Source: Altererythrobacter xiamenensis
Lineage (GTDB): Bacteria; Pseudomonadota; Alphaproteobacteria; Sphingomonadales; Sphingomonadaceae
Assembly: GCF_900177715.1 (NCBI RefSeq)
Contig: NZ_FXWG01000001.1
Span: 1 to 64,000 of the forward strand
Reading direction: 5' to 3'
DNA: 64,000 bases
Shown here: piece by piece, positions 1-64,000 of the stretch
Layout of the letters: each line of letters begins with the position of its first letter
How positions within the stretch are numbered: the first letter of the stretch is position 1
Made by a program: the position numbers and the translations under genes
Notes under the pieces: model-generated
What the model was told of the DNA's origin: nothing
The model's input: only the letters and a program-made list of their open reading frames with translations
Database searches by the model: none

Positions 1-94
1 CGCCTTCACCGGCGGAAGGCTGTCCCGGCTGGAGGGTTCGCTCCTTGTGACAGGCTATGCAGGCTACACTGCGGTCACCGCCGGCCTGGTATGA
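1..94 (+). CDS. C-terminal fragment of a probable calcium/sodium antiporter
   Basis: An open frame enters from the left edge at base 2 and stops at TGA 92-94, giving about 30 residues. The visible tail has an Arg-Leu-Ser-Arg-Leu-Glu-Gly segment followed by a hydrophobic stretch with GYAGY. This resembles the last transmembrane helix of YrbG-type K+-dependent Na/Ca exchangers, inner-membrane proteins that commonly end in a basic-Glu-Gly-helix motif. The fragment is short, so the family call is an inference from this motif; the rest of the gene lies outside the window. Confidence 0.5.
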   Translation, partial: AFTGGRLSRLEGSLLVTGYAGYTAVTAGLV

Positions 95-246
95 TCCGGA
101 CGTTCAAATCACTCGAACGATGGACGGCTCAGGCTTAACCCGGCCAACGGGCTGGTAAGAAACCGTTAGCGCGACTCACCAGATCGCAGTAAATAGCGCA
201 CGTCCCGAGCCAATCGTGGTTGCGGGCATTCTAGGAAAAATCGAAG

Positions 247-498
247 ATGACTAAAGTCGTTCTTGCCCTTGGCGTGAGCCTCGGTGCACTTGCGCTCGCT
301 GCTTGTGATGGTCTTTCATCGCAGGACACTGCCTCGGAAACAGGCGTGCCGGCCACCGTCACTGAAACTCCTGCTGTCGAGCCGGCTGAGCCCGCTCCTG
401 CAGCTCCCGAAGCCGCTCCGGCGGATGCTCCCACGACCGAGGGAGTTGTTGAAGACCTCCCTGCGCCTGCCGAAGAAAGCCCTTCGCCCAGCATCTGA
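247..498 (+). CDS. Small Ala/Pro/Glu-rich lipoprotein
   Basis: 83 residues. Residues 1-20 form a signal peptide ending in lipobox LAAC, with Cys20 as the predicted lipidated residue. The mature part, about 63 residues, is low-complexity, made mostly of Ala, Pro, Glu, Thr and Ser, with no recognisable domain. AGGA lies upstream of the ATG. It is probably anchored in the envelope as an extended linker-like lipoprotein. No function can be assigned. A mostly Pro/Ala tail could in principle be spurious, but the signal peptide and lipobox argue for a real gene. Confidence 0.6.
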   Translation: MTKVVLALGVSLGALALAACDGLSSQDTASETGVPATVTETPAVEPAEPAPAAPEAAPADAPTTEGVVEDLPAPAEESPSPSI

Positions 499-600
499 TC
501 GGGACAACATCCAGGAGCGCGTTGTGCAATGCAGGATGCGCTCCTGCCTGGTTTGAACGTTGTATCAAGAGCTGCGCTACATGTTTGCGGAGTGTTCCTA

Positions 601-912
601 ATGACAGAAACTATGGCTGTGGTTGCACTGAGTAATGACGCCCGGCGCGAACGAATATCATCATTGCTTGTCCGCTATCCTGAACTTCAGGGTAGCGAGC
701 TCGAAGAGCTGATCGATTTTTACAAAACCGCTCCGCCGATCGAAACTGCCCTCCTGACGTGCGAGGAGAATGTCGCGGCAAAAGCCAGGCAGTTCCTCAA
801 CGAGCATGCGAAGGCAACATCGCGCGGGCTGGAAGCGCCTCTCGTAGTGGTCGTTTTCGTTCTCCTAGCCATCGTAATCATGTTTGCCTTAGCGTTTCAC
901 TTACCTGCATGA
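601..912 (+). CDS. Hypothetical protein with a C-terminal membrane anchor
   Basis: 103 residues from ATG 601, chosen because GGAG at 589-592 sits 8 bases upstream; an in-frame ATG at 529 lacks this. The N-terminal 70 residues look helical and soluble, with a PELQG-SELEELIDFYK stretch. The last 25 residues are a Val/Ile/Leu-rich transmembrane helix, so it is probably a tail-anchored inner-membrane protein facing the cytoplasm. The next gene starts 28 bases downstream and also encodes a membrane protein, so the two may form a small operon. I do not recognise the family. Confidence 0.55.
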   Translation: MTETMAVVALSNDARRERISSLLVRYPELQGSELEELIDFYKTAPPIETALLTCEENVAAKARQFLNEHAKATSRGLEAPLVVVVFVLLAIVIMFALAFHLPA

Positions 913-940
913 CGAATATCGATAGCTCGCGGCTTCCGCT

Positions 941-1210
941 ATGAAACCTCCGTCGCAAGACCAATTTTCAGCGCTCGAAGTGGGGGTCGCAGCATTCAAT
1001 GTTGCATGCGGTTTCCTTGTTGCTGTCGTTCTTATCCATGTCGTTTTTGGGCAAACACTCCTCCAACAGATCTTCATCTGGCTGGCCGGTAGCCTTGCAG
1101 TTGGGATTTTGGCGCGGGTCTGGCTTCGACAAAAAGAGACGCGCAGACATCCCGTAAATTTCCTCCTCGTTGCGGTCGCGGGCTTCGTTGCACTGGATGT
1201 TACGGTGTAG
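941..1210 (+). CDS. Small inner-membrane protein, three helices
   Basis: 89 residues with hydrophobic segments at roughly residues 13-36, 41-59 and 72-89. A basic loop (RVWLRQKETRR) between helices two and three suggests that loop is cytoplasmic. It follows the tail-anchored protein gene by 28 bases on the same strand, so co-expression is likely. No conserved family motif was recognised. Base composition is less GC-rich than in the housekeeping genes further right, like the rest of the first 2.4 kb. Confidence 0.5.
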   Translation: MKPPSQDQFSALEVGVAAFNVACGFLVAVVLIHVVFGQTLLQQIFIWLAGSLAVGILARVWLRQKETRRHPVNFLLVAVAGFVALDVTV

Positions 1211-1416
1211 GACGCTGGGGCTGGGCGATCAGAGCGATTTTTGGGGGCCGTATCGCTTCGTCTGTTTGGTTGGGGCGGAGTAAGATCGGGGTTGCTTGTT
1301 CACCTGCGCCCCATCCGCCCGCATCTATAATTACTCTTGTGTGGTCAATCACCGTTGGGAGCTGGATTCCCATCGTTGTTCCGAACTTCAATAATTATTC
1401 GAGCGAGGTCCGTCGA

Positions 1417-2127
1417 ATGGAACGGGAAGCCCAGAAGCCAATCGAACGTATCCAAGAAAATATGCTCGCCCGCAGTGAGCGGCGTCTCCTAAACTGGATC
1501 TGCGCGCGAATGCCCGCATGGGTGTCACCCGACATGCTAACCTTCGTGGGCATGGCGGGTGCCTTCATGGTTTTTGCAGGATATGTCGGAAGCAACCTCG
1601 GGGATGAGTGGCTGTGGCTGGCCATCGCGGGATATGTAATCCAATGGTTTGGCGATTCCACTGACGGTAGCCTCGCTCGCTTCCGCAAGATCGAGCGGCC
1701 ACGATACGGCTACTTCCTCGACCATAGTTGCGATGGTCTGGCAACGACGCTTGTAGTGGTGGGCATAGGACTCAGTCCTTACGTGACACTCGAAATAGCG
1801 CTTGTGGCTCTATCGGGCTACCTCCTGCTCTCGATCCACGCCTTTCTCTCGGTGCGCGTTCTTGGCGAACTAAAACTGTCGTATTTGAACGCCGGCCCAA
1901 CCGAGCTGCGCTTCCTGTTGATTGCCTTGACCCTGGCGATGGTGGGATTTGGAACGGGTCCCGGTGTCTTTGGGAAAGTGAACGGGTTTGATCTTTTCGT
2001 CGGTGGTGTCGGGTGCGTGTTGATCATTCTATTCACCATTCAAACCTGGGTCACAGCACGTCGGTTGGCGAAAGAGGAGCCGTCTCGTAACGCGGAGTGG
2101 TCCAGTCAGCGAGGGGCTGGAGATTAG
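1417..2127 (+). CDS. CDP-alcohol phosphatidyltransferase family protein
   Basis: 236 residues from ATG 1417, which has GAGG 8 bases upstream (1405-1408); an in-frame ATG at 1270 has no clear ribosome binding site. The protein carries the family signature D-x2-DG-x2-AR-x8-G-x3-D-x3-D, seen as DSTDGSLARFRK followed by YGYFLDHSCDG, and about six hydrophobic helices. These inner-membrane enzymes move a phosphoalcohol from CDP-alcohol to a second alcohol, making phospholipid or head-group intermediates. The substrate cannot be read from sequence. The next gene on this strand is a sphingosine-phosphate-lyase-like enzyme, which raises the possibility of a sphingolipid or inositol-lipid role. Confidence 0.85.
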   Translation: MEREAQKPIERIQENMLARSERRLLNWICARMPAWVSPDMLTFVGMAGAFMVFAGYVGSNLGDEWLWLAIAGYVIQWFGDSTDGSLARFRKIERPRYGYFLDHSCDGLATTLVVVGIGLSPYVTLEIALVALSGYLLLSIHAFLSVRVLGELKLSYLNAGPTELRFLLIALTLAMVGFGTGPGVFGKVNGFDLFVGGVGCVLIILFTIQTWVTARRLAKEEPSRNAEWSSQRGAGD

Positions 2128-2425
2128 CCGTGCCCAATACTCTGCATGGTTGATTTACTCTCCGCTTTCCACCCATTCGGGGATGTTCGCGCTGAGAAAT
2201 TTACGTCCTATGAGCTGAAGGTCCGAACTTTGCGCCGATTTCGCACTGTCTGCTACCGCTTAGGCAGAAGACTGTCGTTGAGGTTAGAGCCAGGTGGATG
2301 GCGTCTCATGCTGCATCGATCGAAAATCGATGACGCGAGGCTAAGTGTAGAGTCTGGCTATTCCGCAACTATAGTGTGCAGCCTAGCCGAACCAGACCGT
2401 CGCGCGTTCGAAAGGAGAAGGTTGA
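2128..2425 (+). other. Intergenic stretch without a supported gene
   Basis: These 298 bases separate the phosphatidyltransferase from the lyase-like gene. A short open frame crosses the stretch and runs into the lyase gene in another frame, but it has no ribosome binding site and no recognisable sequence. One copy of a degenerate intergenic repeat lies at 2161-2176. AGGAG at the far end belongs to the lyase gene. A promoter for the lyase may lie here, but no clear -35/-10 pair was recognised. Confidence 0.5.
2161..2176 (+). repeat. Degenerate dispersed repeat, copy A
   Basis: TCCGCTTTCCACCCAT. The same motif with three differences occurs at 8184-8199. Complementary-looking GATAGCGGAC segments occur at 7622 and 8233. 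All copies are intergenic and confined to the left end of the window. Confidence 0.35.
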
Positions 2426-3664
2426 ATGGAAATCCCGGCTCATGGCCGCCCTTGGGATGAAATTAGGGTCGAGCTTGTGAATCGAGGATCGGGGGATGCC
2501 AATTGGCGCGAGGGCAAAACTGCAGTCTACGTCTTCAACGCCGGCCCCGAGCTCACTCAGGTGCAAAAGGAAGCTTACTCACTCTACATGTCCGAAAATG
2601 GTCTAGGACCGATGGCTTTTCCCTCGCTCGCCCAGATGGAACGCGAGGTCATCCAGATGGCACTCTCCATCCTCAATGGGCCAGATGGCGCCACTGGCGC
2701 CATGACCTCCGGCGGGACCGATAGTATCACCATGGCGATGAAGGCCGCCCGCGACTTCGCCAGAGCGGAGAAGGGACATGCGGAGCAAGGAAATGTCGTC
2801 TTGCCGTTTTCTGCTCACCCCGCCTTCGACAAGGCGGCGCATCTGATGGATCTCGAGATCCGTCGGATCCCGCTCAAGGACGATGGCAGTTACCAAGCCG
2901 ACCCTGAAAGAATGAACGTTGCTTGCGACGATCGAACGATCATGCTGGTCGGCTCGGCCCCGAATTTCCCTCATGGGATTATCGATCCTATCAAGGCTTT
3001 GGGAAAAGTGGCGGCAAGCAAGGATATCTGGCTGCATACTGATGCCTGCGTCGGTGGATATTTCGCTCCTTTCGCCCGTATGAATGGTGTGCCTGTGCCT
3101 CCTTTCGACTTTGGGGTTCCGGCTGTCAGGTCGATTAGCGCCGATCTGCACAAGTACGGCTATGCAGCCAAAGGTGCGTCAACGGTCTTGTTCCGGTCTG
3201 AAGAGTTCTACGACCACATGCCTTTCTCGAACAAAGAGTGGAATGGCGCCCCAATGAAGACGCCAACCCTTGCCGGCACGCGACCAGGAGGTGCCATTTC
3301 CGCAGCATGGGCAGTGATGAATTTTCTGGGTATCGATGGGTACTGCGAAAAGCAGGGTCTGGTTTGCCAAACACGGGAGCGAGTAGCAGAAGGTCTCAAG
3401 AAGCTTGGTTTTGAGATCCTGGGCGATCCGCTCCTTGGATTAATCGCCTTTCGCCATCCAGAGGAAGACAACCTCGCGATCTATGGTGAAATGTACCGAA
3501 AGGGATGGTTCACCTCGATGACCACCCAACCGCCGAGTCTACATCTCATGCTCTCGCCAAAACATGCTGAGGTTGTTGATGAATATCTCACCCACCTGAA
3601 GGAAAGTTTGGCAACCGTCGCTTCAGGGAGGCAGGGCAACCAGATTACACCGCGCTACAGCTGA
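2426..3664 (+). CDS. Sphingosine-1-phosphate-lyase-like PLP-dependent enzyme
   Basis: 412 residues, ATG 2426 preceded by AGGAG. The fold type I (group II decarboxylase-like) hallmarks of S1P lyases appear in order: TSGGTDSI for phosphate binding, an AHPAFDKAAH segment, APNFPHGIIDPI, HTDACVGG carrying the PLP-contacting Asp, and SADLHKYGYAAKG with Lys243 as the expected PLP Schiff-base lysine, then TLAGTRPGG. S1P lyases cleave phosphorylated long-chain bases to a fatty aldehyde and phosphoethanolamine. No N-terminal transmembrane helix is seen, unlike eukaryotic S1PL; bacterial homologues also vary here. Sphingomonads make sphingolipids, so a catabolic or remodelling role is plausible. A different phosphorylated amino-alcohol or amino-acid substrate cannot be excluded. 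Confidence 0.8.
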   Translation: MEIPAHGRPWDEIRVELVNRGSGDANWREGKTAVYVFNAGPELTQVQKEAYSLYMSENGLGPMAFPSLAQMEREVIQMALSILNGPDGATGAMTSGGTDSITMAMKAARDFARAEKGHAEQGNVVLPFSAHPAFDKAAHLMDLEIRRIPLKDDGSYQADPERMNVACDDRTIMLVGSAPNFPHGIIDPIKALGKVAASKDIWLHTDACVGGYFAPFARMNGVPVPPFDFGVPAVRSISADLHKYGYAAKGASTVLFRSEEFYDHMPFSNKEWNGAPMKTPTLAGTRPGGAISAAWAVMNFLGIDGYCEKQGLVCQTRERVAEGLKKLGFEILGDPLLGLIAFRHPEEDNLAIYGEMYRKGWFTSMTTQPPSLHLMLSPKHAEVVDEYLTHLKESLATVASGRQGNQITPRYS

Positions 3665-4368
3665 TCTTGACCGGAATGGCCGCAGAGAATCTCTGCAATC
3701 AGGGCTTGGAAGTCCAAAGCCTATGGCTTGGAAGAGGGCGCAAAACTGCCCAGAGATTCTAGCGAGGACTTGTGTATGGATTCGGAACCGGTCCCTGTCG
3801 GGGGGAGTGGAGCAGAAACGGCGTTCTCTACCCAATCTTCTCAGGCAGCGCGAACAGGCTCACGAAGTTTTCAGCTGCGGTCAAATCCCCCTCGAGATCC
3901 TTGGAAGGTGTGGCGAAGCCGCAGGGAGTGGGGCCATGCGCTTCACCAGAGACGGTGTTTGGACCTCCGCCCATAATATCGACCGGCTATCGTGGTGCAA
4001 CTATGGCGAGAAGCAGAGCGACCGCGCAAAGACAGATTGAACGAATGTTCCGACACGGTACGGAAGGTCTGTAATTCGCTTACAGGCCCCGCATCGATGC
4101 ATGTCACGCCTTCGCCGGGCTTCAGCTCTGCCCTGGCACAACCTGCTCGCTGATCCGAGAAAGTCCGTCAGTAGCAGCTTCGACTGCCCCAATCCGCGCC
4201 AGGGAGTTCAATCTGGCGGCCGTGATCATTCCCAAATGGGCTGGATGCTGAAGCAGATCGCGGCCCCCGCTTCGCAAGCGCTCCGACAGGAATTTCTGAA
4301 CTTATGGCCATGTCATTCGTTGGCCTTGTGAAACGGAATAGATGACGCAGGTGAAAGCAGGGGAAGCT
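3665..4368. other. Gene-poor, probably degraded region
   Basis: About 700 bases between the lyase-like gene and the BCCT transporter. Several short open frames overlap in both directions, but none has both a ribosome binding site and a recognisable product. On the minus strand around 3830-3980 an open frame ends in a plausible coding-like segment (FVSLFALPEKIG) without a family match. Scattered MerR-like fragments lie at 4064-4311. I read the stretch as decayed sequence. Confidence 0.4.
4064..4311 (-). pseudogene. Possible decayed merR-family regulator
   Basis: From ATG 4311 the minus strand encodes MAISSEIPVGALAKR, close to the start of many MerR helix-turn-helix regulators. The reading then breaks down. 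In a second frame, 4190-4143 encodes GAVEAATDGLSRISEQ, which recalls the GF-x-VEAIRDLL-x-LSEQ segment of MerR proteins. In another frame, 4081-4064 encodes KRITDL, like the V..RI.DL segment of the C-terminal helix. Order and spacing fit one gene broken by several frameshifts. This is a by-eye resemblance over short pieces and may be coincidental. Confidence 0.3.
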
Positions 4369-6357
<1,989 letters not shown>

Positions 6358-6372
6358 TAGGTCAGGTCAGGC

Positions 6373-7278
6373 TCAGAGGCTCCAGTTGAGGCCGATACGG
6401 CCGACCACATCGTACTCGTCGATACCACTTGCCACCTCGCTATTGGGCACCCAGAGATCGACAGCGCCAGTGAGAGTCAGACCAGGAAGACTGTCGCGTG
6501 CCGGCTGGCCTGATAGGGCAAGGCCGGTGCGAAAGAAGCCGAAAGTCTCTTTCCCGCCGTCGATCCCGTCATAATACTCGTCGGATAGGCCGACCATCAG
6601 GGGTATCGCGACGTGGATCGGTTCACCGCCGATCTGCGCATCGAAGGACGGTGTAAGCGAAGGCTGGATATATAGCGCATCCTCCCGCCCCGGCCGTCCG
6701 GCCTCCTGCACCAACCGCAGGGATGGGGAGAGGCTGAAATTCTCCAGCGGCACGCCGTCCCATGCTCCCGTGTCGTCATAGGTCGCGATCATTTCCAGGT
6801 CATTATAGCCCTCGAAGGAATCGCCAAGAGATTCGTAGCGGTAATAGGTCGCCGATATATTCCACCTCTCGGCCAATTGGATCGCCGCCCCCGCGTATAG
6901 GTCGGTCTCGTAGAAACGAGTGAGGCGGCCGGCTGGGCCCGCGGGCACCGAGCCGAGCTTGATGCTCGCCCAGCTGCCAACGAAAACGTCGGCGTCCGTA
7001 ATCAGCCCGCCTTCGTCATCTGCCACATCAAGCGATATGGTGACGCTGGGCTGCAAGCTCACTTCCTCGGCAAACATGACCCCGCGCGAAATGTATTCGG
7101 TGACCACGCCCGCACCGACATTGATCGAAACGCGGTCATCCACCTTCGGCGCTTCGCTCTCGGGTAGAGCGGCTGGAGGCAAGGGCTCTGCGGTTGCCAC
7201 AGGCTCGCTTTCCTGTGCGATTGCCGCACCGGTCGCAAAGGGAGCGATGGCAATGGTTGAAAGAAGATGTCTTTTCAC
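6373..7278 (-). CDS. Outer-membrane beta-barrel-like protein (TorF/Gcw_chp-like)
   Basis: 301 residues from a GTG start at 7278 with GGAGG five bases upstream; an upstream in-frame ATG at 7302 would put extra residues before the signal peptide. Residues 1-22 form a Sec signal peptide ending AIAQ. The mature protein opens with an acidic Pro-rich linker, then alternating beta-rich segments, including GVVTEYISRGVMF, a motif seen near the start of a proteobacterial porin-like family, and it ends in an aromatic-rich strand NWSL typical of barrels. It is convergent with the BCCT gene. An EcfG-like promoter precedes it at 7318-7343. Substrate unknown. Confidence 0.65.
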   Translation of the reverse strand: MKRHLLSTIAIAPFATGAAIAQESEPVATAEPLPPAALPESEAPKVDDRVSINVGAGVVTEYISRGVMFAEEVSLQPSVTISLDVADDEGGLITDADVFVGSWASIKLGSVPAGPAGRLTRFYETDLYAGAAIQLAERWNISATYYRYESLGDSFEGYNDLEMIATYDDTGAWDGVPLENFSLSPSLRLVQEAGRPGREDALYIQPSLTPSFDAQIGGEPIHVAIPLMVGLSDEYYDGIDGGKETFGFFRTGLALSGQPARDSLPGLTLTGAVDLWVPNSEVASGIDEYDVVGRIGLNWSL

Positions 7279-7317
7279 GGTTTCCTCCGCGCAATTCGGC
7301 AAGCGTTATGCCGGCTC

Positions 7318-7343
7318 AACCAAGCGAAAAGCGCAGATGTTCC
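7318..7343 (-). promoter_or_regulatory. Putative EcfG-type stress promoter of the outer-membrane protein gene
   Basis: On the minus strand GGAAC (7343-7339), 17 bases, then GGTT (7321-7318). EcfG-type sigma factors of alphaproteobacteria recognise GGAAC-N16/17-CGTT, so only the first -10 base differs. The -10 lies about 40 bases before the GTG start. The same geometry occurs before the gene at 59845. Confidence 0.4.
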
Positions 7344-7723
7344 GAAAAGGGGAGGTGCCAGACAGTTTTTCGAATCACGTCGGAGACTGAAAAGTGAACC
7401 CGCTCTCGCCCACATCTAGACGGCGATCGGAGCGTGCCATTGATGGTTCGGACCGTGACAGACGATCGACGTGATGGCGAAGTCAATGTGGTGGCGAACG
7501 GATAGAGGCCCCATCAAACGTAGAGGCCCAAGACACTACGCCTACGTCCGCAATCGGGTCGTTAGCTGACGGTCTGGTACTCTTCTCTAAGCGGTCGAAG
7601 CAGACAGTCCAATTACGACCCGATAGCGGACATCCGAGGGCCGGGGGTGACTGCGGGTTACGTGCCTGTTAGGTGAGATCGCTAATGGCGATCGGAATTC
7701 GATCAGCCTTCAGGAGAGTATGC
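7344..7723. other. Intergenic stretch without a supported gene
   Basis: About 380 bases between the outer-membrane protein promoter and the VOC gene. No open frame with a ribosome binding site was found. A repeat-like GATAGCGGACAT lies at 7622-7633. The VOC promoter is expected here, but no convincing hexamer pair was seen. Confidence 0.4.
7622..7633 (+). repeat. Degenerate dispersed repeat, copy B
   Basis: GATAGCGGACAT; its reverse complement ATGTCCGCTATC resembles the opening of copies A and C. A near-identical GATAGCGGACGTT lies at 8233-8245. Confidence 0.3.
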
Positions 7724-8122
7724 ATGCTTTTTCACACCATGGTCGGATCGAACGACATTGAGCGATCCAAGCGTTTCTACGACACGGTGCTCGGCACCCT
7801 GGGTGCAGGGGAAGGGACGCGGAACATCGCCGACAGCGGCCATACCCGTCTGATCTACAATAACGGCAACGGAACCAACTTCATCGTCAGCCAGCCGATC
7901 AACGACGAACCGGCAAGCGTCGCCAACGGCAGCACAGTCGCCTTTTCCTGCGACTCGCCCGAGCAGGTGAAGCAACTTCACGATACCGCCGTTGCCGCTG
8001 GCGGAACCTCGATCGAAGCTCCACCTGGACCGCGCGAAACTGCCTCCATGGGCACCATCGAACTGGCCTATTTTCGTGATCCCGACGGCAACAAACTGTG
8101 CGGAATTCATTTTCCTGCCTGA
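7724..8122 (+). CDS. VOC-superfamily (glyoxalase/dioxygenase-fold) protein
   Basis: 132 residues from ATG 7724 with AGGAGAG five bases upstream. It has the single-module VOC pattern: an N-terminal strand with His (MLFHTMVGSNDIERSKRFYD), then LGTLG, and a C-terminal YFRDPDGNKLCGI segment, where DPDGN is a family hallmark. Such proteins bind a divalent metal and act as lyases, isomerases, dioxygenases or binding proteins on small molecules. Neighbours do not indicate a substrate. It stands alone, with GST convergent downstream; that pairing hints at glutathione-related detoxification but is weak evidence. Confidence 0.8.
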   Translation: MLFHTMVGSNDIERSKRFYDTVLGTLGAGEGTRNIADSGHTRLIYNNGNGTNFIVSQPINDEPASVANGSTVAFSCDSPEQVKQLHDTAVAAGGTSIEAPPGPRETASMGTIELAYFRDPDGNKLCGIHFPA

Positions 8123-8180
8123 TCCGTCCGGCACGGGTCTGCTTCTAAAACTAGCGGAGTTCGATCATGCGATCCCGCGA

Positions 8181-8245
8181 ATGTCCGCATTCCACCTACC
8201 TACGGCCGATCAACCACGTTCCGCGAAGTCCGGATAGCGGACGTT
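8181..8245 (+). repeat. Degenerate dispersed repeats, copies C and D, with a small hairpin
   Basis: ATGTCCGCATTCCACCTAC at 8181-8199 matches copy A in 13 of 16 aligned bases. GATAGCGGACGTT at 8233-8245 matches copy B. A five-base hairpin GTCCG-gatag-CGGAC spans 8228-8242. The pair sits between the convergent VOC and GST genes. Confidence 0.35.
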
Positions 8246-8898
8246 CAGGCGCCGGCGCTCTCCAAGGCCTTCAGCCCAGCCTCTTCTCTTGCAATCGCGC
8301 GCTTGAACGCATCGCGCGAAGTCAGGCGTTCGCGATAGGCTTTGAGACTGTCGGACACGCCTTCGTCCAGTCCCACGCTTTCGGACAATATCAGCGCATA
8401 GCCGCAGCAAATGTCAGCAACCGTAAACCGGTCGCCGCAGAGATATTCGCGCCCCCCTAGCCGCCGCTCCAGCTTCACGAGCCGCTTCCAGAACCACTTG
8501 GCATAGGCGTGGCCTGCCTCCTGCAGCCCCTTGTCCTTTTCGAACAAGACGAAGCGCATGAAGACGGTTTGCGGGAAGGTGATCGTCGCATCTGCGTGGT
8601 AGGTGAAATCGCAATAGGCGGCGTAGTCCGGCTCGCCCGGGGCGATGGCGAGATCGGTGTAACCGTCTTTCGTGGCGAGGTAATGAGCGATCGCGCAGCT
8701 CTCGGTCATCTTTGCCTCGCCGTCGACCAGCATCGGCACGGTGCCGAGCGGGTTGATCTCCTTGTACTCGGGCGCGAGGTAGCGCGGCGGGAACGGCAGA
8801 ACCTTCAGGTCGATATCGACGCCCGCTTCCTCCGCCGCCCAGGTCGCACGCAAACCGCGAGAGCGCGCACAAGTATAAAGGATCGGCTTGTCCGCCAC
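8245..8898 (-). CDS. Glutathione S-transferase family protein
   Basis: 217 residues from a GTG start at 8898; GGAGG lies 8 bases upstream and the gene begins one base after the stop of the DUF808 gene, so translation is probably coupled. The N-terminal thioredoxin-like domain has the family cis-Pro segment NPLGTVPMLVDG, then the Glu-Ser pair of the glutathione gamma-glutamyl site (MTESCAIAHYL). The all-helical C-terminal half contains the GDRFTVADI hydrophobic-staple motif. It should be a cytosolic GST. Substrate is unknown. An in-frame extension further upstream would lie inside the DUF808 gene in another frame and is rejected. Confidence 0.85.
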   Translation of the reverse strand: MADKPILYTCARSRGLRATWAAEEAGVDIDLKVLPFPPRYLAPEYKEINPLGTVPMLVDGEAKMTESCAIAHYLATKDGYTDLAIAPGEPDYAAYCDFTYHADATITFPQTVFMRFVLFEKDKGLQEAGHAYAKWFWKRLVKLERRLGGREYLCGDRFTVADICCGYALILSESVGLDEGVSDSLKAYRERLTSRDAFKRAIAREEAGLKALESAGA

Positions 8899-8899
8899 C

Positions 8900-9868
8900 T
8901 CAGTGAGCCTCCGCTTGTTTGCCGAAGCCGTGCCCCATGTGCACGACCTTGTGCAGCACGAAAGCGATGATCGCGCCCAGCACCAGCCCGATAAGGGCCG
9001 AGACCGTCGCATAGGCCAGCCAGCCTGCGAAACCTGCCGCGCCGGGCAGGACGCCCTGCGCCCAGTATTCTGCGCCGTGCGCGAGGTTGTAGAGTACATC
9101 GATCCCGATTTCATGCGTGCCGTGGACGATAATGCCGCCCCCGACCCAGAGCATGGCGATTGTTCCGATGAAGGAGAGCGCCACCAGCAGCTTCGGCATG
9201 GCGGCCAGCAGGAACCGCCCGACCGATTGCGCCAGGGCAGAAGGCTTTTCGGCGAGATGCAGGCCGACGTCGTCCATCTTCACGATCAGCGCGACCGAGC
9301 CATATACGATCACGGTGATCGCTATGCCCACTGCAGCCAGCGCGGCTGCGCGTACCCAGAAGCTATCGGTAATGGTCGCGATTTCGTTGAGCGAAATTGC
9401 GATGATCTCCGCCGAAAGGATCAGGTCGGTGCGGATCGCGCCATTGATGCGCTGCTGTTCGAATTTGGCCGGATTCTCGATCTTGTCTTCAAGCGTCTTG
9501 CCGTGCTTCTCGCCCTCCAGCTTCTCCATGACCTTCTCGGCCCCCTCGAAGCTCAAATAGGCACCACCCAGCATCAGGATGAAGATGATCGCCTGCGGCA
9601 GGAACCAGCTCAGCGCCAAAGCGCCGGGTAGCAGGATCAGCAGCTTGTTCTTGAGGCTCCCCTTGGTGATCTGCCAGATGATCGGCAGCTCGCGCTTGGG
9701 GCTAAGGCCGGTGACGTAGCTCGGCGTGACAGCGGCATCGTCGATCACGACGCCTGCCGCCTTGGTGCCCGCCTTGCTCGCCGCGACGCTGATGTCGTCC
9801 ATCGAAGCTGCTGCTGCGCGCGCAATCACCGAGACATCGTCGAGCAGCGCTACCAATCCGCCGGGCAA
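8900..9868 (-). CDS. DUF808 (YedI-like) inner-membrane protein
   Basis: 322 residues from a TTG start at 9868 with AGGAGAAG just upstream; the in-frame ATG at 9934 would add a basic sequence not seen in the family. The N-terminus (LVALLDDVSVIARAAAASMDD, then VTPSYVTGLSPKRELPI) matches the conserved DUF808 opening of E. coli YedI. About seven hydrophobic segments follow. The function is unknown. It is translationally linked to the downstream GST gene and faces rpsF on the opposite strand with about 220 bases between the starts. Confidence 0.85.
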   Translation of the reverse strand: MPGGLVALLDDVSVIARAAAASMDDISVAASKAGTKAAGVVIDDAAVTPSYVTGLSPKRELPIIWQITKGSLKNKLLILLPGALALSWFLPQAIIFILMLGGAYLSFEGAEKVMEKLEGEKHGKTLEDKIENPAKFEQQRINGAIRTDLILSAEIIAISLNEIATITDSFWVRAAALAAVGIAITVIVYGSVALIVKMDDVGLHLAEKPSALAQSVGRFLLAAMPKLLVALSFIGTIAMLWVGGGIIVHGTHEIGIDVLYNLAHGAEYWAQGVLPGAAGFAGWLAYATVSALIGLVLGAIIAFVLHKVVHMGHGFGKQAEAH

Positions 9869-10087
9869 TCCACTTCTCCTTGAAAACCTTTGCGGTGTGA
9901 ACGGTCCCCTGCCCGCCCCGTTCCGCCTTCGCAAGCCCTACACTGCACTTGCTTTCCTCCCGGAAACCGCTATGTGCGCGCCTTCCCTGCGGCAGAACCG
10001 CTGCCACGGGGATTCGAAGAAAGCCGGAGGGGCCCCGTCATCCGGACGGACAAGCCAGCGATCGGCATAAATGTGAAAGGAAGCGAG

Positions 10088-10453
10088 ATGGCTCTTTACG
10101 AGCATATCTTTCTCGCGCGTCAGGACCTGAGCCAGTCCCAGGTCGACGCGCTGGCGGCAGCCGCCACCGAAATCGTCGAACAGAACGACGGCAAGGTCAC
10201 CAAGACCGAGACCTGGGGTCTCAAGTCGCTCGCCTACAAGATCGACCGTAACCGCAAGGCACACTTCGTGATGCTCAACATCGATGCCCCGGGCACCGTT
10301 GTCGAGGAACTCGAGCGCCAGACCCGTATCAACGAAGACGTCATCCGCTACATGACCATTCGTGTCGACGAACACGAAGACGGTCCTTCGGTGATGATGC
10401 GCAAGAACGACCGCGACAAGAAGCGTCGCAGCGATCGTGAGGAGCGTAACTGA
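10088..10453 (+). CDS. rpsF: 30S ribosomal protein bS6
   Basis: 121 residues from ATG 10088 with an AAAGGAAG site. The start [13 protein letters not shown] and the segment [19 protein letters not shown] are typical of bS6, which binds 16S rRNA with bS18 in the 30S platform. The C-terminus is basic-acidic and ends DREERN. E. coli S6 ends in Glu-Glu, the attachment point for RimK, which is also encoded in this window at 15027-15932. The gene overlaps rpsR by one base (TGATG) and heads the S6-S18-L9 operon, the usual alphaproteobacterial order. Confidence 0.97.
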
Positions 10454-10677
10454 TGGCACGTCCGTTTTTCCGCCGCCGCAAATCCTGCCCGTTCTCGGGC
10501 AAGAACGCGCCGAAGATCGATTACAAGGATACGCGCCTTCTGCAGGGCTTCATGTCCGAGCGTGGCAAGATCGTTCCTTCCCGTATCACCGCCGTCAGCG
10601 CCAAGAAGCAGCGCGAACTCGCCAAAGCGATCAAGCGCGCTCGCCACATCGGCCTGCTGCCCTACATCGTGAAGTAA
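10453..10677 (+). CDS. rpsR: 30S ribosomal protein bS18
   Basis: 74 residues. The ATG overlaps the rpsF stop codon by one base, and the GAGGAG inside the end of rpsF is its ribosome binding site, so the two are translationally coupled. The protein has the bS18 pattern: basic N-terminus [31 protein letters not shown] and the C-terminal [11 protein letters not shown]. It forms a heterodimer with bS6 on the 30S platform. Length is normal. Confidence 0.97.
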
Positions 10678-10690
10678 GAGGAGAAGACAC

Positions 10691-11368
10691 ATGGATATCA
10701 TCCTCCTCGAACGTATCGAGAAGCTCGGCACGATCGGCGACGTCGTCACCGTCAAGGACGGTTACGCCCGCAACTTCCTGCTCCCGCAGAACAAGGCTCT
10801 GCGCGCCAACGAAGCCAACAAGAAGGTCTTCGAAGCGAACCGCGAACGCCTTGAAAAGGAAAACGCAGAGAAGCGTTCGGAAGCCGAAAAGCAGGGCGAG
10901 AAGGTCGACGGCACCGAGATCGTCCTGATCCGCGCTTCCTCGAACGCCGGCCAGCTGTACGGCTCGGTCAACGTCCGTGACATCGTTGCCGGCCTCGCCG
11001 ACAAGGGTCACGAGATCGACAAGAAGCAGGTCATCATGGGCAGCCCGATCAAGACGATCGGCATGCACGAAGTGACCATCGCCCTCCACCCCGAGGTGCA
11101 TGTGACGGCCAAGGCCAATGTCGCACGTTCCGAAGACGAGGCCGAATTGCAGAGCCAGGGCGTCGACGTGCTCGCGCAAATGTTCGAAGAAGAACAGCGC
11201 GAAATCGAAGAAGCTGCCGAAGCGAACCGCGTCGATCCGACGCTCGAACCGGGCGAAATCCCCTCCGAGCTGTTCGAAGACGGCGTCGAGCCGCAGCCCG
11301 AAGGTGAGGCTGTGGAAGCAGCGGCCGAAGACGCTTCGGACGATGCTGAAAAGAGCGACGAGGCCTGA
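10691..11368 (+). CDS. rplI: 50S ribosomal protein bL9 with a long acidic C-terminal extension
   Basis: 225 residues, ATG 10691 after GAGGAG. Residues 1-150 are a complete bL9: the N-terminal rRNA-binding domain ([22 protein letters not shown]), the long connecting helix and the C-terminal domain. The last 70 residues are Glu/Ala/Asp-rich and disordered, ending SDEA. Typical bL9 is about 150 residues, so the tail is an addition, shared with the bS16 in this window. It ends the rpsF operon and is followed by a strong intrinsic terminator. Confidence 0.96.
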
Positions 11369-11403
11369 GGGCTTAGTCGAGCTCTAGCTCACTGATCCAA
11401 AAG

Positions 11404-11448
11404 GGGTCGGGACCAGCGATTTGTCCGCTGTTCCCGGCCCTTTTTCTT
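11404..11448 (+). terminator. Rho-independent terminator of the rpsF-rpsR-rplI operon
   Basis: GGGTCGGGACCAGCG (11404-11418) pairs with CGCTGTTCCCGGCCC (11426-11440), with one wobble and one mismatch, across a 7-base loop. TTTTTCTT follows at once. It lies 35 bases after the rplI stop. Confidence 0.9.
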
Positions 11449-11514
11449 TGCGGCCACTCACGCAAAGGAACCGCTGTCCTTGGATTGACGCAAATTGCGC
11501 GCTATCGGGCGTCG

Positions 11515-12954
11515 ATGAACGATTCACGCACAATAGTATCCGAACTGCAGGCCATTTTTGACCGCGCCTGCGAAGAACTCCGCACCGATATCCTCGCCTT
11601 CGCCAAGGATGGCACCACACCGCCACAGCGCAAGCGAGAGGACGGTAGCTACGCCTATCCGGAATTACGGCTGCATTTCTCCGGCGAGGGCAATCCGTCC
11701 GACCGCTCGCGCGCCTTCGGACGGCTCGAACAGCCAGGGGTCTATTCGACGACGATCACACGCCCGTCGCTCTTCGCCAGTTACCTCGAAGAACAGATCG
11801 ATCTGATCACCAAAGACTATGATGTTCGGCTCGAGGTTTCCCCCTCGCGCCAGGAGATCCCTTTCCCCTATGTGCTCGATGGCGACGCGGGCGCTATGAT
11901 GGCGGGAATAGCGCCGCATGAACTTGCCAAGCACTTCCCCGCGACGGATCTGGCGCTGATCGGCGACGAGCTGGCCGATGGGCAGGAACTGAATGAGCCC
12001 GTCGAAACCTATCCATTGTCGCTGTTTGACGGGCTGCGCACAGATTACTCGCTGGCGCGTCTCGCGCACTACACCGGCACCCGCACGGACGATTTCCAGC
12101 ACTTCATACTGTTCACCAACTACCACCGCTATGTCGATGAGTTCGTTGACTGGGCAGCGCAGCAGGTCGGCACGGATGGCTATATCGGTCTGACCGGTGC
12201 AGGCGGGCTCAGTATCGGCACAGAGACCGAAGACGCGCGCAGCCAGCTGTCCGACACCGCCTGGCGCAAACACCAGATGCCGGCCTATCACCTCATGCGC
12301 GAGGACAAGAGTGGTATCACCTTGGTCAACATCGGTGTCGGCCCTTCGAATGCGAAGACGATCTGCGATCACCTGGCTGTGTTGCGCCCGCACAGCTGGC
12401 TGATGATCGGCCACTGCGGCGGACTTCGCTCAAGCCAGAAGATCGGCGATTTCGTCCTCGCCCATGCCTATCTGCGCGACGATCACGTGCTCGACGGGGT
12501 TCTCCCTCCCGAGATCCCGATCCCTCCCATTGCCGAGGTACAGCAAGCGCTCGCCGGGGCTGCGGAGTCGGTTTCAGGTACGCAGGGCGCGAACCTCAAG
12601 CAGCGCATGCGCACGGGCACGGTCGTGACGACCGACGACCGCAACTGGGAACTCCTCTATTCGAACAGCGCCAAGCGATTCTCGCAGAGCCGCGCGATCG
12701 CGATCGAAATGGAAAGTGCCACCATCGCTGCACAGGGTTATCGCTTCCGCGTCCCCTACGGCACGCTGCTATGCGTGTCGGACAAGCCGCTCCACGGCGA
12801 AATCAAGCTGCCGGGACAGGCCAACCAGTTCTACGAGGAAGCCATCGCCGCGCATCTCCAGATTGGACTGGTGGCGTGCAAGCGCCTGCGCGATGAAGGT
12901 GACCGGCTGCATTCGCGCAAGCTGCGCGCGTTCAACGAGCCGCCCTTCAGATAA
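11515..12954 (+). CDS. amn: AMP nucleosidase
   Basis: 479 residues from ATG 11515; a TTG 30 bases upstream is possible but the first ATG gives a length like the 484-residue E. coli enzyme. It hydrolyses AMP to adenine and ribose 5-phosphate in purine salvage. The N-terminal half is the AMN-specific domain (YPELRLHFSGEG, RSFAFGR-like segment). The C-terminal half is a nucleoside-phosphorylase fold with GHCGGLRSSQKIGDFVLA and the nucleoside-site AIEMESATIAAQGYRF. No strong ribosome binding site is visible. An SDR gene follows 22 bases downstream. Confidence 0.92.
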   Translation: MNDSRTIVSELQAIFDRACEELRTDILAFAKDGTTPPQRKREDGSYAYPELRLHFSGEGNPSDRSRAFGRLEQPGVYSTTITRPSLFASYLEEQIDLITKDYDVRLEVSPSRQEIPFPYVLDGDAGAMMAGIAPHELAKHFPATDLALIGDELADGQELNEPVETYPLSLFDGLRTDYSLARLAHYTGTRTDDFQHFILFTNYHRYVDEFVDWAAQQVGTDGYIGLTGAGGLSIGTETEDARSQLSDTAWRKHQMPAYHLMREDKSGITLVNIGVGPSNAKTICDHLAVLRPHSWLMIGHCGGLRSSQKIGDFVLAHAYLRDDHVLDGVLPPEIPIPPIAEVQQALAGAAESVSGTQGANLKQRMRTGTVVTTDDRNWELLYSNSAKRFSQSRAIAIEMESATIAAQGYRFRVPYGTLLCVSDKPLHGEIKLPGQANQFYEEAIAAHLQIGLVACKRLRDEGDRLHSRKLRAFNEPPFR

Positions 12955-12976
12955 GAAGCAGTCAGGGAGAGATACA

Positions 12977-13744
12977 TTGTCGAACAGATCGCGCTCTATC
13001 GAAGGTCGCATCGCCATCGTAACCGGTGCCGCCAGCGGCATGGGCCGCGCTACGGCCAAACTGCTCGCAAGCGAGGGTGCCAAGGTTGCCGTCACCGACC
13101 TCGATCTGGGCGCGTGTCAGGAAGTTGCGCGTGACTGCGGTGTCAACGCGCGGCCCTATGCGCTCGACGTATCCAATGCCGAAACCATCAAGAGCGTGGT
13201 GGCCCGGATCGCAGAGGACTTCGGAGGCATAGACATTCTCATCAACAATGCGGGCGTCTCGTGTCATGCTTCGCTCGACGCGGACGACGACGAATACGAA
13301 GAGGTGTGGAACCGCGCCCTCACCATCCTGCTCACCGGTCAGCAGCGTATGGTGCGCGCGGCATTGCCTCATCTGCGCGAGAGCGATGCGCCGCGCATCG
13401 TCAACATCGCCTCGACCGAAGGGCTCGGCGCGACGCCCGGACTTTCACCCTATGTGGCGGCAAAGACCGGGGTCACCGGCCTAACCCGATCGATGGCTGT
13501 CGACCTCGGCCCCGAAGGCATCACCGTTAACTGCCTCTGCCCCGGCCCGATCAATACCGCGATGACCTCGAGCATCTCGGACGAGCACAAGACGATCTAC
13601 GCCAAGCGACGCACCGCACTGAGACGGTACGGAGATCCTGAAGAAGTCGCGCATGTCACGATATCCCTCGTGCTGCCCGCAGCGAGCTTCATCACTGGCG
13701 CCGTGATACCTGTCGACGGCGGATTGATGGCAAGGAACGCTTGA
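12977..13744 (+). CDS. Short-chain dehydrogenase/reductase
   Basis: 255 residues from TTG 12977 with AGGGAGAG five bases upstream. Classical SDR motifs are present: dinucleotide-binding TGAASGMG at 16-23, NNAG at 90-93, catalytic Ser146, Tyr159 and Lys163 (YVAAK), and the PGPINTAM segment after the active site. Asp41 after the second strand favours NAD+ over NADP+. The substrate is unknown. It follows amn by 22 bases and may be cotranscribed, without an obvious pathway link. Confidence 0.88.
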   Translation: MSNRSRSIEGRIAIVTGAASGMGRATAKLLASEGAKVAVTDLDLGACQEVARDCGVNARPYALDVSNAETIKSVVARIAEDFGGIDILINNAGVSCHASLDADDDEYEEVWNRALTILLTGQQRMVRAALPHLRESDAPRIVNIASTEGLGATPGLSPYVAAKTGVTGLTRSMAVDLGPEGITVNCLCPGPINTAMTSSISDEHKTIYAKRRTALRRYGDPEEVAHVTISLVLPAASFITGAVIPVDGGLMARNA

Positions 13745-13842
13745 GGGTCTGCCGCTCGATCGCTGCTTGTCATTTCTCGAGGGTGGTCATCGCGCGATAC
13801 GATAGCTAGGCGCTCTCCCCGATAACAAAGAGAGTTTCACTT

Positions 13843-15000
13843 ATGCCTGCATTCCCCCGGTTGCTGATAGCCTGTTCCGCTCTGTTGCTCGGCAGCGGCA
13901 ATGGTCTGGCGCAAACTGACAGCACTGGCAGCACTGGCAGCAATGCGACCACCACCCTTGCAAAGCTCGAGCAATTCGATGCTTTCGCGCGCGAATATCG
14001 GTTGCGGCATTCAGTTCTCAGCATGTCGTACGCGATCGTCAAAGATGGCGAAATCATAGCGTCCGAGGGTATCGGATGGCAGGATCACGACGCCGAAGAG
14101 AGAACCACCAAAGACACAAGCTATCTCGTGGCGTCGATCACCAAGACCTTCACGGCCGCCACCTTGCTGGGCATGGATGCAGATGGTCTGATCGACCTCG
14201 ACGACGACTTCACGAAGCTAAGCGACTGGGAATCGCGGTGTGAGTGGCTCTCGACCAGCGGGAACATATTCGGGGGCGGAAAGGCCCTGGATGATGGCTA
14301 CACTCCGCCACCTATCGACTGCTCGGCAAGCCTGACCCTGCGACAGGTCTTGCAAATGCGCGTGCTCGGCCAACCGGGCAGCAACTTCCTCTACAATCCC
14401 ATCGTTTACGGTCGTTTGTCCAACTGGGTTGAAGAACAAACCGGCACGACATTTGACGTTTGGGTGCGCCGCTATGTGATCGACAAGGCCGGACTCCAAA
14501 ATATCGCCGCTGGATGGCGAGACGGCCAAGGTGGAGACGCGCTGCGCATGCTGGCGCCCCCGTTTCGCCACGCACCCGAACAACCGGACAATCTCGATCC
14601 GTCGGTACTGCCAAATCCTGAAATGAACGGTTCAAGCGGTATTATCGCCAGCGCCCATTCTCTCGCGGAGTACTCGATCGCGCTGGACGAAGGCCGTATC
14701 CTCAAACCCGAGTTGCTGGACCAGATGTGGACTCCGCCCACTGACGGCGATGGCAGTAGGGCAAGCTACGCCTATGGCTGGTGGAGTCAGGAATGGAACG
14801 GGAAACGTCTGGTCTGGCATGGCGGGTGGTGGCCGGACGCCTATGCCGGTTTCCTGCTGAAAGTACCCGAAGAAAACCTCACCCTGGTTGCATACGGCAA
14901 TACGGATGGCTTGCATTGGGGCAACCGGCTCCAGGTTGCTGAAATCCAGAAATCCCCTCTGGCGCTGAAATTCCTGGAGTTATTTGCCGCGAGCAAATGA
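13843..15000 (+). CDS. Secreted beta-lactamase-fold serine hydrolase (class C / S12 family)
   Basis: 385 residues with a Sec signal peptide ending GLAQ, then a Ser/Thr/Gly linker. The active-site SxxK is Ser98-Ile-Thr-Lys101 and a C-terminal HGG triad (WHGGWWPD) is present. The usual YxN motif reads Tyr184-Asn-Pro: the catalytic Tyr is kept but Asn is replaced by Pro. Such proteins are periplasmic esterases, D-aminopeptidases, carboxypeptidases or beta-lactamases. The altered motif makes a true AmpC less likely. It stands alone and is convergent with rimK. Confidence 0.82.
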   Translation: MPAFPRLLIACSALLLGSGNGLAQTDSTGSTGSNATTTLAKLEQFDAFAREYRLRHSVLSMSYAIVKDGEIIASEGIGWQDHDAEERTTKDTSYLVASITKTFTAATLLGMDADGLIDLDDDFTKLSDWESRCEWLSTSGNIFGGGKALDDGYTPPPIDCSASLTLRQVLQMRVLGQPGSNFLYNPIVYGRLSNWVEEQTGTTFDVWVRRYVIDKAGLQNIAAGWRDGQGGDALRMLAPPFRHAPEQPDNLDPSVLPNPEMNGSSGIIASAHSLAEYSIALDEGRILKPELLDQMWTPPTDGDGSRASYAYGWWSQEWNGKRLVWHGGWWPDAYAGFLLKVPEENLTLVAYGNTDGLHWGNRLQVAEIQKSPLALKFLELFAASK

Positions 15001-15026
15001 CTGAAATCGGGTAACTGGCATCCATT

Positions 15027-15932
15027 TCACCCCCTGCCCTTGGTCTTGGTCTTCCCGTCCTTGGCGTTCTTCTCGATGAAGTCGATGATCATGCCGGCGA
15101 CATCCTTGCCGGTCGCCTTCTCGATACCCTCGAGACCGGGCGAAGAGTTGACTTCCATGATCACGGGTCCGTGATTGCTGCGCAGCATGTCGACGCCGCA
15201 AACATTCAGTCCCATGCGCTTGGCCGCGCGCACCGCGGTCGAGCGTTCTTCGGGCGTGATCTTGATCACCTGCGCGCTGCCGCCACGGTGGAGGTTTGAG
15301 CGGAAATCATCCGCCGCACCTGTGCGTTTCATGGCCGCGACGACCTTGCCGCCGACCACCAGCGCGCGGATGTCGGTGCCGCCGGCTTCCTTGATGAACT
15401 CCTGCACGAGGATGTTGACGTTGGCCCCGCGGAAGGCCTCGATCACGGACTTGGCCGAGGACATCGTTTCGGCCAGCACGACCCCGATCCCCTGCGTCCC
15501 CTCAAGCAGTTTGATCACCACCGGCGGGCCCTTCACCGCCTTGATGATCTCTTCGGCCTGTTTGGGATCGTTGGCATAGGCCGTAAGCGGCAGGCCCAGC
15601 CCGTGCTTGGCGAGGATCTGCATGCTTCTGAGCTTGTCCCGGCTGCGCCCGATGGCGACGCTTTCGTTGAGCGGCCAGCAGCCGCGCATTTCGAACTGGC
15701 GCAGGATGGCGAGCCCGTAATTGGTGATCGAGGCACCGATACGCGGGATGACTGCGTCATAGCCGACCATCGGTTCGCCATTATAGAACACTTCGGGACG
15801 ATGGCTGGCGATGTGCACCGTGCAGCGCAAGGTGTTGACGATATCCAGACTGTGCCCGCGCTCCTCCGCCGCCTCGACCAGACGCTTGTGCGAGTAAAGA
15901 TTGGGATTGCGCGCCAACATGGCGATTTTCAT
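15027..15932 (-). CDS. rimK: Ribosomal protein S6 glutamate ligase
   Basis: 301 residues, against 300 in E. coli RimK. It is an ATP-grasp ligase that adds glutamates to a C-terminus, classically of ribosomal protein S6. Seen: [16 protein letters not shown], the ATP-binding [18 protein letters not shown], the [27 protein letters not shown] core and the metal-binding [14 protein letters not shown]. Its start overlaps the stop of the upstream retropepsin-like gene by four bases (ATGA), so the two are coupled. Its expected substrate gene rpsF is 5 kb away. Confidence 0.93.
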
Positions 15933-16366
15933 GTCTTATGTCCTTTGACGGGTTCGCGGCCGGGGCTCTGAAGCCAACTGTGTCCGCTGTCGACGACAAA
16001 ACGCCGACGTAAGGAAGAACGGCCGATCAACATCGGAAATTTCATGTCGCTACGGTTTGCCAAGCTGATCTCTGCGCGGAATTCCAGACTGCCGATGCGC
16101 AGCGGCGTCTTGATGACATAGCGGCGCTGGGTTTCGCCGTTGGAGCTTGTAATACCGCGAATGTCGACGTGGATCGCCTCGCATTCATGGCGCACCCCGC
16201 CCCAGTCGACCGCGAAGCGCACAAACCGCTCGCCATCGCGCCTGAACTCCTCGAGCACATGGGCGTGAAGCGACGACGTCCGCGCCCCGGTGTCGATCTT
16301 GGCCGGAATGTCACGCAGACCGAGCTCGGGCAGAAATGCCATTTCCCGCCAGCCGAGCGTGGTCAT
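15929..16366 (-). CDS. RimB-like retropepsin-fold protein (ATP-dependent zinc protease family)
   Basis: 145 residues from ATG 16366. It belongs to the family annotated as ATP-dependent zinc protease, with a retropepsin-like Asp-Thr-Gly-Ala motif at Asp25 ([11 protein letters not shown]) and a C-terminal MLIGRSSL segment. In Pseudomonas a similar protein, RimB, is encoded with RimK and modulates S6 glutamylation. Here it overlaps rimK by four bases, supporting the same partnership. Frame-open sequence further upstream runs into the propeller gene and is not part of it. The start is weakly supported because no clear ribosome binding site is seen. Confidence 0.8.
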
Positions 16367-16383
16367 CGTTCTGACGGGCTTGC

Positions 16384-17418
16384 TCAATCGAAGATCGCCA
16401 TTCCGTCGCCCCCGCCTTCGCCCGGCAGGCGGCGCAGCACTTCGCCGCTGTCGTAGTCGACCTCGGCAATCGTGTTGCTGCGGGTTTCCGCGACATAGAT
16501 CCGCTCGCCATCGGGCGACCACAGCACCGTGACCTGAAAGCGTTGCTCGGCCTCATCCGGGCTGGAAACCGCAATGCTGCGCAGCACCTCGCCGCTCGCA
16601 AGATCGATGACGGACATTCCGCCATCCTGAAGGTCGCTCGTCACTGCAACGTCGCCCTGCGGGCGGATCGCGATGCGCAGCGGGAAGGCTCCGGTCGCAA
16701 CGGTCTTGCGGATTTCGAGCGTCTGCGGATCGAGTTCGAATGCTGCGTTCGACCCCCGCGCAGAAACCCAGAGCGCCTTGCCGTCGGGCGAAAGCGCAAT
16801 CCCTTCCGGCTCGATCCCGACCTCCACCGAACGCGGCGCGCGGCGTGTCTTCAGATCGACGAGCGTGACGGTCTTCGACCCGAGATCGGTCGTCCAGGCA
16901 TGATTGCCATTAGGGGCAACCACGAGCATGTGGCTGCCCTGCTTCGCCGTCGAATATTCGAAGGTCTCCGCAGAACCGAGCGGGTCCCTGATCCAGAACA
17001 CCGACTGGCGGCCCTCTGCCGTCGCGTAGAGATCGCCATTGGCATGCCACTGGATGCCGTGCGGCCGGGCGTTATCGCCGAGGTCGATACTCTTCACCTT
17101 GGCGAGGTCTTCGGCGCGGAAGATATCGACGCTCGTCCCGCCATAGCAGGCGAGCGCGACATGCGTGTCATCGGGCGAAGTCGCCAATTCATGCGGGTTG
17201 GCGCAGCTATCGACCCGGGCGGTCTCGGCTCCGCTGGCGAGGTCGATCCGCGCCAGCGTGTTGCCGAACTTGCCCGCCACGAACAGCGCCCCTGCCCCGT
17301 CGCCTTCGGCGGAACGTTGCGACGCCGCACCCTCCCCCGCGACCGGAGCGCAGGCGGCAGCGCCAAGCGCAAGCGCTGCGATTGAGCCAACGAACCGCAC
17401 CTGCATGCTCATCACCAT
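16384..17418 (-). CDS. Beta-propeller (YncE/SMP-30-like) lipoprotein
   Basis: About 344 residues; ATG 17418 is taken, with ATGs at 17412 and 17406 as alternatives. The signal peptide ends GAAACAP, a lipobox. Repeated blade motifs such as PNGNHAWTTDLGSKTVTLVDL and SPDGKALWVSARGSN mark a six- or seven-bladed YVTN/YncE-type propeller. No catalytic residues stand out. It begins three bases after the peptidase M2 stop and precedes the rimB-like gene by 17 bases, so M2 peptidase, propeller, rimB-like and rimK may be one transcript. Function is unknown. Confidence 0.75.
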   Translation of the reverse strand: MVMSMQVRFVGSIAALALGAAACAPVAGEGAASQRSAEGDGAGALFVAGKFGNTLARIDLASGAETARVDSCANPHELATSPDDTHVALACYGGTSVDIFRAEDLAKVKSIDLGDNARPHGIQWHANGDLYATAEGRQSVFWIRDPLGSAETFEYSTAKQGSHMLVVAPNGNHAWTTDLGSKTVTLVDLKTRRAPRSVEVGIEPEGIALSPDGKALWVSARGSNAAFELDPQTLEIRKTVATGAFPLRIAIRPQGDVAVTSDLQDGGMSVIDLASGEVLRSIAVSSPDEAEQRFQVTVLWSPDGERIYVAETRSNTIAEVDYDSGEVLRRLPGEGGGDGMAIFD

Positions 17419-17420
17419 GA

Positions 17421-19301
17421 TTACCAACCCTTGGGCTTGCCCTCGTTCTGCTCTTCAAGCCATTCCATCAGCGGGGCGAAATATTCGACCATCGCCTTGC
17501 CGCTCATCTGGCGTTCGCCGGTGAAGGCTTCGAGCGCATCGGGCCACGGTTTCGACGCACCCATTTCCAGCATCGCATTGAGGTTCTTGCCGACTTCCTC
17601 GTTACCGTAGAACGAACAGCGGTGAAGCGGCCCTTCCCAACCGGCCTGATCGCAAGCCGCCTTGTAAAACTGGAACTGCAGGATCCGCGCGAGGAAATAG
17701 CGGGTGTAAGGCACATTGCCCGGCACGTGGTATTTCGCACCAGGATCGAAGGCATCAGGGCCGCGCGGCACCGGCGGGACAATGCCCTGATACTGGTAGC
17801 GCAGGCTGGTCCACTGCTCGTTGTAGTCGGCGGGCGCGACCGATCCGTCGAACAGGCTCCAGCGATAGCGGTCGACCAGCAGGCCGAACGGCAGGAAGGC
17901 AACCTTGTCCATCGCCTGGCGCAGCAGCAGGCCGATATCCTTGTCGGCGCTGGGTACGTCGCTTTCGTCGAGCATGTCGATCTGGACGAGATATTCGGGC
18001 GTAATCGACAGCGCGATCATGTCCCCGATGGCTTCGTGGAAACCGTCGTTGGCACCGTTGAGATGCAGGTAATCCTGGCTGTTGTAGGCGCGCTGGTAAT
18101 AATTGTGGCCCAGCTCGTGGTGGATGGTGATGAAATCGTCCGCATTCTGCTTGATGCACATCTTGATGCGCAGATCGTCGACATTGTCGACATCCCAGGC
18201 GCTGGCGTGGCAGACGACTTCGCGGTCGGCAGGCTTCACGAACTGGCTGCGTTCCCAGAAGGTTTCGGGCAGCGGCGCAAAACCCATCGAGCTGAAGAAA
18301 TCTTCGCCTGCGCGAACCATGTCGATTTCGCTGAGGCCCTTCTCCTCGATCAGCTCCGTCAGGTCATAGCCGATGTCGCCCGCCCCTTCGGGTGCGACGA
18401 GAGGGTAGATATTGCCCCATTCCTGCGCCCACATATTGCCCAGCAGATCGGCGCGGATCGGGCCGTTGGCGGGCTGGATCTCGTCACCGTACTTCTCGTT
18501 GAGCTTGCTGCGGACATAGGTGTGGAGCGCGACATAGAGCGGCTTTACTTCCTGCCACATCCGCTCGGTCTCCGCCGCGAACTGGTCGGGATCCATGTCG
18601 TAGTTCGAGCGCCACATCGCGCCGAGGTCGGCAAAGCCCAGCTCCTTGGCGCCCTCGTTGGCGATCGACACCATGCGGGTGTAATCATCGCGCATCGGCG
18701 CGCCGACATTATCATGCCAGCTCGCCCACATCTCGGCGAGCTCTTCAGGCGTACGCTCGAGATTGCCCATTTCCGCCTCGATGTCGGAGCCGTTGATTTC
18801 CTCGCCATTCAGCGTGCCGCGACCCTTGCCGTATGCAGCGCCGAGAGCCGTCGCGATCGAGGCGAGCTCGGTAGCCGCACCATCGCGCACCGGCGCGGGC
18901 ATGACGATGCCATTGCGCAGCATGTCGAGCTTGCGCGCGACCTCGGGATCGAGCCCGTCTACCTGCGCGTATTTCGCAGCGTCATTGGCATAGGTCACCG
19001 CCTTCGCCGTGGCTTCCGCGCCGTATTTCGCGGCGAGTTCGTTGGAATCGTGAATGATGTAGGTGTTGTTGATCCACTCGACCCGGGCATATTCGACCGA
19101 GAAATCGAACATGTCCTTCTCGACCATGGCGATCCAGTCGGCCGCGCCCTGCGGGGTCAGCGGATAGGGGTTCGCCTCTTCCTGAACGACAGGTGCGGCT
19201 GCAGCAGTCTGAGCTGGCTCTGCCTGCACGGTCGCGCAGGCGGCAAGCGAAAGAGCAATCGCAGAAGCGCCCATGAGGCGGGCGGCATTGGCGAGTTTCA
19301 T
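17421..19301 (-). CDS. M2-family metallopeptidase (bacterial ACE-like dicarboxypeptidase), lipoprotein
   Basis: 626 residues from ATG 19301; six extra in-frame residues upstream are less likely. Signal peptide with lipobox LAAC. The gluzincin motif is His395-Glu396-Leu-Gly-His399, with the third ligand Glu423 24 residues on (GFHEAIGD), the spacing of angiotensin-converting enzyme. The length matches single-domain bacterial ACE homologues. It should remove dipeptides from peptide C-termini on the periplasmic side. The gene heads the run toward rimK. The two conserved chloride-ligand positions were not checked. Confidence 0.9.
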   Translation of the reverse strand: MKLANAARLMGASAIALSLAACATVQAEPAQTAAAAPVVQEEANPYPLTPQGAADWIAMVEKDMFDFSVEYARVEWINNTYIIHDSNELAAKYGAEATAKAVTYANDAAKYAQVDGLDPEVARKLDMLRNGIVMPAPVRDGAATELASIATALGAAYGKGRGTLNGEEINGSDIEAEMGNLERTPEELAEMWASWHDNVGAPMRDDYTRMVSIANEGAKELGFADLGAMWRSNYDMDPDQFAAETERMWQEVKPLYVALHTYVRSKLNEKYGDEIQPANGPIRADLLGNMWAQEWGNIYPLVAPEGAGDIGYDLTELIEEKGLSEIDMVRAGEDFFSSMGFAPLPETFWERSQFVKPADREVVCHASAWDVDNVDDLRIKMCIKQNADDFITIHHELGHNYYQRAYNSQDYLHLNGANDGFHEAIGDMIALSITPEYLVQIDMLDESDVPSADKDIGLLLRQAMDKVAFLPFGLLVDRYRWSLFDGSVAPADYNEQWTSLRYQYQGIVPPVPRGPDAFDPGAKYHVPGNVPYTRYFLARILQFQFYKAACDQAGWEGPLHRCSFYGNEEVGKNLNAMLEMGASKPWPDALEAFTGERQMSGKAMVEYFAPLMEWLEEQNEGKPKGW

Positions 19302-19387
19302 CGAAGCGTATCCTCTCAAAATGTAATCCGGTTACAGTTGCAAACAGTTTGAACGTCTCGCGGAACGGAATCAACCGGACGCGCGGC

Positions 19388-20152
19388 TCATTCTGTGTCT
19401 TTCAGCCAGTTCACCATGGCTTCGCCCATTTCGGGCTTGGTCGCCGAGACCAGGTGCGCGCCGGGGGTCTCGACATAGGTCGCATTGGGGAGCAGCGCCG
19501 CCAGTTCCTCGGCATTGCCATTGTCCGTATCCTCGTCCCCGCACACCACCAGCGTCGGCATGGTGATATTCGCGAGCTTCTCCTTCTCGAGATCGGTCAT
19601 GGTGTCGAGCAGCAGCCGCGCGGCCGTGCGGTTGACGCCCTGCGATTTCAGAAACTGCTTCGAATAGTAAGCCGGATCGCCGGGTTTGATATCGTCGAAC
19701 TCGTCGATCACGCGCTTGAAGAAGGCGCTGCGCCGGTTCCAGTCGGCAACGCCGGCCACGCCCATGCCGCCGATGATGAGCCGCTGCGGTGCAAGCACGC
19801 CATTGCCGACAGCATGGAGCGAGGTCCGCGCACCGAGCGAAAAACCGCCCAGCACGTAGTTTTCGAGGCCGAGGTGCTCGATCAGCGCCGCGACATCGCG
19901 CACCAGCACGTTCTTGGGATATTTCTCCGGATCGTCCGGGCTCTCGCTTTCGCCGTGCACGCGGAAATCGAGCATGATCACGTCATACCCCGCCGCCGCC
20001 AGCCGATCGGCATGACCCCATTTGATCCAGTTCATCTCGGCGCTTGAAAACAGCCCGTGGAGCAGAACCAGCGGTCGACCCGAGCCAACGCGGTGCACGG
20101 CCAGGCGCATGCCGTCGAAGCTGACAAAGTGGTCGGTCTTCACGGCGCTCAC
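19388..20152 (-). CDS. Alpha/beta hydrolase
   Basis: 254 residues from GTG 20152, which overlaps the stop of the DsbA-like gene by four bases (GTGA) with GGAG upstream. The alpha/beta hydrolase pattern is complete: oxyanion-hole HGLFSS near residue 32, nucleophile elbow GFSLGA with Ser105, acid in VVCGDEDTDN, and His in PGAHLV. No signal peptide, so cytosolic. Close to the lysophospholipase/proline-iminopeptidase-like group; substrate unknown. Coupled to the DsbA-like gene, which suggests a shared detoxification or catabolic task. Confidence 0.85.
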   Translation of the reverse strand: MSAVKTDHFVSFDGMRLAVHRVGSGRPLVLLHGLFSSAEMNWIKWGHADRLAAAGYDVIMLDFRVHGESESPDDPEKYPKNVLVRDVAALIEHLGLENYVLGGFSLGARTSLHAVGNGVLAPQRLIIGGMGVAGVADWNRRSAFFKRVIDEFDDIKPGDPAYYSKQFLKSQGVNRTAARLLLDTMTDLEKEKLANITMPTLVVCGDEDTDNGNAEELAALLPNATYVETPGAHLVSATKPEMGEAMVNWLKDTE

Positions 20153-20796
20153 CGCTTCTCCAGTCCCTTCTGCTCCATGCGCCATTGGGCCATCTCGATC
20201 CGGTCCTGACCGAAGAAGGGTTCGCCATCGAACACCAAGGTCGGCACGCCCCAATGGCCCGCAGCTTCCAGAGCCTGCTGGTTGGCAGCGATCTCCTCGT
20301 CGAGAGCGTCTGCCTCGGCTTCAACCTCGGCATCCAGTTCGGCAAGGTCGAGACTGGCCGCCTCAGCGGCATCGGCGAGGTGGTTTCCCTCGTGCCAGTT
20401 TTCCGCTCCGCCCCAGATCAGCCTGGCCGCCTCGTGCGCGAAGACGAGACCCTTGCCGCGGCGCGCCGCTGCCTGACCCAGCCGGGTGATCCGGCGAATG
20501 TAGGGCTGATCCTCTGCGATCTTGCGCGTCGCCATGTCCTGAATGATCGGGTCGGGCCGCGGGGCTCCAAAGGGAATGCCGTGAAACTGCGCCACGCGGA
20601 TCATGTCGATCATGGTGTAGCGCAGCCAATTGGGATGGTTACGCTCGAAGAAATCGGGCTGGCGCACGGCCAGCGGATAAACCGGGCGCAGCGCGATATC
20701 GACGTCGTATTCCTCGGTCATCGCACGATACCGCCCGATGCTGAGATAGCTGTAGGGCGAACGGAAGCTGAAATAGAGATCGGCCGAGAGCGTCAT
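20149..20796 (-). CDS. DsbA-family protein, 2-hydroxychromene-2-carboxylate isomerase-like
   Basis: 215 residues. The N-terminus (ADLYFSFRSPYSYLS) has the kappa-GST/HCCA-isomerase signature, with SPYSY in place of the CxxC of true DsbA, and GVPTLVFDGEPFFGQDR holds the cis-Pro loop. No signal peptide, so a cytosolic glutathione-using isomerase or transferase is likely rather than a disulfide oxidase. It is divergent from marR with 80 bases between the starts, which contain the palindrome at 20844-20869, and is translationally coupled to the hydrolase. Confidence 0.85.
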   Translation of the reverse strand: MTLSADLYFSFRSPYSYLSIGRYRAMTEEYDVDIALRPVYPLAVRQPDFFERNHPNWLRYTMIDMIRVAQFHGIPFGAPRPDPIIQDMATRKIAEDQPYIRRITRLGQAAARRGKGLVFAHEAARLIWGGAENWHEGNHLADAAEAASLDLAELDAEVEAEADALDEEIAANQQALEAAGHWGVPTLVFDGEPFFGQDRIEMAQWRMEQKGLEKR

Positions 20797-20843
20797 AGAT
20801 CGTCAGTCCTAGCAGATTGATCATGAGTCGCCAGCGCGCGTTG

Positions 20844-20869
20844 CATATAGTAAGCTAGCTTATTATATG
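20844..20869. promoter_or_regulatory. 26-bp palindrome, likely MarR operator
   Basis: Half-site CATATAGTAAGCT meets AGCTTATTATATG, symmetric at every position but one pair (20850/20863). It is AT-rich in a GC-rich window and lies between two divergent genes, 8 bases before marR and 48 bases before the DsbA-like start. MarR dimers bind palindromes of about this size, so autoregulation and control of both transcripts is a reasonable inference. Confidence 0.7.
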
Positions 20870-20876
20870 TCCGCCT

Positions 20877-21320
20877 ATGATTCTGGATCTCGGCTACCGC
20901 ATGTCTGACAACTCGCGCCTGTTGCGCCGCTTGTTCGATGAACGCGTGCGCGACCTCGGCCTCACCGCCGCGCAGGCGCGCCTCCTCCTGTCGCTCAAGC
21001 GACACCCAGACGAAAATCAGGCATTTCACGCAGAACGGCTCGAAGTCGAACCGATCACTCTCACTCGCATCATCGACCGGATGGAAGAAGCCGGCTGGGT
21101 GGAACGGAGGGCCGATCCCGCCGACCGCCGCGCCCGCATCCTTCATCTGACCGACAAGAGCCGCGCCACGGTCGAGGAACTGCGGCAGATCATCGAAGCG
21201 ATGTTCGAGGAAGTTCTGCTGGGGCTGGACGATGGCGAGCGCGGCCAGCTTGCAGACTTGCTCGAACGGATCGGCGCCAATCTTGCCACTGCGCGTGAGG
21301 TGGAGCTCGTAAATGGCTGA
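20877..21320 (+). CDS. MarR-family transcriptional regulator
   Basis: 147 residues. Winged helix-turn-helix: helices near LTAAQARLLLSL, the recognition helix region VEPITLTRIIDRMEEAGWVERR, and the wing ADPADRRARILHLTD, where the DxRxR pattern is the MarR wing signature. The gene overlaps emrA by eight bases and sits next to the 26-bp palindrome, so it probably represses the emrAB-like efflux operon and perhaps the divergent genes, with release by a small aromatic or lipophilic ligand. Start at the first ATG after the palindrome; no strong ribosome binding site. Confidence 0.9.
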   Translation: MILDLGYRMSDNSRLLRRLFDERVRDLGLTAAQARLLLSLKRHPDENQAFHAERLEVEPITLTRIIDRMEEAGWVERRADPADRRARILHLTDKSRATVEELRQIIEAMFEEVLLGLDDGERGQLADLLERIGANLATAREVELVNG

Positions 21321-22398
21321 AGCCGATCCCGTCATCGAGCCGCAAACCGCCGAGGAAGTGCAGGTCGAACAGCAGGAGCCAGCGACGCCCAAGCGGCGCT
21401 GTATGCGGCTCGCCCTGATGCTGTCCATTCCCCTGCTGCTCATCGCCGGAGCCGGAATTTACTGGCTCGGGCTGCAGGGCAAGGTCTCGACCGACAACGC
21501 CTATATCCAGCAGGACAAGGTCTCTGTCAGCGCCGAGGTCGGCGGCAAGATTATCGAGGTGCTGGTTGCCGAAGGGGACGAGGTCGAGGCCGGCCAGCTG
21601 CTCTTCCGGATCGATCCCGAGCCTTACCAGCTTCAGATCGCGCAGGCCGATGCCGCCATTGCCAGCGCGCAGGCCAACGTCATCGCGCTCCAGAACGACT
21701 CTGACCTTACTGGTGTCGACATCTCCGCCGCGCGTGAAGACATAGCTTTCGCCCAGGCGAAGTTCGAGCGGATCAAGGCGCTGTGGGATCGCGGCTTCAG
21801 CACAAAGGCTGACTATGACGCCGCAGAGCACGCCATGACGCAGGCGCGCGAGCAGCTAAAGCAGGCGCAGGCCCGCCAGACCGAGGCTCGCGCAAGGCTC
21901 GCACGTGGCTCTGCCGTTCCGGGCGAGAACCCGCAGATCGCAGCTGCCAAGGCGCAGAAAGCCAGCGCCGAACTGGCCCTGCGGCGCACCGAGGTCCGCG
22001 CGCCTATTGCGGGCGTCGTCGCTCAGGCCGACCGGCTCCAGCCGGGGCAACAGGTCGTATCCAATCTTCCCGTCCTGACACTGGTTTCCGAGACCACGAC
22101 CTATGTCGAGGCCAACTTCAAGGAAACCGACCTTGCCGACATGCAGCCGGGCCAGCGCGCCCGGATCGAGTTCGACGCCTATCCGGACCTCGAGCTGACG
22201 GGCCACGTCCATTCGATCGGCGCGGGCACGGGTTCGGAGTTCTCAGTGCTTCCGGCGCAGAACGCGACGGGCAATTGGGTCAAGGTTACCCAGCGCGTGC
22301 CGGTTCGCATCGCGGTCGATGAGCAGAGTCCGCGCCGCCTGATCGCCGGTCTCTCTACCGAAGTGACGGTCTACACGAACGACGACGCGAAGGACTGA
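21313..22398 (+). CDS. emrA: EmrA/HlyD-family membrane fusion protein
   Basis: 361 residues: short cytosolic N-terminus, one transmembrane helix at about 32-52, a barrel-sandwich (lipoyl-like) segment split around a coiled coil (residues about 100-210, rich in Ala/Gln/Glu), and the C-terminal beta-barrel. The motif DNAYIQQDKVSVSAEVGGKI and VRAPIAGVV are typical of EmrA. It links an inner-membrane DHA2 pump to an outer-membrane channel; no TolC gene is present in the window. It overlaps marR by eight bases and precedes emrB by two. Confidence 0.88.
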   Translation: MAEADPVIEPQTAEEVQVEQQEPATPKRRCMRLALMLSIPLLLIAGAGIYWLGLQGKVSTDNAYIQQDKVSVSAEVGGKIIEVLVAEGDEVEAGQLLFRIDPEPYQLQIAQADAAIASAQANVIALQNDSDLTGVDISAAREDIAFAQAKFERIKALWDRGFSTKADYDAAEHAMTQAREQLKQAQARQTEARARLARGSAVPGENPQIAAAKAQKASAELALRRTEVRAPIAGVVAQADRLQPGQQVVSNLPVLTLVSETTTYVEANFKETDLADMQPGQRARIEFDAYPDLELTGHVHSIGAGTGSEFSVLPAQNATGNWVKVTQRVPVRIAVDEQSPRRLIAGLSTEVTVYTNDDAKD

Positions 22399-22400
22399 GC

Positions 22401-23987
22401 GTGGCGAGCAGCGCGGCCGCATCTCCTACCACGCGACCCGCGGGTGCACCCGACGCCCCGCCCGTGGAGGACGTCGCACATCTCCACACCGATAACTACC
22501 CGCTGCTGATCCTCGGCATCATGGCCGCGTCGCTGATCCAGATCCTCGACACGACCATCGCCAATGTCGCCATCCCGCATATGCAGAGCTCGCTCGGCGC
22601 GACGGTCGACACGGTCACCTGGGTTCTCACCAGCTACATCATCGCCTCTGCCGTGGCGCTGCCGGTGACGGGCTGGCTCGCCGACAGGATCGGCGCGCGT
22701 CGGCTGTTCATCCTCTCGGTGGCGGGATTCATCGCCGCGTCGATGGCTTGCGGAATGGCGCAGAACCTCGAAGAAATGGTCATTTTCCGCGGGCTGCAGG
22801 GCATTGCGGGCGCGTTCATTGCGCCGCTCAGCCAGAGCTTCATGCTCGACACTACCAAGCCCACCAAGCATGCGCAGGTCATGGCGCTGTGGGGCATGGG
22901 CATCATGATCGGCCCCATCCTGGGTCCGGTGCTGGGCGGCTGGCTGACCGAGAGCGCGAGCTGGCGCTGGGTGTTCTACGTCAATCTGCCGATCGGCCTG
23001 CTCTCGCTCGCCGCGCTGATGGCCTATCTGCCGCATCGCGAGCAGAAGTCGCGGCGGTTCGATCTGCTCGGCTTTTTCCTGCTCGCCACGTCGCTGACGA
23101 CATTCCAGCTGCTGCTCGACCGCGGCAACCAGCTCGACTGGTTCGATTCGGGTGAGATCTGGCTCTACGCGCTCGTCAGCGCGTCCTGCGCCTGGATGGT
23201 CGTCGTGCATTTCGCCACAGCGAAAGAGCCGATGTTCGAAACCGCGCTGTTCAAGGATCGCAATTTCGCCATCGCGCTGTTCTTCATGCTGGTGATCGGC
23301 GTGGTGATGTTCGCCGTCATGGCGCTACTCCCGCCCATGCTGCAGAACCTGTTCGATTACGGCGTGATCGATACAGGGCTGGTGCTGATGCCGCGCGGCG
23401 TCGGCGTGCTGATCAGCATGCAATTGTCGGGTCTGCTGATGCGGCGCGGAATAGACGCCCGCCCGGTGGTCGCCGCGGGTTTCCTCATCTGCGCGCTGTC
23501 CCTGTGGGAGATGGCGCACTGGTCGCTTGCTGTGGACGAATACAACATCGTCATCAGTGGTTTGACGCAGGGGATCGGCATGGGGCTCGTTTTCATTCCG
23601 CTGCAGGTCAGCGCCTTTGCCACCCTGCCCCCGCATTTCCGCACCGACGGGTCGAGCCTGCTCAACCTGCTCCGCTCACTCGGCGCATCGGTCGGCATTT
23701 CGGTGATGACCGTGCTGCTCGGCCGCAATATCCAGATCGGGCATCAGGACCTGGGGAGCCATGTCACCGCGGCGACCGGCGGGATGATCGATTTCTCGAC
23801 CATCGACCGCTTCCAGTCGCTGGGAGACGCAGCGCTGCGGATCGTCGATGCAGAGGTGAACCGGCAGGCCGCGATGGTCGCCTACGTCAACGATTTCTAC
23901 CTGATGATGTGGATCACGCTGGCGGCAGCGCCGCTGACATTATTGATGCGGAAGAACGCCAACCCTAACGCGGCGGCGCGGCGCTAG
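22401..23987 (+). CDS. emrB: EmrB/QacA-type DHA2 multidrug transporter
   Basis: 528 residues from GTG 22401, two bases after the emrA stop. About fourteen transmembrane helices. Motif A-like GWLADRIGARRLF after helix 2 and motif C-like GPVLGGWLTESASWRWVFYVNLPIG in helices 5-6 mark the 14-TM drug:proton antiporters. With emrA and marR it forms a standard regulated efflux operon for lipophilic compounds. The converging gene downstream ends 12 bases away. Confidence 0.9.
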   Translation: MASSAAASPTTRPAGAPDAPPVEDVAHLHTDNYPLLILGIMAASLIQILDTTIANVAIPHMQSSLGATVDTVTWVLTSYIIASAVALPVTGWLADRIGARRLFILSVAGFIAASMACGMAQNLEEMVIFRGLQGIAGAFIAPLSQSFMLDTTKPTKHAQVMALWGMGIMIGPILGPVLGGWLTESASWRWVFYVNLPIGLLSLAALMAYLPHREQKSRRFDLLGFFLLATSLTTFQLLLDRGNQLDWFDSGEIWLYALVSASCAWMVVVHFATAKEPMFETALFKDRNFAIALFFMLVIGVVMFAVMALLPPMLQNLFDYGVIDTGLVLMPRGVGVLISMQLSGLLMRRGIDARPVVAAGFLICALSLWEMAHWSLAVDEYNIVISGLTQGIGMGLVFIPLQVSAFATLPPHFRTDGSSLLNLLRSLGASVGISVMTVLLGRNIQIGHQDLGSHVTAATGGMIDFSTIDRFQSLGDAALRIVDAEVNRQAAMVAYVNDFYLMMWITLAAAPLTLLMRKNANPNAAARR

Positions 23988-23998
23988 AACGCCCGCTC

Positions 23999-24562
23999 TC
24001 AACGGAAGAGGCAGTTCACCCCGGCCCACATGGCTGTCGGCTTGGCTCCCTCGGTATCGTCCGAGAACAGCAGGCTGATCGTGTTCCCGCCTTCGTTGCC
24101 GATGATGTATTCCGCGCCCAGCGTGCTGTCCTCAACCGCGGTCATGTCGCCGCTATCGCCCGTCAGTTCCGCGCGGGTCGCATCCGGCAGATAGTCGCCG
24201 CCATTGGCGAACCAGCCGACGAACTTGTCCTTCTGGAAATTGAGCGTGATGCCGTCGTAATTGGTCGAGCTGATCGGCCCGGCCGGACATTCGCCATTGG
24301 CCTGGCGATCCTTGATGCTGCCGAGCGCCGAGGAAAGCGTATCCTCGGTCGCGGCGCGCACACTGCCGAAGGGCACGACCATTTCCGCATCGCCGTCCTG
24401 CGGCGGGATGGTGATGCCGCTCGCGTCGAGATTGACCACACGCTTGGTAATACCGCTTTCCGCAGCATCGGCCGTGTCATCCCCCGATGTCTCGTCCTGC
24501 GGCGTACAAGCCATCAGTGCGGAACCAAGAGCGACCGGAGCCAGCAGTGCGATCAATCTCAT
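23999..24562 (-). CDS. Hypothetical lipoprotein
   Basis: 187 residues from ATG 24562. Signal peptide with lipobox LMAC, then an acidic linker (DETSGDDTADAAESG) and a mixed alpha/beta domain of about 140 residues containing FQKDKFVGWFANGG. It starts eight bases after the asd stop codon on the same strand and may be cotranscribed with it. No family was recognised. Two internal Cys (ECPAGP and the C-terminal VNCLF) could form a disulfide in the periplasm. Confidence 0.6.
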   Translation of the reverse strand: MRLIALLAPVALGSALMACTPQDETSGDDTADAAESGITKRVVNLDASGITIPPQDGDAEMVVPFGSVRAATEDTLSSALGSIKDRQANGECPAGPISSTNYDGITLNFQKDKFVGWFANGGDYLPDATRAELTGDSGDMTAVEDSTLGAEYIIGNEGGNTISLLFSDDTEGAKPTAMWAGVNCLFR

Positions 24563-24569
24563 CGTGTTT

Positions 24570-25595
24570 CTATCCCTTCTTGAGGTGCTTGCGCCCGAGC
24601 AGCTCGGCGATCTGCACCGCATTGAGTGCTGCACCCTTGCGCAGATTGTCCGACACGCACCACAGCGTCAGGCCGTTCTCGACCGTCGGGTCTTCGCGCA
24701 CGCGGCTGATGTAGGTGGCACCGTCGCCCGCGCATTCGACCGGCGTGACGTAACCGCCATCCTCGCGCTTGTCGACCAGCATGCAGCCGGGTGCCTCGCG
24801 CAGGATTTCCATCGCCTGTTCGGCGCTCAGCTCGTTCTCGAACTCGATATTGACCGCTTCGGAGTGTCCGACGAACACCGGCACCCGCACGCAGGTCGCG
24901 TTCAATTTGATCTTCGGGTCGAGGATCTTCTTGGTCTCGACCACCATCTTCCACTCTTCCTTGGTCGAACCATCATCGAGAAAGGTGTCGATGTGCGGGA
25001 TCACGTTGAACGCGATCTGCTTGGTGAACTTCTCAGGTTCCACCGGATCGCCGACGAAGATCGCGCGGCTCTGGTTGAAGAGCTCGTCCATCCCCGCCTT
25101 GCCCGCGCCGGAGACCGACTGATAGGTCGAGACGACCACGCGCTTGATCGTCGCCGCGTCGTGCAGCGGCTTCAGCGCCACCACCAGCTGAGCGGTCGAG
25201 CAATTGGGGTTCGCGATGATGTTGCGCTTGGTATAATCGTCGATCGCATCCGGGTTCACCTCGGGCACGATCAGCGGAACGTCAGGCTCCATCCGATAGA
25301 GCGAGCTGTTGTCGATCACGACGCAGCCTGCCGCCGCCGCCTTTGGCGCGTATTCCTTGGCTGGGCCGGAGCCTGCCGCGAACAGGGCGATGTCCCAACC
25401 AGCGAAATCGAAATGCTCGATGTTCTTGCACTTGAGCATCTTGCCGGTGTCGCCGAACTCGACCTCGGTGCCTGTCGAACGGCCAGACGCGACCGCAGCC
25501 ACCTCGTCACAAGGAAACTCACGCTCGGCAAGGATTGCCATCATTTCGCGCCCGACATTCCCGGTCGCACCCACTACGGCTACACGATAGCCCAA
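24570..25595 (-). CDS. asd: Aspartate-semialdehyde dehydrogenase
   Basis: 341 residues from TTG 25595 with GGAG eight bases upstream, giving the usual start GYRVAVVGATGNVG; an ATG nine codons earlier adds residues without family support. It reduces aspartyl phosphate to the semialdehyde for Lys, Thr, Met and diaminopimelate synthesis. Seen: NADP-binding GATGNVG, catalytic Cys132 in NPNCSTAQ, and the substrate-binding RVPVFVGHSEAVN region with the catalytic His. Length is normal. Confidence 0.94.
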   Translation of the reverse strand: MGYRVAVVGATGNVGREMMAILAEREFPCDEVAAVASGRSTGTEVEFGDTGKMLKCKNIEHFDFAGWDIALFAAGSGPAKEYAPKAAAAGCVVIDNSSLYRMEPDVPLIVPEVNPDAIDDYTKRNIIANPNCSTAQLVVALKPLHDAATIKRVVVSTYQSVSGAGKAGMDELFNQSRAIFVGDPVEPEKFTKQIAFNVIPHIDTFLDDGSTKEEWKMVVETKKILDPKIKLNATCVRVPVFVGHSEAVNIEFENELSAEQAMEILREAPGCMLVDKREDGGYVTPVECAGDGATYISRVREDPTVENGLTLWCVSDNLRKGAALNAVQIAELLGRKHLKKG

Positions 25596-25677
25596 TTCAA
25601 CTTCTCCAACTGTTTCGCACACGCTCTAGCGGTGCAGGAGGAAATCTCAACGACAAGGTTTTCGATTGCACGCCATA

Positions 25678-25714
25678 GAAAAAGGGCGCCCTGACCTGTG
25701 CCAGAGCGCCCTTT
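25678..25714 (-). terminator. Rho-independent terminator after rplS
   Basis: On the plus strand AAAGGGCGCCCTG (25681-25693) and CAGAGCGCCCTTT (25702-25714) are complementary but for one pair, with an 8-base loop. Read on the minus strand the stem ends in a run of T from 25683 to 25679. It lies about 30 bases after the rplS stop. Confidence 0.85.
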
Positions 25715-25742
25715 CCTTGCGTTTCGTAATGAAAGCCTCGCC

Positions 25743-26114
25743 TTATGCGTCAGCCTTCACATTGTCGCGGCGCTCTGCAATGCGCGCACGCTTACCGGTG
25801 CGGCCACGCAGATAGTAGAGCTTCGCCCGGCGCACGACACCGCGGCGAACCACGGTGATGCTGTCGACGATCGGTGCGTAGAGCGGGAATACGCGTTCCA
25901 CGCCTTCACCGAAGCTGATCTTGCGCACGGTGAAGTTCGAACCCATGCCGCGGTTCGAACGGGCGATGCACACGCCTTCGAAATTCTGAATACGTTCGCG
26001 GTTGCCTTCCTTGACCTTCACGCCGACACGTACGGTGTCGCCTGCGCGAAACTCAGGGATGTCCTTTGCCGCAGCGGCCATTTCTTCCGCTTCGATCTGC
26101 TGGATCAGGTTCAC
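25743..26114 (-). CDS. rplS: 50S ribosomal protein bL19
   Basis: 123 residues, normal length. Family features: N-terminal helix, then [51 protein letters not shown] and the basic [18 protein letters not shown]. It lies at the 30S-50S interface. The start overlaps the trmD stop by four bases (ATGA), so translation is coupled. A terminator follows. Confidence 0.97.
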
Positions 26115-26875
26115 TGGTCCATGTCCTTCTTCTTTCGCCGCGCGCCAGAGGCAGACTGGTCCCGAGCGTCACTATAACGCTCCCAAAGGTCCGGCCTGCG
26201 TAACCGAGTATCGTCTTCGCTCCTTGCCTTGCGCCAAGCAGCGATTTTCGCATGATCCCCCGATCGCAGCACTTCAGGGATCGTGCGCCCTTCCCATTCA
26301 AAAGGTCGGGTGTATTGCGGATATTCGAGCAAGCCTTCCTCGAAGGATTCCTCAGTCCCGCTTGAAGCCGCGCCCATTACCCCCGGAAGCAGCCGAATGC
26401 AAGCGTCGAGTATGGCGATCGCCGCGGTCTCTCCACCGGAGAGAACCACATCGCCCAGACTGACCTGTTCGATCTGTGGGCGCGCCTCGAACAATCGTTC
26501 GTCGAAGCCTTCGAACCGGCCGCACAGGATGGTGACGCCCGGCCCTGCGGCAAGTTCCCGGATACGCTCCTGCGTGATCGGTTTCCCGCGCGGCGTCATG
26601 GCCAATATTGGTATTGAGGCCGTGCCGCCCGCGCTCTGGGCATTAACAACATGATCCACCGCGGCGCCAAGAATGTCCGCCTTGAGCACCATGCCCGCGC
26701 CGCCGCCTGCAGGCGTATCGTCGACCGTCCGGTGCTTATCGGTCGCGAAGTCGCGGATCTGCACCGTCTCACAGGTCCAGTCGCCCCGCTCGAGCGCCTT
26801 GCCAGCGAGCGAAATGCCGAGCGGTCCGGGAAACATCTCCGGGTAAAGCGTTAGGATGGTAGCGGCGAAACTCAT
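26111..26875 (-). CDS. trmD: tRNA (guanine-N1)-methyltransferase
   Basis: 254 residues from ATG 26875, which gives the family start [20 protein letters not shown] 26887 is a possible alternative. It methylates G37 of tRNAs with S-adenosylmethionine. The SPOUT trefoil-knot motifs are visible: [13 protein letters not shown] and [12 protein letters not shown], with the R-H-R tail region. Normally it directly follows rimM. Here 1.7 kb with two other genes intervenes, and the divergent oxidoreductase gene begins 29 bases away, so the trmD-rplS promoter must lie in or beside that gene's 5' end. Confidence 0.95.
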
Positions 26876-26904
26876 GGTGTCGCCCATGCTCAAGCGAGGA
26901 CCGA

Positions 26905-27825
26905 ATGGCAAGTGACGTGGATGATTGCATTATCGTGGGTGCGGGCCCAGCCGGGCTGACCGCCGCGATTTACCTCGCGCGATACTACCTCGATATCCGC
27001 CTGTTTGACTGCGGGACGAGCCGCGCCAGCTGGATTCCGAAGACCCGCAACCACGCCGGCTTTCCCGATGGGATCAATGGCGAGGAACTGCTCGAACGAA
27101 TGCGCGAACAGGCTGCGAAATATGGCGCACTGCGCGAGCCAAAGCGGGTGACCGACCTCACGAAGGAAGGGGACGAGTTCCTAGTCACCACGGAAGACGC
27201 GGAGTTCCGTGCGCGCACGGTTTTGCTCGCGACAGGCGTGGTGAATAACCGGCCCGAGGGGTTCGATGACGCGCTTCATGACGAAGCGCTCTCCCGCGGA
27301 CTGATCCGCTATTGCCCCGTATGCGACGGCTATGAGGTCACCGACAAGAAAGTCGCGGTGATCGGCACGGGTGACCACGGCGCGGCTGAGGCGCATTTCA
27401 TCCGCACCTACACGAAGGATGTAACCCTGATCTCGCCGGGCGACGTGCACGAGTTATCGGAGCAATGCGCCGCCGATCTCGAAGAGGCAGAGATCGCGCG
27501 CGTCGACGGACCATGCGGCAGTTTCGCGATCGAGAACGCGCAGATCGCCTTCGACACCGCCGAAGGCCGGATGCGCTACGATTCGATGTATCCGGCGCTA
27601 GGATCGGTCGTGCGTTCCGGCCTCGCGCGATCCTGCGGCGCCGATGTCAGCGACAAGGATTGCATCGAGGTAGGCGACCACATGGAGACCAGCGTTCCGG
27701 GGCTTTTCGCCGCCGGAGACGTCGTGATCGGCCTCGACCAGATCAGCCACGCCATGGGCCAGGCAGGCGTAGCCGCGACAACTATTCGCAATCGGCTTGC
27801 GGAGGAGACACCGCTCAGGCGCTAG
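26905..27825 (+). CDS. Thioredoxin-reductase-like FAD-dependent oxidoreductase
   Basis: 306 residues; ATG 26905 after GAGG. FAD-binding GAGPAG at 12-17 and the closing [20 protein letters not shown] match the TrxB family. The redox pair is Cys136-Pro-Val-Cys139-Asp, like CATCD of TrxB. The NAD(P) motif reads GTGDHGA (153-159) instead of GGGxSA, so cofactor preference may differ. No thioredoxin gene is adjacent. It lies on the opposite strand inside the rimM-trmD interval and ends 10 bases from the converging lipoprotein gene. Confidence 0.85.
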
Positions 27826-27834
27826 CCCCGGTGC

Positions 27835-28548
27835 TCAATCGCTGCATTTCACGAAGACCACACCGTCACCCTTGATCGTCGCGCTTCCGATACTGACCGG
27901 ATCATAGGCCGCATCTGTCGCGGGGCGCAGGATGGCAACACCATCAGGGCCGCGCGCTTCCATTGGCAGATCGTCCATCGGCTCATCGAGAACCAGGCGC
28001 GGATAATCGCCAAGCGCGATAGCGGCGCTGCGATCATGGCGCGAGATATCGGCTTCCATCACCAGTGCCCCTGGACTCTTGCTGACGGTGAAGTCTGGGT
28101 CGTCGCAATTGGCGTCAACGCCTTTCGCGACCCAGCTTCCGATCAGATAATCCTCGGTCAGCGCTATGCCGCCGCTGCGGGCCGGATCGCGATCACGAGC
28201 GGGCGGCTCGATTTGCTCGATATTCTCCGGGATGAGCGTCGCCTGCCCTTCCATGCAGAAACTGGCATCGGCCTCTTCACCGGTGAAGCGCACATAGTCA
28301 CCCGGTCCGAAATCGGCTTCGCCCAGGCTGAGCGCGTAAACCTCGCCATCCGGTGTCCGCAGAATCGGGCATTCGGTTCCCTCCTCGATCCGCCCTTCGA
28401 CGGTGACGAGCGAGGGTTCATCTGCCGGCCGCGTCTGCGTTGCCTGTTCGGATTCCGTTGGGTCTGGATTGGGCGTTTCACCTCCGCCACAGGCTGAAAG
28501 AGCGAAAGCGGTACCAATTGCGAGTGTCGAAATGAATTTCTGTCTCAT
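27835..28548 (-). CDS. Lipoprotein with a DUF5818-like domain
   Basis: 237 residues from ATG 28548. Signal peptide with lipobox LSAC at residues about 18-21, then an acidic Thr/Glu linker. The middle part (VEGRIEEGTECPILRTPDGEVYAL ... GDYVRFTGEEA) looks like a small beta-barrel of the DUF5818/OB-like type, and the last 90 residues form another domain containing a Cys pair (ANCDDPDF and VKCSD). It follows rimM by 41 bases on the same strand, so it may be transcribed from the ffh-rpsP-rimM operon. Function unknown. Confidence 0.6.
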   Translation of the reverse strand: MRQKFISTLAIGTAFALSACGGGETPNPDPTESEQATQTRPADEPSLVTVEGRIEEGTECPILRTPDGEVYALSLGEADFGPGDYVRFTGEEADASFCMEGQATLIPENIEQIEPPARDRDPARSGGIALTEDYLIGSWVAKGVDANCDDPDFTVSKSPGALVMEADISRHDRSAAIALGDYPRLVLDEPMDDLPMEARGPDGVAILRPATDAAYDPVSIGSATIKGDGVVFVKCSD

Positions 28549-28589
28549 GTGCGATTCAGCGAACGAGCGCGCGCACATGTTCCGAAAAA

Positions 28590-29090
28590 CTACTCTGCGA
28601 AACCGGCGGAGATCACCAGTCTCTCCGCATCCCATTCGAACACGGCCTGCTCAGTCATGGGCACCATGAAGGTCTTCTGCCCCTTGGCCGGAGCAGGATC
28701 GCGTTCGATTTCGATGATGTCGGTCGCGCCGAAATTATGGACGGCGATGGTCTTGCCGACGTGATCGCCTGCGTCGGTTACGACAGCGAGCCCAATGAGA
28801 TCAGCGTGGTAATATTCGCCCTCTTCGAGCGGAGGGAGGTTTTCGCGCGAGACGCTCAGCACGGTCCCGCGCAGCTTTTCCGCATCACCGCGATTGGTGA
28901 TCTCAGCAAAGCGGGCGATCGCCCCGCCCTTGCTGTCGTCGCGGATCTTCGTGAGGGTCAGCGAGGACTCGTTGAAGCTTTTATGGGCCTTCAGGGCATC
29001 GAGCCCCTCGCCCAGCAGCTTCAGACGGACCTCGCCCGTCACGCCATGTGCACCGGTGACGGCTGCCAGCGTGACGGGTTGGTCCGGCAT
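28590..29090 (-). CDS. rimM: 16S rRNA processing protein RimM
   Basis: 166 residues. N-terminal RimM domain with the start PVTLAAVTGAHGVTGEVRLK and C-terminal PRC barrel with EGEYYHADLIGLAVV and the VPMTEQAVFEWD segment. It binds uS19 and assists 30S head maturation. It follows rpsP by nine bases. The partner trmD is displaced from its usual place directly downstream. Confidence 0.95.
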   Translation of the reverse strand: MPDQPVTLAAVTGAHGVTGEVRLKLLGEGLDALKAHKSFNESSLTLTKIRDDSKGGAIARFAEITNRGDAEKLRGTVLSVSRENLPPLEEGEYYHADLIGLAVVTDAGDHVGKTIAVHNFGATDIIEIERDPAPAKGQKTFMVPMTEQAVFEWDAERLVISAGFAE

Positions 29091-29099
29091 CGGAAAGGC

Positions 29100-29597
29100 T
29101 TACTCGGCCTTTTCTTCGGCTTCGTCGGCGGTTTCCGCAGCTTCTTCAGCGGCGCCTTCTTCAGCAGCAGCTTCCTCTGCGGGAGCTTCTTCGGTTGCTG
29201 CTTCTTCTTCAGCCGGTGCGTTGGCTTCTTCTTCGGCAGCCTTGGCAGCTTCTTCGGCCTCAGCAGCCTTCGCAGCCTTCTCTTCAGCGCGTTCCTTGGC
29301 GGCTTCGCCCGGCTCACCCTTCTGCGGGTTGTTACGCGGAGCGCGTTCCAGAATGCCGGCAGCGTCGAGGAAGCGCAGGACGCGGTCCGAAGGCTTCGCG
29401 CCGACCGACAGCCAGTGACGTGCACGGTCTTCGTCGAGCTTCACGCGCTCGCCCGAATCCTTGGGCAGCATCGGGTTGTAGGTGCCGATCTGCTCGAGAT
29501 ACTTGCCGTCACGCGGGCTGCGCGTGTCCGATACGACGATGCGGTAGTAAGGACGCTTCTTCGCGCCACCGCGCGAGAGACGAATTGCAACTGCCAT
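29100..29597 (-). CDS. rpsP: 30S ribosomal protein bS16 with a long Ala/Glu-rich tail
   Basis: 165 residues. Residues 1-80 are a full bS16 ([46 protein letters not shown]). The remaining 80 residues are nearly all Ala and Glu, with some Lys at first, ending EEKAE. Canonical bS16 is 80-90 residues. The tail is probably disordered or a single long helix outside the ribosome. It lies 33 bases after ffh and 9 bases before rimM. Confidence 0.95.
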
Positions 29598-29630
29598 GAT
29601 AGATTACCTTTCCAGTATAAATCTTTGAAA

Positions 29631-31112
<1,482 letters not shown>

Positions 31113-31174
31113 GCGTGTTCAACTCCTTTGCGAGCCCGAAAGCCCTGAAACTCTGCTTGGTCGCTTCCCGAACC

Positions 31175-31197
31175 GAAAAAGTGGAAGCCACTTTTTC
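31175..31197. terminator. Symmetric A/T-flanked hairpin between tRNA-Ala and ffh
   Basis: GAAAAAGTGG (31175-31184) pairs perfectly with CCACTTTTTC (31188-31197) around AAG. Because both arms carry a run of A or T, it can act as an intrinsic terminator in either direction, here most usefully for tRNA-Ala before ffh. Confidence 0.5.
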
Positions 31198-31294
31198 CGG
31201 GAAACTCCCGAAAACGCGAAAAACGCCGGCGGACGAAAACTCGTCGGCCAGCGTGCGAACTCCCTTCTGGGAAATCCGACTTTTCTGTTTCGAC

Positions 31295-31370
<76 letters not shown>

Positions 31371-31482
31371 GTGCCAGTCGATATATGCAGGCGTTCAAGC
31401 CTGCGGGAGCCGCCCAATATAAGGGCGACCATCCCTTTGCAACTTGTTTTTTAGCTCCAGATCGCGCCGGTTGGCGGTCAGT

Positions 31483-31575
31483 CGAGGCCGTGGCCTCGCA
31501 AGGGCGACCGCCCGCCCGCAGCGATGCGACCTTCAGGTCGCCTGAGCGAGGATATCGCACCCCGGATGGGGTGCG
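31483..31575. repeat. Cluster of three perfect hairpins
   Basis: CGAGGC-cgtg-GCCTCG (31483-31498), GCGACCT-tc-AGGTCGC (31526-31541) and CGCACCCC-ggat-GGGGTGCG (31556-31575) follow each other between the 3' end of the FYDLN gene and the tRNA-Ala 5' side. None has a U tract. The last one begins just after the FYDLN stop and may stabilise or end that transcript. Confidence 0.5.
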
Positions 31576-31581
31576 CGCCCC

Positions 31582-31917
31582 TTAAGTATCGTCGTCGTCG
31601 TCGTCGCCCTTGCCCTTGCTGACGCCGAGATCGTCGTCACCACCAAGGTCGACTTCATTGTCCGGGGAATCATCGTCCTCGTCGATATCGATGTCGAGAT
31701 CATCGTCATCGCCGCTGAGGTCGCTATCCGCTTCGGCGTCCTTCTTCTTCTTTTCGTCTTCTTCGAACGGGATCGGCTGCTTGGTCTTGAGCACCGGTTC
31801 CGGATTCCATTCCTCACCGCATTCGATGCAGGTGACGGGGTCTTCCTTGCCGAGGTCATAGAAGCGTTCCCCGCATTTGGGGCAGGAACGCTTGGTGCCC
31901 CATTCTGGCTTGGCCAT
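31582..31917 (-). CDS. FYDLN acid-domain zinc-ribbon protein (TIGR02300 family)
   Basis: 111 residues. N-terminal zinc ribbon: CPKC in RSCPKCGERFYDLGKEDP, then CIECGEEW; FYDL gives the family its name. The second half is almost all Asp, Glu, Lys and Gly and ends in a run of Asp. The family is typical of alphaproteobacteria, small and of unknown function. Its position divergent from aroA, with cmk and rpsA beyond, is the usual arrangement. Confidence 0.9.
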   Translation of the reverse strand: MAKPEWGTKRSCPKCGERFYDLGKEDPVTCIECGEEWNPEPVLKTKQPIPFEEDEKKKKDAEADSDLSGDDDDLDIDIDEDDDSPDNEVDLGGDDDLGVSKGKGDDDDDDT

Positions 31918-32038
31918 GTTTTACCTATTCCTTTGGTCGGGCCCGGCTTCCGTGTAAGCGAGCCGCGCGAAAATCTAGTATCTTGATGGGTAGCAAGAGG
32001 CTCCGAATCAAGAGCGCGGCGCGCCTTGCCATAGGGTC

Positions 32039-33436
32039 ATGCCCCTGTCAAAAGCCGACGCCGTTTTACAGCCACCCCTCACGCCTTCGGAAGAACCCTT
32101 GCCCGCCCATCGTTTCACATCATCAGGCCCGCTCACAGGCCGCCTGCGCGTCCCCGGCGACAAATCGATCAGCCACCGCGCGATCATGTTTGGCGCGCTC
32201 GCCGTCGGGGAGACTCGCGTCACCGGCCTGCTGGAGGGCGAGGACGTGATGGCGACCGCCGCTGCCATGCGGGCGATGGGCGCTCAGATCCTGCGGCGAG
32301 CCCCGGATGAGCGGGGTATCGCGGAATGGAGCGTCCACGGTGTGGGCGTCGGCGGATTGCTGCAACCCGCTCAGGCGCTCGACATGGGCAATAGCGGCAC
32401 GTCGACCCGCCTTCTGATGGGAATCCTGGCCAGCCATGGCGTCACCGCCAGCTTTACCGGCGACGCCAGCCTCTCGGGCCGCCCGATGCGCCGCGTGATC
32501 GAACCATTATCGAAGATGGGTGCAAGTTTCGAGGCCTCTCTCGGCGGCACCCTGCCGCTGATGATGCGCGGCGCCCTCCCCGCTGTCCCGATCGAATACC
32601 GCCTTCCGGTCGCCAGCGCTCAAGTGAAGAGCGCCGTGCTGCTCGCCGGGCTCAACACGCCGGGCATCACCACGGTTATCGAGCCGGTGCCGACGCGCGA
32701 CCATACCGAACGGATGCTGCGCGGCTTCGGAGCAGAACTCGAAGTTGAGGAGATCGACGGCGAACGCGTCATCCGCATTCATGGCGAGGCCGACCTCAAA
32801 CCGCAGCAGGTCGAAGTGCCGGGGGACCCCTCTTCTGCAGCCTTCTTTATCGTCGCCGCGCTGATTACCGAGGGGAGCGACCTCGTGATCGAGAATGTCG
32901 GCCTCAATCCGACCCGCGCAGGCGTCATCGAGGTACTGCGCCAGATGGGCGGTAGCATCGAGGAACTGGACCGCCGCGAAGTCGGCGGCGAGCCGGTGGC
33001 GGACCTACGCGTCAAGCATTCGGCATTGAAGGGCATCGAGGTCGATCCCGCCATCGCGCCCAGCATGATCGACGAGTTTCCCGTGCTCTTCGTCGCCGCC
33101 GCCATGGCCGAAGGAACAACCAGCACCAGCGGGCTGGATGAACTTCGGGTCAAGGAATCGGACCGCCTGTCCGCCATGGCCGAGGCGCTGACTTCCATCG
33201 GCGTTCGCGTGGTCGAACATGACGACGGGCTCGACATAATCGGCAGCGGCGGCGCACCATTGCGCGGCAGCGCCAACGAGCCGGTGACCACCCATCTCGA
33301 CCACCGTATCGCGATGAGCATGGCGGTGGCGGGCCTTGCCTCCAAGGACGGCGTCGAAGTCGACGATACCGCGCCGATCCAGACCAGCTTTCCGAACTTT
33401 ACGGACTTGCTGGAAGAGGCTGGGTCAGCCAGATAA
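32039..33436 (+). CDS. aroA: 3-phosphoshikimate 1-carboxyvinyltransferase (EPSP synthase), class II-like
   Basis: 465 residues. It joins shikimate 3-phosphate and phosphoenolpyruvate in aromatic amino acid synthesis. Motifs: [18 protein letters not shown] at 38-55, GNSGTSTR at 117-124, [27 protein letters not shown], and [11 protein letters not shown]. The long shared stretches with the Agrobacterium CP4 type place it in class II. At the position equal to CP4 Ala100 (E. coli Gly96) it has Gly120, not the Ala linked to glyphosate insensitivity. Divergent from the FYDLN gene; start ATG 32039. Confidence 0.96.
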
Positions 33437-33467
33437 GGCCCCTAACGAGACCGATTTAAGGATTCAC

Positions 33468-33920
33468 ATGGCTTCCCGTCCGCTTCATCACTTTCTTGCT
33501 CCCACTCTGCTGGCGATTGCCGCCTGTTCCACTGCCGCGCAGGCAGCGACCTATACGATGTACAAGGATCCCAATTGCGGCTGCTGCGACAACTGGGCCG
33601 ATCATGTGCGCGAAGACCTGGAAGCCGAAGTCGCCATCAATCAAAACGCCGATATGCTGGCGGTGAAGGATGAACACGGCGTGCCGTCTCAGTTGCGCTC
33701 CTGCCATACGATGATCGTCGATGGTTTTGTGATCGAGGGCCACGTGCCCGCCGCCGATATCGAGCGTCTGTTAGAAGAGCGACCCGAGGGTGTGCGCGGG
33801 ATCGCGGTACCCGGCATGCCGATCGGTTCGCCGGGCATGGAAATGGGCAACCGCTCCCAGCCCTATCAGGTCATCGCCTTCGGAGATTCTGGGCTGTCGG
33901 TCTTCGCCAGCTACGAATGA
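33468..33920 (+). CDS. DUF411 secreted metal-binding-type protein
   Basis: 150 residues from ATG 33468 with AAGGA upstream. Signal peptide ends AAQAA (a Cys at 20 makes a lipoprotein possible). DUF411 hallmarks: YKDPNCGCCDNW with Cys37, Cys39 and Cys40, then QLRSCHT with Cys79 and His80, and IEGHVPA. The family occurs near copper and other heavy-metal genes and is thought to bind metal in the periplasm. Here it sits 32 bases after aroA with no metal-resistance gene nearby. Confidence 0.85.
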   Translation: MASRPLHHFLAPTLLAIAACSTAAQAATYTMYKDPNCGCCDNWADHVREDLEAEVAINQNADMLAVKDEHGVPSQLRSCHTMIVDGFVIEGHVPAADIERLLEERPEGVRGIAVPGMPIGSPGMEMGNRSQPYQVIAFGDSGLSVFASYE

Positions 33921-33923
33921 TCA

Positions 33924-34184
33924 ATGGTCACTGACCTCGATCTCTACAGCTATATCGGTTTCATCGGCACCGCCTGCATCATCGGCGCCTATGCCTATTT
34001 GACCTACAGCAATGAGCCGAACCCTTTCGTGCTCCACGGCACCAATCTGACGGGCGCGGCGCTGCTGACGATCAGTCTGGTCGTCCACACGAATTGGCCG
34101 AGCCTCGTCCTCGAAGGGTTCTGGGCGGCCATCGCCATCTGGGGCCTCGCCAAGGCATTCAAGGCAAGGAAGCAGAATACATGA
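33924..34184 (+). CDS. Small CBU_0592-like inner-membrane protein
   Basis: 86 residues with three hydrophobic segments: about 8-27 (YIGFIGTACIIGAYAYLTY), 37-55 and 62-76. The pattern fits the CBU_0592 membrane-domain family, short three-helix proteins of unknown function. It starts three bases after the DUF411 stop and overlaps cmk by four bases (ATGA), so it belongs to the aroA-DUF411-this-cmk operon. Confidence 0.7.
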   Translation: MVTDLDLYSYIGFIGTACIIGAYAYLTYSNEPNPFVLHGTNLTGAALLTISLVVHTNWPSLVLEGFWAAIAIWGLAKAFKARKQNT

Positions 34185-34804
34185 TCATCGCCGTCGACGG
34201 CCCCACAGCGTCAGGCAAAGGCACGATTGCCAAGGCGCTTGCCGCGCATTTCGGCCTGCCGCATCTCGACACCGGGTTGCTATACCGCGCTGTCGGGCGA
34301 CAGGTGCAGCTAAACGACGGCGATCCGAACAATCCGGCGGACGCCCTCGCCGCGACTCACTTTCTCGACGCCTTGCTCCTCGATGATTTTCTTCGCAGCG
34401 AGGAAGTCGGCGGGCTCGCAAGCCGGGTCTCGGTCCATCCCGCTGTCAGGCAAGCCCTGTACGACCGCCAGCGCGCCTTTGTCGAACAGCCCGGCGGCGC
34501 AGTCCTCGACGGGCGCGACATCGGCACGGTGATTGCGCCCGAGGCCGAAGTGAAGCTGTTCGTCACCGCCAGCGTAGAAGCCCGCGCGCGCCGCCGCTGG
34601 CTGGAGATGACGGGTCGCGAAATCGAGATCCCGCTGGCCGAGATCGAGCAGGACATCGTCCGCCGCGATGCGCGCGACATCAATCGCAAGGATGCGCCGC
34701 TCAAGGCTGCGCCGGACGCACTGATCCTCGACACCACCAGTTTCGACAAGGAGCAGGCGATCGAGGCCGCGATCGAGGCGGTGAAGGAAAGACTGTCTTC
34801 TTAG
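34181..34804 (+). CDS. cmk: Cytidylate kinase
   Basis: 207 residues from ATG 34181, overlapping the preceding stop by four bases. P-loop GPTASGKGT at 7-15, HLDTGLLYRAVG for CMP binding, DGRDIGTVIAPEAEVKLFVTAS and the lid R-RD-x2-RRDARDINR. It phosphorylates CMP and dCMP. Slightly shorter than E. coli Cmk (227) but all motifs are present. cmk followed by rpsA is widely conserved. Confidence 0.95.
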   Translation: MIIAVDGPTASGKGTIAKALAAHFGLPHLDTGLLYRAVGRQVQLNDGDPNNPADALAATHFLDALLLDDFLRSEEVGGLASRVSVHPAVRQALYDRQRAFVEQPGGAVLDGRDIGTVIAPEAEVKLFVTASVEARARRRWLEMTGREIEIPLAEIEQDIVRRDARDINRKDAPLKAAPDALILDTTSFDKEQAIEAAIEAVKERLSS

Positions 34805-34860
34805 CCTCATTCGCCGGCGTTCGCATCCGCTCACTTGGCTTTCGCGGCATAAGCCGCGTC

Positions 34861-34888
34861 GCGCAGTCGCGCTCTGACTGACGTGACC
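34861..34888 (+). repeat. Dispersed 28-bp repeat, copy 1
   Basis: Begins GCGCAGTCGCGCTCTGA and ends CGTGACC. It matches copy 2 at 37112-37139 in 25 of 28 positions. The two copies bracket rpsA in the same orientation. Confidence 0.55.
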
Positions 34889-35084
34889 AGGAACCAACTG
34901 ACTTGCGACCCGTAAGCCGCGATGCAATTTCGCGCTGTCCTACACGCGCCTGCCCGCGCTAGATGGGCGGATGGACATGCCCGCCACAAGCCCCCTCGCC
35001 GCGCACATCGCGTTGGAAAAGTGTCAAGCACGTCCAACATGGCGCAGCCCGCGGATTTCCGCCACTCTGAGCCCCATTCTATCG

Positions 35085-35110
35085 CTTGACAGGGTGTCAA
35101 TTGTGTCAAG
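35085..35110. promoter_or_regulatory. TTGACA/TGTCAA word cluster upstream of rpsA
   Basis: CTTGACA (35085-35091), TGTCAA (35095-35100) and TGTCAAG (35104-35110); a fourth TGTCAAG lies at 35022-35028. TTGACA is a perfect -35 hexamer, but no good -10 follows at 16-18 bases. The inverted arrangement could instead be an operator. Confidence 0.35.
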
Positions 35111-35353
35111 TTTGTTGGAATGCGTTCTGCCGCCCCGCAAACCCGCATTTCCCTTGCATTGCGCAGCGTTTTCACCTAGGCGCGCGCCCGTCCCGAACAT
35201 CCAAAAGATCGAAAGGACCTTCGCGGCGGCATCCGGCCTCGCGGAGACGTCGGCCCTCTTGCCCCGTACACCCACGCAATCCTGCGCGGGGGACGGAGAA
35301 AGACCCCGGTAAAACCGGTGGCCGGTAGCAAAACGATTAGGAAACTCCAGCAC

Positions 35354-37057
35354 ATGGCAACTGCAGCCAATCCCACGCGCGACGATTTCGAAGCGCTACT
35401 TAACGAACAACTCGGCGGTGCAGGCGAAGACGGCTTTGAAGGCCGCGTCGTCAAGGGCACCGTGACCGCCATCGAAAACGGCATGGCAGTCATCGACGTA
35501 GGCCTGAAGAGCGAAGGGCGCGTCAACCTCAAGGAATTCGCACGCGGCGAAGACGAGCACGGTCTCGAAGTCGGCAGCGAAGTCGAAGTCTACATCGACC
35601 GCGTCGAAAACGCTGACGGTGAAGCGATGCTCAGCCGCGATCGCGCCCGCCGCGAAGCAGCCTGGGACAAGCTCGAAAACGAATTTGGCGAAGGCAAGCG
35701 CGTCGAAGGCCGCATCTTCGGCCGCGTCAAGGGCGGCTTCACGGTCGACCTCGACGGCGCCGTGGCCTTCCTCCCCGGTTCGCAGGTCGACATCCGCCCC
35801 GTGCGCGACGTCACCCCGCTGATGGACATGCCGCAGCCGTTCCAGATCCTCAAGATGGACCGTCGCCGCGGTAACATCGTGGTTTCGCGCCGCGCTGTCC
35901 TCGAAGAAACCCGCGCCGAACAGCGCAGCGAGCTGATCGACAAGCTGACCGAAGGCCAGGTGATCGACGGTGTCGTCAAGAACATCACCGATTACGGCGC
36001 CTTCGTCGATCTCGGCGGTATCGACGGCCTGCTCCATGTCACCGACATGAGCTACAAGCGCGTCAACCACCCGAGCGAAGTGATCGAGATCGGTCAGACC
36101 GTGACCGTCCAGATCGTTCGCATCAACGAAGACACGCAGCGCATCAGCCTCGGCATGAAGCAGCTGGAGAGCGATCCGTGGGACGGCGTCGCCGCCAAGT
36201 ATCCGGTCGGCATGAAGCTGACGGGTACGGTGACGAACATCACCGAATACGGCGCATTCGTCGAAATCGAACCGGGCATCGAAGGCCTGGTCCACGTTTC
36301 GGAAATGAGCTGGACCAAGAAGAACGTCCACCCGGGCAAGATCGTCAGCACTTCGCAGGAAGTCGAAGTGATGGTGCTCGAAGTCGACAGCGAAAAGCGT
36401 CGCATCTCGCTCGGCCTCAAGCAGGCCCAGCGCAACCCGTGGGAAGAGTTCGCCGAGAAGCACCCGATCGGCAGCGAAGTCGAAGGCGAAGTCAAGAACG
36501 CCACCGAGTTCGGCCTGTTCATCGGTCTCGACGGCGACGTGGACGGCATGGTCCACATGTCGGACATCGCCTGGGGCATCTCGGGTGAAGACGCGCTGGC
36601 GCTCCACCGCAAGGGCGAGCAGGTCAAGGCTGTCGTTCTCGATGTCGACACCGACAAGGAGCGCATCAGCCTCGGCATGAAGCAGCTCGAAAAGGGCGCA
36701 CCTTCGGCAGAAGGCGCGGACTCGAGCTCGCTGCGCAAGGGCCAGACCGTCACCGTCACCGTTCTCGAAGTCCGCGATGGCGGCCTCGAAGTGCAGGTTG
36801 GCGACGACGGCGCGACCGGCTTCATCAAGCGTTCGGACCTCGGCCGCGACCGCGACGAGCAGCGTCCGGATCGCTTCCAGACCGGCCAGAAGGTCGATGC
36901 GATGGTTGCTGGCTTCGACCGCTCGAAGAAGCCGAACTTCTCGATCAAGGCCCGTCAGATCGCCGAAGAGAAGGAAGCGGTGCAGCAGTTCGGTTCGTCC
37001 GACAGCGGCGCGTCGCTCGGCGACATCCTGGGCGAAGCGCTCAAGAAGAACGATTGA
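35354..37057 (+). CDS. rpsA: 30S ribosomal protein bS1
   Basis: 567 residues from ATG 35354 with AGGAAA upstream. Six S1/OB-fold repeats are visible, for example GTVTAIENGMAVIDVGLKSE, GRVKGGFTVDL, VKNITDYGAFVDLGGIDGLLH, VTNITEYGAFVEIEPGIEGLVH and VKNATEFGLFIGLDGDVDGMVH, most ending in RISLGMKQ or similar. It unwinds and docks mRNAs on the 30S subunit. Codon use is strongly biased to C-ending codons, as expected for a highly expressed gene. Confidence 0.97.
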   Translation: MATAANPTRDDFEALLNEQLGGAGEDGFEGRVVKGTVTAIENGMAVIDVGLKSEGRVNLKEFARGEDEHGLEVGSEVEVYIDRVENADGEAMLSRDRARREAAWDKLENEFGEGKRVEGRIFGRVKGGFTVDLDGAVAFLPGSQVDIRPVRDVTPLMDMPQPFQILKMDRRRGNIVVSRRAVLEETRAEQRSELIDKLTEGQVIDGVVKNITDYGAFVDLGGIDGLLHVTDMSYKRVNHPSEVIEIGQTVTVQIVRINEDTQRISLGMKQLESDPWDGVAAKYPVGMKLTGTVTNITEYGAFVEIEPGIEGLVHVSEMSWTKKNVHPGKIVSTSQEVEVMVLEVDSEKRRISLGLKQAQRNPWEEFAEKHPIGSEVEGEVKNATEFGLFIGLDGDVDGMVHMSDIAWGISGEDALALHRKGEQVKAVVLDVDTDKERISLGMKQLEKGAPSAEGADSSSLRKGQTVTVTVLEVRDGGLEVQVGDDGATGFIKRSDLGRDRDEQRPDRFQTGQKVDAMVAGFDRSKKPNFSIKARQIAEEKEAVQQFGSSDSGASLGDILGEALKKND

Positions 37058-37068
37058 TTGGGTTGAGT

Positions 37069-37092
37069 GGCGTGGATCATCCGATCCACGCC
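37069..37092. repeat. Perfect 10-bp hairpin after rpsA
   Basis: GGCGTGGATC-atcc-GATCCACGCC, 12 bases after the rpsA stop. No U tract follows, so it is more likely an RNA-stabilising stem than a terminator by itself. Confidence 0.55.
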
Positions 37093-37111
37093 GTTCGGCC
37101 TACCGGCCGGC

Positions 37112-37139
37112 GCGCAGTCGCGCTTTGAATGCCGTGACC
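37112..37139 (+). repeat. Dispersed 28-bp repeat, copy 2
   Basis: Begins GCGCAGTCGCGCTTTGA and ends CGTGACC; three differences from copy 1 at 34861-34888. It lies between two hairpins in the rpsA-gloB gap. Confidence 0.55.
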
Positions 37140-37187
37140 TAGAGACAAACGGCGGCTCAGCCGCCGCGAAACAATCTCGATTTGAGG

Positions 37188-37229
37188 AAGGCCCGTTGCT
37201 CGGTTTGAGCGGCGGGCCTTTCCTACTTT
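37188..37229 (+). terminator. Intrinsic terminator of rpsA
   Basis: AAGGCCCGTTGCTC (37188-37201) pairs with GAGCGGCGGGCCTT (37207-37220), two wobbles and a 5-base loop, followed by TCCTACTTT. It lies 130 bases after rpsA and 25 bases before gloB. The U tract is imperfect. Confidence 0.65.
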
Positions 37230-37253
37230 GGCAAGGGCGCGTAGGATGCTGGC

Positions 37254-38012
37254 ATGACCCTCAAGATCCACCAGTTCCCCTGCCTGTCCGATAATTACGG
37301 ATATCTGATCCACGATCCTGCCAGCGGTGAAACCGCCGCGATCGATACGCCCGATGGCAAGGAGTACCTTCGGCAGGCCGAGGCCAAGGGCTGGACCATC
37401 ACCCAGATCTGGAACACGCATTGGCACCCCGATCATGCCGGCGGGAACAAGGATATCGTCGAAGCGACCGGTGCCAAGGTCTTTGCGCCCAAGGAAGTCG
37501 AGCGCATCGCCGCCATCGATACCGAAGTGCAGCACGGCGACACGGTTTCGCTGGGTGACATGACCGCCAAGGTGATCGACGTCGGCGGGCATACCCACGG
37601 ACATATCGCCTATCACATGCCCGACGAGGGTGTGGCTTTCGTCGGAGACAGCGTGTTTGCACTCGGCTGCGGACGCATGTTCGAAGGCAATCCCGAGCAG
37701 TTCTGGGCGAGCCTCGAACGGTTGAAAGCCCTGCCACCTGAAACGACGCTCTATTGCGCGCATGAATACACGCAGGCCAACGCCGCTTTCGCGCTCCATG
37801 CCGACCCGGATAACGAGGCCTTGCGTGATTACGCAGAGGAAATCGCCGAGAAGCGCTCGCAGAATTTGCCGACCGTACCGATGGGCCTCGCACGCGAGCT
37901 CGAGACGAACCCCTTCCTGCGTGCCGATGATCCGGCTCTCCGCGCCAAATGGGGCGGCGAGACATCGGCCGAGACTTTCGCCGCACTTCGCGAAGCCAAG
38001 GACAATTTCTGA
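37254..38012 (+). CDS. gloB: Hydroxyacylglutathione hydrolase (glyoxalase II)
   Basis: 252 residues, usual length. Metallo-beta-lactamase fold with the dinuclear metal motif THWHPDH at 55-61, VGGHTHGHI, VGDSVFALGCGRMFEG and YCAHEYT. The C-terminal helical domain holds the glutathione-binding basic residues; LAREL-x-TNPFLR is characteristic. It hydrolyses S-lactoylglutathione to lactate and glutathione, the second step of methylglyoxal detoxification. A quinone reductase gene follows five bases downstream. Confidence 0.94.
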   Translation: MTLKIHQFPCLSDNYGYLIHDPASGETAAIDTPDGKEYLRQAEAKGWTITQIWNTHWHPDHAGGNKDIVEATGAKVFAPKEVERIAAIDTEVQHGDTVSLGDMTAKVIDVGGHTHGHIAYHMPDEGVAFVGDSVFALGCGRMFEGNPEQFWASLERLKALPPETTLYCAHEYTQANAAFALHADPDNEALRDYAEEIAEKRSQNLPTVPMGLARELETNPFLRADDPALRAKWGGETSAETFAALREAKDNF

Positions 38013-38017
38013 GCGCC

Positions 38018-38998
38018 ATGCAGGCTCTGCGGGTGGAATCGCTGTCGGACGACCTGACCGGTGTCGAACTGGTTGATCACCCCATGCCGACGCGGCAGCC
38101 GGGCGAAGTGCTGGTGCAAGTGCGCGCCGCTTCGCTCAATTTTCCCGACCTGCTGATGACGCAAGGCAAGTATCAGTTCAAACCCGAGCCTCCCTTCACC
38201 AGCGGCCTCGAACTGGCTGGCGAAGTCGTCGAGGCCGATCCCGGCAGCGCATTCAAGCCCGGCGACAAGGTCATCGGCGGCAACAAGACCGGCGCCTTTG
38301 CCGAATTCGCCAGAGTGCCCGAGCGCGGCCTCTCTCCCCTTCCTGCCGGTATGAGCTTCGCGCAGGGCGCTGCCATGGGGGCAGCCTATCAGACGGCCTA
38401 CACCGGCCTCGTCGAACTCTGCGGCCTTACAGAAGGCCAGTGGGTCCTGGTCACAGGGGCTAGCGGCGGTGTTGGCCTTGCCGCAGTCGATCTGGCCAAG
38501 GCGCTTGGTGCCCGTGCGATCGCGGCGACAGGCGTGGAGGACAAGCGCGAGCGCATCGCGCAGCTCTACAAGCCTGACGCGGTGATCTTGTCAGAAGGGC
38601 GTTTTCGCGAGCAGGTGAGCGAGATCACCGATGGGGCGCTGTGCAATATCGTCTTCGATCCGGTTGGCGGCGACGTTTTCGACGAGTGTACACGCTGCGT
38701 TTCCTTCGCAGGAAAACTCGTCGTGGTCGGCTTCACCAGCGGACGGATTGCCGAGATCGCGACCAATATCCCTCTGATCAAGGGCTTCTCCCTCGTGGGT
38801 CTGCGCGCCGGTGAATACGCGCGGCGCTTTCCGGAGCGAGGTAGTGCGATCAATCAAGCCATCGCCGAGCTCGCAGAGGCTGGCCGGATCACGCCTGCCA
38901 TCGACCGCACCCTGCCGCTTTCGCGGTGGCGCGAGGGCTTTGACGCGATGGCCAATCGCGATCTGGTGGGAAAACTGGTGTTCGAGCCGGGCGCCTGA
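38018..38998 (+). CDS. NADPH:quinone oxidoreductase family (zinc-free MDR)
   Basis: 326 residues from ATG 38018. N-terminal GroES-like domain (PGEVLVQVRAASLNFPDLLMTQGKY, GLELAGEVVE), then a Rossmann domain with the MDR motif TGASGGVGLAAVDLAKALGA. The zinc-binding residues of alcohol dehydrogenases are absent. Likely a cytosolic quinone or enone reductase using NADPH. It follows gloB by five bases, consistent with shared detoxification of electrophiles. Confidence 0.9.
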   Translation: MQALRVESLSDDLTGVELVDHPMPTRQPGEVLVQVRAASLNFPDLLMTQGKYQFKPEPPFTSGLELAGEVVEADPGSAFKPGDKVIGGNKTGAFAEFARVPERGLSPLPAGMSFAQGAAMGAAYQTAYTGLVELCGLTEGQWVLVTGASGGVGLAAVDLAKALGARAIAATGVEDKRERIAQLYKPDAVILSEGRFREQVSEITDGALCNIVFDPVGGDVFDECTRCVSFAGKLVVVGFTSGRIAEIATNIPLIKGFSLVGLRAGEYARRFPERGSAINQAIAELAEAGRITPAIDRTLPLSRWREGFDAMANRDLVGKLVFEPGA

Positions 38999-39025
38999 CG
39001 CGCCCCCATCCGATTCGCTGCTCGT

Positions 39026-39586
39026 TCAACCCAGCAGAACGAAGATCACGAACGCGCCGAAGCCGGCAACGCTGCTGACCAGCGTCAAGCGCCGCAAGGC
39101 CTTGACCTGCAGACCGAGGATCAGCCCGCTTGCGACCAGCAGAAACAAGACCGTGGCGAGGATGGTCGCGTAGACCTTGAATACCGTACTTCCCTTGGCC
39201 TTGTGCAGCTGCACCAGCCAGCGATGAAAGCTCGCCTGCTTGATCGTGACTTCGGCCACCTGCGGATCATCGGTCGGCTTCACACTGGCTTCGCTGCGCG
39301 CACCGGTCCAGTTGAGCGATTGCTCGGCACCTTCGCCCGAGAGACTTTCCGTTCCGCTCGGGATCGCTGCGCCCTGGTCAAGCAAGACCTGCACTGCGAT
39401 CGAGGTCAGCGCGCCCTGGCTCTGGCTTGCATAGGGTTCGCTGAGGGAGACCTCATGGCTGGACTCCTCCCAATCGCCCTTCTCGCCCCAGGTATAGAGC
39501 GCGCCAGTTGCGAGAAACATCAGGATCGCCGGGAACATGAAAGCAGCCAGCACGAGATGAAGCTTGGTGAGGAATAGGCGGTTCAA
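39026..39586 (-). CDS. PepSY-type membrane protein
   Basis: 186 residues with one hydrophobic helix near residues 10-32 (LVLAAFMFPAILMFLATGALYTWG) and two at the C-terminus (about 137-160 and 165-186), enclosing a periplasmic-looking domain of about 95 residues. The start MNRLFLTKLHLVLAAF and the RWLVQLHKAKGS segment before helix two resemble PepSY-associated TM proteins linked to iron-uptake reductases. No siderophore receptor is nearby. Convergent with the quinone reductase. Family call moderate, function unknown. Confidence 0.65.
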   Translation of the reverse strand: MNRLFLTKLHLVLAAFMFPAILMFLATGALYTWGEKGDWEESSHEVSLSEPYASQSQGALTSIAVQVLLDQGAAIPSGTESLSGEGAEQSLNWTGARSEASVKPTDDPQVAEVTIKQASFHRWLVQLHKAKGSTVFKVYATILATVLFLLVASGLILGLQVKALRRLTLVSSVAGFGAFVIFVLLG

Positions 39587-39676
39587 GGGAAAAGATTCCG
39601 ATATGCAAGGATTTGAGAATGCCTCGCATTAGCGTGCTTGCTCAACCTCGCAAGGGTCAATTTACATTTCTCCAAA

Positions 39677-39704
39677 GAAAAAGGGCGACCCAAACGGATC
39701 GCCC
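39677..39704 (-). terminator. Rho-independent terminator of the F0 operon
   Basis: GGGCGACCC (39683-39691) and GGATCGCCC (39696-39704) pair with one wobble around AAAC; on the minus strand a T run (39682-39677 and beyond) follows. It lies 27 bases after the b-subunit stop. Confidence 0.85.
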
Positions 39705-39730
39705 CAATTCTCTATCCATAAACTCGGAAA

Positions 39731-40261
39731 TTAGATCGAGCCGATAACCTCGTCCGCCAGCTTGCGATCTGCCTCTGCGTCGTGACGCTCGGCGATCAGC
39801 TTGCGGCTGGCAGCGGCAGCAGCGACAGCCGCCGATTGGCGAACTTCGTCGACCGCATCGCGTTCAGCAGCGGCGATCTTGTCTTCGGCCATCTTCTTGC
39901 GCCGTTCGACCATCGCCTTGCTGTCAGCCTCAGCCTTTTCGAGAATGGCGTCCGCCTCGCGCTGCGCGCCTTCCATCATCGCCTCGGCATCCTTCTCAGC
40001 GCCCGCGATCTTGGCCGCATACTCGTCGCGCAGCTTTTCGGCCTCGGCGCGAAGCTCCTTCGCCTCGTCGAGCTGCTGCTTGATGGCAGCGATCTTGTTG
40101 TCGAGCCCGCCTGTGATCAGCTGCGGCACCTTCTTCCAGATGAAGAGCGCGATCAGCACTGCCATCGAGATCGAAACCCATTGATAGGGTTCAAGTCCGA
40201 GGGCCGTCGGATCTGCGGGCGCTTCGGCGCCTGCTACGAGGATTGAGAACATATCAGCCAT
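39731..40261 (-). CDS. atpF: ATP synthase F0 subunit b
   Basis: 176 residues. One N-terminal membrane helix (about 25-43, WVSISMAVLIALFIWKKV) and a long charged helix of the peripheral stalk rich in Ala, Glu, Lys and Asp. It is the second of two b-type genes; the preceding b' gene overlaps it by eight bases. The order c-b'-b is standard for alphaproteobacteria. Last gene of the operon, followed by a terminator. Confidence 0.93.
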   Translation of the reverse strand: MADMFSILVAGAEAPADPTALGLEPYQWVSISMAVLIALFIWKKVPQLITGGLDNKIAAIKQQLDEAKELRAEAEKLRDEYAAKIAGAEKDAEAMMEGAQREADAILEKAEADSKAMVERRKKMAEDKIAAAERDAVDEVRQSAAVAAAAASRKLIAERHDAEADRKLADEVIGSI

Positions 40262-40748
40262 TTGCCATGGCCTCCTTCACCGCGACGCGTGCGGTCGCCG
40301 GGTCGACTGTCGCACCGGCCAGCCGCGCGACGATGTCCTGCGTGGCCTCTGCGGCGACGCTTTCGACTTCGGTCATCGCGGCGGTCCGGGCTTCGGCGAT
40401 GCGCGCTTCTGCCTCGGCCAGTTTCTTGTCCAGCCGCTTCTGCGCGGCAGCGATTTTCTTTTCCGACTTGGCCGCGGCTTCTGCCTTGGCATCGGAAATC
40501 ACGCGCTGGGCTTCGGAACGGTTTTCGCTTTCACGGACGCGCCACGCCTCTTCCTGCTCATCGGCACGATCGCGGGCCGCCTGGGCAGCTTCGAGATCGT
40601 CCGAGATCTGCTTGTCGCGCATGGCAACCGTATCCATCACCTTGGGCACCATGCCGCGCCCGATGAGGAAGAAGGTAATGCCGAAGAACACCAGCAACCA
40701 GAATACCTGGCTGGAGTATGTATCGGCGAGTTGCGCTATCTGAGGCAT
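40254..40748 (-). CDS. ATP synthase F0 subunit b'
   Basis: 164 residues. N-terminal helix (QVFWLLVFFGITFFLIGRGMVPKV) with the GRGMVPKV boundary typical of b', then a long charged coiled-coil helix. In alphaproteobacteria b and b' form a heterodimeric peripheral stalk. It overlaps the b gene by eight bases and lies 86 bases after the c-subunit gene. Confidence 0.92.
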   Translation of the reverse strand: MPQIAQLADTYSSQVFWLLVFFGITFFLIGRGMVPKVMDTVAMRDKQISDDLEAAQAARDRADEQEEAWRVRESENRSEAQRVISDAKAEAAAKSEKKIAAAQKRLDKKLAEAEARIAEARTAAMTEVESVAAEATQDIVARLAGATVDPATARVAVKEAMANG

Positions 40749-40834
40749 ACTTCGAGTCCGCTAAAACGTGATCGTCTAATCGGATGATGCGCTGCCGGCC
40801 AGCTATCGGCCAGCCGGCAATGCACAATCAGTAA

Positions 40835-41062
40835 TTAGGCAACGAAGATCAGGATCATCGCGACCACGAAGGCCAGCAGGCCGAGAAGTTCGGCTGCGGC
40901 GAAGCCGATGAACAGGCGGCCCTGCTGACCGTCTGCGGCACCCGGGTTACGAAGCGCGCTCTCGAGGAACGAGCCGAAAACGTTACCCACGCCGATGGCT
41001 GCCATGCCGGCACCGATTGCTGCAAGGCCAGCGCCTACGAGCTTGGCTGCTTCTGCGTCCAT
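40835..41062 (-). CDS. atpE: ATP synthase F0 subunit c
   Basis: 75 residues forming a helical hairpin. Glu58 in AAAELLGLLAF is the proton-carrying carboxylate; the loop RNPGAADGQ contains the conserved RNP turn. The residues around Glu58 look like a proton-type ring rather than a Na+-type one, which has an extra Gln/Glu and Ser/Thr. It forms the rotor ring. Confidence 0.96.
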   Translation of the reverse strand: MDAEAAKLVGAGLAAIGAGMAAIGVGNVFGSFLESALRNPGAADGQQGRLFIGFAAAELLGLLAFVVAMILIFVA

Positions 41063-41105
41063 TTTAAAACTCCTTTAGGTAGTAACTTGAAAGTGAATGG
41101 AAAAC

Positions 41106-41894
41106 TTAGTGGAGGTTCTCTGCGTCATTGATGTAGAGCGACGTCAGAAGAGCGAAAACATAGGCCTGGATGCCTGCGACCAGGATCTCCAGCGCGCTGA
41201 TGCCGATCATCAGCAGGAAGCTGGGAGCGCTGACCAGCGCAGCAAAGCCGGCGCCAGCATTGATACCGTCGATCACGAAGCTCGAAAGCACCTTGAGCAG
41301 CACGTGGCCCGCCATCATCGCAACGAAGAGACGCAGCGCGAGGCTGAAGGGGCGCACGAGGAAGCTTATCAGCTCGATCGGGAAAATGATCGGGATCATC
41401 GGCAGCGGCGTGCCATGCGGCACGAACAGGCTGAAGAAATGGAACCCGTGCTTCCAGAAGCCAACGACCAGAACGATCGAGAAGCTGATGATCGCGAGCA
41501 CGCCGGTGACGGTGAAGTGGCTCGTGAAAGTGAACGGGTGGAGGCCGACCACGCCGAGCGGCAACAGCCCGAGCAGGTTGGCGAAGAGGATGAACATGAA
41601 CAGGCTGAAGATGTAGGGCACATATTTGCGCCCGGCCTTGCCGACGTTCGCTTCGAGCATGTCATCGATGAAACCGGTGAAGCTTTCCACCATCATTTGC
41701 CAGCGGCCAGGCACTAGCTCGCGCTTCATGCCGCCGAGGACGAATGCCCACAGCAGCACGGTGGTGATCAGCATCCACAGCGCGCTGTTGGTGAATGCGA
41801 TATTGAACCCGGCCAGTTCCCAACCTTCCGAGCCGAACAACGGCTCGATGGTGAACTGATGCATCGGATCGACTTTGCCCTCTTCGGCTGCCAC
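41106..41894 (-). CDS. atpB: ATP synthase F0 subunit a
   Basis: 262 residues; ATG 41894 taken, with ATG 41864 as an alternative. About six membrane helices. The essential Arg lies in RPFSLALRLFVAMMAGH, and the last helix carries ILVAGIQAYVFALLTSLYI. It forms the proton half-channels next to the c ring. 43 bases separate it from atpE. Confidence 0.96.
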   Translation of the reverse strand: MAAEEGKVDPMHQFTIEPLFGSEGWELAGFNIAFTNSALWMLITTVLLWAFVLGGMKRELVPGRWQMMVESFTGFIDDMLEANVGKAGRKYVPYIFSLFMFILFANLLGLLPLGVVGLHPFTFTSHFTVTGVLAIISFSIVLVVGFWKHGFHFFSLFVPHGTPLPMIPIIFPIELISFLVRPFSLALRLFVAMMAGHVLLKVLSSFVIDGINAGAGFAALVSAPSFLLMIGISALEILVAGIQAYVFALLTSLYINDAENLH

Positions 41895-41941
41895 GATCGC
41901 TTGTCCCTAATGCCCTATGTGAAACGCGCCCCGATGTGACC

Positions 41942-42268
41942 CTATTCCGGATCGACAGGGGGCGTGTTTGCCGCTCGAATAATGTTCCTGAAGGCCACGG
42001 CTATTCCGAGGAACAGCATGATCAACAGACCCCAGGGCGATGTGTCGGCGAAATAGTCGATAGTCCATCCGATCACAGCGCCGCCAAGAATCCCGCCAAG
42101 GAGGTCTGCGAGTACTCGGTTGCCACTGCGATAATTCGCATCGGCACCCGAAACCTGCGACCGGTTACGCTTCTCTTCACGCTCGCGTGCGGCCCTGAGC
42201 CGCTCTTCGAGCGCGTCGATGCGCGCATCCTCAGCGATGGGTTCTCGTGCGGACTTCTCGTCGCTCAT
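41942..42268 (-). CDS. atpI: ATP synthase assembly/accessory protein AtpI
   Basis: 108 residues. A charged, helical N-terminal half (RIDALEERLRAAREREEKRN) precedes two membrane helices (about 52-72 and 79-96). This is the alphaproteobacterial AtpI/Gct-like subunit type, thought to help c-ring assembly or Mg2+ supply. First gene of the F0 operon. The F1 genes are not in this window, so F0 and F1 are encoded apart, as in many alphaproteobacteria. Confidence 0.88.
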   Translation of the reverse strand: MSDEKSAREPIAEDARIDALEERLRAAREREEKRNRSQVSGADANYRSGNRVLADLLGGILGGAVIGWTIDYFADTSPWGLLIMLFLGIAVAFRNIIRAANTPPVDPE

Positions 42269-42326
42269 GCCAGCCTCCTGAAATGGGAATGCGCGGCACA
42301 GGCAAGAGGTGCCCGCCGAGGGCGCC

Positions 42327-42344
42327 GCCCCCTTAGAAGGGGGC
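42327..42344. repeat. Perfect 8-bp hairpin upstream of atpI
   Basis: GCCCCCTT-ag-AAGGGGGC, about 60 bases before the atpI start, probably in its 5' leader. No U tract in either direction. Confidence 0.4.
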
Positions 42345-42413
42345 TATTGGCAAGTCAACCGGTGCTGCAGGTGCGAAAGGGTAAAAAACCCAAAAAATCG
42401 AGCGGGAATGCGA

Positions 42414-42809
42414 TCAGGCGGGCGGGCAACGCGGATCGCGCAGCGGAGCGGCGCTGGTCCGTGTCTGCCAACTGCCGTCGGGCGCCTGGTACTTTTCCCC
42501 CGGCACGGTCTTGAGAATAAGCTGGCAACCTGCCGTGAGCGCATACTCCTCGAGCGTGGCGTTGGCAGCCTGTGCCTTCTCCGAATAAACCGCGCGGCGT
42601 TTGATGTTGATATCGTTGACGATGCGGCGCAGATCGGCGGTTTCTGCCCCCACAATGCCGAGATAGCCGTCCATCTTCTCTCCGATCGCGCCCGATGAGC
42701 GCGCGGAGGCATAGGCCGGATCGCGCTGCGCCTGGGCAGGCATGGCGAAACCGGTAATCGCCAGTGCCATCGCGGCAAGGCCGAGGGTCGTTTTGGTCGT
42801 TTTCATCAT
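42414..42809 (-). CDS. ydbL: YdbL-family (DUF1318) periplasmic protein
   Basis: 131 residues, signal peptide ending AQA. The mature part matches the YdbL pattern: a GEKMDGYLGIV helix, then V-N-x-IN-x-KR-x-x-Y (VNDINIKRRAVYSEKAQAAN) and TAGCQLILKTVPGEKYQAPDGSW near the end. In E. coli YdbL is the periplasmic partner of YdbH and YnbE. It follows the ynbE-like gene by eight bases, in the same order as in E. coli (ydbH-ynbE-ydbL). The C-terminus has extra Arg/Pro-rich residues. Confidence 0.85.
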   Translation of the reverse strand: MMKTTKTTLGLAAMALAITGFAMPAQAQRDPAYASARSSGAIGEKMDGYLGIVGAETADLRRIVNDINIKRRAVYSEKAQAANATLEEYALTAGCQLILKTVPGEKYQAPDGSWQTRTSAAPLRDPRCPPA

Positions 42810-42817
42810 CTCACCCT

Positions 42818-43003
42818 TCAGAAAATATCCGCATTCTCTTCAATCGTATTGCCCGCATCTTCGGCGAGCCGGTAAATCACTTCCTGCCGGATGTTGACGT
42901 TGAGCTCGATCACGATCGGCTCTTCCGGGGCATTCACGGTGATACACCCTCCAAGCACGAGCATGACCGGCAAAGCAGCCGTCATCCGCCACGTTCCGCG
43001 CAT
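42818..43003 (-). CDS. ynbE: YnbE-like outer-membrane lipoprotein
   Basis: 61 residues from ATG 43003, chosen because GGAGGGG lies just upstream and the length equals that of E. coli YnbE; an in-frame ATG at 43075 overlaps the ydbH stop (ATGA) and is possible. Signal peptide with lipobox LGGC. The mature part has the YnbE core PEEPIVIELNVNIRQEV. In E. coli YnbE forms a beta-stacked outer-membrane end of the YdbH bridge. Context fully supports the call. Confidence 0.85.
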   Translation of the reverse strand: MRGTWRMTAALPVMLVLGGCITVNAPEEPIVIELNVNIRQEVIYRLAEDAGNTIEENADIF

Positions 43004-43071
43004 CTTGCCTGCCCCTCCCCGCATAGTGCCGGTTGTGGCGAGCCGCGCACGGTCCGTCAATTCGCCCTGTT

Positions 43072-46000
43072 TCATGGCATATTCTCGCTTTCCTGGTCCT
43101 GAATGGCGGGTTCATCCGGAATCACGTCTTCCGGATCGATATCGGCTTCGGCTTCCTCGCCGGTGATCTCGCGGCGCAGCAGGCGCGTGCCGTCATCGGA
43201 CAGCAGGCCGAGCTCGCGCGGATCGCGCACCGAGGCGGGATCGTAGAGTGACTTCATCGAGGTGATCAGCTTGAAGAAGTCGGCGCGGATGTTGACGCGG
43301 AATTGCAGCGGAAGCTTGGAAAGGCGCTTCGTCACGAAGTTCGAATCGGCCTCCTCTCCCTGTTTCACGCCGTCGAAACGCAGCCGGGTGATGATTTCGC
43401 CGGTCAGCGGCCCTTCCATTTCGACCCGCATCTGGTTGAAGTCGAGGCTCCTGAGCGCGCCGAACGCATAGTTCGCGATCGGCGAGAGGTCTTCGTAGGT
43501 CAGCTCGCCGACGTAGGAGAGATTGCCGCCGGGCGGGCGTGAAATCAGCAGCCCCTGGGCAATGCTGCCGTCGCCCTGCGCATCGAACACGATCGGGATC
43601 GTACCGTCGAAAGTGCCGCGCGCGGCGAGATTGCCGAGTTCCAGCCGCTCGACGAAAACGCCCGCATCCAGGCCGACGATCTCGAACAGATAGAGCCGCT
43701 GTTCCTCGACGCCGAAGTTGAGCTTCACCGGGCGCAGAATCAGCTCCCCGCCCATGAAGGGCCAGCGCCCGCCGGTTACTGTCAGCAATTGTCCGTCTTC
43801 GAGAGCGAAGGAAACCTCGCCGTCGTTCACCTCGATTCCGGGATTGATCGAGGCGACCTTGAGCGTCTGACCCGGCGCAGTGGTGAGGCTGAGCAGGTCA
43901 TCGAACACGACCGTGCCGCTGGCACCCTTCACCGGCCCGAATGCCGCTGCAAAATCGAGATTGTCTGTTGAGAAGCGACCGGTGCTGGTGACCTCCTGCT
44001 CATTCCAGTCGATCCGTCCCGTCCCGGTGACGATACCCTCTGCCAGTTCGATCACGCCATCGAGCGACACGGTCAGCTGATCGGGCTGAAGCGCATCGTC
44101 GAAACGCAACTCGGGCACATCCAGATCGGCGAAGCCGGTACCGGTTGTAAGATCGTGACGAATATCGACCCGCGTGACCAGGCGGTCGCTCTCCGGGTGG
44201 CGCAGGTCGGCCTGCGCATTGATGACATTGTCCTCCAGCGTCAGCTGCGCGCCGCGTGCGCTGAGTGGCTCGAACCGATCCTCCGCCTCGCGGTCCAGCA
44301 AGCGGAAGGCACCCTCGGATAAAGTGAGCACTTGGTCGCGATAGGCCCACTCGCCGTTCGCACCGACGATATCCAGCGGAACAGCGTCGAGCGAGATGTC
44401 GGCTTCGGAAAATGTGCCCCTGATCTCCTCCTCCAATTGCGCGTCGAGTTCGCTGATCGTGAAGCGGCTGGCGGTCCCTTCAGGCCCCAATGCGACGTCC
44501 ACATTTCTCGCCGTGACTGCCCCCGGCCACGCGAAACCAACCGCGCCGGATTGCAGGCGGATCGGGGTTTCGGCCAAGCGCCCTGAAAGATCGAGCGACG
44601 GGATGCCTGCTGCAATCCGCAGCTCGCCCGAGGTCGTGCTGACAATAGCACCGCTGCCTGCCGGGCAGACAGTCAAACCGCGCCTGTCCAATTCGAGATT
44701 GGCGAGCAGGAGGCGGTCGAAACGAACCTCGGCGCACTCTCGCCAGAGGGACAGCCCGCGCGTCGGGGCCCAATTGCCGCTGATCGGCATGGAGAGCCCG
44801 TCGACTGATCCACCAGGCAGCGGCCCCTCCGCCCGAAGTTCGCCTGAAAATCCGATGGCGCCCGTGGTGCTTTGCGCGATCACCATCCCGGGGAGCGCGA
44901 TGGCACTCTCGCCCGCGCGATATTCCTCCATCCGCAATCGCAGCCCAAGCTGGCCGCCGGGTGCGCGTTCCATGCGTCCCCTTATGACCGGCAAGTCCTC
45001 GCCACCTGTCGCGACATTGCCAGCGATGCGAAGCGCGCCGGTCCCAGCGGTGCTGAAATCGACTTGGGACAGCGCGAGCAGCGTCTGGTCGTTCGCGCTT
45101 CGCAAGGACGCGGTGGGCATCGCTCCGCTGATGACCTCGCCAGTGCGCCGCAATGTCAGTTCCGCCCGCAAATCGCTTCCCGGCAGTCCGCGATCCAGAC
45201 CGCGCCGCAGCTTGGCGAGCAGTGGCGCCGCAAGCGTGCCCTCGGCGGACTGCTCCAGCGCGGCGATATTCTGGCTGATCGACGCTCCGGTCGCCAAGTC
45301 GCTCCCGGCAAGGCTGGTGTCGAGTTCGATTCTTTCGAAGCCATCGCGCACGCGCAAAACGCCGTCAGCCTGCAGCTTGGCAAGCGAGGCCTGCGGTGTC
45401 CTTATGCCGCCCGCTTCGAGCGTGTAGCGCGAATTAAGCTGACCATCGCGCGAACCGATCTGCATCTGCCCCGCGAGCGTCTCGATTCGCGATTCTCCGA
45501 AGGCAAAAGATTGCGCGGCGATGCGCATCTCGCCCGATGGCGCCGACAGCGTTTCATCGAGGCGGAAATCGGTCTCGGCATCAAATGATTCGAGCGCCAG
45601 CCCGTCGGCGCACTGCAAGCCGCGCAACCGCACGGGGCCTGCAAACCGCGGCTCGCCGCCGCTGGTGACAAGCTTTCCAAAGGCGGTCGTGCGCGAAGCC
45701 TGACAGCCGCCTATCGCAAGGTCGGGTGCCACCGCCGCCAGCATTCCGTCGAAACCGCTATCGAGTTCACCCTCGCCTTCCGCCTTGATCCCGATCGGAC
45801 CGTAGTCGCTTTCGATCAGCGCGCGCCCGTCGACCAGCTTGATGTCGAGATCGGGCAGTCCAGCCGGCTCGTCACTCTCGGTGAAGATCAGCGGGTCGAG
45901 CGCGCCAAAGCTCAGCTCGCCATCGCGTAAAGTTCCATAGAGGCGCGGTTTCACCAGTTCGACCCGGCCGATTGTCGGGGTGCCGAGGCGATAACGCAGC

Positions 46001-46296
46001 AGCACTGCGACGCTCTCGATCGTCATGTCGGGATTGTCCGGATCCCCGATCACGACATTTTTGAGCACCTGACGGTCGGGGCCTATCGCACCGATCTCGT
46101 AGGTCGCAGGCAAATCGAGCTGGCGCAGCTGTTCCTCTATGATGTTGTTTGCGATGCGCTCGCGCGTGACCCAGCCGAGCAGGATGCCCCCGAGGATTAA
46201 AAGGCTGAAAACGATGAGCGCACGCCAACGCTTCCGGCGGGGCCAGAAGCGGCGTGTTTCCGGGGATTCGTCCACCTTTTCTGCGACCTGCGCCAT
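43072..46296 (-). CDS. ydbH: YdbH-type AsmA-like intermembrane lipid transport protein
   Basis: 1074 residues, longer than E. coli YdbH (879). One N-terminal membrane helix near 25-45 anchors it in the inner membrane; the rest is a very long beta-rich region of repeated short strands typical of AsmA/RBG bridges, which carry phospholipids across the periplasm. The last 250 residues include GLDAGVFVERLELGNLAARGTFDGTIP and GNLSYVGELTYEDLSPIANYAFGALRSL, which match the conserved YdbH C-terminal region. Followed by ynbE and ydbL, and divergent from radC with 80 bases between the starts. Confidence 0.85.
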   Translation of the reverse strand: MAQVAEKVDESPETRRFWPRRKRWRALIVFSLLILGGILLGWVTRERIANNIIEEQLRQLDLPATYEIGAIGPDRQVLKNVVIGDPDNPDMTIESVAVLLRYRLGTPTIGRVELVKPRLYGTLRDGELSFGALDPLIFTESDEPAGLPDLDIKLVDGRALIESDYGPIGIKAEGEGELDSGFDGMLAAVAPDLAIGGCQASRTTAFGKLVTSGGEPRFAGPVRLRGLQCADGLALESFDAETDFRLDETLSAPSGEMRIAAQSFAFGESRIETLAGQMQIGSRDGQLNSRYTLEAGGIRTPQASLAKLQADGVLRVRDGFERIELDTSLAGSDLATGASISQNIAALEQSAEGTLAAPLLAKLRRGLDRGLPGSDLRAELTLRRTGEVISGAMPTASLRSANDQTLLALSQVDFSTAGTGALRIAGNVATGGEDLPVIRGRMERAPGGQLGLRLRMEEYRAGESAIALPGMVIAQSTTGAIGFSGELRAEGPLPGGSVDGLSMPISGNWAPTRGLSLWRECAEVRFDRLLLANLELDRRGLTVCPAGSGAIVSTTSGELRIAAGIPSLDLSGRLAETPIRLQSGAVGFAWPGAVTARNVDVALGPEGTASRFTISELDAQLEEEIRGTFSEADISLDAVPLDIVGANGEWAYRDQVLTLSEGAFRLLDREAEDRFEPLSARGAQLTLEDNVINAQADLRHPESDRLVTRVDIRHDLTTGTGFADLDVPELRFDDALQPDQLTVSLDGVIELAEGIVTGTGRIDWNEQEVTSTGRFSTDNLDFAAAFGPVKGASGTVVFDDLLSLTTAPGQTLKVASINPGIEVNDGEVSFALEDGQLLTVTGGRWPFMGGELILRPVKLNFGVEEQRLYLFEIVGLDAGVFVERLELGNLAARGTFDGTIPIVFDAQGDGSIAQGLLISRPPGGNLSYVGELTYEDLSPIANYAFGALRSLDFNQMRVEMEGPLTGEIITRLRFDGVKQGEEADSNFVTKRLSKLPLQFRVNIRADFFKLITSMKSLYDPASVRDPRELGLLSDDGTRLLRREITGEEAEADIDPEDVIPDEPAIQDQESENMP

Positions 46297-46376
46297 TCTG
46301 TCCCACTCTTGCGCGTGTCACCCGCCAAAGGCAATGCAATCGCTGCAACTGGTGCAACACCTTTGCGGAGACAAAG

Positions 46377-47090
46377 TTGCCGCAAGCTGAAGAAATACCG
46401 AAAGGAAACGGCTCGAAGCCGCATCCGGCAGCCGGCCATCGCTCGCGCTTGCGTGCGCGCCTTCTGGGTGGGGGGGCAGAGGCTCTGGCCGACTACGAGT
46501 TGCTCGAATACCTCCTCTTTGCCGGGATGCGCCAGGGCGACACCAAGCCCATCGCCAAGGCGCTGATCGCCCGCTTCGGCAGCCTTGCCGCCGTACTCAA
46601 TGCCGATCCTGCTGCCCTGCAGCAGGTCAAAGGCGTCGGCGAGACCAGCGCCGCCGCGCTCAAGAGCGTGGCGCTTGCCGCAAGACGCATGGCGCGCGGA
46701 CAGGTCCTCGAAAATCCGGTGCTGGGAAGCTGGCAGGCGCTGCTCGACTACCTCAGCATCGACATGGCGCATCTGACCGTAGAGCGGGTTCGCGTGCTCT
46801 ACCTCGACACGCGCAACCGGTTGATCGACGATCACCACGTAGGCGACGGATCGATCGACGAGGCTTCGATCCACCCGCGCGAAGTCATCCGCAGGGCGAT
46901 GGACCTCGGCGCAAGTGCGCTGATCCTCGTGCACAACCACCCCTCGGGCAATCCCGAACCGAGCCGCGCCGATATCCAGGTAACGCAGCGCATTGCGGAG
47001 GCCGGGCGCCTGCTCGGCGTCACTGTCCACGACCACGTGATCGTCGGGCGCGAGGGGCACACCAGCCTGCGCGCAAAGGGATTGATCTGA
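46377..47090 (+). CDS. radC: RadC-family JAB/MPN domain protein
   Basis: 237 residues from TTG 46377 with GGAG six bases upstream; the in-frame sequence before it lies antisense to ydbH. N-terminal helix-hairpin-helix segment (LQQVKGVGETSAAALKSV) and C-terminal JAMM motif HNHPSGNPEPSRAD. The family is widely conserved; the old DNA-repair link of E. coli radC is doubted, and the activity is not established. purB follows 86 bases downstream. Confidence 0.92.
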   Translation: MPQAEEIPKGNGSKPHPAAGHRSRLRARLLGGGAEALADYELLEYLLFAGMRQGDTKPIAKALIARFGSLAAVLNADPAALQQVKGVGETSAAALKSVALAARRMARGQVLENPVLGSWQALLDYLSIDMAHLTVERVRVLYLDTRNRLIDDHHVGDGSIDEASIHPREVIRRAMDLGASALILVHNHPSGNPEPSRADIQVTQRIAEAGRLLGVTVHDHVIVGREGHTSLRAKGLI

Positions 47091-47176
47091 AAAACGCCGC
47101 TCGGGACACTTGATCTGGGGGGCCGGCAAGCCTAGCCGCGCGGCATCGAAAACCCCTTCTTTCGGAGTCCCGACCA

Positions 47177-48487
47177 ATGGTCCCTCGTTACGCCCGCCCT
47201 GCCATGACCGAGATCTGGGAGCCGGAAAGCAAGTATCGCATCTGGTTCGAGATCGAGGCGCATGCGACCGAGAAGCTCGGTGAGCTTGGCGTCGTTCCGG
47301 AAAGCGCGGCCAAGGCGCTGTGGGACTGGTGGGCGACGAACCCCGAGATCGATGTCGAGGCGATCGACGCCATCGAGGCGGTGACCAAGCATGACGTCAT
47401 CGCCTTCCTCACCTGGGTGGCTGAGAATGTCGGCGAGGAAGCGCGCTTCATGCACCAGGGCATGACGTCGAGCGATGTGCTCGACACCACGCTGGCGGTG
47501 CAGCTCGCGCGCTCGGCCGACCTCCTGCTCGAAGACCTCGACCAGCTGCTCGCCGCGATCAAGCGCCGCGCCGAAGAGCACAAATACACGCCGACCATCG
47601 GGCGCAGCCACGGCATTCATGCAGAGCCCGTTACCTTCGGTCTCAAGCTGGCGCAGGCCTATGCCGAGTTCGACCGCTGCAAGAAGCGCCTCATCGCCGC
47701 GCGCGAGGAAATCGCGACCTGCGCCATTTCAGGCGCGGTCGGCACCTTCGCCAATATCGACCCTTCGGTAGAAGCCCATGTCGCCGACAAGCTCGGCCTG
47801 TCGATCGAGCCGGTCTCCACCCAGGTCATTCCGCGCGACCGTCACGCGATGTTCTTTTCGGTCCTCGCGGTCATCGCCGGGTCGATCGAGCGCCTCGCCG
47901 TAGAGATCCGCCACCTGCAGCGCACTGAAGTCCTCGAGGCGGAGGAGTATTTCTCACCGGGGCAGAAGGGCTCCAGCGCCATGCCGCACAAGCGCAATCC
48001 GATCCTGACCGAGAATCTCACCGGACAGGCGCGCATGATCCGCGCCTATGCCCTCCCCGCGCTCGAAAACGTAGCGCTGTGGCACGAGCGCGACATTTCG
48101 CACTCCTCCGTCGAACGCTTCATCGGGCCCGACGCCTGCATCACGCTCGACTTCGCGCTCGCGCGCCTGACAGGCGTGGTCGACAAGCTGCTGGTGTATC
48201 CTGAGCGCATGCAGGCCAATCTCGACCGGATGGGCGGCCTCGTCCATTCGCAGCGGGTGCTGCTCGCCCTCACCCAGAACGGCGTGAGCCGCGAAGATGC
48301 CTACCGCCTCGTCCAGCGCAACGCGATGAAGGTATGGGAATCGGACGGCAAGCTCTCGCTGCTCGACCTGCTCAAGCAGGATGAAGAAGTGAAGGCCGCG
48401 CTTTCGGACAGCCAGCTCGAAGAGAAGTTCGATCTCGATTACCACTTCAAGCAGGTCGATACGATCTTCGACCGGGTCTTCGGCTGA
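47177..48487 (+). CDS. purB: Adenylosuccinate lyase
   Basis: 436 residues of the short (Bacillus/Thermotoga-type) class. It splits SAICAR and adenylosuccinate in purine synthesis. Superfamily signature SSAMPHKRNP at 266-275; TSSDVLDT near residue 95 and RSHGIHAEP carry the conserved catalytic Ser/Thr and His regions. The start MVPRYARPAMTEIWEPESKY is typical of the class. Cytosolic homotetramer. Confidence 0.96.
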   Translation: MVPRYARPAMTEIWEPESKYRIWFEIEAHATEKLGELGVVPESAAKALWDWWATNPEIDVEAIDAIEAVTKHDVIAFLTWVAENVGEEARFMHQGMTSSDVLDTTLAVQLARSADLLLEDLDQLLAAIKRRAEEHKYTPTIGRSHGIHAEPVTFGLKLAQAYAEFDRCKKRLIAAREEIATCAISGAVGTFANIDPSVEAHVADKLGLSIEPVSTQVIPRDRHAMFFSVLAVIAGSIERLAVEIRHLQRTEVLEAEEYFSPGQKGSSAMPHKRNPILTENLTGQARMIRAYALPALENVALWHERDISHSSVERFIGPDACITLDFALARLTGVVDKLLVYPERMQANLDRMGGLVHSQRVLLALTQNGVSREDAYRLVQRNAMKVWESDGKLSLLDLLKQDEEVKAALSDSQLEEKFDLDYHFKQVDTIFDRVFG

Positions 48488-48573
48488 TTGCGACAGCTTC
48501 GGCGCGATGCCTAGACTCCTTGGCCAAAAGCCTTAGGTTTGCGCGGCATAGTGGGACTTAAAGGGGAATAATA

Positions 48574-48966
48574 ATGCAGGTCGTTCGCACCATTGTCTGG
48601 TTGCTGATTCTCGTCGGTGTCCTGCTGTTTTCCTGGGCCAATTGGGACGAGCGAGTCACCGTCAATATCTGGAACAACCTTGTGTGGGACACGCGCCTGC
48701 CTGCGGTGGTGATCGTCAGCTTCCTGCTCGGCCATCTACCGATGTGGCTCTATTACCGCGGCGTTAAATGGAACCTCGGGCGGCGCATTACCTCGCTCGA
48801 GAACGCTGCCCGTTCGAGCGCGCTGTCGCGTCACGCCCCGACCCCTAGCGCATCCTCGGATGCAACACCTACGCCGACGCCCGCTTCCACCGCCACGGCG
48901 GCTCCCATCAGCGATCCCGCTGCAGCCGATGACACGCTGACACCCACGAAAGACAACAATCCGTGA
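48574..48966 (+). CDS. LapA-domain (DUF1049) inner-membrane protein
   Basis: 130 residues. Two membrane helices (about 3-22 and 46-65) with the DUF1049 pattern NW-D-RVTVNIW-N and PAVVIVSFLLGHLPMWLYYR. In E. coli LapA (YciS) works with LapB in LpxC turnover and lipopolysaccharide assembly. The C-terminal 50 residues are a Ser/Thr/Pro/Ala-rich tail. Overlaps pyrF by four bases (GTGA); lapA-like next to pyrF is a frequent arrangement. Confidence 0.82.
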   Translation: MQVVRTIVWLLILVGVLLFSWANWDERVTVNIWNNLVWDTRLPAVVIVSFLLGHLPMWLYYRGVKWNLGRRITSLENAARSSALSRHAPTPSASSDATPTPTPASTATAAPISDPAAADDTLTPTKDNNP

Positions 48967-49640
48967 GCAATCCGGTCTATCTCGCCCTCGATGTCCCGCA
49001 GATTGATGCGGGCAAGGCGCTGCTCGAAAAGGTCAAGGCGCATATCGGCGGTGTGAAGCTCGGGCTCGAGTTCTTCTGCGCCCATGGCAACCACGGGGTG
49101 CACGAGATCGCGCATGCCAGCGGCCTCCCTATCTTTCTCGACCTCAAGTTCCACGACATCCCGAACACAGTCGCCGGGGCGATGCAGGCGATCCACGTTC
49201 TCGAACCCGCGATCGTGACCGTCCATGCCAGCGGCGGGCGCGCGATGATGGAAGATGCCAAGGCGGCTGCCGCCAATGGGACCAAGGTCGTCGGCGTCAC
49301 CATGCTCACCAGCCTCGACGAGCGCGACCTGACACGTACCGGTGTCGAAGGGACGCCACACGATCACGTGATGCGGCTGGCCGATCTGGCTCATGACGCG
49401 GGGCTCGACGGTATCGTGTGCTCGGGCGAGGAAGTCGGCGCCGTTCACAAGCAATGGAAGGACGGTTTCTTCGTCGTGCCCGGCCTTCGCCCTGCGGGAA
49501 GCGCGATCGGCGACCAGAAACGCGTCGTCACCCCGCGCAAGGCACGTGACGATGGCGCGAGCGTGCTGGTAATCGGGCGACCGATCAGCCGCGCCGAGGA
49601 TCCCGCCGCCGCCGCAAGGGCGATCGAGGGAACGCTCTAG
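48963..49640 (+). CDS. pyrF: Orotidine 5'-phosphate decarboxylase
   Basis: 225 residues from a GTG overlapping the previous stop. The catalytic Lys/Asp network lies in FLDLKFHDIPNTVAGA; substrate-binding segments YLALDVP at the start, VTPRKARDDGA and VIGRPISRAEDP at the end complete the TIM barrel. It makes UMP in pyrimidine synthesis. trpF follows eight bases later. Confidence 0.96.
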   Translation: MSNPVYLALDVPQIDAGKALLEKVKAHIGGVKLGLEFFCAHGNHGVHEIAHASGLPIFLDLKFHDIPNTVAGAMQAIHVLEPAIVTVHASGGRAMMEDAKAAAANGTKVVGVTMLTSLDERDLTRTGVEGTPHDHVMRLADLAHDAGLDGIVCSGEEVGAVHKQWKDGFFVVPGLRPAGSAIGDQKRVVTPRKARDDGASVLVIGRPISRAEDPAAAARAIEGTL

Positions 49641-49648
49641 GACAAGTT

Positions 49649-50293
49649 ATGACAGTGCAGATCAAGATTTGCGGGCTCTCGACGCCCGAGACCATCGATG
49701 CCGCCGTGGAAGCGGGCGCGAGCCATGTGGGCCTCGTCCATTACGAGCCAAGCCCGCGGCACGTTTCGCTGGAAGACGCCGCGCGGCTGCGCGGACGGGT
49801 TCGCGGCAAGGCGAAGGCGGTGCTGCTGCTCGTCAATGCCGATGCGCAGACAACTGCGCGCGCGATCGATGTAATCCGGCCCGACGTGCTGCAGCTTCAC
49901 GGGAGCGAGACGCCCGAATGGTGTGGCGTGCTGCGCGAGAAACTCGATCTCGAGATATGGAAAGCGCGCGGCCTGCGCGATGCCGGTACGCTGGAGCGCG
50001 CCAGGCAATATGTCGGCCATGTCGATCGCCTGCTGTTCGATGCGCCCGCCCCGCGCCAGGAGGGTGCGCTGCCCGGCGGCAATGGCGTCGCCTTCGACTG
50101 GACGCTGCTCGCCGATCACGACCACCAGGTCGACTGGGCCTTGGCTGGCGGCCTCACGCCCGACAATGTCGCGCAGGCTATCCGCGAGACCGGTGCGCCG
50201 CTGGTCGATGCGTCCTCCGGCCTCGAAAGTGCGCCGGGCGTGAAGGATGTGGACTTGATCCGGTGTTTTTGCGAAGCGGCTCGAGCAGCTTGA
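49649..50293 (+). CDS. trpF: Phosphoribosylanthranilate isomerase
   Basis: 214 residues, AGGA before the ATG. TIM-barrel isomerase of tryptophan synthesis: the start [17 protein letters not shown] carries the catalytic Cys (KICGL), [11 protein letters not shown] and [15 protein letters not shown] with [15 protein letters not shown] form the phosphate site. trpB follows seven bases downstream. trpE, D and C are not in the window. Confidence 0.96.
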
Positions 50294-50300
50294 GGTGAGC

Positions 50301-51515
50301 ATGACCGACCAACCCAACTCTTTCCGCAACCAGCCTGACGACCGGGGACACTTTGGCGATTACGGCGGCCGTTTCGTGGCAGAGACGCTGATGCCGCTCG
50401 TCCTCGATCTGGAGAAGGAATATCGCGCGGCGCAGGCCGATCCGGCGTTCAAGGCGGAATTCGACGACCTGCTCGAGCACTATGTCGGGCGTCCTTCCCC
50501 GCTTTATTTTGCAGAGCGGCTGACCGAGGCGCTGGGCGGAGCGCAGGTCTGGTTCAAGCGTGACGAGCTCAACCACACCGGCGCGCACAAGATCAACAAT
50601 TGCATCGGGCAGATCCTGCTCGCGATCCGCATGGGCAAGACGCGCATCATCGCCGAGACCGGCGCAGGCCAGCATGGTGTTGCGACCGCGACGGTCTGTG
50701 CGCGTTTCGGCCTGCCTTGCGTAATCTACATGGGCGCGACCGACGTCGCGCGGCAGCAGCCCAATGTGTTCCGCATGAAGCTGCTCGGCGCCGAAGTGGT
50801 GCCAGTGACCAGCGGCGCGGCGACGCTCAAGGACGCAATGAACGAAGGGCTGCGTGACTGGGTCGCGAACGTCCACGACACCTTCTACATCATCGGCACG
50901 GCGGCAGGCCCGCATCCCTACCCTGAGCTGGTCCGCGATTTTCAGAGCGTGATCGGCAAGGAAGCGCGCGCGCAGATGCTCGACCGTGTGGGCCGCCTGC
51001 CCGACATGCTCGTGGCGGCGATCGGCGGCGGTTCGAACGCGCTCGGCCTGTTCCATCCCTTCCTCGACGATCCGGACGTGAAGATGCTCGGGGTGGAGGC
51101 TGCAGGATATGGTTTGGATGGCGACCAGCACGCGGCGAGCCTGCTCGGCGGCGTTCCCGGCGTGCTTCACGGCAACAAGACCTATCTGCTGCAGGACGAA
51201 GACGGCCAGATCACCGAAGGCCACTCGATTTCGGCAGGGCTCGACTATCCCGGCATCGGCCCGGAACACGCCTGGCTGAAGGACATGGGCCGCGTCGAAT
51301 ACACCGCCGTAACCGATGACGAGGCGCTGGATGCGTTCCAACTGCTCTGCCGGACGGAGGGGATCATCCCCGCGCTCGAGCCGAGCCACGCCATCGCAGC
51401 GGTGGCCAAGCGCGCGAAGGAAATGCCCGAGGACGCGATCATCCTCGCCAATTTGTGCGGGCGCGGCGACAAAGACATCTTCACCGTGGCCGAAAAGCTG
51501 GGAGTGGAGATGTGA
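50301..51515 (+). CDS. trpB: Tryptophan synthase beta chain
   Basis: 404 residues from ATG 50301 with TGAGG upstream; a GTG at 50295 is also possible. The PLP lysine is Lys97 in HTGAHKINN. Other features: [10 protein letters not shown] at the start, [10 protein letters not shown], the phosphate-binding GGGSNALG and the C-terminal CGRGDKD. It condenses indole with serine. The usual direct trpB-trpA junction is interrupted by a 61-residue membrane protein gene overlapping both. Confidence 0.97.
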
Positions 51516-51697
51516 GCTTCTCTCCTGCGCGCGCGCTCGTGTTCTTTGTGATTGGATTGCCGATTGGATTCATCCTGTCGGCGCTCGGTTTCACTATCCT
51601 GTCACGCGATATCTCCGCTCCTGCCATCGCCCCGTGGGCGCTTGTCATCGCTGCCATCGGCGGCATCGGTGCCGGATTGCGAAAGGAACAGGCATGA
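51512..51697 (+). CDS. 61-residue membrane protein between trpB and trpA
   Basis: GTG 51512 overlaps the trpB stop by four bases (GTGA) and the stop overlaps the trpA ATG by four bases (ATGA), with GGAG before the start. This tight coupling supports real translation. Two hydrophobic helices (residues about 7-29 and 36-53) and a short basic end RKEQA. No family recognised. It may adjust relative trpB/trpA translation, or be a small membrane protein that uses the operon; both are inference. Confidence 0.7.
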
Positions 51698-52479
51698 CCC
51701 GCCTCTCCTCCGCCTTCTCGAAGTCTCATCCCGCGCTCGTCTGCTTCATCACTGCAGGCGATGGCGACACCGCATCCAATCTCGACGCGCTGGTCGAAGG
51801 TGGCGCGGATGTGATCGAACTCGGCATGCCCTTCACCGACCCCATGGCTGATGGCCCCGCGATCCAGGCGGCGAACCTGCGCAGCCTTGGCAAAGGCACG
51901 CGCACCGCCGACGTCCTTCTGATCGCCAACGAGTTCCGCGAGCGCCATCCGGATGTGCCGCTGGTGCTGATGGGCTATGCCAATCCGATGGTGCGGCGCG
52001 GCGCCGAATGGTTCACGGCCGAATGCAAGGGCTGCGGCGTCGATGGCGTGATCTGCGTCGATATTCCCCCCGAAGAGGACGACGCGCTCGGCCCGGCATT
52101 GCGCGATGCGGGGATCGATCTCATCCGCCTCGCCACTCCTACCACCGATGCAGCGCGACTTCCGCAGGTCCTCGAGGGTTCTTCGGGCTTTCTCTACTAC
52201 GTTTCTGTCGCCGGTATCACCGGCAAGCAGCAGGCGGCGCAGGCGAGCATCGAGGAGGCCGTTTCGCGGCTCAAATCCGCAACCGACTTGCCCGTTGCGG
52301 TGGGATTCGGTGTGAGGTCACCCGAGCAAGCTGCTGAAATCGCAAAGGTCGCTGATGGGGTAGTCGTCGGGTCGGCCCTCGTCGAACTGGTCGGCGAACA
52401 CGGCGCGAATGCTCCGGAAAAACTTCGCGAACTTACCTCTGCGCTTGCCAAGGCGGTCCATTCGGCGGCAAGGGACTGA
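51694..52479 (+). CDS. trpA: Tryptophan synthase alpha chain
   Basis: 261 residues. Catalytic Glu42 and Asp53 lie in VIELGMPFTDPMADGP, matching E. coli Glu49 and Asp60. FLYYVSVAGITG and VGFGVRSPEQA form the indole-glycerol-phosphate phosphate site. It cleaves indole-3-glycerol phosphate to indole for TrpB. Starts within the stop of the small membrane protein gene; accD follows three bases downstream. Confidence 0.97.
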   Translation: MTRLSSAFSKSHPALVCFITAGDGDTASNLDALVEGGADVIELGMPFTDPMADGPAIQAANLRSLGKGTRTADVLLIANEFRERHPDVPLVLMGYANPMVRRGAEWFTAECKGCGVDGVICVDIPPEEDDALGPALRDAGIDLIRLATPTTDAARLPQVLEGSSGFLYYVSVAGITGKQQAAQASIEEAVSRLKSATDLPVAVGFGVRSPEQAAEIAKVADGVVVGSALVELVGEHGANAPEKLRELTSALAKAVHSAARD

Positions 52480-52482
52480 GCT

Positions 52483-53331
52483 ATGAACTGGTTTACACGC
52501 GTCCGCAATTCGATCGGCTGGGGTCCCAAGCGCTCGACCGAGAAAGACCTCTGGGTAAAATGCCCCTCCTGCCAGGAAATGCTCTTCGCGCAGGAATATG
52601 CCGAGAATCTGAGTGTCTGCCCGCGCTGCGACCATCATGGCCGCATCGGTGCCGACGAGCGCCTCAGTCTGCTGCTCGATGAAGGCTACGAGCTGCTCGA
52701 CCAGCCCGAGGTTGCCGAGGATCCGCTGAAGTTCAAGGACACCAAGAAATACACCGACCGATTGAAGCAGGCGCGCGCAAAGAACCCGCATGCCGATGCC
52801 TTCAGCGTGGGTTCGGGCACTATCGACGGCCATGACGCGGTGGTCGGGGTGCAGGACTTCGGCTTCATGGGCGGATCGATGGGCATGGCGGTTGGCACGG
52901 CTTTCTGCGCCGGTGCCGAGCGCGCGCTATCCCGCAAATGCGCCTACATCGTGTGCACCGCTGCGGGCGGCGCGCGTATGCAGGAAGGTATCCTTTCGCT
53001 GATGCAAATGCCCAAGGCGACGGTGATGACGCGGCGCCTTCGCGAAGCAGGCCTGCCCTATATCGTCGTGCTGACTGACCCGACGACGGGCGGCGTGACC
53101 GCGAGTTACGCCATGCTCGGCGATGTCCATATCGCAGAGCCCGGCACCCTGATTGGCTTCGCCGGACAGCGCGTAATCAAGGACACCATTCGCGAGCAAT
53201 TGCCCGAGGGCTTCCAGCGCGCCGAGTACCTGCACAAGCACGGCATGGTCGACATGGTGGTGCATCGCAAGGATCTGAAGGAACAGCTTGCTACCCTGCT
53301 GGACTATCTCCAGCCGGCGAAGGCCGCCTGA
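52483..53331 (+). CDS. accD: Acetyl-CoA carboxylase carboxyltransferase beta subunit
   Basis: 282 residues. N-terminal zinc finger Cys27-x2-Cys30 and Cys46-x2-Cys49, then the crotonase-fold carboxyltransferase domain with [30 protein letters not shown] and [10 protein letters not shown]. It transfers carboxyl from biotin to acetyl-CoA, the first step of fatty-acid synthesis, with AccA encoded elsewhere. trpA-accD-folC is a common alphaproteobacterial order. Confidence 0.97.
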
Positions 53332-53338
53332 CCCAGCG

Positions 53339-54634
53339 ATGAAAGATTTCGGACGCTCGGACGATCCGCGCGTCCAGGCGCAGCTAGACCGGCTAGGCGC
53401 ACTGACGCTGCGCGAGGGGCGCATCAATCTCGATACCGTCCGCGCGCTGTTCGAACGTTTGGGAAATCCGCAGGATCGCCTGCCGCCGGTCTTTCATGTC
53501 GCCGGGACAAACGGCAAGGGTTCGACCTGCGCCTTCCTGCGCGCCATGCTGGAGGCGGACGGCAAGACTGTTCACGCGACCACCAGCCCCCATCTGGTGC
53601 GGTACAACGAGCGTATTCGCGTCGCGGGAAAACTGATCCAAGACGCGCGGCTTGCGGAGCTCCTGGAAGAGGTGTTCGATGCATCCGAGGGACTTGCGCC
53701 GAGCTTCTTCGAGGTCACGATCGCTGCTGCGTTCACGGAGTTCGCCAGCGTCCCGGCCGATGCTTGCGTGATCGAGGTTGGCCTTGGCGGGAGACTCGAT
53801 GCGACCAACGTCCTTCGTCCCGAGGTGCTCGCAGCATGCGGCATCGCGGCGCTGGGGATCGATCACGAACGCTTCCTGCTCGCGCCCGAGGCAGGCACGC
53901 CGGAGGAGCCGATCGCGCGCATCGCGTTCGAAAAGGCAGGTATCGCCAAACCGGGCGTGCCTCTCATCACGCAAACCTATCCGCCGTCAGCCGAGCTGGA
54001 GATCGAACGCGCGGCAATGACCGCTGGCTGTCCGCTTTCGATGCGCGGCCGCGATTGGCACGTGAGCACCACGACAACCGGCCTCCACTACGCAGACCGG
54101 CATGGCGAGCTCGCCCTGCCACTTCCCGGACTACCCGGCCCGCATCAGACGGAGAACACGGCGCTGGCAATCGCCATGCTGCGCCATCAGGACAGGGTGA
54201 ACGTCTCCCGCAATGCGATCGCGCAGGGTTTGCGAACCGCGCACTGGCCTGCACGCCTGCAATTCCTCGCCCCCGGTCCGCTCACCGGCAATCGCGAAAT
54301 CTGGCTGGACGGAGGCCACAATCCGAGTGCAGGCGAAATGCTCGCGCGGCACTTTGCAGGCCAGCAGGTACACCTCATCATCGGAATGATCGAAGGCAAG
54401 GATCCCAAAGCGCTGGTTGGCCCCTTGGCCGAAGCGCTGGAAAGCATCCATGTCGTACCGGTGCCCAGCTACGATGCTCTACCAACCGAAAGTTTCGGTC
54501 CAGACGCTCGCGCTGCCGAAAACGTGCCGAGCGCCCTCGCCGCTCTGCCCAATGACGGGTTGCCGGTATTGATTGCAGGGTCGCTCTACCTCGCGGGCGA
54601 AGTCCTGCGGCTCAATCAAGAGATTCCGGACTAG
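53339..54634 (+). CDS. folC: Folylpolyglutamate/dihydrofolate synthase
   Basis: 431 residues from ATG 53339, eight bases after accD. Mur-ligase fold: ATP loop HVAGTNGKGST at 53-63, TSPHLVRYNERIRV (folate loop), EVGLGGRLDATNV, and WLDGGHNPSAG in the C-terminal domain. It adds glutamate to dihydropteroate or folates. Its last 23 bases overlap the 3' end of the convergent zinc-ribbon gene. Confidence 0.95.
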   Translation: MKDFGRSDDPRVQAQLDRLGALTLREGRINLDTVRALFERLGNPQDRLPPVFHVAGTNGKGSTCAFLRAMLEADGKTVHATTSPHLVRYNERIRVAGKLIQDARLAELLEEVFDASEGLAPSFFEVTIAAAFTEFASVPADACVIEVGLGGRLDATNVLRPEVLAACGIAALGIDHERFLLAPEAGTPEEPIARIAFEKAGIAKPGVPLITQTYPPSAELEIERAAMTAGCPLSMRGRDWHVSTTTTGLHYADRHGELALPLPGLPGPHQTENTALAIAMLRHQDRVNVSRNAIAQGLRTAHWPARLQFLAPGPLTGNREIWLDGGHNPSAGEMLARHFAGQQVHLIIGMIEGKDPKALVGPLAEALESIHVVPVPSYDALPTESFGPDARAAENVPSALAALPNDGLPVLIAGSLYLAGEVLRLNQEIPD

Positions 54635-54920
54635 CTTCGTTCGGCTCGACCAGTCGCGGTTGCATCGTCAACCAGCTGAACAGGGCAACCAGCGCTAGCA
54701 GGCCGACAACGAGCGCCAATTCCTGACCGCCGCTCACGTTATCCTTGAAGCGCCAATGGATGAGGAATGCGACCAGCGCGATCCCCATGCCAGACCCTTT
54801 CGGGACTACGAGCTTCGCCTTGCATCGCGGACAGTCATATGGCTTGCCGAGACCCCAGACCAAAAGCCGGGCTGGCATATCGGACCCACATTTGGGGCAG
54901 GTGGGAAAACCAAGTTTCAC
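54612..54920 (-). CDS. Zinc-ribbon membrane protein
   Basis: 102 residues from GTG 54920 with GGAG eight bases upstream. N-terminal CPKC ... CPRC zinc ribbon (FPTCPKCGSDMPARLL, YDCPRCKAKL), then two membrane helices (about 46-62 and 66-85). It starts five bases after the ampG-like stop and is likely cotranscribed with it. Its 3' end overlaps folC by 23 bases on the other strand. Function unknown; resembles small CXXC membrane proteins of sphingomonads. Confidence 0.65.
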   Translation of the reverse strand: MKLGFPTCPKCGSDMPARLLVWGLGKPYDCPRCKAKLVVPKGSGMGIALVAFLIHWRFKDNVSGGQELALVVGLLALVALFSWLTMQPRLVEPNEASPESLD

Positions 54921-54925
54921 AAGAA

Positions 54926-56656
54926 CTACTCCGCCGGGGCTGCGGCAGCTTCGGGCGCCACCACGCCCGCCGACTTGCCCAGCCGGGCCTGCCTTACCCA
55001 TTCGATGATGCACAGAACCACGGCAAACATCCCGATCAGCGTGGTGAGGATGAACACATCGAAATAGCCCTGCTCCTCGATCATCTGGCCGAGCGCGCCG
55101 CGCCCAAGCGTTCCGACCAGCAGCGTCAGCGATGACAGCAGCGCATATTGCACGGCGCTGTAACCCTTCGACACGATGCTGGAGAGATAGGCGACGAAGG
55201 CAGCACCAGCGACGCCGACAGCGATGTTTTCGCCAGCGATAGCCATCATCAGCTTCGATAGCCGCTCATCACCGCCAAGCGCAGAGACCAGCCAGGTGAA
55301 GCCGATGTTGTCGGCTACGGCCTGCACCACCGCCCCGCCCCTGGCGAGATCGGCATAGAGCAGATTGGTCGCAGCGGCGAAGAACGCGCCGAGCGTCAGC
55401 GTCAACATCCGCCCGATGGCGGTAAGCAGATACCCGCCAAGCGCGAGGCCGAGCAGCAGCGCGCCGACCCCGAAGAACTTGGACGCGACCGCGACCTCAT
55501 CCTTCGAATACTGGAGCTCGCCCAGATAGAACGGATAGGCAAAGCTTCCCCAGATCGCATCGGTAATCCGGTAGGTAAGGACGAGGGCGATCACGATGAT
55601 CATGGCCCAGCCCAAGCGCCCGATCAGGTCGGTCAGCGGCAAGACGAGCGCGCGATAAAGATGATCAACCGCCCTGTCGGTGCTGCTCTGCGCCGGAGCG
55701 GCTTCTGTGAGGAGATTGGTCCCCTTGCGCTCCTGCCTGACCAGCGACGCGGCAATCAGTGATGGCACAACGACCGTCGCGATCACGATCAGCGGTCCCA
55801 TCGTCGAAATGAACTCGACCGAGTCCGGACGTGTATCCGGGTTGCTCGAAAGGGAGCGCACCATGAAGGTACCCACGGTGACGAGAGCCCAGCCCCACAG
55901 CAGCCCGACCGCAGTCAGCGCGTAGGTCCGTAGCCGGGGGTGAAGTTGGCCGACACCGCGCAGGCCATAGGGATCATCGCGGTCTTCATCCTCGATCGTT
56001 TCACGAGCTGTCGCATCGGCATCGGGCGCCCAGAGACCGGCAAAGCCAACGACCAGCATCAGGCCGCCCATAGTGAGATAGACGGTCGGCCAGTCGGTGC
56101 GCTCGGCCATAAACAGCGCGAGCGCGCCGCCAACCAACGCAGCAATCCGGTATCCCATCTGGTAGATCGTCGAGAGTATGTCGATCGTCGCGACATCATC
56201 GGCGACGTCCACGCGCCAGGCATCGATCACCACATCCTGCGTCGCACTTGCAAAGGCGGCGAGCCCCGCCAGCAGGCTGAAGATGCCTATCGTCTCGTTG
56301 GTCGGCGCGATCATGCTAAGCGAAACCAGCGCGGCACCGATCAGCAATTGCGCGGTTACGATCCATTGTTTCCGCTTCCCCAGCCGGTTCAGAAGCGGAA
56401 CGTCGACCCGGTCGAGCGCCGGCGACCACAGGAACTTGAAGGCGTAGGCGAGGCCGATGAGCGAAAACACGCCCATCGTCTCCAGATCGATCTCTCCGCT
56501 ATCGGAAAGCCATGCGTAGAGCGTGCCGAGCACCAGTGCGTAGGGAAGACCGGCAGCGAACCCGAACAGCAGCATGTAGCCGGTTTTGCGATTGCGGAGC
56601 GCCAGCCCCAGCGCTCGCCAAGTGCTCTTCTTCTTCTCTGCCGCCGCTTCGGCCAT
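54926..56656 (-). CDS. AmpG-like MFS transporter (muropeptide permease type)
   Basis: 576 residues with about fourteen hydrophobic segments. The N-terminus has the AmpG pattern LLFGFAAGLPYALVLGTLYAWLSDSG and FKFLWSPALDRVDVPLL, followed by SATQDVVIDAWRVD, strongly typical of AmpG. It would carry anhydro-muropeptides from periplasm to cytoplasm for cell-wall recycling. Length exceeds E. coli AmpG (491), with an extended central loop. No ampD, nagZ or ampR nearby. Confidence 0.85.
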   Translation of the reverse strand: MAEAAAEKKKSTWRALGLALRNRKTGYMLLFGFAAGLPYALVLGTLYAWLSDSGEIDLETMGVFSLIGLAYAFKFLWSPALDRVDVPLLNRLGKRKQWIVTAQLLIGAALVSLSMIAPTNETIGIFSLLAGLAAFASATQDVVIDAWRVDVADDVATIDILSTIYQMGYRIAALVGGALALFMAERTDWPTVYLTMGGLMLVVGFAGLWAPDADATARETIEDEDRDDPYGLRGVGQLHPRLRTYALTAVGLLWGWALVTVGTFMVRSLSSNPDTRPDSVEFISTMGPLIVIATVVVPSLIAASLVRQERKGTNLLTEAAPAQSSTDRAVDHLYRALVLPLTDLIGRLGWAMIIVIALVLTYRITDAIWGSFAYPFYLGELQYSKDEVAVASKFFGVGALLLGLALGGYLLTAIGRMLTLTLGAFFAAATNLLYADLARGGAVVQAVADNIGFTWLVSALGGDERLSKLMMAIAGENIAVGVAGAAFVAYLSSIVSKGYSAVQYALLSSLTLLVGTLGRGALGQMIEEQGYFDVFILTTLIGMFAVVLCIIEWVRQARLGKSAGVVAPEAAAAPAE

Positions 56657-56728
56657 GCCCTAGCGTCCTTCCCTGAACTTCAAATTTCTGCGACACTAGT
56701 CGCGCAATGAGAGGATAGGAACGGTCCG

Positions 56729-57889
56729 ATGAACGAGGCCAAGACGAAATCACCAAGTTTGCGCCCAACCGCAGGCCAATTGGCGCTGGCAGAGGCGGTG
56801 GCACGCGGCGAAATGCGCACTGCCGACACGATCGAGACGGTCCCGGCACGCGTCTACACGGATCCCGATCACTTTGCCCGCGAAAAGGCGGCATTGTTCG
56901 ACAGGCTACCGCAAGTGCTGTGCGTTTCGGCGCTCTTGCCCGAGCCGGGGATGGCCGTGCCGCACGATGCGACGGGCCGCCCGATGCTGATCACCCGCGA
57001 TGCCGAGGGCACAGCCCATGTCTTCCTGAACGTCTGCCGTCACCGCGGCACGCGACTGGTCGAAGGCGAGGATATCCAGTGCGCGAAGCGGCTTGTGTGC
57101 CCCTATCATGCGTGGACCTACAAGCTCGACGGCAAGCTGCTTGCCCTGCCCCGCCCTGAGACCTTCCCCGGCATGGACAAGGGCGACTACGGGCTTATCG
57201 AACTGCCTTCTCTGGAGGCGGGCGGGCTGATCTGGTTCTCGCCCAACGAAAGCGCTGATTTCTCCGAGCCGCGGAAGCTGGGCGAAGATTTTGCCGCCTT
57301 CGGCATGGACCAGGCCTATCTTTTCCGCCGCAAGCTCCACACGGTGAAGGGCAATTGGAAGCTGATCATGGATGCCTTTCTCGAAAGCTACCATGTCACG
57401 CGGCTCCATGCGCAGACCATCGGCCCGTTTTTCAAGGACGGCGTAACCTCAGGCGACCAGATCGGCCCGCATCAACGCAGCGCGGTCGGGCGGCTGGAAG
57501 AAATGGAGGGTGTCGACCTCAACGACATGGCGGCGCTGCGCAGGGTGGTAACCTTCGCCTATCAATTGCTCCCGGCAACGATCATCGTGCCCAGCCCCGA
57601 CTATGTAAACGTCATGGTCCTGATGCCGCAGGCGCACGACCTGACACTGGTCGAGGATTTCATGCTGATCCCGGAAGAGCCTGCAACCGACAAGGCCCGC
57701 GACCATTGGGAGCGCAGCTGGAAACTGCTCGACGGCGGCGTTTTTGCCAGCGAGGATTTCCGCGCGGCGGAACTCGGCCAGCAGGGCCTTTCGAGCGGCG
57801 CGGTACCGCATCTGACGCTCGGAACGCTCGAAGGCGGCATCGCCCGCTTCAACGCAATCGTCGAAGAGGCGTTGCGCGAGGTGAATTGA
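56729..57889 (+). CDS. Rieske non-heme iron oxygenase alpha subunit
   Basis: 386 residues. Rieske centre ligands Cys103, His105 (CRHRGTR) and Cys124, His127 (CPYHAWTY). The catalytic domain has [13 protein letters not shown], which supplies the two iron-binding His residues. It belongs to the aromatic-ring-hydroxylating / choline- or carnitine-monooxygenase-like group. No ferredoxin or reductase gene is adjacent, so electrons must come from elsewhere. Substrate unknown; divergent from the ampG-like gene. Confidence 0.88.
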
Positions 57890-57908
57890 GCGCCTACTCG
57901 CTTGGGTC

Positions 57909-58685
57909 ATGTCGAACGGCCCACAGCGCGACGGACCGCGTCCCGAAGGCGAGCGCATCGCCAAACTGCTCGCCCGCGCAGGTGTCGCCAGCCGACGCGA
58001 GGTCGAGCGCATGATCGCCGACGGTCGCGTCGCGATCGACGGACTTGTGCTCGAAACCCCGGCGACGATCCTGAAAGATCTGAAAGGCGTAACGGTCGAT
58101 GGCAAGCCTGTCGCCAAGCCGGAACCGACACGGCTTTTCGCATTTCACAAGCCGACCGGCCTGATCACTGCCGAGAGCGATCCTAAGGGCCGCCCCACGA
58201 TCTATACGGCGCTGCGCAATTCGCTTCCGAAGAACACGCCGCGGGTCATGCCGATCGGGCGGCTCGATCTCAACACCGAGGGGCTGCTGCTGCTCACCAA
58301 TGACGGTGAACTCAAGCGGCAAATGGAACTGCCCGCTTCGGGCATTCCGCGTGTCTATCGCGCGCGAACCTTTGGCGATGTGACGCAGGAGGATCTCGAA
58401 GACCTGATCGACGGAATCACGATCGACGGCGTCAATTACGGCAGCATCGATGCGAATATGGAGCGGCGCACGGGCCGCAACCAGTGGATCGAGGTCATGA
58501 TCACAGAGGGCAAGAACCGCGAGGTTCGCAAGGTGCTCGAACATCTCGGGCTGCAGGTCAGCCGTTTGATCCGCACCGCCTACGGGCCCTTCGAACTGGA
58601 GGACTTGCCGCGCGGAGCTGCACGCGAAATCCGCAAGCATGACATCGGGCGGTTCCGCAGCCAGCTGAAAAAGTATCGCCAATGA
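57909..58685 (+). CDS. RluB/RsuA-family pseudouridine synthase
   Basis: 258 residues: N-terminal S4 RNA-binding domain (GERIAKLLARAGVASRREVERMI), then the catalytic domain with GRLDLNTEGLLLLTNDG, where Asp120 is the nucleophile, and the ITEGKNREVRKVLEHLG segment. Most like RluB (23S U2605) in architecture, but RluE or RluF activities cannot be ruled out. Overlaps rsmD by four bases (ATGA). Confidence 0.92.
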   Translation: MSNGPQRDGPRPEGERIAKLLARAGVASRREVERMIADGRVAIDGLVLETPATILKDLKGVTVDGKPVAKPEPTRLFAFHKPTGLITAESDPKGRPTIYTALRNSLPKNTPRVMPIGRLDLNTEGLLLLTNDGELKRQMELPASGIPRVYRARTFGDVTQEDLEDLIDGITIDGVNYGSIDANMERRTGRNQWIEVMITEGKNREVRKVLEHLGLQVSRLIRTAYGPFELEDLPRGAAREIRKHDIGRFRSQLKKYRQ

Positions 58686-59227
58686 GGATCATCGCCGGCG
58701 AATGGCGCGGGCGTAAGCTGACCGCGCCCAAGGGCGATTCGACGCGTCCGACTGCTGATCGCACGCGCGAGACGCTGTTCTCCATGCTGACCAGCCGCCT
58801 CGGCTCGTTCGAAGGGCTGAGTGTCCTCGACCTGTTCGCCGGTTCCGGTGCTCTGGGATTGGAAGCGCTTTCCAGGGGAGCAGAGCATTGCCTGTTCGTC
58901 GAACAGGACAAGGCGGCGCTCGATGCGATCCGGGCGAACATCGCTTCATTCGGTTGCCGCAGCAGAGCAACGGTCAGCGCAGGTTCGGTAATGTCGCTCA
59001 GCCCGGCGAAGGAGCCACATGACCTAATCCTGCTCGACCCGCCCTACGGTACGGGTGCCGCCTCGGTGGCTTTGGACAGGATGCTCCGGCTGGGCTGGAT
59101 TGGTCCTGCGACATGGATCGCGGTCGAAACCGGGTCCGATGAAGATGTAGCGGTCAAAGGGTTGGAACTTCAAAAAGACCGCCGCGTGGGCAAGGCAAAG
59201 CTTCACCTTCTTACCCTCGCCATCTAA
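58682..59227 (+). CDS. rsmD: 16S rRNA (guanine966-N2)-methyltransferase
   Basis: 181 residues, usual length. SAM-binding VLDLFAGSGALGLEALSRGA, catalytic DPPY motif in LILLDPPYGTGA, and the N-terminal RIIAGEWRGRKL plus PTADRTRETLFSML signature. Coupled to the pseudouridine synthase gene, so the two rRNA modification enzymes are co-expressed. Confidence 0.95.
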   Translation: MRIIAGEWRGRKLTAPKGDSTRPTADRTRETLFSMLTSRLGSFEGLSVLDLFAGSGALGLEALSRGAEHCLFVEQDKAALDAIRANIASFGCRSRATVSAGSVMSLSPAKEPHDLILLDPPYGTGAASVALDRMLRLGWIGPATWIAVETGSDEDVAVKGLELQKDRRVGKAKLHLLTLAI

Positions 59228-59235
59228 CCATCCCT

Positions 59236-59304
59236 TCAGGCCATCGCGGTGGCCGCTATGGTCAAAATCCCGATCGCGATGACTGCCAGGTCCGATTTGC
59301 GCAT
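59236..59304 (-). CDS. Candidate 22-residue hydrophobic peptide
   Basis: ATG 59304 is preceded by AAGGAG with 8-base spacing, then MRKSDLAVIAIGILTIAATAMA and a stop. Basic start and one hydrophobic helix, so a single-pass membrane microprotein or a leaderless signal-like peptide. It ends 9 bases from the converging rsmD. Supported only by the good ribosome binding site and composition. Confidence 0.4.
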   Translation of the reverse strand: MRKSDLAVIAIGILTIAATAMA

Positions 59305-59492
59305 GCGCCCTCTCCTTATTTTCCAGGCCTGGAGTAATTCCGCCCGGTCTTCCGGAGTTCCCGAAAGCAAAGACAACCTGCCGCTCCCGACCGGATGGTG
59401 AAAGGGGCCGGGCTTTCGCAAGGCCTTGTTTCAATCACTGTCTGCCGCGAGCCGTTGGTGCGGTGCGGCCAGAGGATTTACAGCCCACACAC

Positions 59493-59527
59493 GAAAACGG
59501 CCGAACATCGCTGCCCGGCCGCTTTTC
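59493..59527 (-). terminator. Intrinsic terminator of the small secreted-protein gene
   Basis: On the minus strand GAAAA-g-CGGCCG, a 12-base loop, CGGCCG-TTTTC. The plus-strand arms are GAAAACGGCCG (59493-59503) and CGGCCGCTTTTC (59516-59527), with one bulged base. It lies 37 bases after the stop at 59564. Confidence 0.75.
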
Positions 59528-59563
59528 ATTTCGCGCCCCGATGAAGGGCGTGACTGTCAGCAA

Positions 59564-59845
59564 TTACATGCTGCTGGCGGGCTGACCCGGCCAATAAGTA
59601 AGCGGACGATTGCCCCAATTGAGGCCTGCTGCGCGCGGATTGATGCAGCCGTCCTGGTCGTTCTTCATGCAAACGTCATAGACCTTGTCGCCCACCTTGA
59701 CCTTTGTAGCCTTGCCCTGTGCGTTGGTCTCTACGACCTCAGGTGATTGGGCTTTCCAGTCGGCCTTGTGATTGTCGGCAAGCGCCGGACTGGCAAATCC
59801 AAGGGCCATGGTGGTGACGGCTGCTGCTGCAAATAGCTGTTTCAT
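59564..59845 (-). CDS. Small secreted protein
   Basis: 93 residues from ATG 59845 with GGAGA upstream. Signal peptide ending PALA-D (cleavage about residue 23). The mature 70 residues hold two Cys (YDVCMKNDQDGC) that could form a disulfide and an Asn/Gly/Pro/Trp-rich end (LNWGNRPLTYWPGQPA). No family recognised. Divergent from uvrD, preceded by an EcfG-like promoter and followed by a terminator, so a single-gene stress-response transcript is likely. Confidence 0.7.
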   Translation of the reverse strand: MKQLFAAAAVTTMALGFASPALADNHKADWKAQSPEVVETNAQGKATKVKVGDKVYDVCMKNDQDGCINPRAAGLNWGNRPLTYWPGQPASSM

Positions 59846-59882
59846 AGAGGCATCTCCTGATTTGTTCCCGTGTTGCCCATTC

Positions 59883-59908
59883 AACGGGCACCCCCGCCGC
59901 ATGGTTCC
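59883..59908 (-). promoter_or_regulatory. Putative EcfG-type stress promoter of the small secreted protein
   Basis: On the minus strand GGAAC (59908-59904), 17 bases, CGTT (59886-59883). This matches the EcfG consensus GGAAC-N16/17-CGTT in full. The -10 lies 38 bases before the start codon. Confidence 0.55.
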
Positions 59909-59977
59909 GAATTGGGTGGAAAGCGCGCAATTGCGCTTGCCGGGCGGGGCCTCGTTCCCTACCTGTTCACCAATATC

Positions 59978-62287
59978 ATGAGCGATAATCCCCCCCTCCC
60001 CGCCGAAGTGGACCCGCCCAAGGTCCCCGCCTACGCCGCGCGTCTCAACCCGCCGCAGCGTGAGGCTGTTCTGACGACGGAGGGGCCGGTGCTGATGCTG
60101 GCGGGCGCTGGAACGGGCAAGACAGCCGCGCTCACATCGCGACTGGCGCACCTTGTGGCAACAGGACGCGCATGGCCCAGCCAGATCCTCTGCGTGACCT
60201 TTACCAACAAGGCTGCCCGCGAGATGCGCGAGAGGGTCGCGGGCCATCTGGGCGAGGCGGTAGAGGGCATGCCGTGGCTCGGCACCTTCCACTCGATCTG
60301 CGCCAAGATGCTGCGCCGCCATGCAGAACTTGTCGGGCTGGAGAGCAATTACACGATCATCGATACCGACGATCAGATGCGCCTGCTGAAGCAGCTTATC
60401 CAGCAGAACGAGCTCGACGAAAAGCGCTGGCCCGCGCGCCAGCTGGCCGGACTGATCGACCGCTGGAAGAACCGCGGGCTCAATCCCGAAGATCTCGATG
60501 CGGTCGAGAACGAGAGCTACGCCAATGGGCGCGGTCAGCAGTTTTACAGGCTTTATCAGGACCGGCTGAAAGCATTGAACGCCTGCGATTTCGGCGATCT
60601 GCTGCTTCACATGCTCAACATTTTCCGCCGCGAACGCGAAGTGCTGGAGCGGTATCAGAAGCAATTCCGCTATATCTTGGTCGACGAGTATCAGGACACC
60701 AACGCCGTCCAGTACCTCTGGCTGAGACTGCTGGCGCAGGAAAGCAAGAACATCTGTGTCGTCGGCGATGACGACCAGTCGATCTATTCATGGCGCGGCG
60801 CAGAAGTCGCCAATATCCTGCGGTTCGAAAAGGATTTTCCGGGCGCCAAGGTAGTGAAGCTGGAGCAGAACTATCGCTCCACCCCGCATATACTCGCGGC
60901 CGCTTCCGGACTGATCGCTGCGAATAGCGAACGGCATGACAAGACGCTGTGGACCGAGCACGATCATGGCGAGAAAGTCCGCGTGATCGGTGTCTGGGAT
61001 GCGCCAGAAGAAGCGCGGCGAGTCGGGGAAGAGATCGAGCGGCTCGAACGCGAGGGGGCCTCGCTCGACAACGTCGCGATACTCGTGCGCGCCCAGTATC
61101 AGACGCGCGAGTTCGAAGACCGCTTCATCCAGATCGGCATAAACTACCGCATCATCGGCGGTTTTCGCTTCTACGAACGCGCGGAAATCCGCGATGCGCT
61201 CGCCTATCTGCGCGTGATTGCGCAGCCGCAGGACGATCTGGCATTCGAGCGCATCTACAACCAGCCCAAGCGCGGCCTCGGCGCAAAGACGCTCGAAAAG
61301 ATGCATCAGCATGCGCGGCGCACCGATCTGCCGCTAGCCGCCGCTTCGCTGCAGCTTGCCGACAGCGACGAGCTGCCGCCGCGCGCGCGCTCCACCATTG
61401 CTGCGCTGATGGGCCAGTTTCTGGCTTGGCGCGAGCAGTCCGAGCAGGTCACACCTGCCGACCTCTTGCGGATCGTGTTGGAGGAATCGGGCTATTCCGA
61501 CATGCTCGAAAACGAGAAAACGGCAGAGGCAAAAGGCCGCCTCGAAAACCTGACCGAGCTTGCCCGCGCGATGGAAGAATACGAAACGCTCGGCGATTTC
61601 CTCGAACATGTCAGCCTCGTCATGGACAATGATGCGGCAAACGAGGAAGAGACCGTAACCATCATGACAATGCACGCGGCCAAGGGGCTCGAATTCGATC
61701 ATGTCTTCCTCCCCGGTTGGGAGGAAGGCGTATTCCCCTCGCAGCGCGCGATCGACGAAGGCGGGCTGGCGAGCCTCGAGGAAGAGCGGCGCCTAGCCTA
61801 TGTCGCGATCACTCGCGCGCGCCGCCGCTGCACGATCTTCCACGCCGCCAACCGCCGCATTTACGGTCAATGGACGAGCAGCATCCCCTCTCGTTTCATC
61901 GAGGAATTGCCCGATGAACATATCGACCAGGAAACCACGATGAGCGGCGGGGCTTCGCTCTGGCGCGCCAACTGGTCGGAAAGCGAAGACCCCTTCGCCC
62001 ATGTCTCTGAATCGCGGCCCGATCGTTCAGGCGCGCGCGGCCCAGGCTGGCAGCGGGCGCTTTCGACCGGTTACGAGACGAAGCAGGTTCGGCTGAAGGA
62101 GAACAAGCGCTCTGCTGCGAGCTTTGCCGCAAAGCCGCGCGTCGACATCGCGATCGGACAGCGTGTCTTTCACGACAAGTTCGGCTACGGCACAGTGATC
62201 GATCAGGAAGGCAACAAGCTCGAGATTAATTTCGAGAAGAGCGGCACCAAACGCGTGATCGACAGCTTTGTGAAAACGGCTGACTAA
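59978..62287 (+). CDS. uvrD: UvrD/PcrA-type ATP-dependent DNA helicase
   Basis: 769 residues from ATG 59978; an upstream ATG at 59870 adds an unlikely basic-proline leader. Superfamily 1A motifs: Q-motif LNPPQREAV, Walker A AGAGTGKT at 42-49, motif Ia TFTNKAAREM, Walker B VDEYQDTN, motif III GDDDQSIYSWRGA, motif IV EQNYRST, motif V TMHAAKGLEFDHVFLPG and motif VI YVAITRAR. The C-terminal RVFHDKFGYGTV segment is the Tudor-like RNA-polymerase-binding domain. Acts in nucleotide-excision and mismatch repair. Confidence 0.95.
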   Translation: MSDNPPLPAEVDPPKVPAYAARLNPPQREAVLTTEGPVLMLAGAGTGKTAALTSRLAHLVATGRAWPSQILCVTFTNKAAREMRERVAGHLGEAVEGMPWLGTFHSICAKMLRRHAELVGLESNYTIIDTDDQMRLLKQLIQQNELDEKRWPARQLAGLIDRWKNRGLNPEDLDAVENESYANGRGQQFYRLYQDRLKALNACDFGDLLLHMLNIFRREREVLERYQKQFRYILVDEYQDTNAVQYLWLRLLAQESKNICVVGDDDQSIYSWRGAEVANILRFEKDFPGAKVVKLEQNYRSTPHILAAASGLIAANSERHDKTLWTEHDHGEKVRVIGVWDAPEEARRVGEEIERLEREGASLDNVAILVRAQYQTREFEDRFIQIGINYRIIGGFRFYERAEIRDALAYLRVIAQPQDDLAFERIYNQPKRGLGAKTLEKMHQHARRTDLPLAAASLQLADSDELPPRARSTIAALMGQFLAWREQSEQVTPADLLRIVLEESGYSDMLENEKTAEAKGRLENLTELARAMEEYETLGDFLEHVSLVMDNDAANEEETVTIMTMHAAKGLEFDHVFLPGWEEGVFPSQRAIDEGGLASLEEERRLAYVAITRARRRCTIFHAANRRIYGQWTSSIPSRFIEELPDEHIDQETTMSGGASLWRANWSESEDPFAHVSESRPDRSGARGPGWQRALSTGYETKQVRLKENKRSAASFAAKPRVDIAIGQRVFHDKFGYGTVIDQEGNKLEINFEKSGTKRVIDSFVKTAD

Positions 62288-62294
62288 GAGGAGC

Positions 62295-64000
62295 CTACTC
62301 AGCCGCAACCCGGTCCTGCTCGCAGCCAAGCGGCGGAAGCCATTCGCCAAGTACCGCTTCAAGCCCTTCGATCGTGAAAGGCTTGGCCAGATGCCCCTGC
62401 ATCCCGGCGTCCAGGCAGGCCACAATATCGGATTTGTATGCATTGGCCGTCATTGCGATGATGGGAAGCCTGTCTGCGCTGATACCCTGTTTGCGCAGTT
62501 CACGCGAAGCAGACAGTCCATCGAGCACGGGCATCTGGATATCCATGAGGATCAAATCAAAGGGTTCGCCTCCGCGCTCGGCTGCGAGAATGCCTTCGAC
62601 CGCCTTCTGCCCATTATCGAACAGTTCAGCATCCACCCCTATCCACTTGCATATCTCGAGGATGAGCATCTTGTTGATCGCGTGATCCTCGGCAAGACCG
62701 ACCTTGTATTGGCTCCATCGCCCGCCCTCTGACCGAGCCTGAGTGACCGGCTTCGGTAAACTGGTCGCCACGGGGGGCTGTGCTGACTTCAACGGCACAT
62801 TGATCGTCACACAGGTCCCCTTGCCCAGTTCACTTTCCAAAGCGATCGTCCCGCCCATCAATCTCACCAGTTCACGGGAGATATGCAGCCCCAGTCCGGT
62901 GCCCTGTGGACTGCGATCGTCCCCACCTTCGACCTGCACGAACTCATCAAGCACGCGCTGCGCCTGCTCGGACGGAATCCCTATGCCGGTATCGCGAACC
63001 CTCACCGACAGGAACTTTCCGTCATATTCGGCACGTAAGCTGATCCAGCCGGTTTCGGTAAACTTCAGGGCATTACCAAGGATGTTAGAGATGATCTGGC
63101 GCAGTCGAAGATCGTCGCCAAAGGCGAATTGCGGCACCGCCCTGTCGATCTCGAGCGTTATCTTCAATCCCTTGTTCACCGCGCTGGCGCTGAACAGGTT
63201 GACGCAGCTTCCCAGCAAGTGATGCAGTTTGAAACGCTCTGTTTTGATCTGGAGCTGGCCTGCTTCGATACGCGACATGTCGAGGATCGTGTTAAGCAGC
63301 TTCAGCATGGTTTGGCCCGATTCATTTATGAGGCGGACCTTCTCCTGCTGATGCGGCTGCAGGTCCTCTTTCAGAAGCAGGTCGGAAAGTCCGAGAATGC
63401 CGCTCATCGGAGTGCGCAGTTCGTGGCTCATATTGCCGAAGAAGCGTGACTTCGATTTCAGCAGGGCCATCGCGTTCTCGGCTTCGCGAGCCCGGGATGC
63501 GGCGCGCTCTTGTTCGGCGAGGCTCGAACGATGTGCCCCAGCGATCAAAAGAGTGGCGACAGCCATCGCGCTGGCAAGTGCGAGCAGGCTCAACTGAAAA
63601 CTGGTATCGAACAGGTTGCTGCGAATTGCCAGACTTGTACCGAACGCCAATGCAAAGGGCAGGATCAGCGCCAGCGGCAAGATCCGCCGAAGTGCGATCG
63701 ATGCATCGCCCTTGCCGAGCACGACGCCCACCCATCCTTGATTGCCGTTGCGCAATAGGATGGCAGCAATCAGGCAGATGAAGCAGAGCGCCGTAGGCAA
63801 CGACATGGATGAAAAGAGCGCCGCGCTGCTGATTGAGCTGGCTTCGAACAGAAACAGGGTGAGCGCGAGCAATGCGGGAAATAGCGCGACCGTCGAAAAC
63901 GTGGCCTTGATGCGGGGACTTTTCGAGACTGCCAGGGCAGCACCCAGCAAGATGAACGCAAAAGCAGTCGCCTCCGACATCCGAAGATTGGTGAAAGCTG
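62295..64000 (-). CDS. Hybrid sensor histidine kinase, 5' end beyond the window
   Basis: The frame is open to the right edge. An ATG at 63980 exists, but the open codons before it and the typical internal MSEATAFAFILLG start of a membrane sensor region suggest the true start lies outside. Order: about seven hydrophobic segments, HisKA with FFGNMSHELRTPMSG (phospho-His), HATPase with NILGNALKFT, DTGIGIP and GTGLGLHIS, then a receiver with MDIQMPVLDG (phospho-Asp) and LAKPF. No DNA-binding output, so the phosphate probably goes to a separate Hpt or regulator. Ligand unknown. Confidence 0.9.
   Translation of the reverse strand, partial: AFTNLRMSEATAFAFILLGAALAVSKSPRIKATFSTVALFPALLALTLFLFEASSISSAALFSSMSLPTALCFICLIAAILLRNGNQGWVGVVLGKGDASIALRRILPLALILPFALAFGTSLAIRSNLFDTSFQLSLLALASAMAVATLLIAGAHRSSLAEQERAASRAREAENAMALLKSKSRFFGNMSHELRTPMSGILGLSDLLLKEDLQPHQQEKVRLINESGQTMLKLLNTILDMSRIEAGQLQIKTERFKLHHLLGSCVNLFSASAVNKGLKITLEIDRAVPQFAFGDDLRLRQIISNILGNALKFTETGWISLRAEYDGKFLSVRVRDTGIGIPSEQAQRVLDEFVQVEGGDDRSPQGTGLGLHISRELVRLMGGTIALESELGKGTCVTINVPLKSAQPPVATSLPKPVTQARSEGGRWSQYKVGLAEDHAINKMLILEICKWIGVDAELFDNGQKAVEGILAAERGGEPFDLILMDIQMPVLDGLSASRELRKQGISADRLPIIAMTANAYKSDIVACLDAGMQGHLAKPFTIEGLEAVLGEWLPPLGCEQDRVAAE

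Follow-up and report, generated by a model that had tools for sequence, protein, structure and literature searches.

The closest described systems for the lyase-like gene of this locus are the sphingosine-1-phosphate (S1P) lyases (SPLs), and for comparison we used the available parts of PMC6148460, PMC5234717, PMC5733215 and PMC3148216. The SPL residues that form the PLP site and bind the substrate phosphate are taken from Table 3 in the accessible text of PMC6148460. As far as that text goes, mutation of yeast SPL at the Tyr105 or His129 position is reported to do less harm than mutation of the lysines, so that changes at these two positions alone do not exclude S1P as a substrate. The B. pseudomallei SPL carries Gln at position 129 and is still an active SPL (available parts of PMC6148460 and PMC5234717), with about 8% activity on sphingosine (PMC5234717).

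The window analysed here, a stretch of 64,000 nucleotides, starts with the first base of contig C5 in the host genome, which measures 3.08 Mb in five contigs and has Erythrobacter strains as close named relatives. The original prediction saw two genes on one strand, a CDP-alcohol phosphotransferase and an enzyme resembling S1P lyase, and both proved to be real:

501-4000: low-GC patch with both genes (GC 0.552, against 0.617 for the whole window)
1417-2127, + strand: gene for a CDP-alcohol phosphotransferase of 236 aa, from ATG to stop (PF01066)
2128-2425: gap of 298 bp between the phosphotransferase and the lyase-like gene
2146-2460: ORF of 104 aa that fills most of the gap, without Pfam match and probably spurious
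2426-3664, + strand: gene for a PLP-dependent enzyme of 412 aa, short-form SPL-like family (Pfam Pyridoxal_deC, E 6.6e-24)
4342-6357, + strand: BetT-type (choline) BCCT transporter, following closely on the low-GC patch (NCBIfam 703.9 bits, cut-off 695)

The phosphotransferase frame is open already from TTG 1270, and an AGGAG-like stretch lies directly 5' of the ATG of the lyase-like gene. With the lowest GC among 242 windows of 3.5 kb, the patch 501-4000 suggests acquired DNA.

By sequence and by fold, the enzyme is closer to S1P lyases than to MfnA or glutamate decarboxylases (GAD). A sequence search of the PDB matched it to StSPL (9.5e-85, 288 bits) and human SPL (8.6e-79, 268 bits), with MfnA at 104 bits and GAD at 84. 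Its AlphaFold2 model, built on an input alignment of 47 rows (mean pLDDT 93.9, pTM 0.92), has StSPL as the nearest fold (Z 55.7, rmsd 1.4 over 405 residues, 38% identity). The range for other SPLs is Z 51.9-54.9, apart from the L. pneumophila SPL with 39.4 over 347 residues, while MfnA reaches Z 46.7 at 24% identity and GAD Z about 44 at 23%. Among NCBIfam matches, which include no SPL model, the best is MfnA (TIGR03812) with 243.4 bits, under the cut-off of 299.4; the GAD family model gives 105 bits against 380, so that the enzyme is not a GAD by cut-off.

The enzyme is related to confirmed S1P lyases yet lies outside their clade. Our IQ-TREE tree of 90 rows (L037, L011, L068 and L170 left out as duplicates or fragments) took in SPL, short-form and GAD rows, MfnA not being among them. 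The enzyme sits in a clade of 24 rows (100/99) within a short-form clade of 75 rows (94/98), separate from an SPL clade of six rows (97/95) that holds StSPL, human and A. fumigatus SPL and three gammaproteobacterial proteins. Forcing the 24 rows into one clade with the three confirmed SPLs costs 78 log-likelihood units and is rejected at p-AU 5.0e-10, for a group that was named after the tree was seen. The GAD of E. coli and Rhodococcus lie outside, so that the grouping with glutamate or tyrosine decarboxylases, named by the original prediction as an outcome that would speak against it, is not seen in this MfnA-free tree; the GAD branches are very long and the root is thus not firm. Except for two rows (L007, L161), the short forms are alphaproteobacterial; they are without the C-terminal extension of SPL and measure 407-458 aa in 71 of 75 ORFs, the other four (509-1032 aa) owing their length to a caller that takes the first start codon. 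The three gammaproteobacterial proteins (L008:7941-9449, L009:5675-7150, L010:7941-9452; 491-503 aa) keep Tyr105, have Asn at the His129 position and share a neighbourhood that, judged by eye, includes a TetR-like regulator.

The S1P-lyase landmarks that had been noticed in the enzyme are borne out by alignment to StSPL, beginning with Lys243, which holds the position of the Schiff-base lysine, StSPL Lys311. H131, D206, C208, H242 and K249 likewise match SPL residues listed in the accessible Table 3 of PMC6148460. Throughout the 24-row clade the PLP-site residues Lys311, Asp274, Cys276, His201, His310 and Gly168/Thr169 are kept (24/24), and Ser353 of the same list is replaced by Thr (24/24). 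The substrate-phosphate site retains two of its five SPL residues, Asn126 and Lys317, in 24/24 (Asn58 and Lys249 of the enzyme). The remaining three are replaced, again in 24/24, A103 by Y, Y105 by F and H129 by G (Tyr35, Phe37 and Gly61). A two-residue alignment slip around Tyr36 is unlikely: intermediates such as L079 (AYVY) and L008 (SLVY) back an alignment without gaps, as does a repeat with MAFFT. Of the 51 short forms outside this clade, 30 carry Phe and 13 carry Tyr at position 105, and 22 carry Gly at position 129. The phosphate cup thus varies among the short-form subclades and the cofactor site hardly does, a pattern that would look like substrate diversification.

The end of the chain is a second hallmark of the short forms. 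Of the 74 counted (L095 is truncated by a contig end and was left out), 73 have a Tyr among their last four residues, where composition would give 12%; after reduction to 60% non-redundancy the figure is 27 of 28. The ten residues before it share a mean identity of 12%, against 41% for the whole proteins. This Tyr stands 166-176 residues from the catalytic Lys in 74/74, and the distance from Lys to Tyr482 in five published SPLs is 171, 174, 173, 171 and 183. The exception is L161, in which the last Tyr keeps the spacing and 18 more residues follow; in the gammaproteobacterial proteins of the SPL clade, Tyr stands at 173 within AMYGM and the chain continues. In the enzyme itself Tyr411 is penultimate, its spacing fits SPL Tyr482 and the extension beyond it is absent. 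Equivalence with Tyr482 rests on this spacing and on a structural alignment to the predicted model, which stops at StSPL 482 = model residue 409, two residues before Tyr411, model confidence being low in the last residues of the 412-aa protein. The near-terminal Tyr at matching spacing speaks against a loss of Tyr482 in the short forms. The simplest reading is that the short forms stop right after what would be the substrate-entry Tyr of SPL.

Carriers of the lyase-like gene are patchily distributed: 3/61 genomes of the genus at E<=1e-20 and, at E<=1e-40, 22/396 of the order, 39/337 of the class and 7/398 of the phylum. In ten of the 22 order-level carriers the gene is of the close kind: that of the enzyme itself, or one with 63-78% identity to it. 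Searching 249 genomes of the phylum with StSPL yielded no separate canonical SPL; all four carriers were already matches of the enzyme's own search. Sphingomonads had been noted as makers of glycosphingolipids, and contig C4 of the host carries a gene for a Sphingomonas-type serine palmitoyltransferase (SPT), with E 3.9e-210 to its best PDB match; to judge by it, the host should make sphingoid bases. SPT at 63-100% identity is present in 10 of the 22 tested genomes of the 24-row clade. The other 12 hold no recognisable SPT, their best matches reaching 31-35% identity and 161-194 bits. These matches look like other oxoamine synthases, since genomes that do have SPT give second-best matches in the same range (the host 157 bits, G180 the most with 203), or possibly a very divergent SPT. 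Three of seven other genomes searched gave a match of 47-49%. A DAGK domain, of the sphingosine-kinase type, occurs in 28/29 genomes and 13/14 controls and is neither specific nor informative; this search of 29 genomes identified no dedicated sphingosine kinase. The claim of an S1P-lyase-like enzyme stands for nearest sequence and fold, but S1P-lyase activity is weakened by the position outside the SPL clade, the loss of three of five phosphate residues and the 12/22 carriers without recognisable SPT.

Gene neighbourhoods differ between the enzyme's own clade and more distant short forms. Around members of the 24-row clade the neighbours are mixed, with metallo-beta-lactamase in 8/137 and enoyl-CoA hydratase in 7/137 by Pfam. 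The tallies of these 137 neighbours point to no operon partner, and the 25 families listed of 124 include no amino-acid transporter family. Among relatives at 35-45% identity, an amino-acid ABC transporter and GntR adjoin the gene in Sulfitobacter and on a Sinorhizobium plasmid. In a Rhizobium relative GntR adjoins and M20 and an importer are no more than about 5 kb away, and on two Rhodobacterales plasmids AA_synth and M20 lie downstream and an amino-acid importer upstream of the short-form gene. A tally of 36 contexts of other short forms, which includes these loci and is not independent of them, gave 6 GntR, 4 BPD_transp_1, 3 SBP_bac_3 and 2 arginase among 122 of 191 neighbour ORFs scanned. 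Two short forms stand beside an agmatinase-family gene (L161:7664-10018 and L166:7956-10562). By called ORF ends, L161 has the agmatinase-like gene 9 bp upstream and L166 has it 255 bp downstream, hinting at a pair of guanidino amino-acid decarboxylase and agmatinase. Because of the importer, GntR, M20, AA_synth and agmatinase-like neighbours, this evidence favours soluble amino-acid-like substrates for the wider short-form group, and the same may apply to the present enzyme. Nine loci (L077, L120, L121, L122, L124, L125, L126, L130, L133) have, 2-4 kb downstream of the short form, a metallo-beta-lactamase-type gene (cluster c6), and six of them also have an acyl-CoA-synthetase-like gene (cluster c3) within 5.5 kb.

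We tentatively read the enzyme, at a probability of about 0.48, as an SPL-type protein outside the true SPLs that was repurposed for an amino-acid-like substrate rather than S1P, the phosphotransferase being a separate matter. It is a fold-type I, group II PLP enzyme in which, by homology to SPL, Lys243 holds PLP and Asp206, His131 and Cys208 position it, His131 and Cys208 forming a sandwich. The substrate amine would displace Lys243, and a bond at C-alpha would then be broken, probably by alpha-decarboxylation and less likely by retro-aldol cleavage of a beta-hydroxy amine. Within a phosphate cup rebuilt with Tyr35, Phe37 and Gly61, Lys249 and Asn58 could still offer an anion site, and Tyr411 may take the place of the substrate-entry Tyr482 of SPL. 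The most likely substrate would be soluble, polar and amino-acid-like. Several observations pull the other way. K317 and N126 survive and Tyr35, two residues off, could replace Tyr105, so that binding of a phosphate could persist; yeast SPL is reported to tolerate mutation at Tyr105 and His129 better than at the lysines, and the B. pseudomallei SPL is active despite its Gln at 129, as far as the available text of PMC6148460 and PMC5234717 goes. SPT is found in 10/22 carriers, with the 47-49% match in 3/7 other genomes, and acyl-CoA genes near some close homologues (the enoyl-CoA hydratase in 7/137) would suit a fatty aldehyde product, whereas the amino-acid transporter contexts come from the relatives at 35-45% identity and not from the enzyme's own clade.

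Much of this would equally serve a true lyase for phosphorylated sphingoid bases, with a rearranged phosphate pocket in which Tyr35 stands for Tyr105, turning over the host's own or algal sphingolipids. SPLs are nearest in fold and sequence, K317, N126 and a Tyr at the Tyr482 spacing are kept, the host has SPT and acyl-CoA genes lie near some orthologues. Yet such an enzyme would stand outside the SPL clade with three phosphate residues changed in 24/24, in carriers of which 12/22 lack a recognisable SPT and for which the near-universal DAGK domain (28/29) identifies no dedicated sphingosine kinase, and we consider it unlikely, if worth keeping in view. Loss of Tyr105 and His129 would also fit a release from the phosphate requirement, and thereby a lyase that splits non-phosphorylated sphingoid bases or other long-chain amino alcohols into ethanolamine and a fatty aldehyde, as the partial activity of the B. 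pseudomallei SPL on sphingosine (about 8% with Gln 129; available part of PMC5234717) might suggest. The retained K317, the 12/22 carriers without recognisable SPT and a gene context in which we found no support make this improbable. An MfnA- or GAD-kind amino-acid decarboxylase misread as SPL-like has the best NCBIfam model on its side (MfnA, 243 bits, cut-off 299) and the missing SPL model among those matches. It is very improbable against up to 288 bits to SPL chains of the PDB (MfnA 104, GAD 84), a Z of 55.7 to SPL (46.7 and 44) and the SPL-type Cys276 and K317. In a wider and distinctly unlikely scenario, the short forms would be a separate, undescribed PLP family, mainly of Alphaproteobacteria, that arose beside the SPLs by pocket rebuilding and a stop after the Tyr. 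The C-terminal Tyr would gate the active site and the subclades would serve different amines or amino acids, the sphingomonad substrate being perhaps the cell's own non-phosphorylated sphingoid base.

The two neighbouring genes, which the original prediction had joined in a pathway for sphingoid bases or head groups, adjoin in this genome alone among the loci examined. Conservation of the pair had been proposed as the check, with adjacency here only as the outcome that would speak against it, and that is the outcome in everything we examined. At E<=1e-10 the phosphotransferase is absent from 31 of 34 lyase carriers. It accompanies the lyase in three (G000, which is this genome, G303 and G346), adjacent only in G000 and on another contig than the lyase in the other two. 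Our ORF caller sometimes takes longer wrong-frame ORFs in GC-rich DNA and thus misses some neighbours, and because it missed the phosphotransferase in 7/21 loci, linkage was retested by tblastn. This test used 68 distinct lyase-family loci, equal to 69 contexts, of which 65 extend 2 kb or more to either side and 55 extend 5 kb; its positive controls were 68/68 and 20/20. The phosphotransferase was near a lyase-family gene in 0/67 other loci, the window alone being positive among 68, and the lyase was near the phosphotransferase in 0/20 other loci. Cooperation of the two enzymes in a head-group or sphingoid-base pathway is therefore largely refuted: their adjacency on one strand here, and the presence of both genes with close lyase orthologues on different contigs of G303 and G346, are set against the 298-bp gap, the failed linkage with all controls positive and the 31/34 carriers without phosphotransferase. 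The gap and the lack of linkage elsewhere also speak against an operon. Given this gap, the shared low-GC patch and the unlinked loci, the pairing is not a unit, and most likely an accident of sharing the patch.

The phosphotransferase belongs to PF01066 (E 1.6e-9, 38.7 bits, cut-off 22), with a choline/ethanolaminephosphotransferase as its best PDB relative (E 4.1e-9). Homologues occur in 29/196 genomes of the order, host included, and their neighbours elsewhere are varied. Several of them (G109, G200, G243, G242, G177) show an in-frame stop within the matched region, which may reflect decay of the gene in part of the relatives.

Bacterial SPL-like matches are easily taken for sphingolipid-degrading enzymes, and the 75-row group illustrates that whole-chain similarity can accompany a rebuilt substrate pocket. 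The residue table together with the near-C-terminal Tyr offers a simple test to separate true SPLs from short forms, on which we found no earlier open-access work among the matches listed. Most useful among the new facts are the pocket changes and this Tyr, which is also open to mechanistic testing.

Compared with known systems, the enzyme shares with the SPLs (StSPL, human SGPL1, yeast Dpl1; EC 4.1.2.27) the fold, the equivalents of Lys311, Asp274, His201, Cys276 and His310, Asn126 and Lys317, and a Tyr at the Tyr482 spacing. It differs from them by Ala103>Tyr, Tyr105>Phe, His129>Gly and Ser353>Thr, by its place outside the SPL clade and by a chain that ends one residue after the Tyr. With the MfnA tyrosine/aspartate decarboxylase it has the group II PLP decarboxylase fold in common and finds there its best NCBIfam model, but stays under the family cut-off, at 24% identity and a lower Z. 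Glutamate decarboxylase GadB, whose C-terminal tail reaches the active site, also shares the group II fold, whereas GAD has Ala at the Cys276 position and E. coli GAD has Leu at the Lys317 position. The phosphotransferase, finally, keeps the CDP-OH-P catalytic motif, D-DG-AR-G-D-D, intact, as do the CDP-alcohol phosphotransferases (PF01066; CEPT1, archaetidylinositol phosphate synthase), but it is set apart from them by a score far under the NCBIfam cut-off, 41 against 180 bits.
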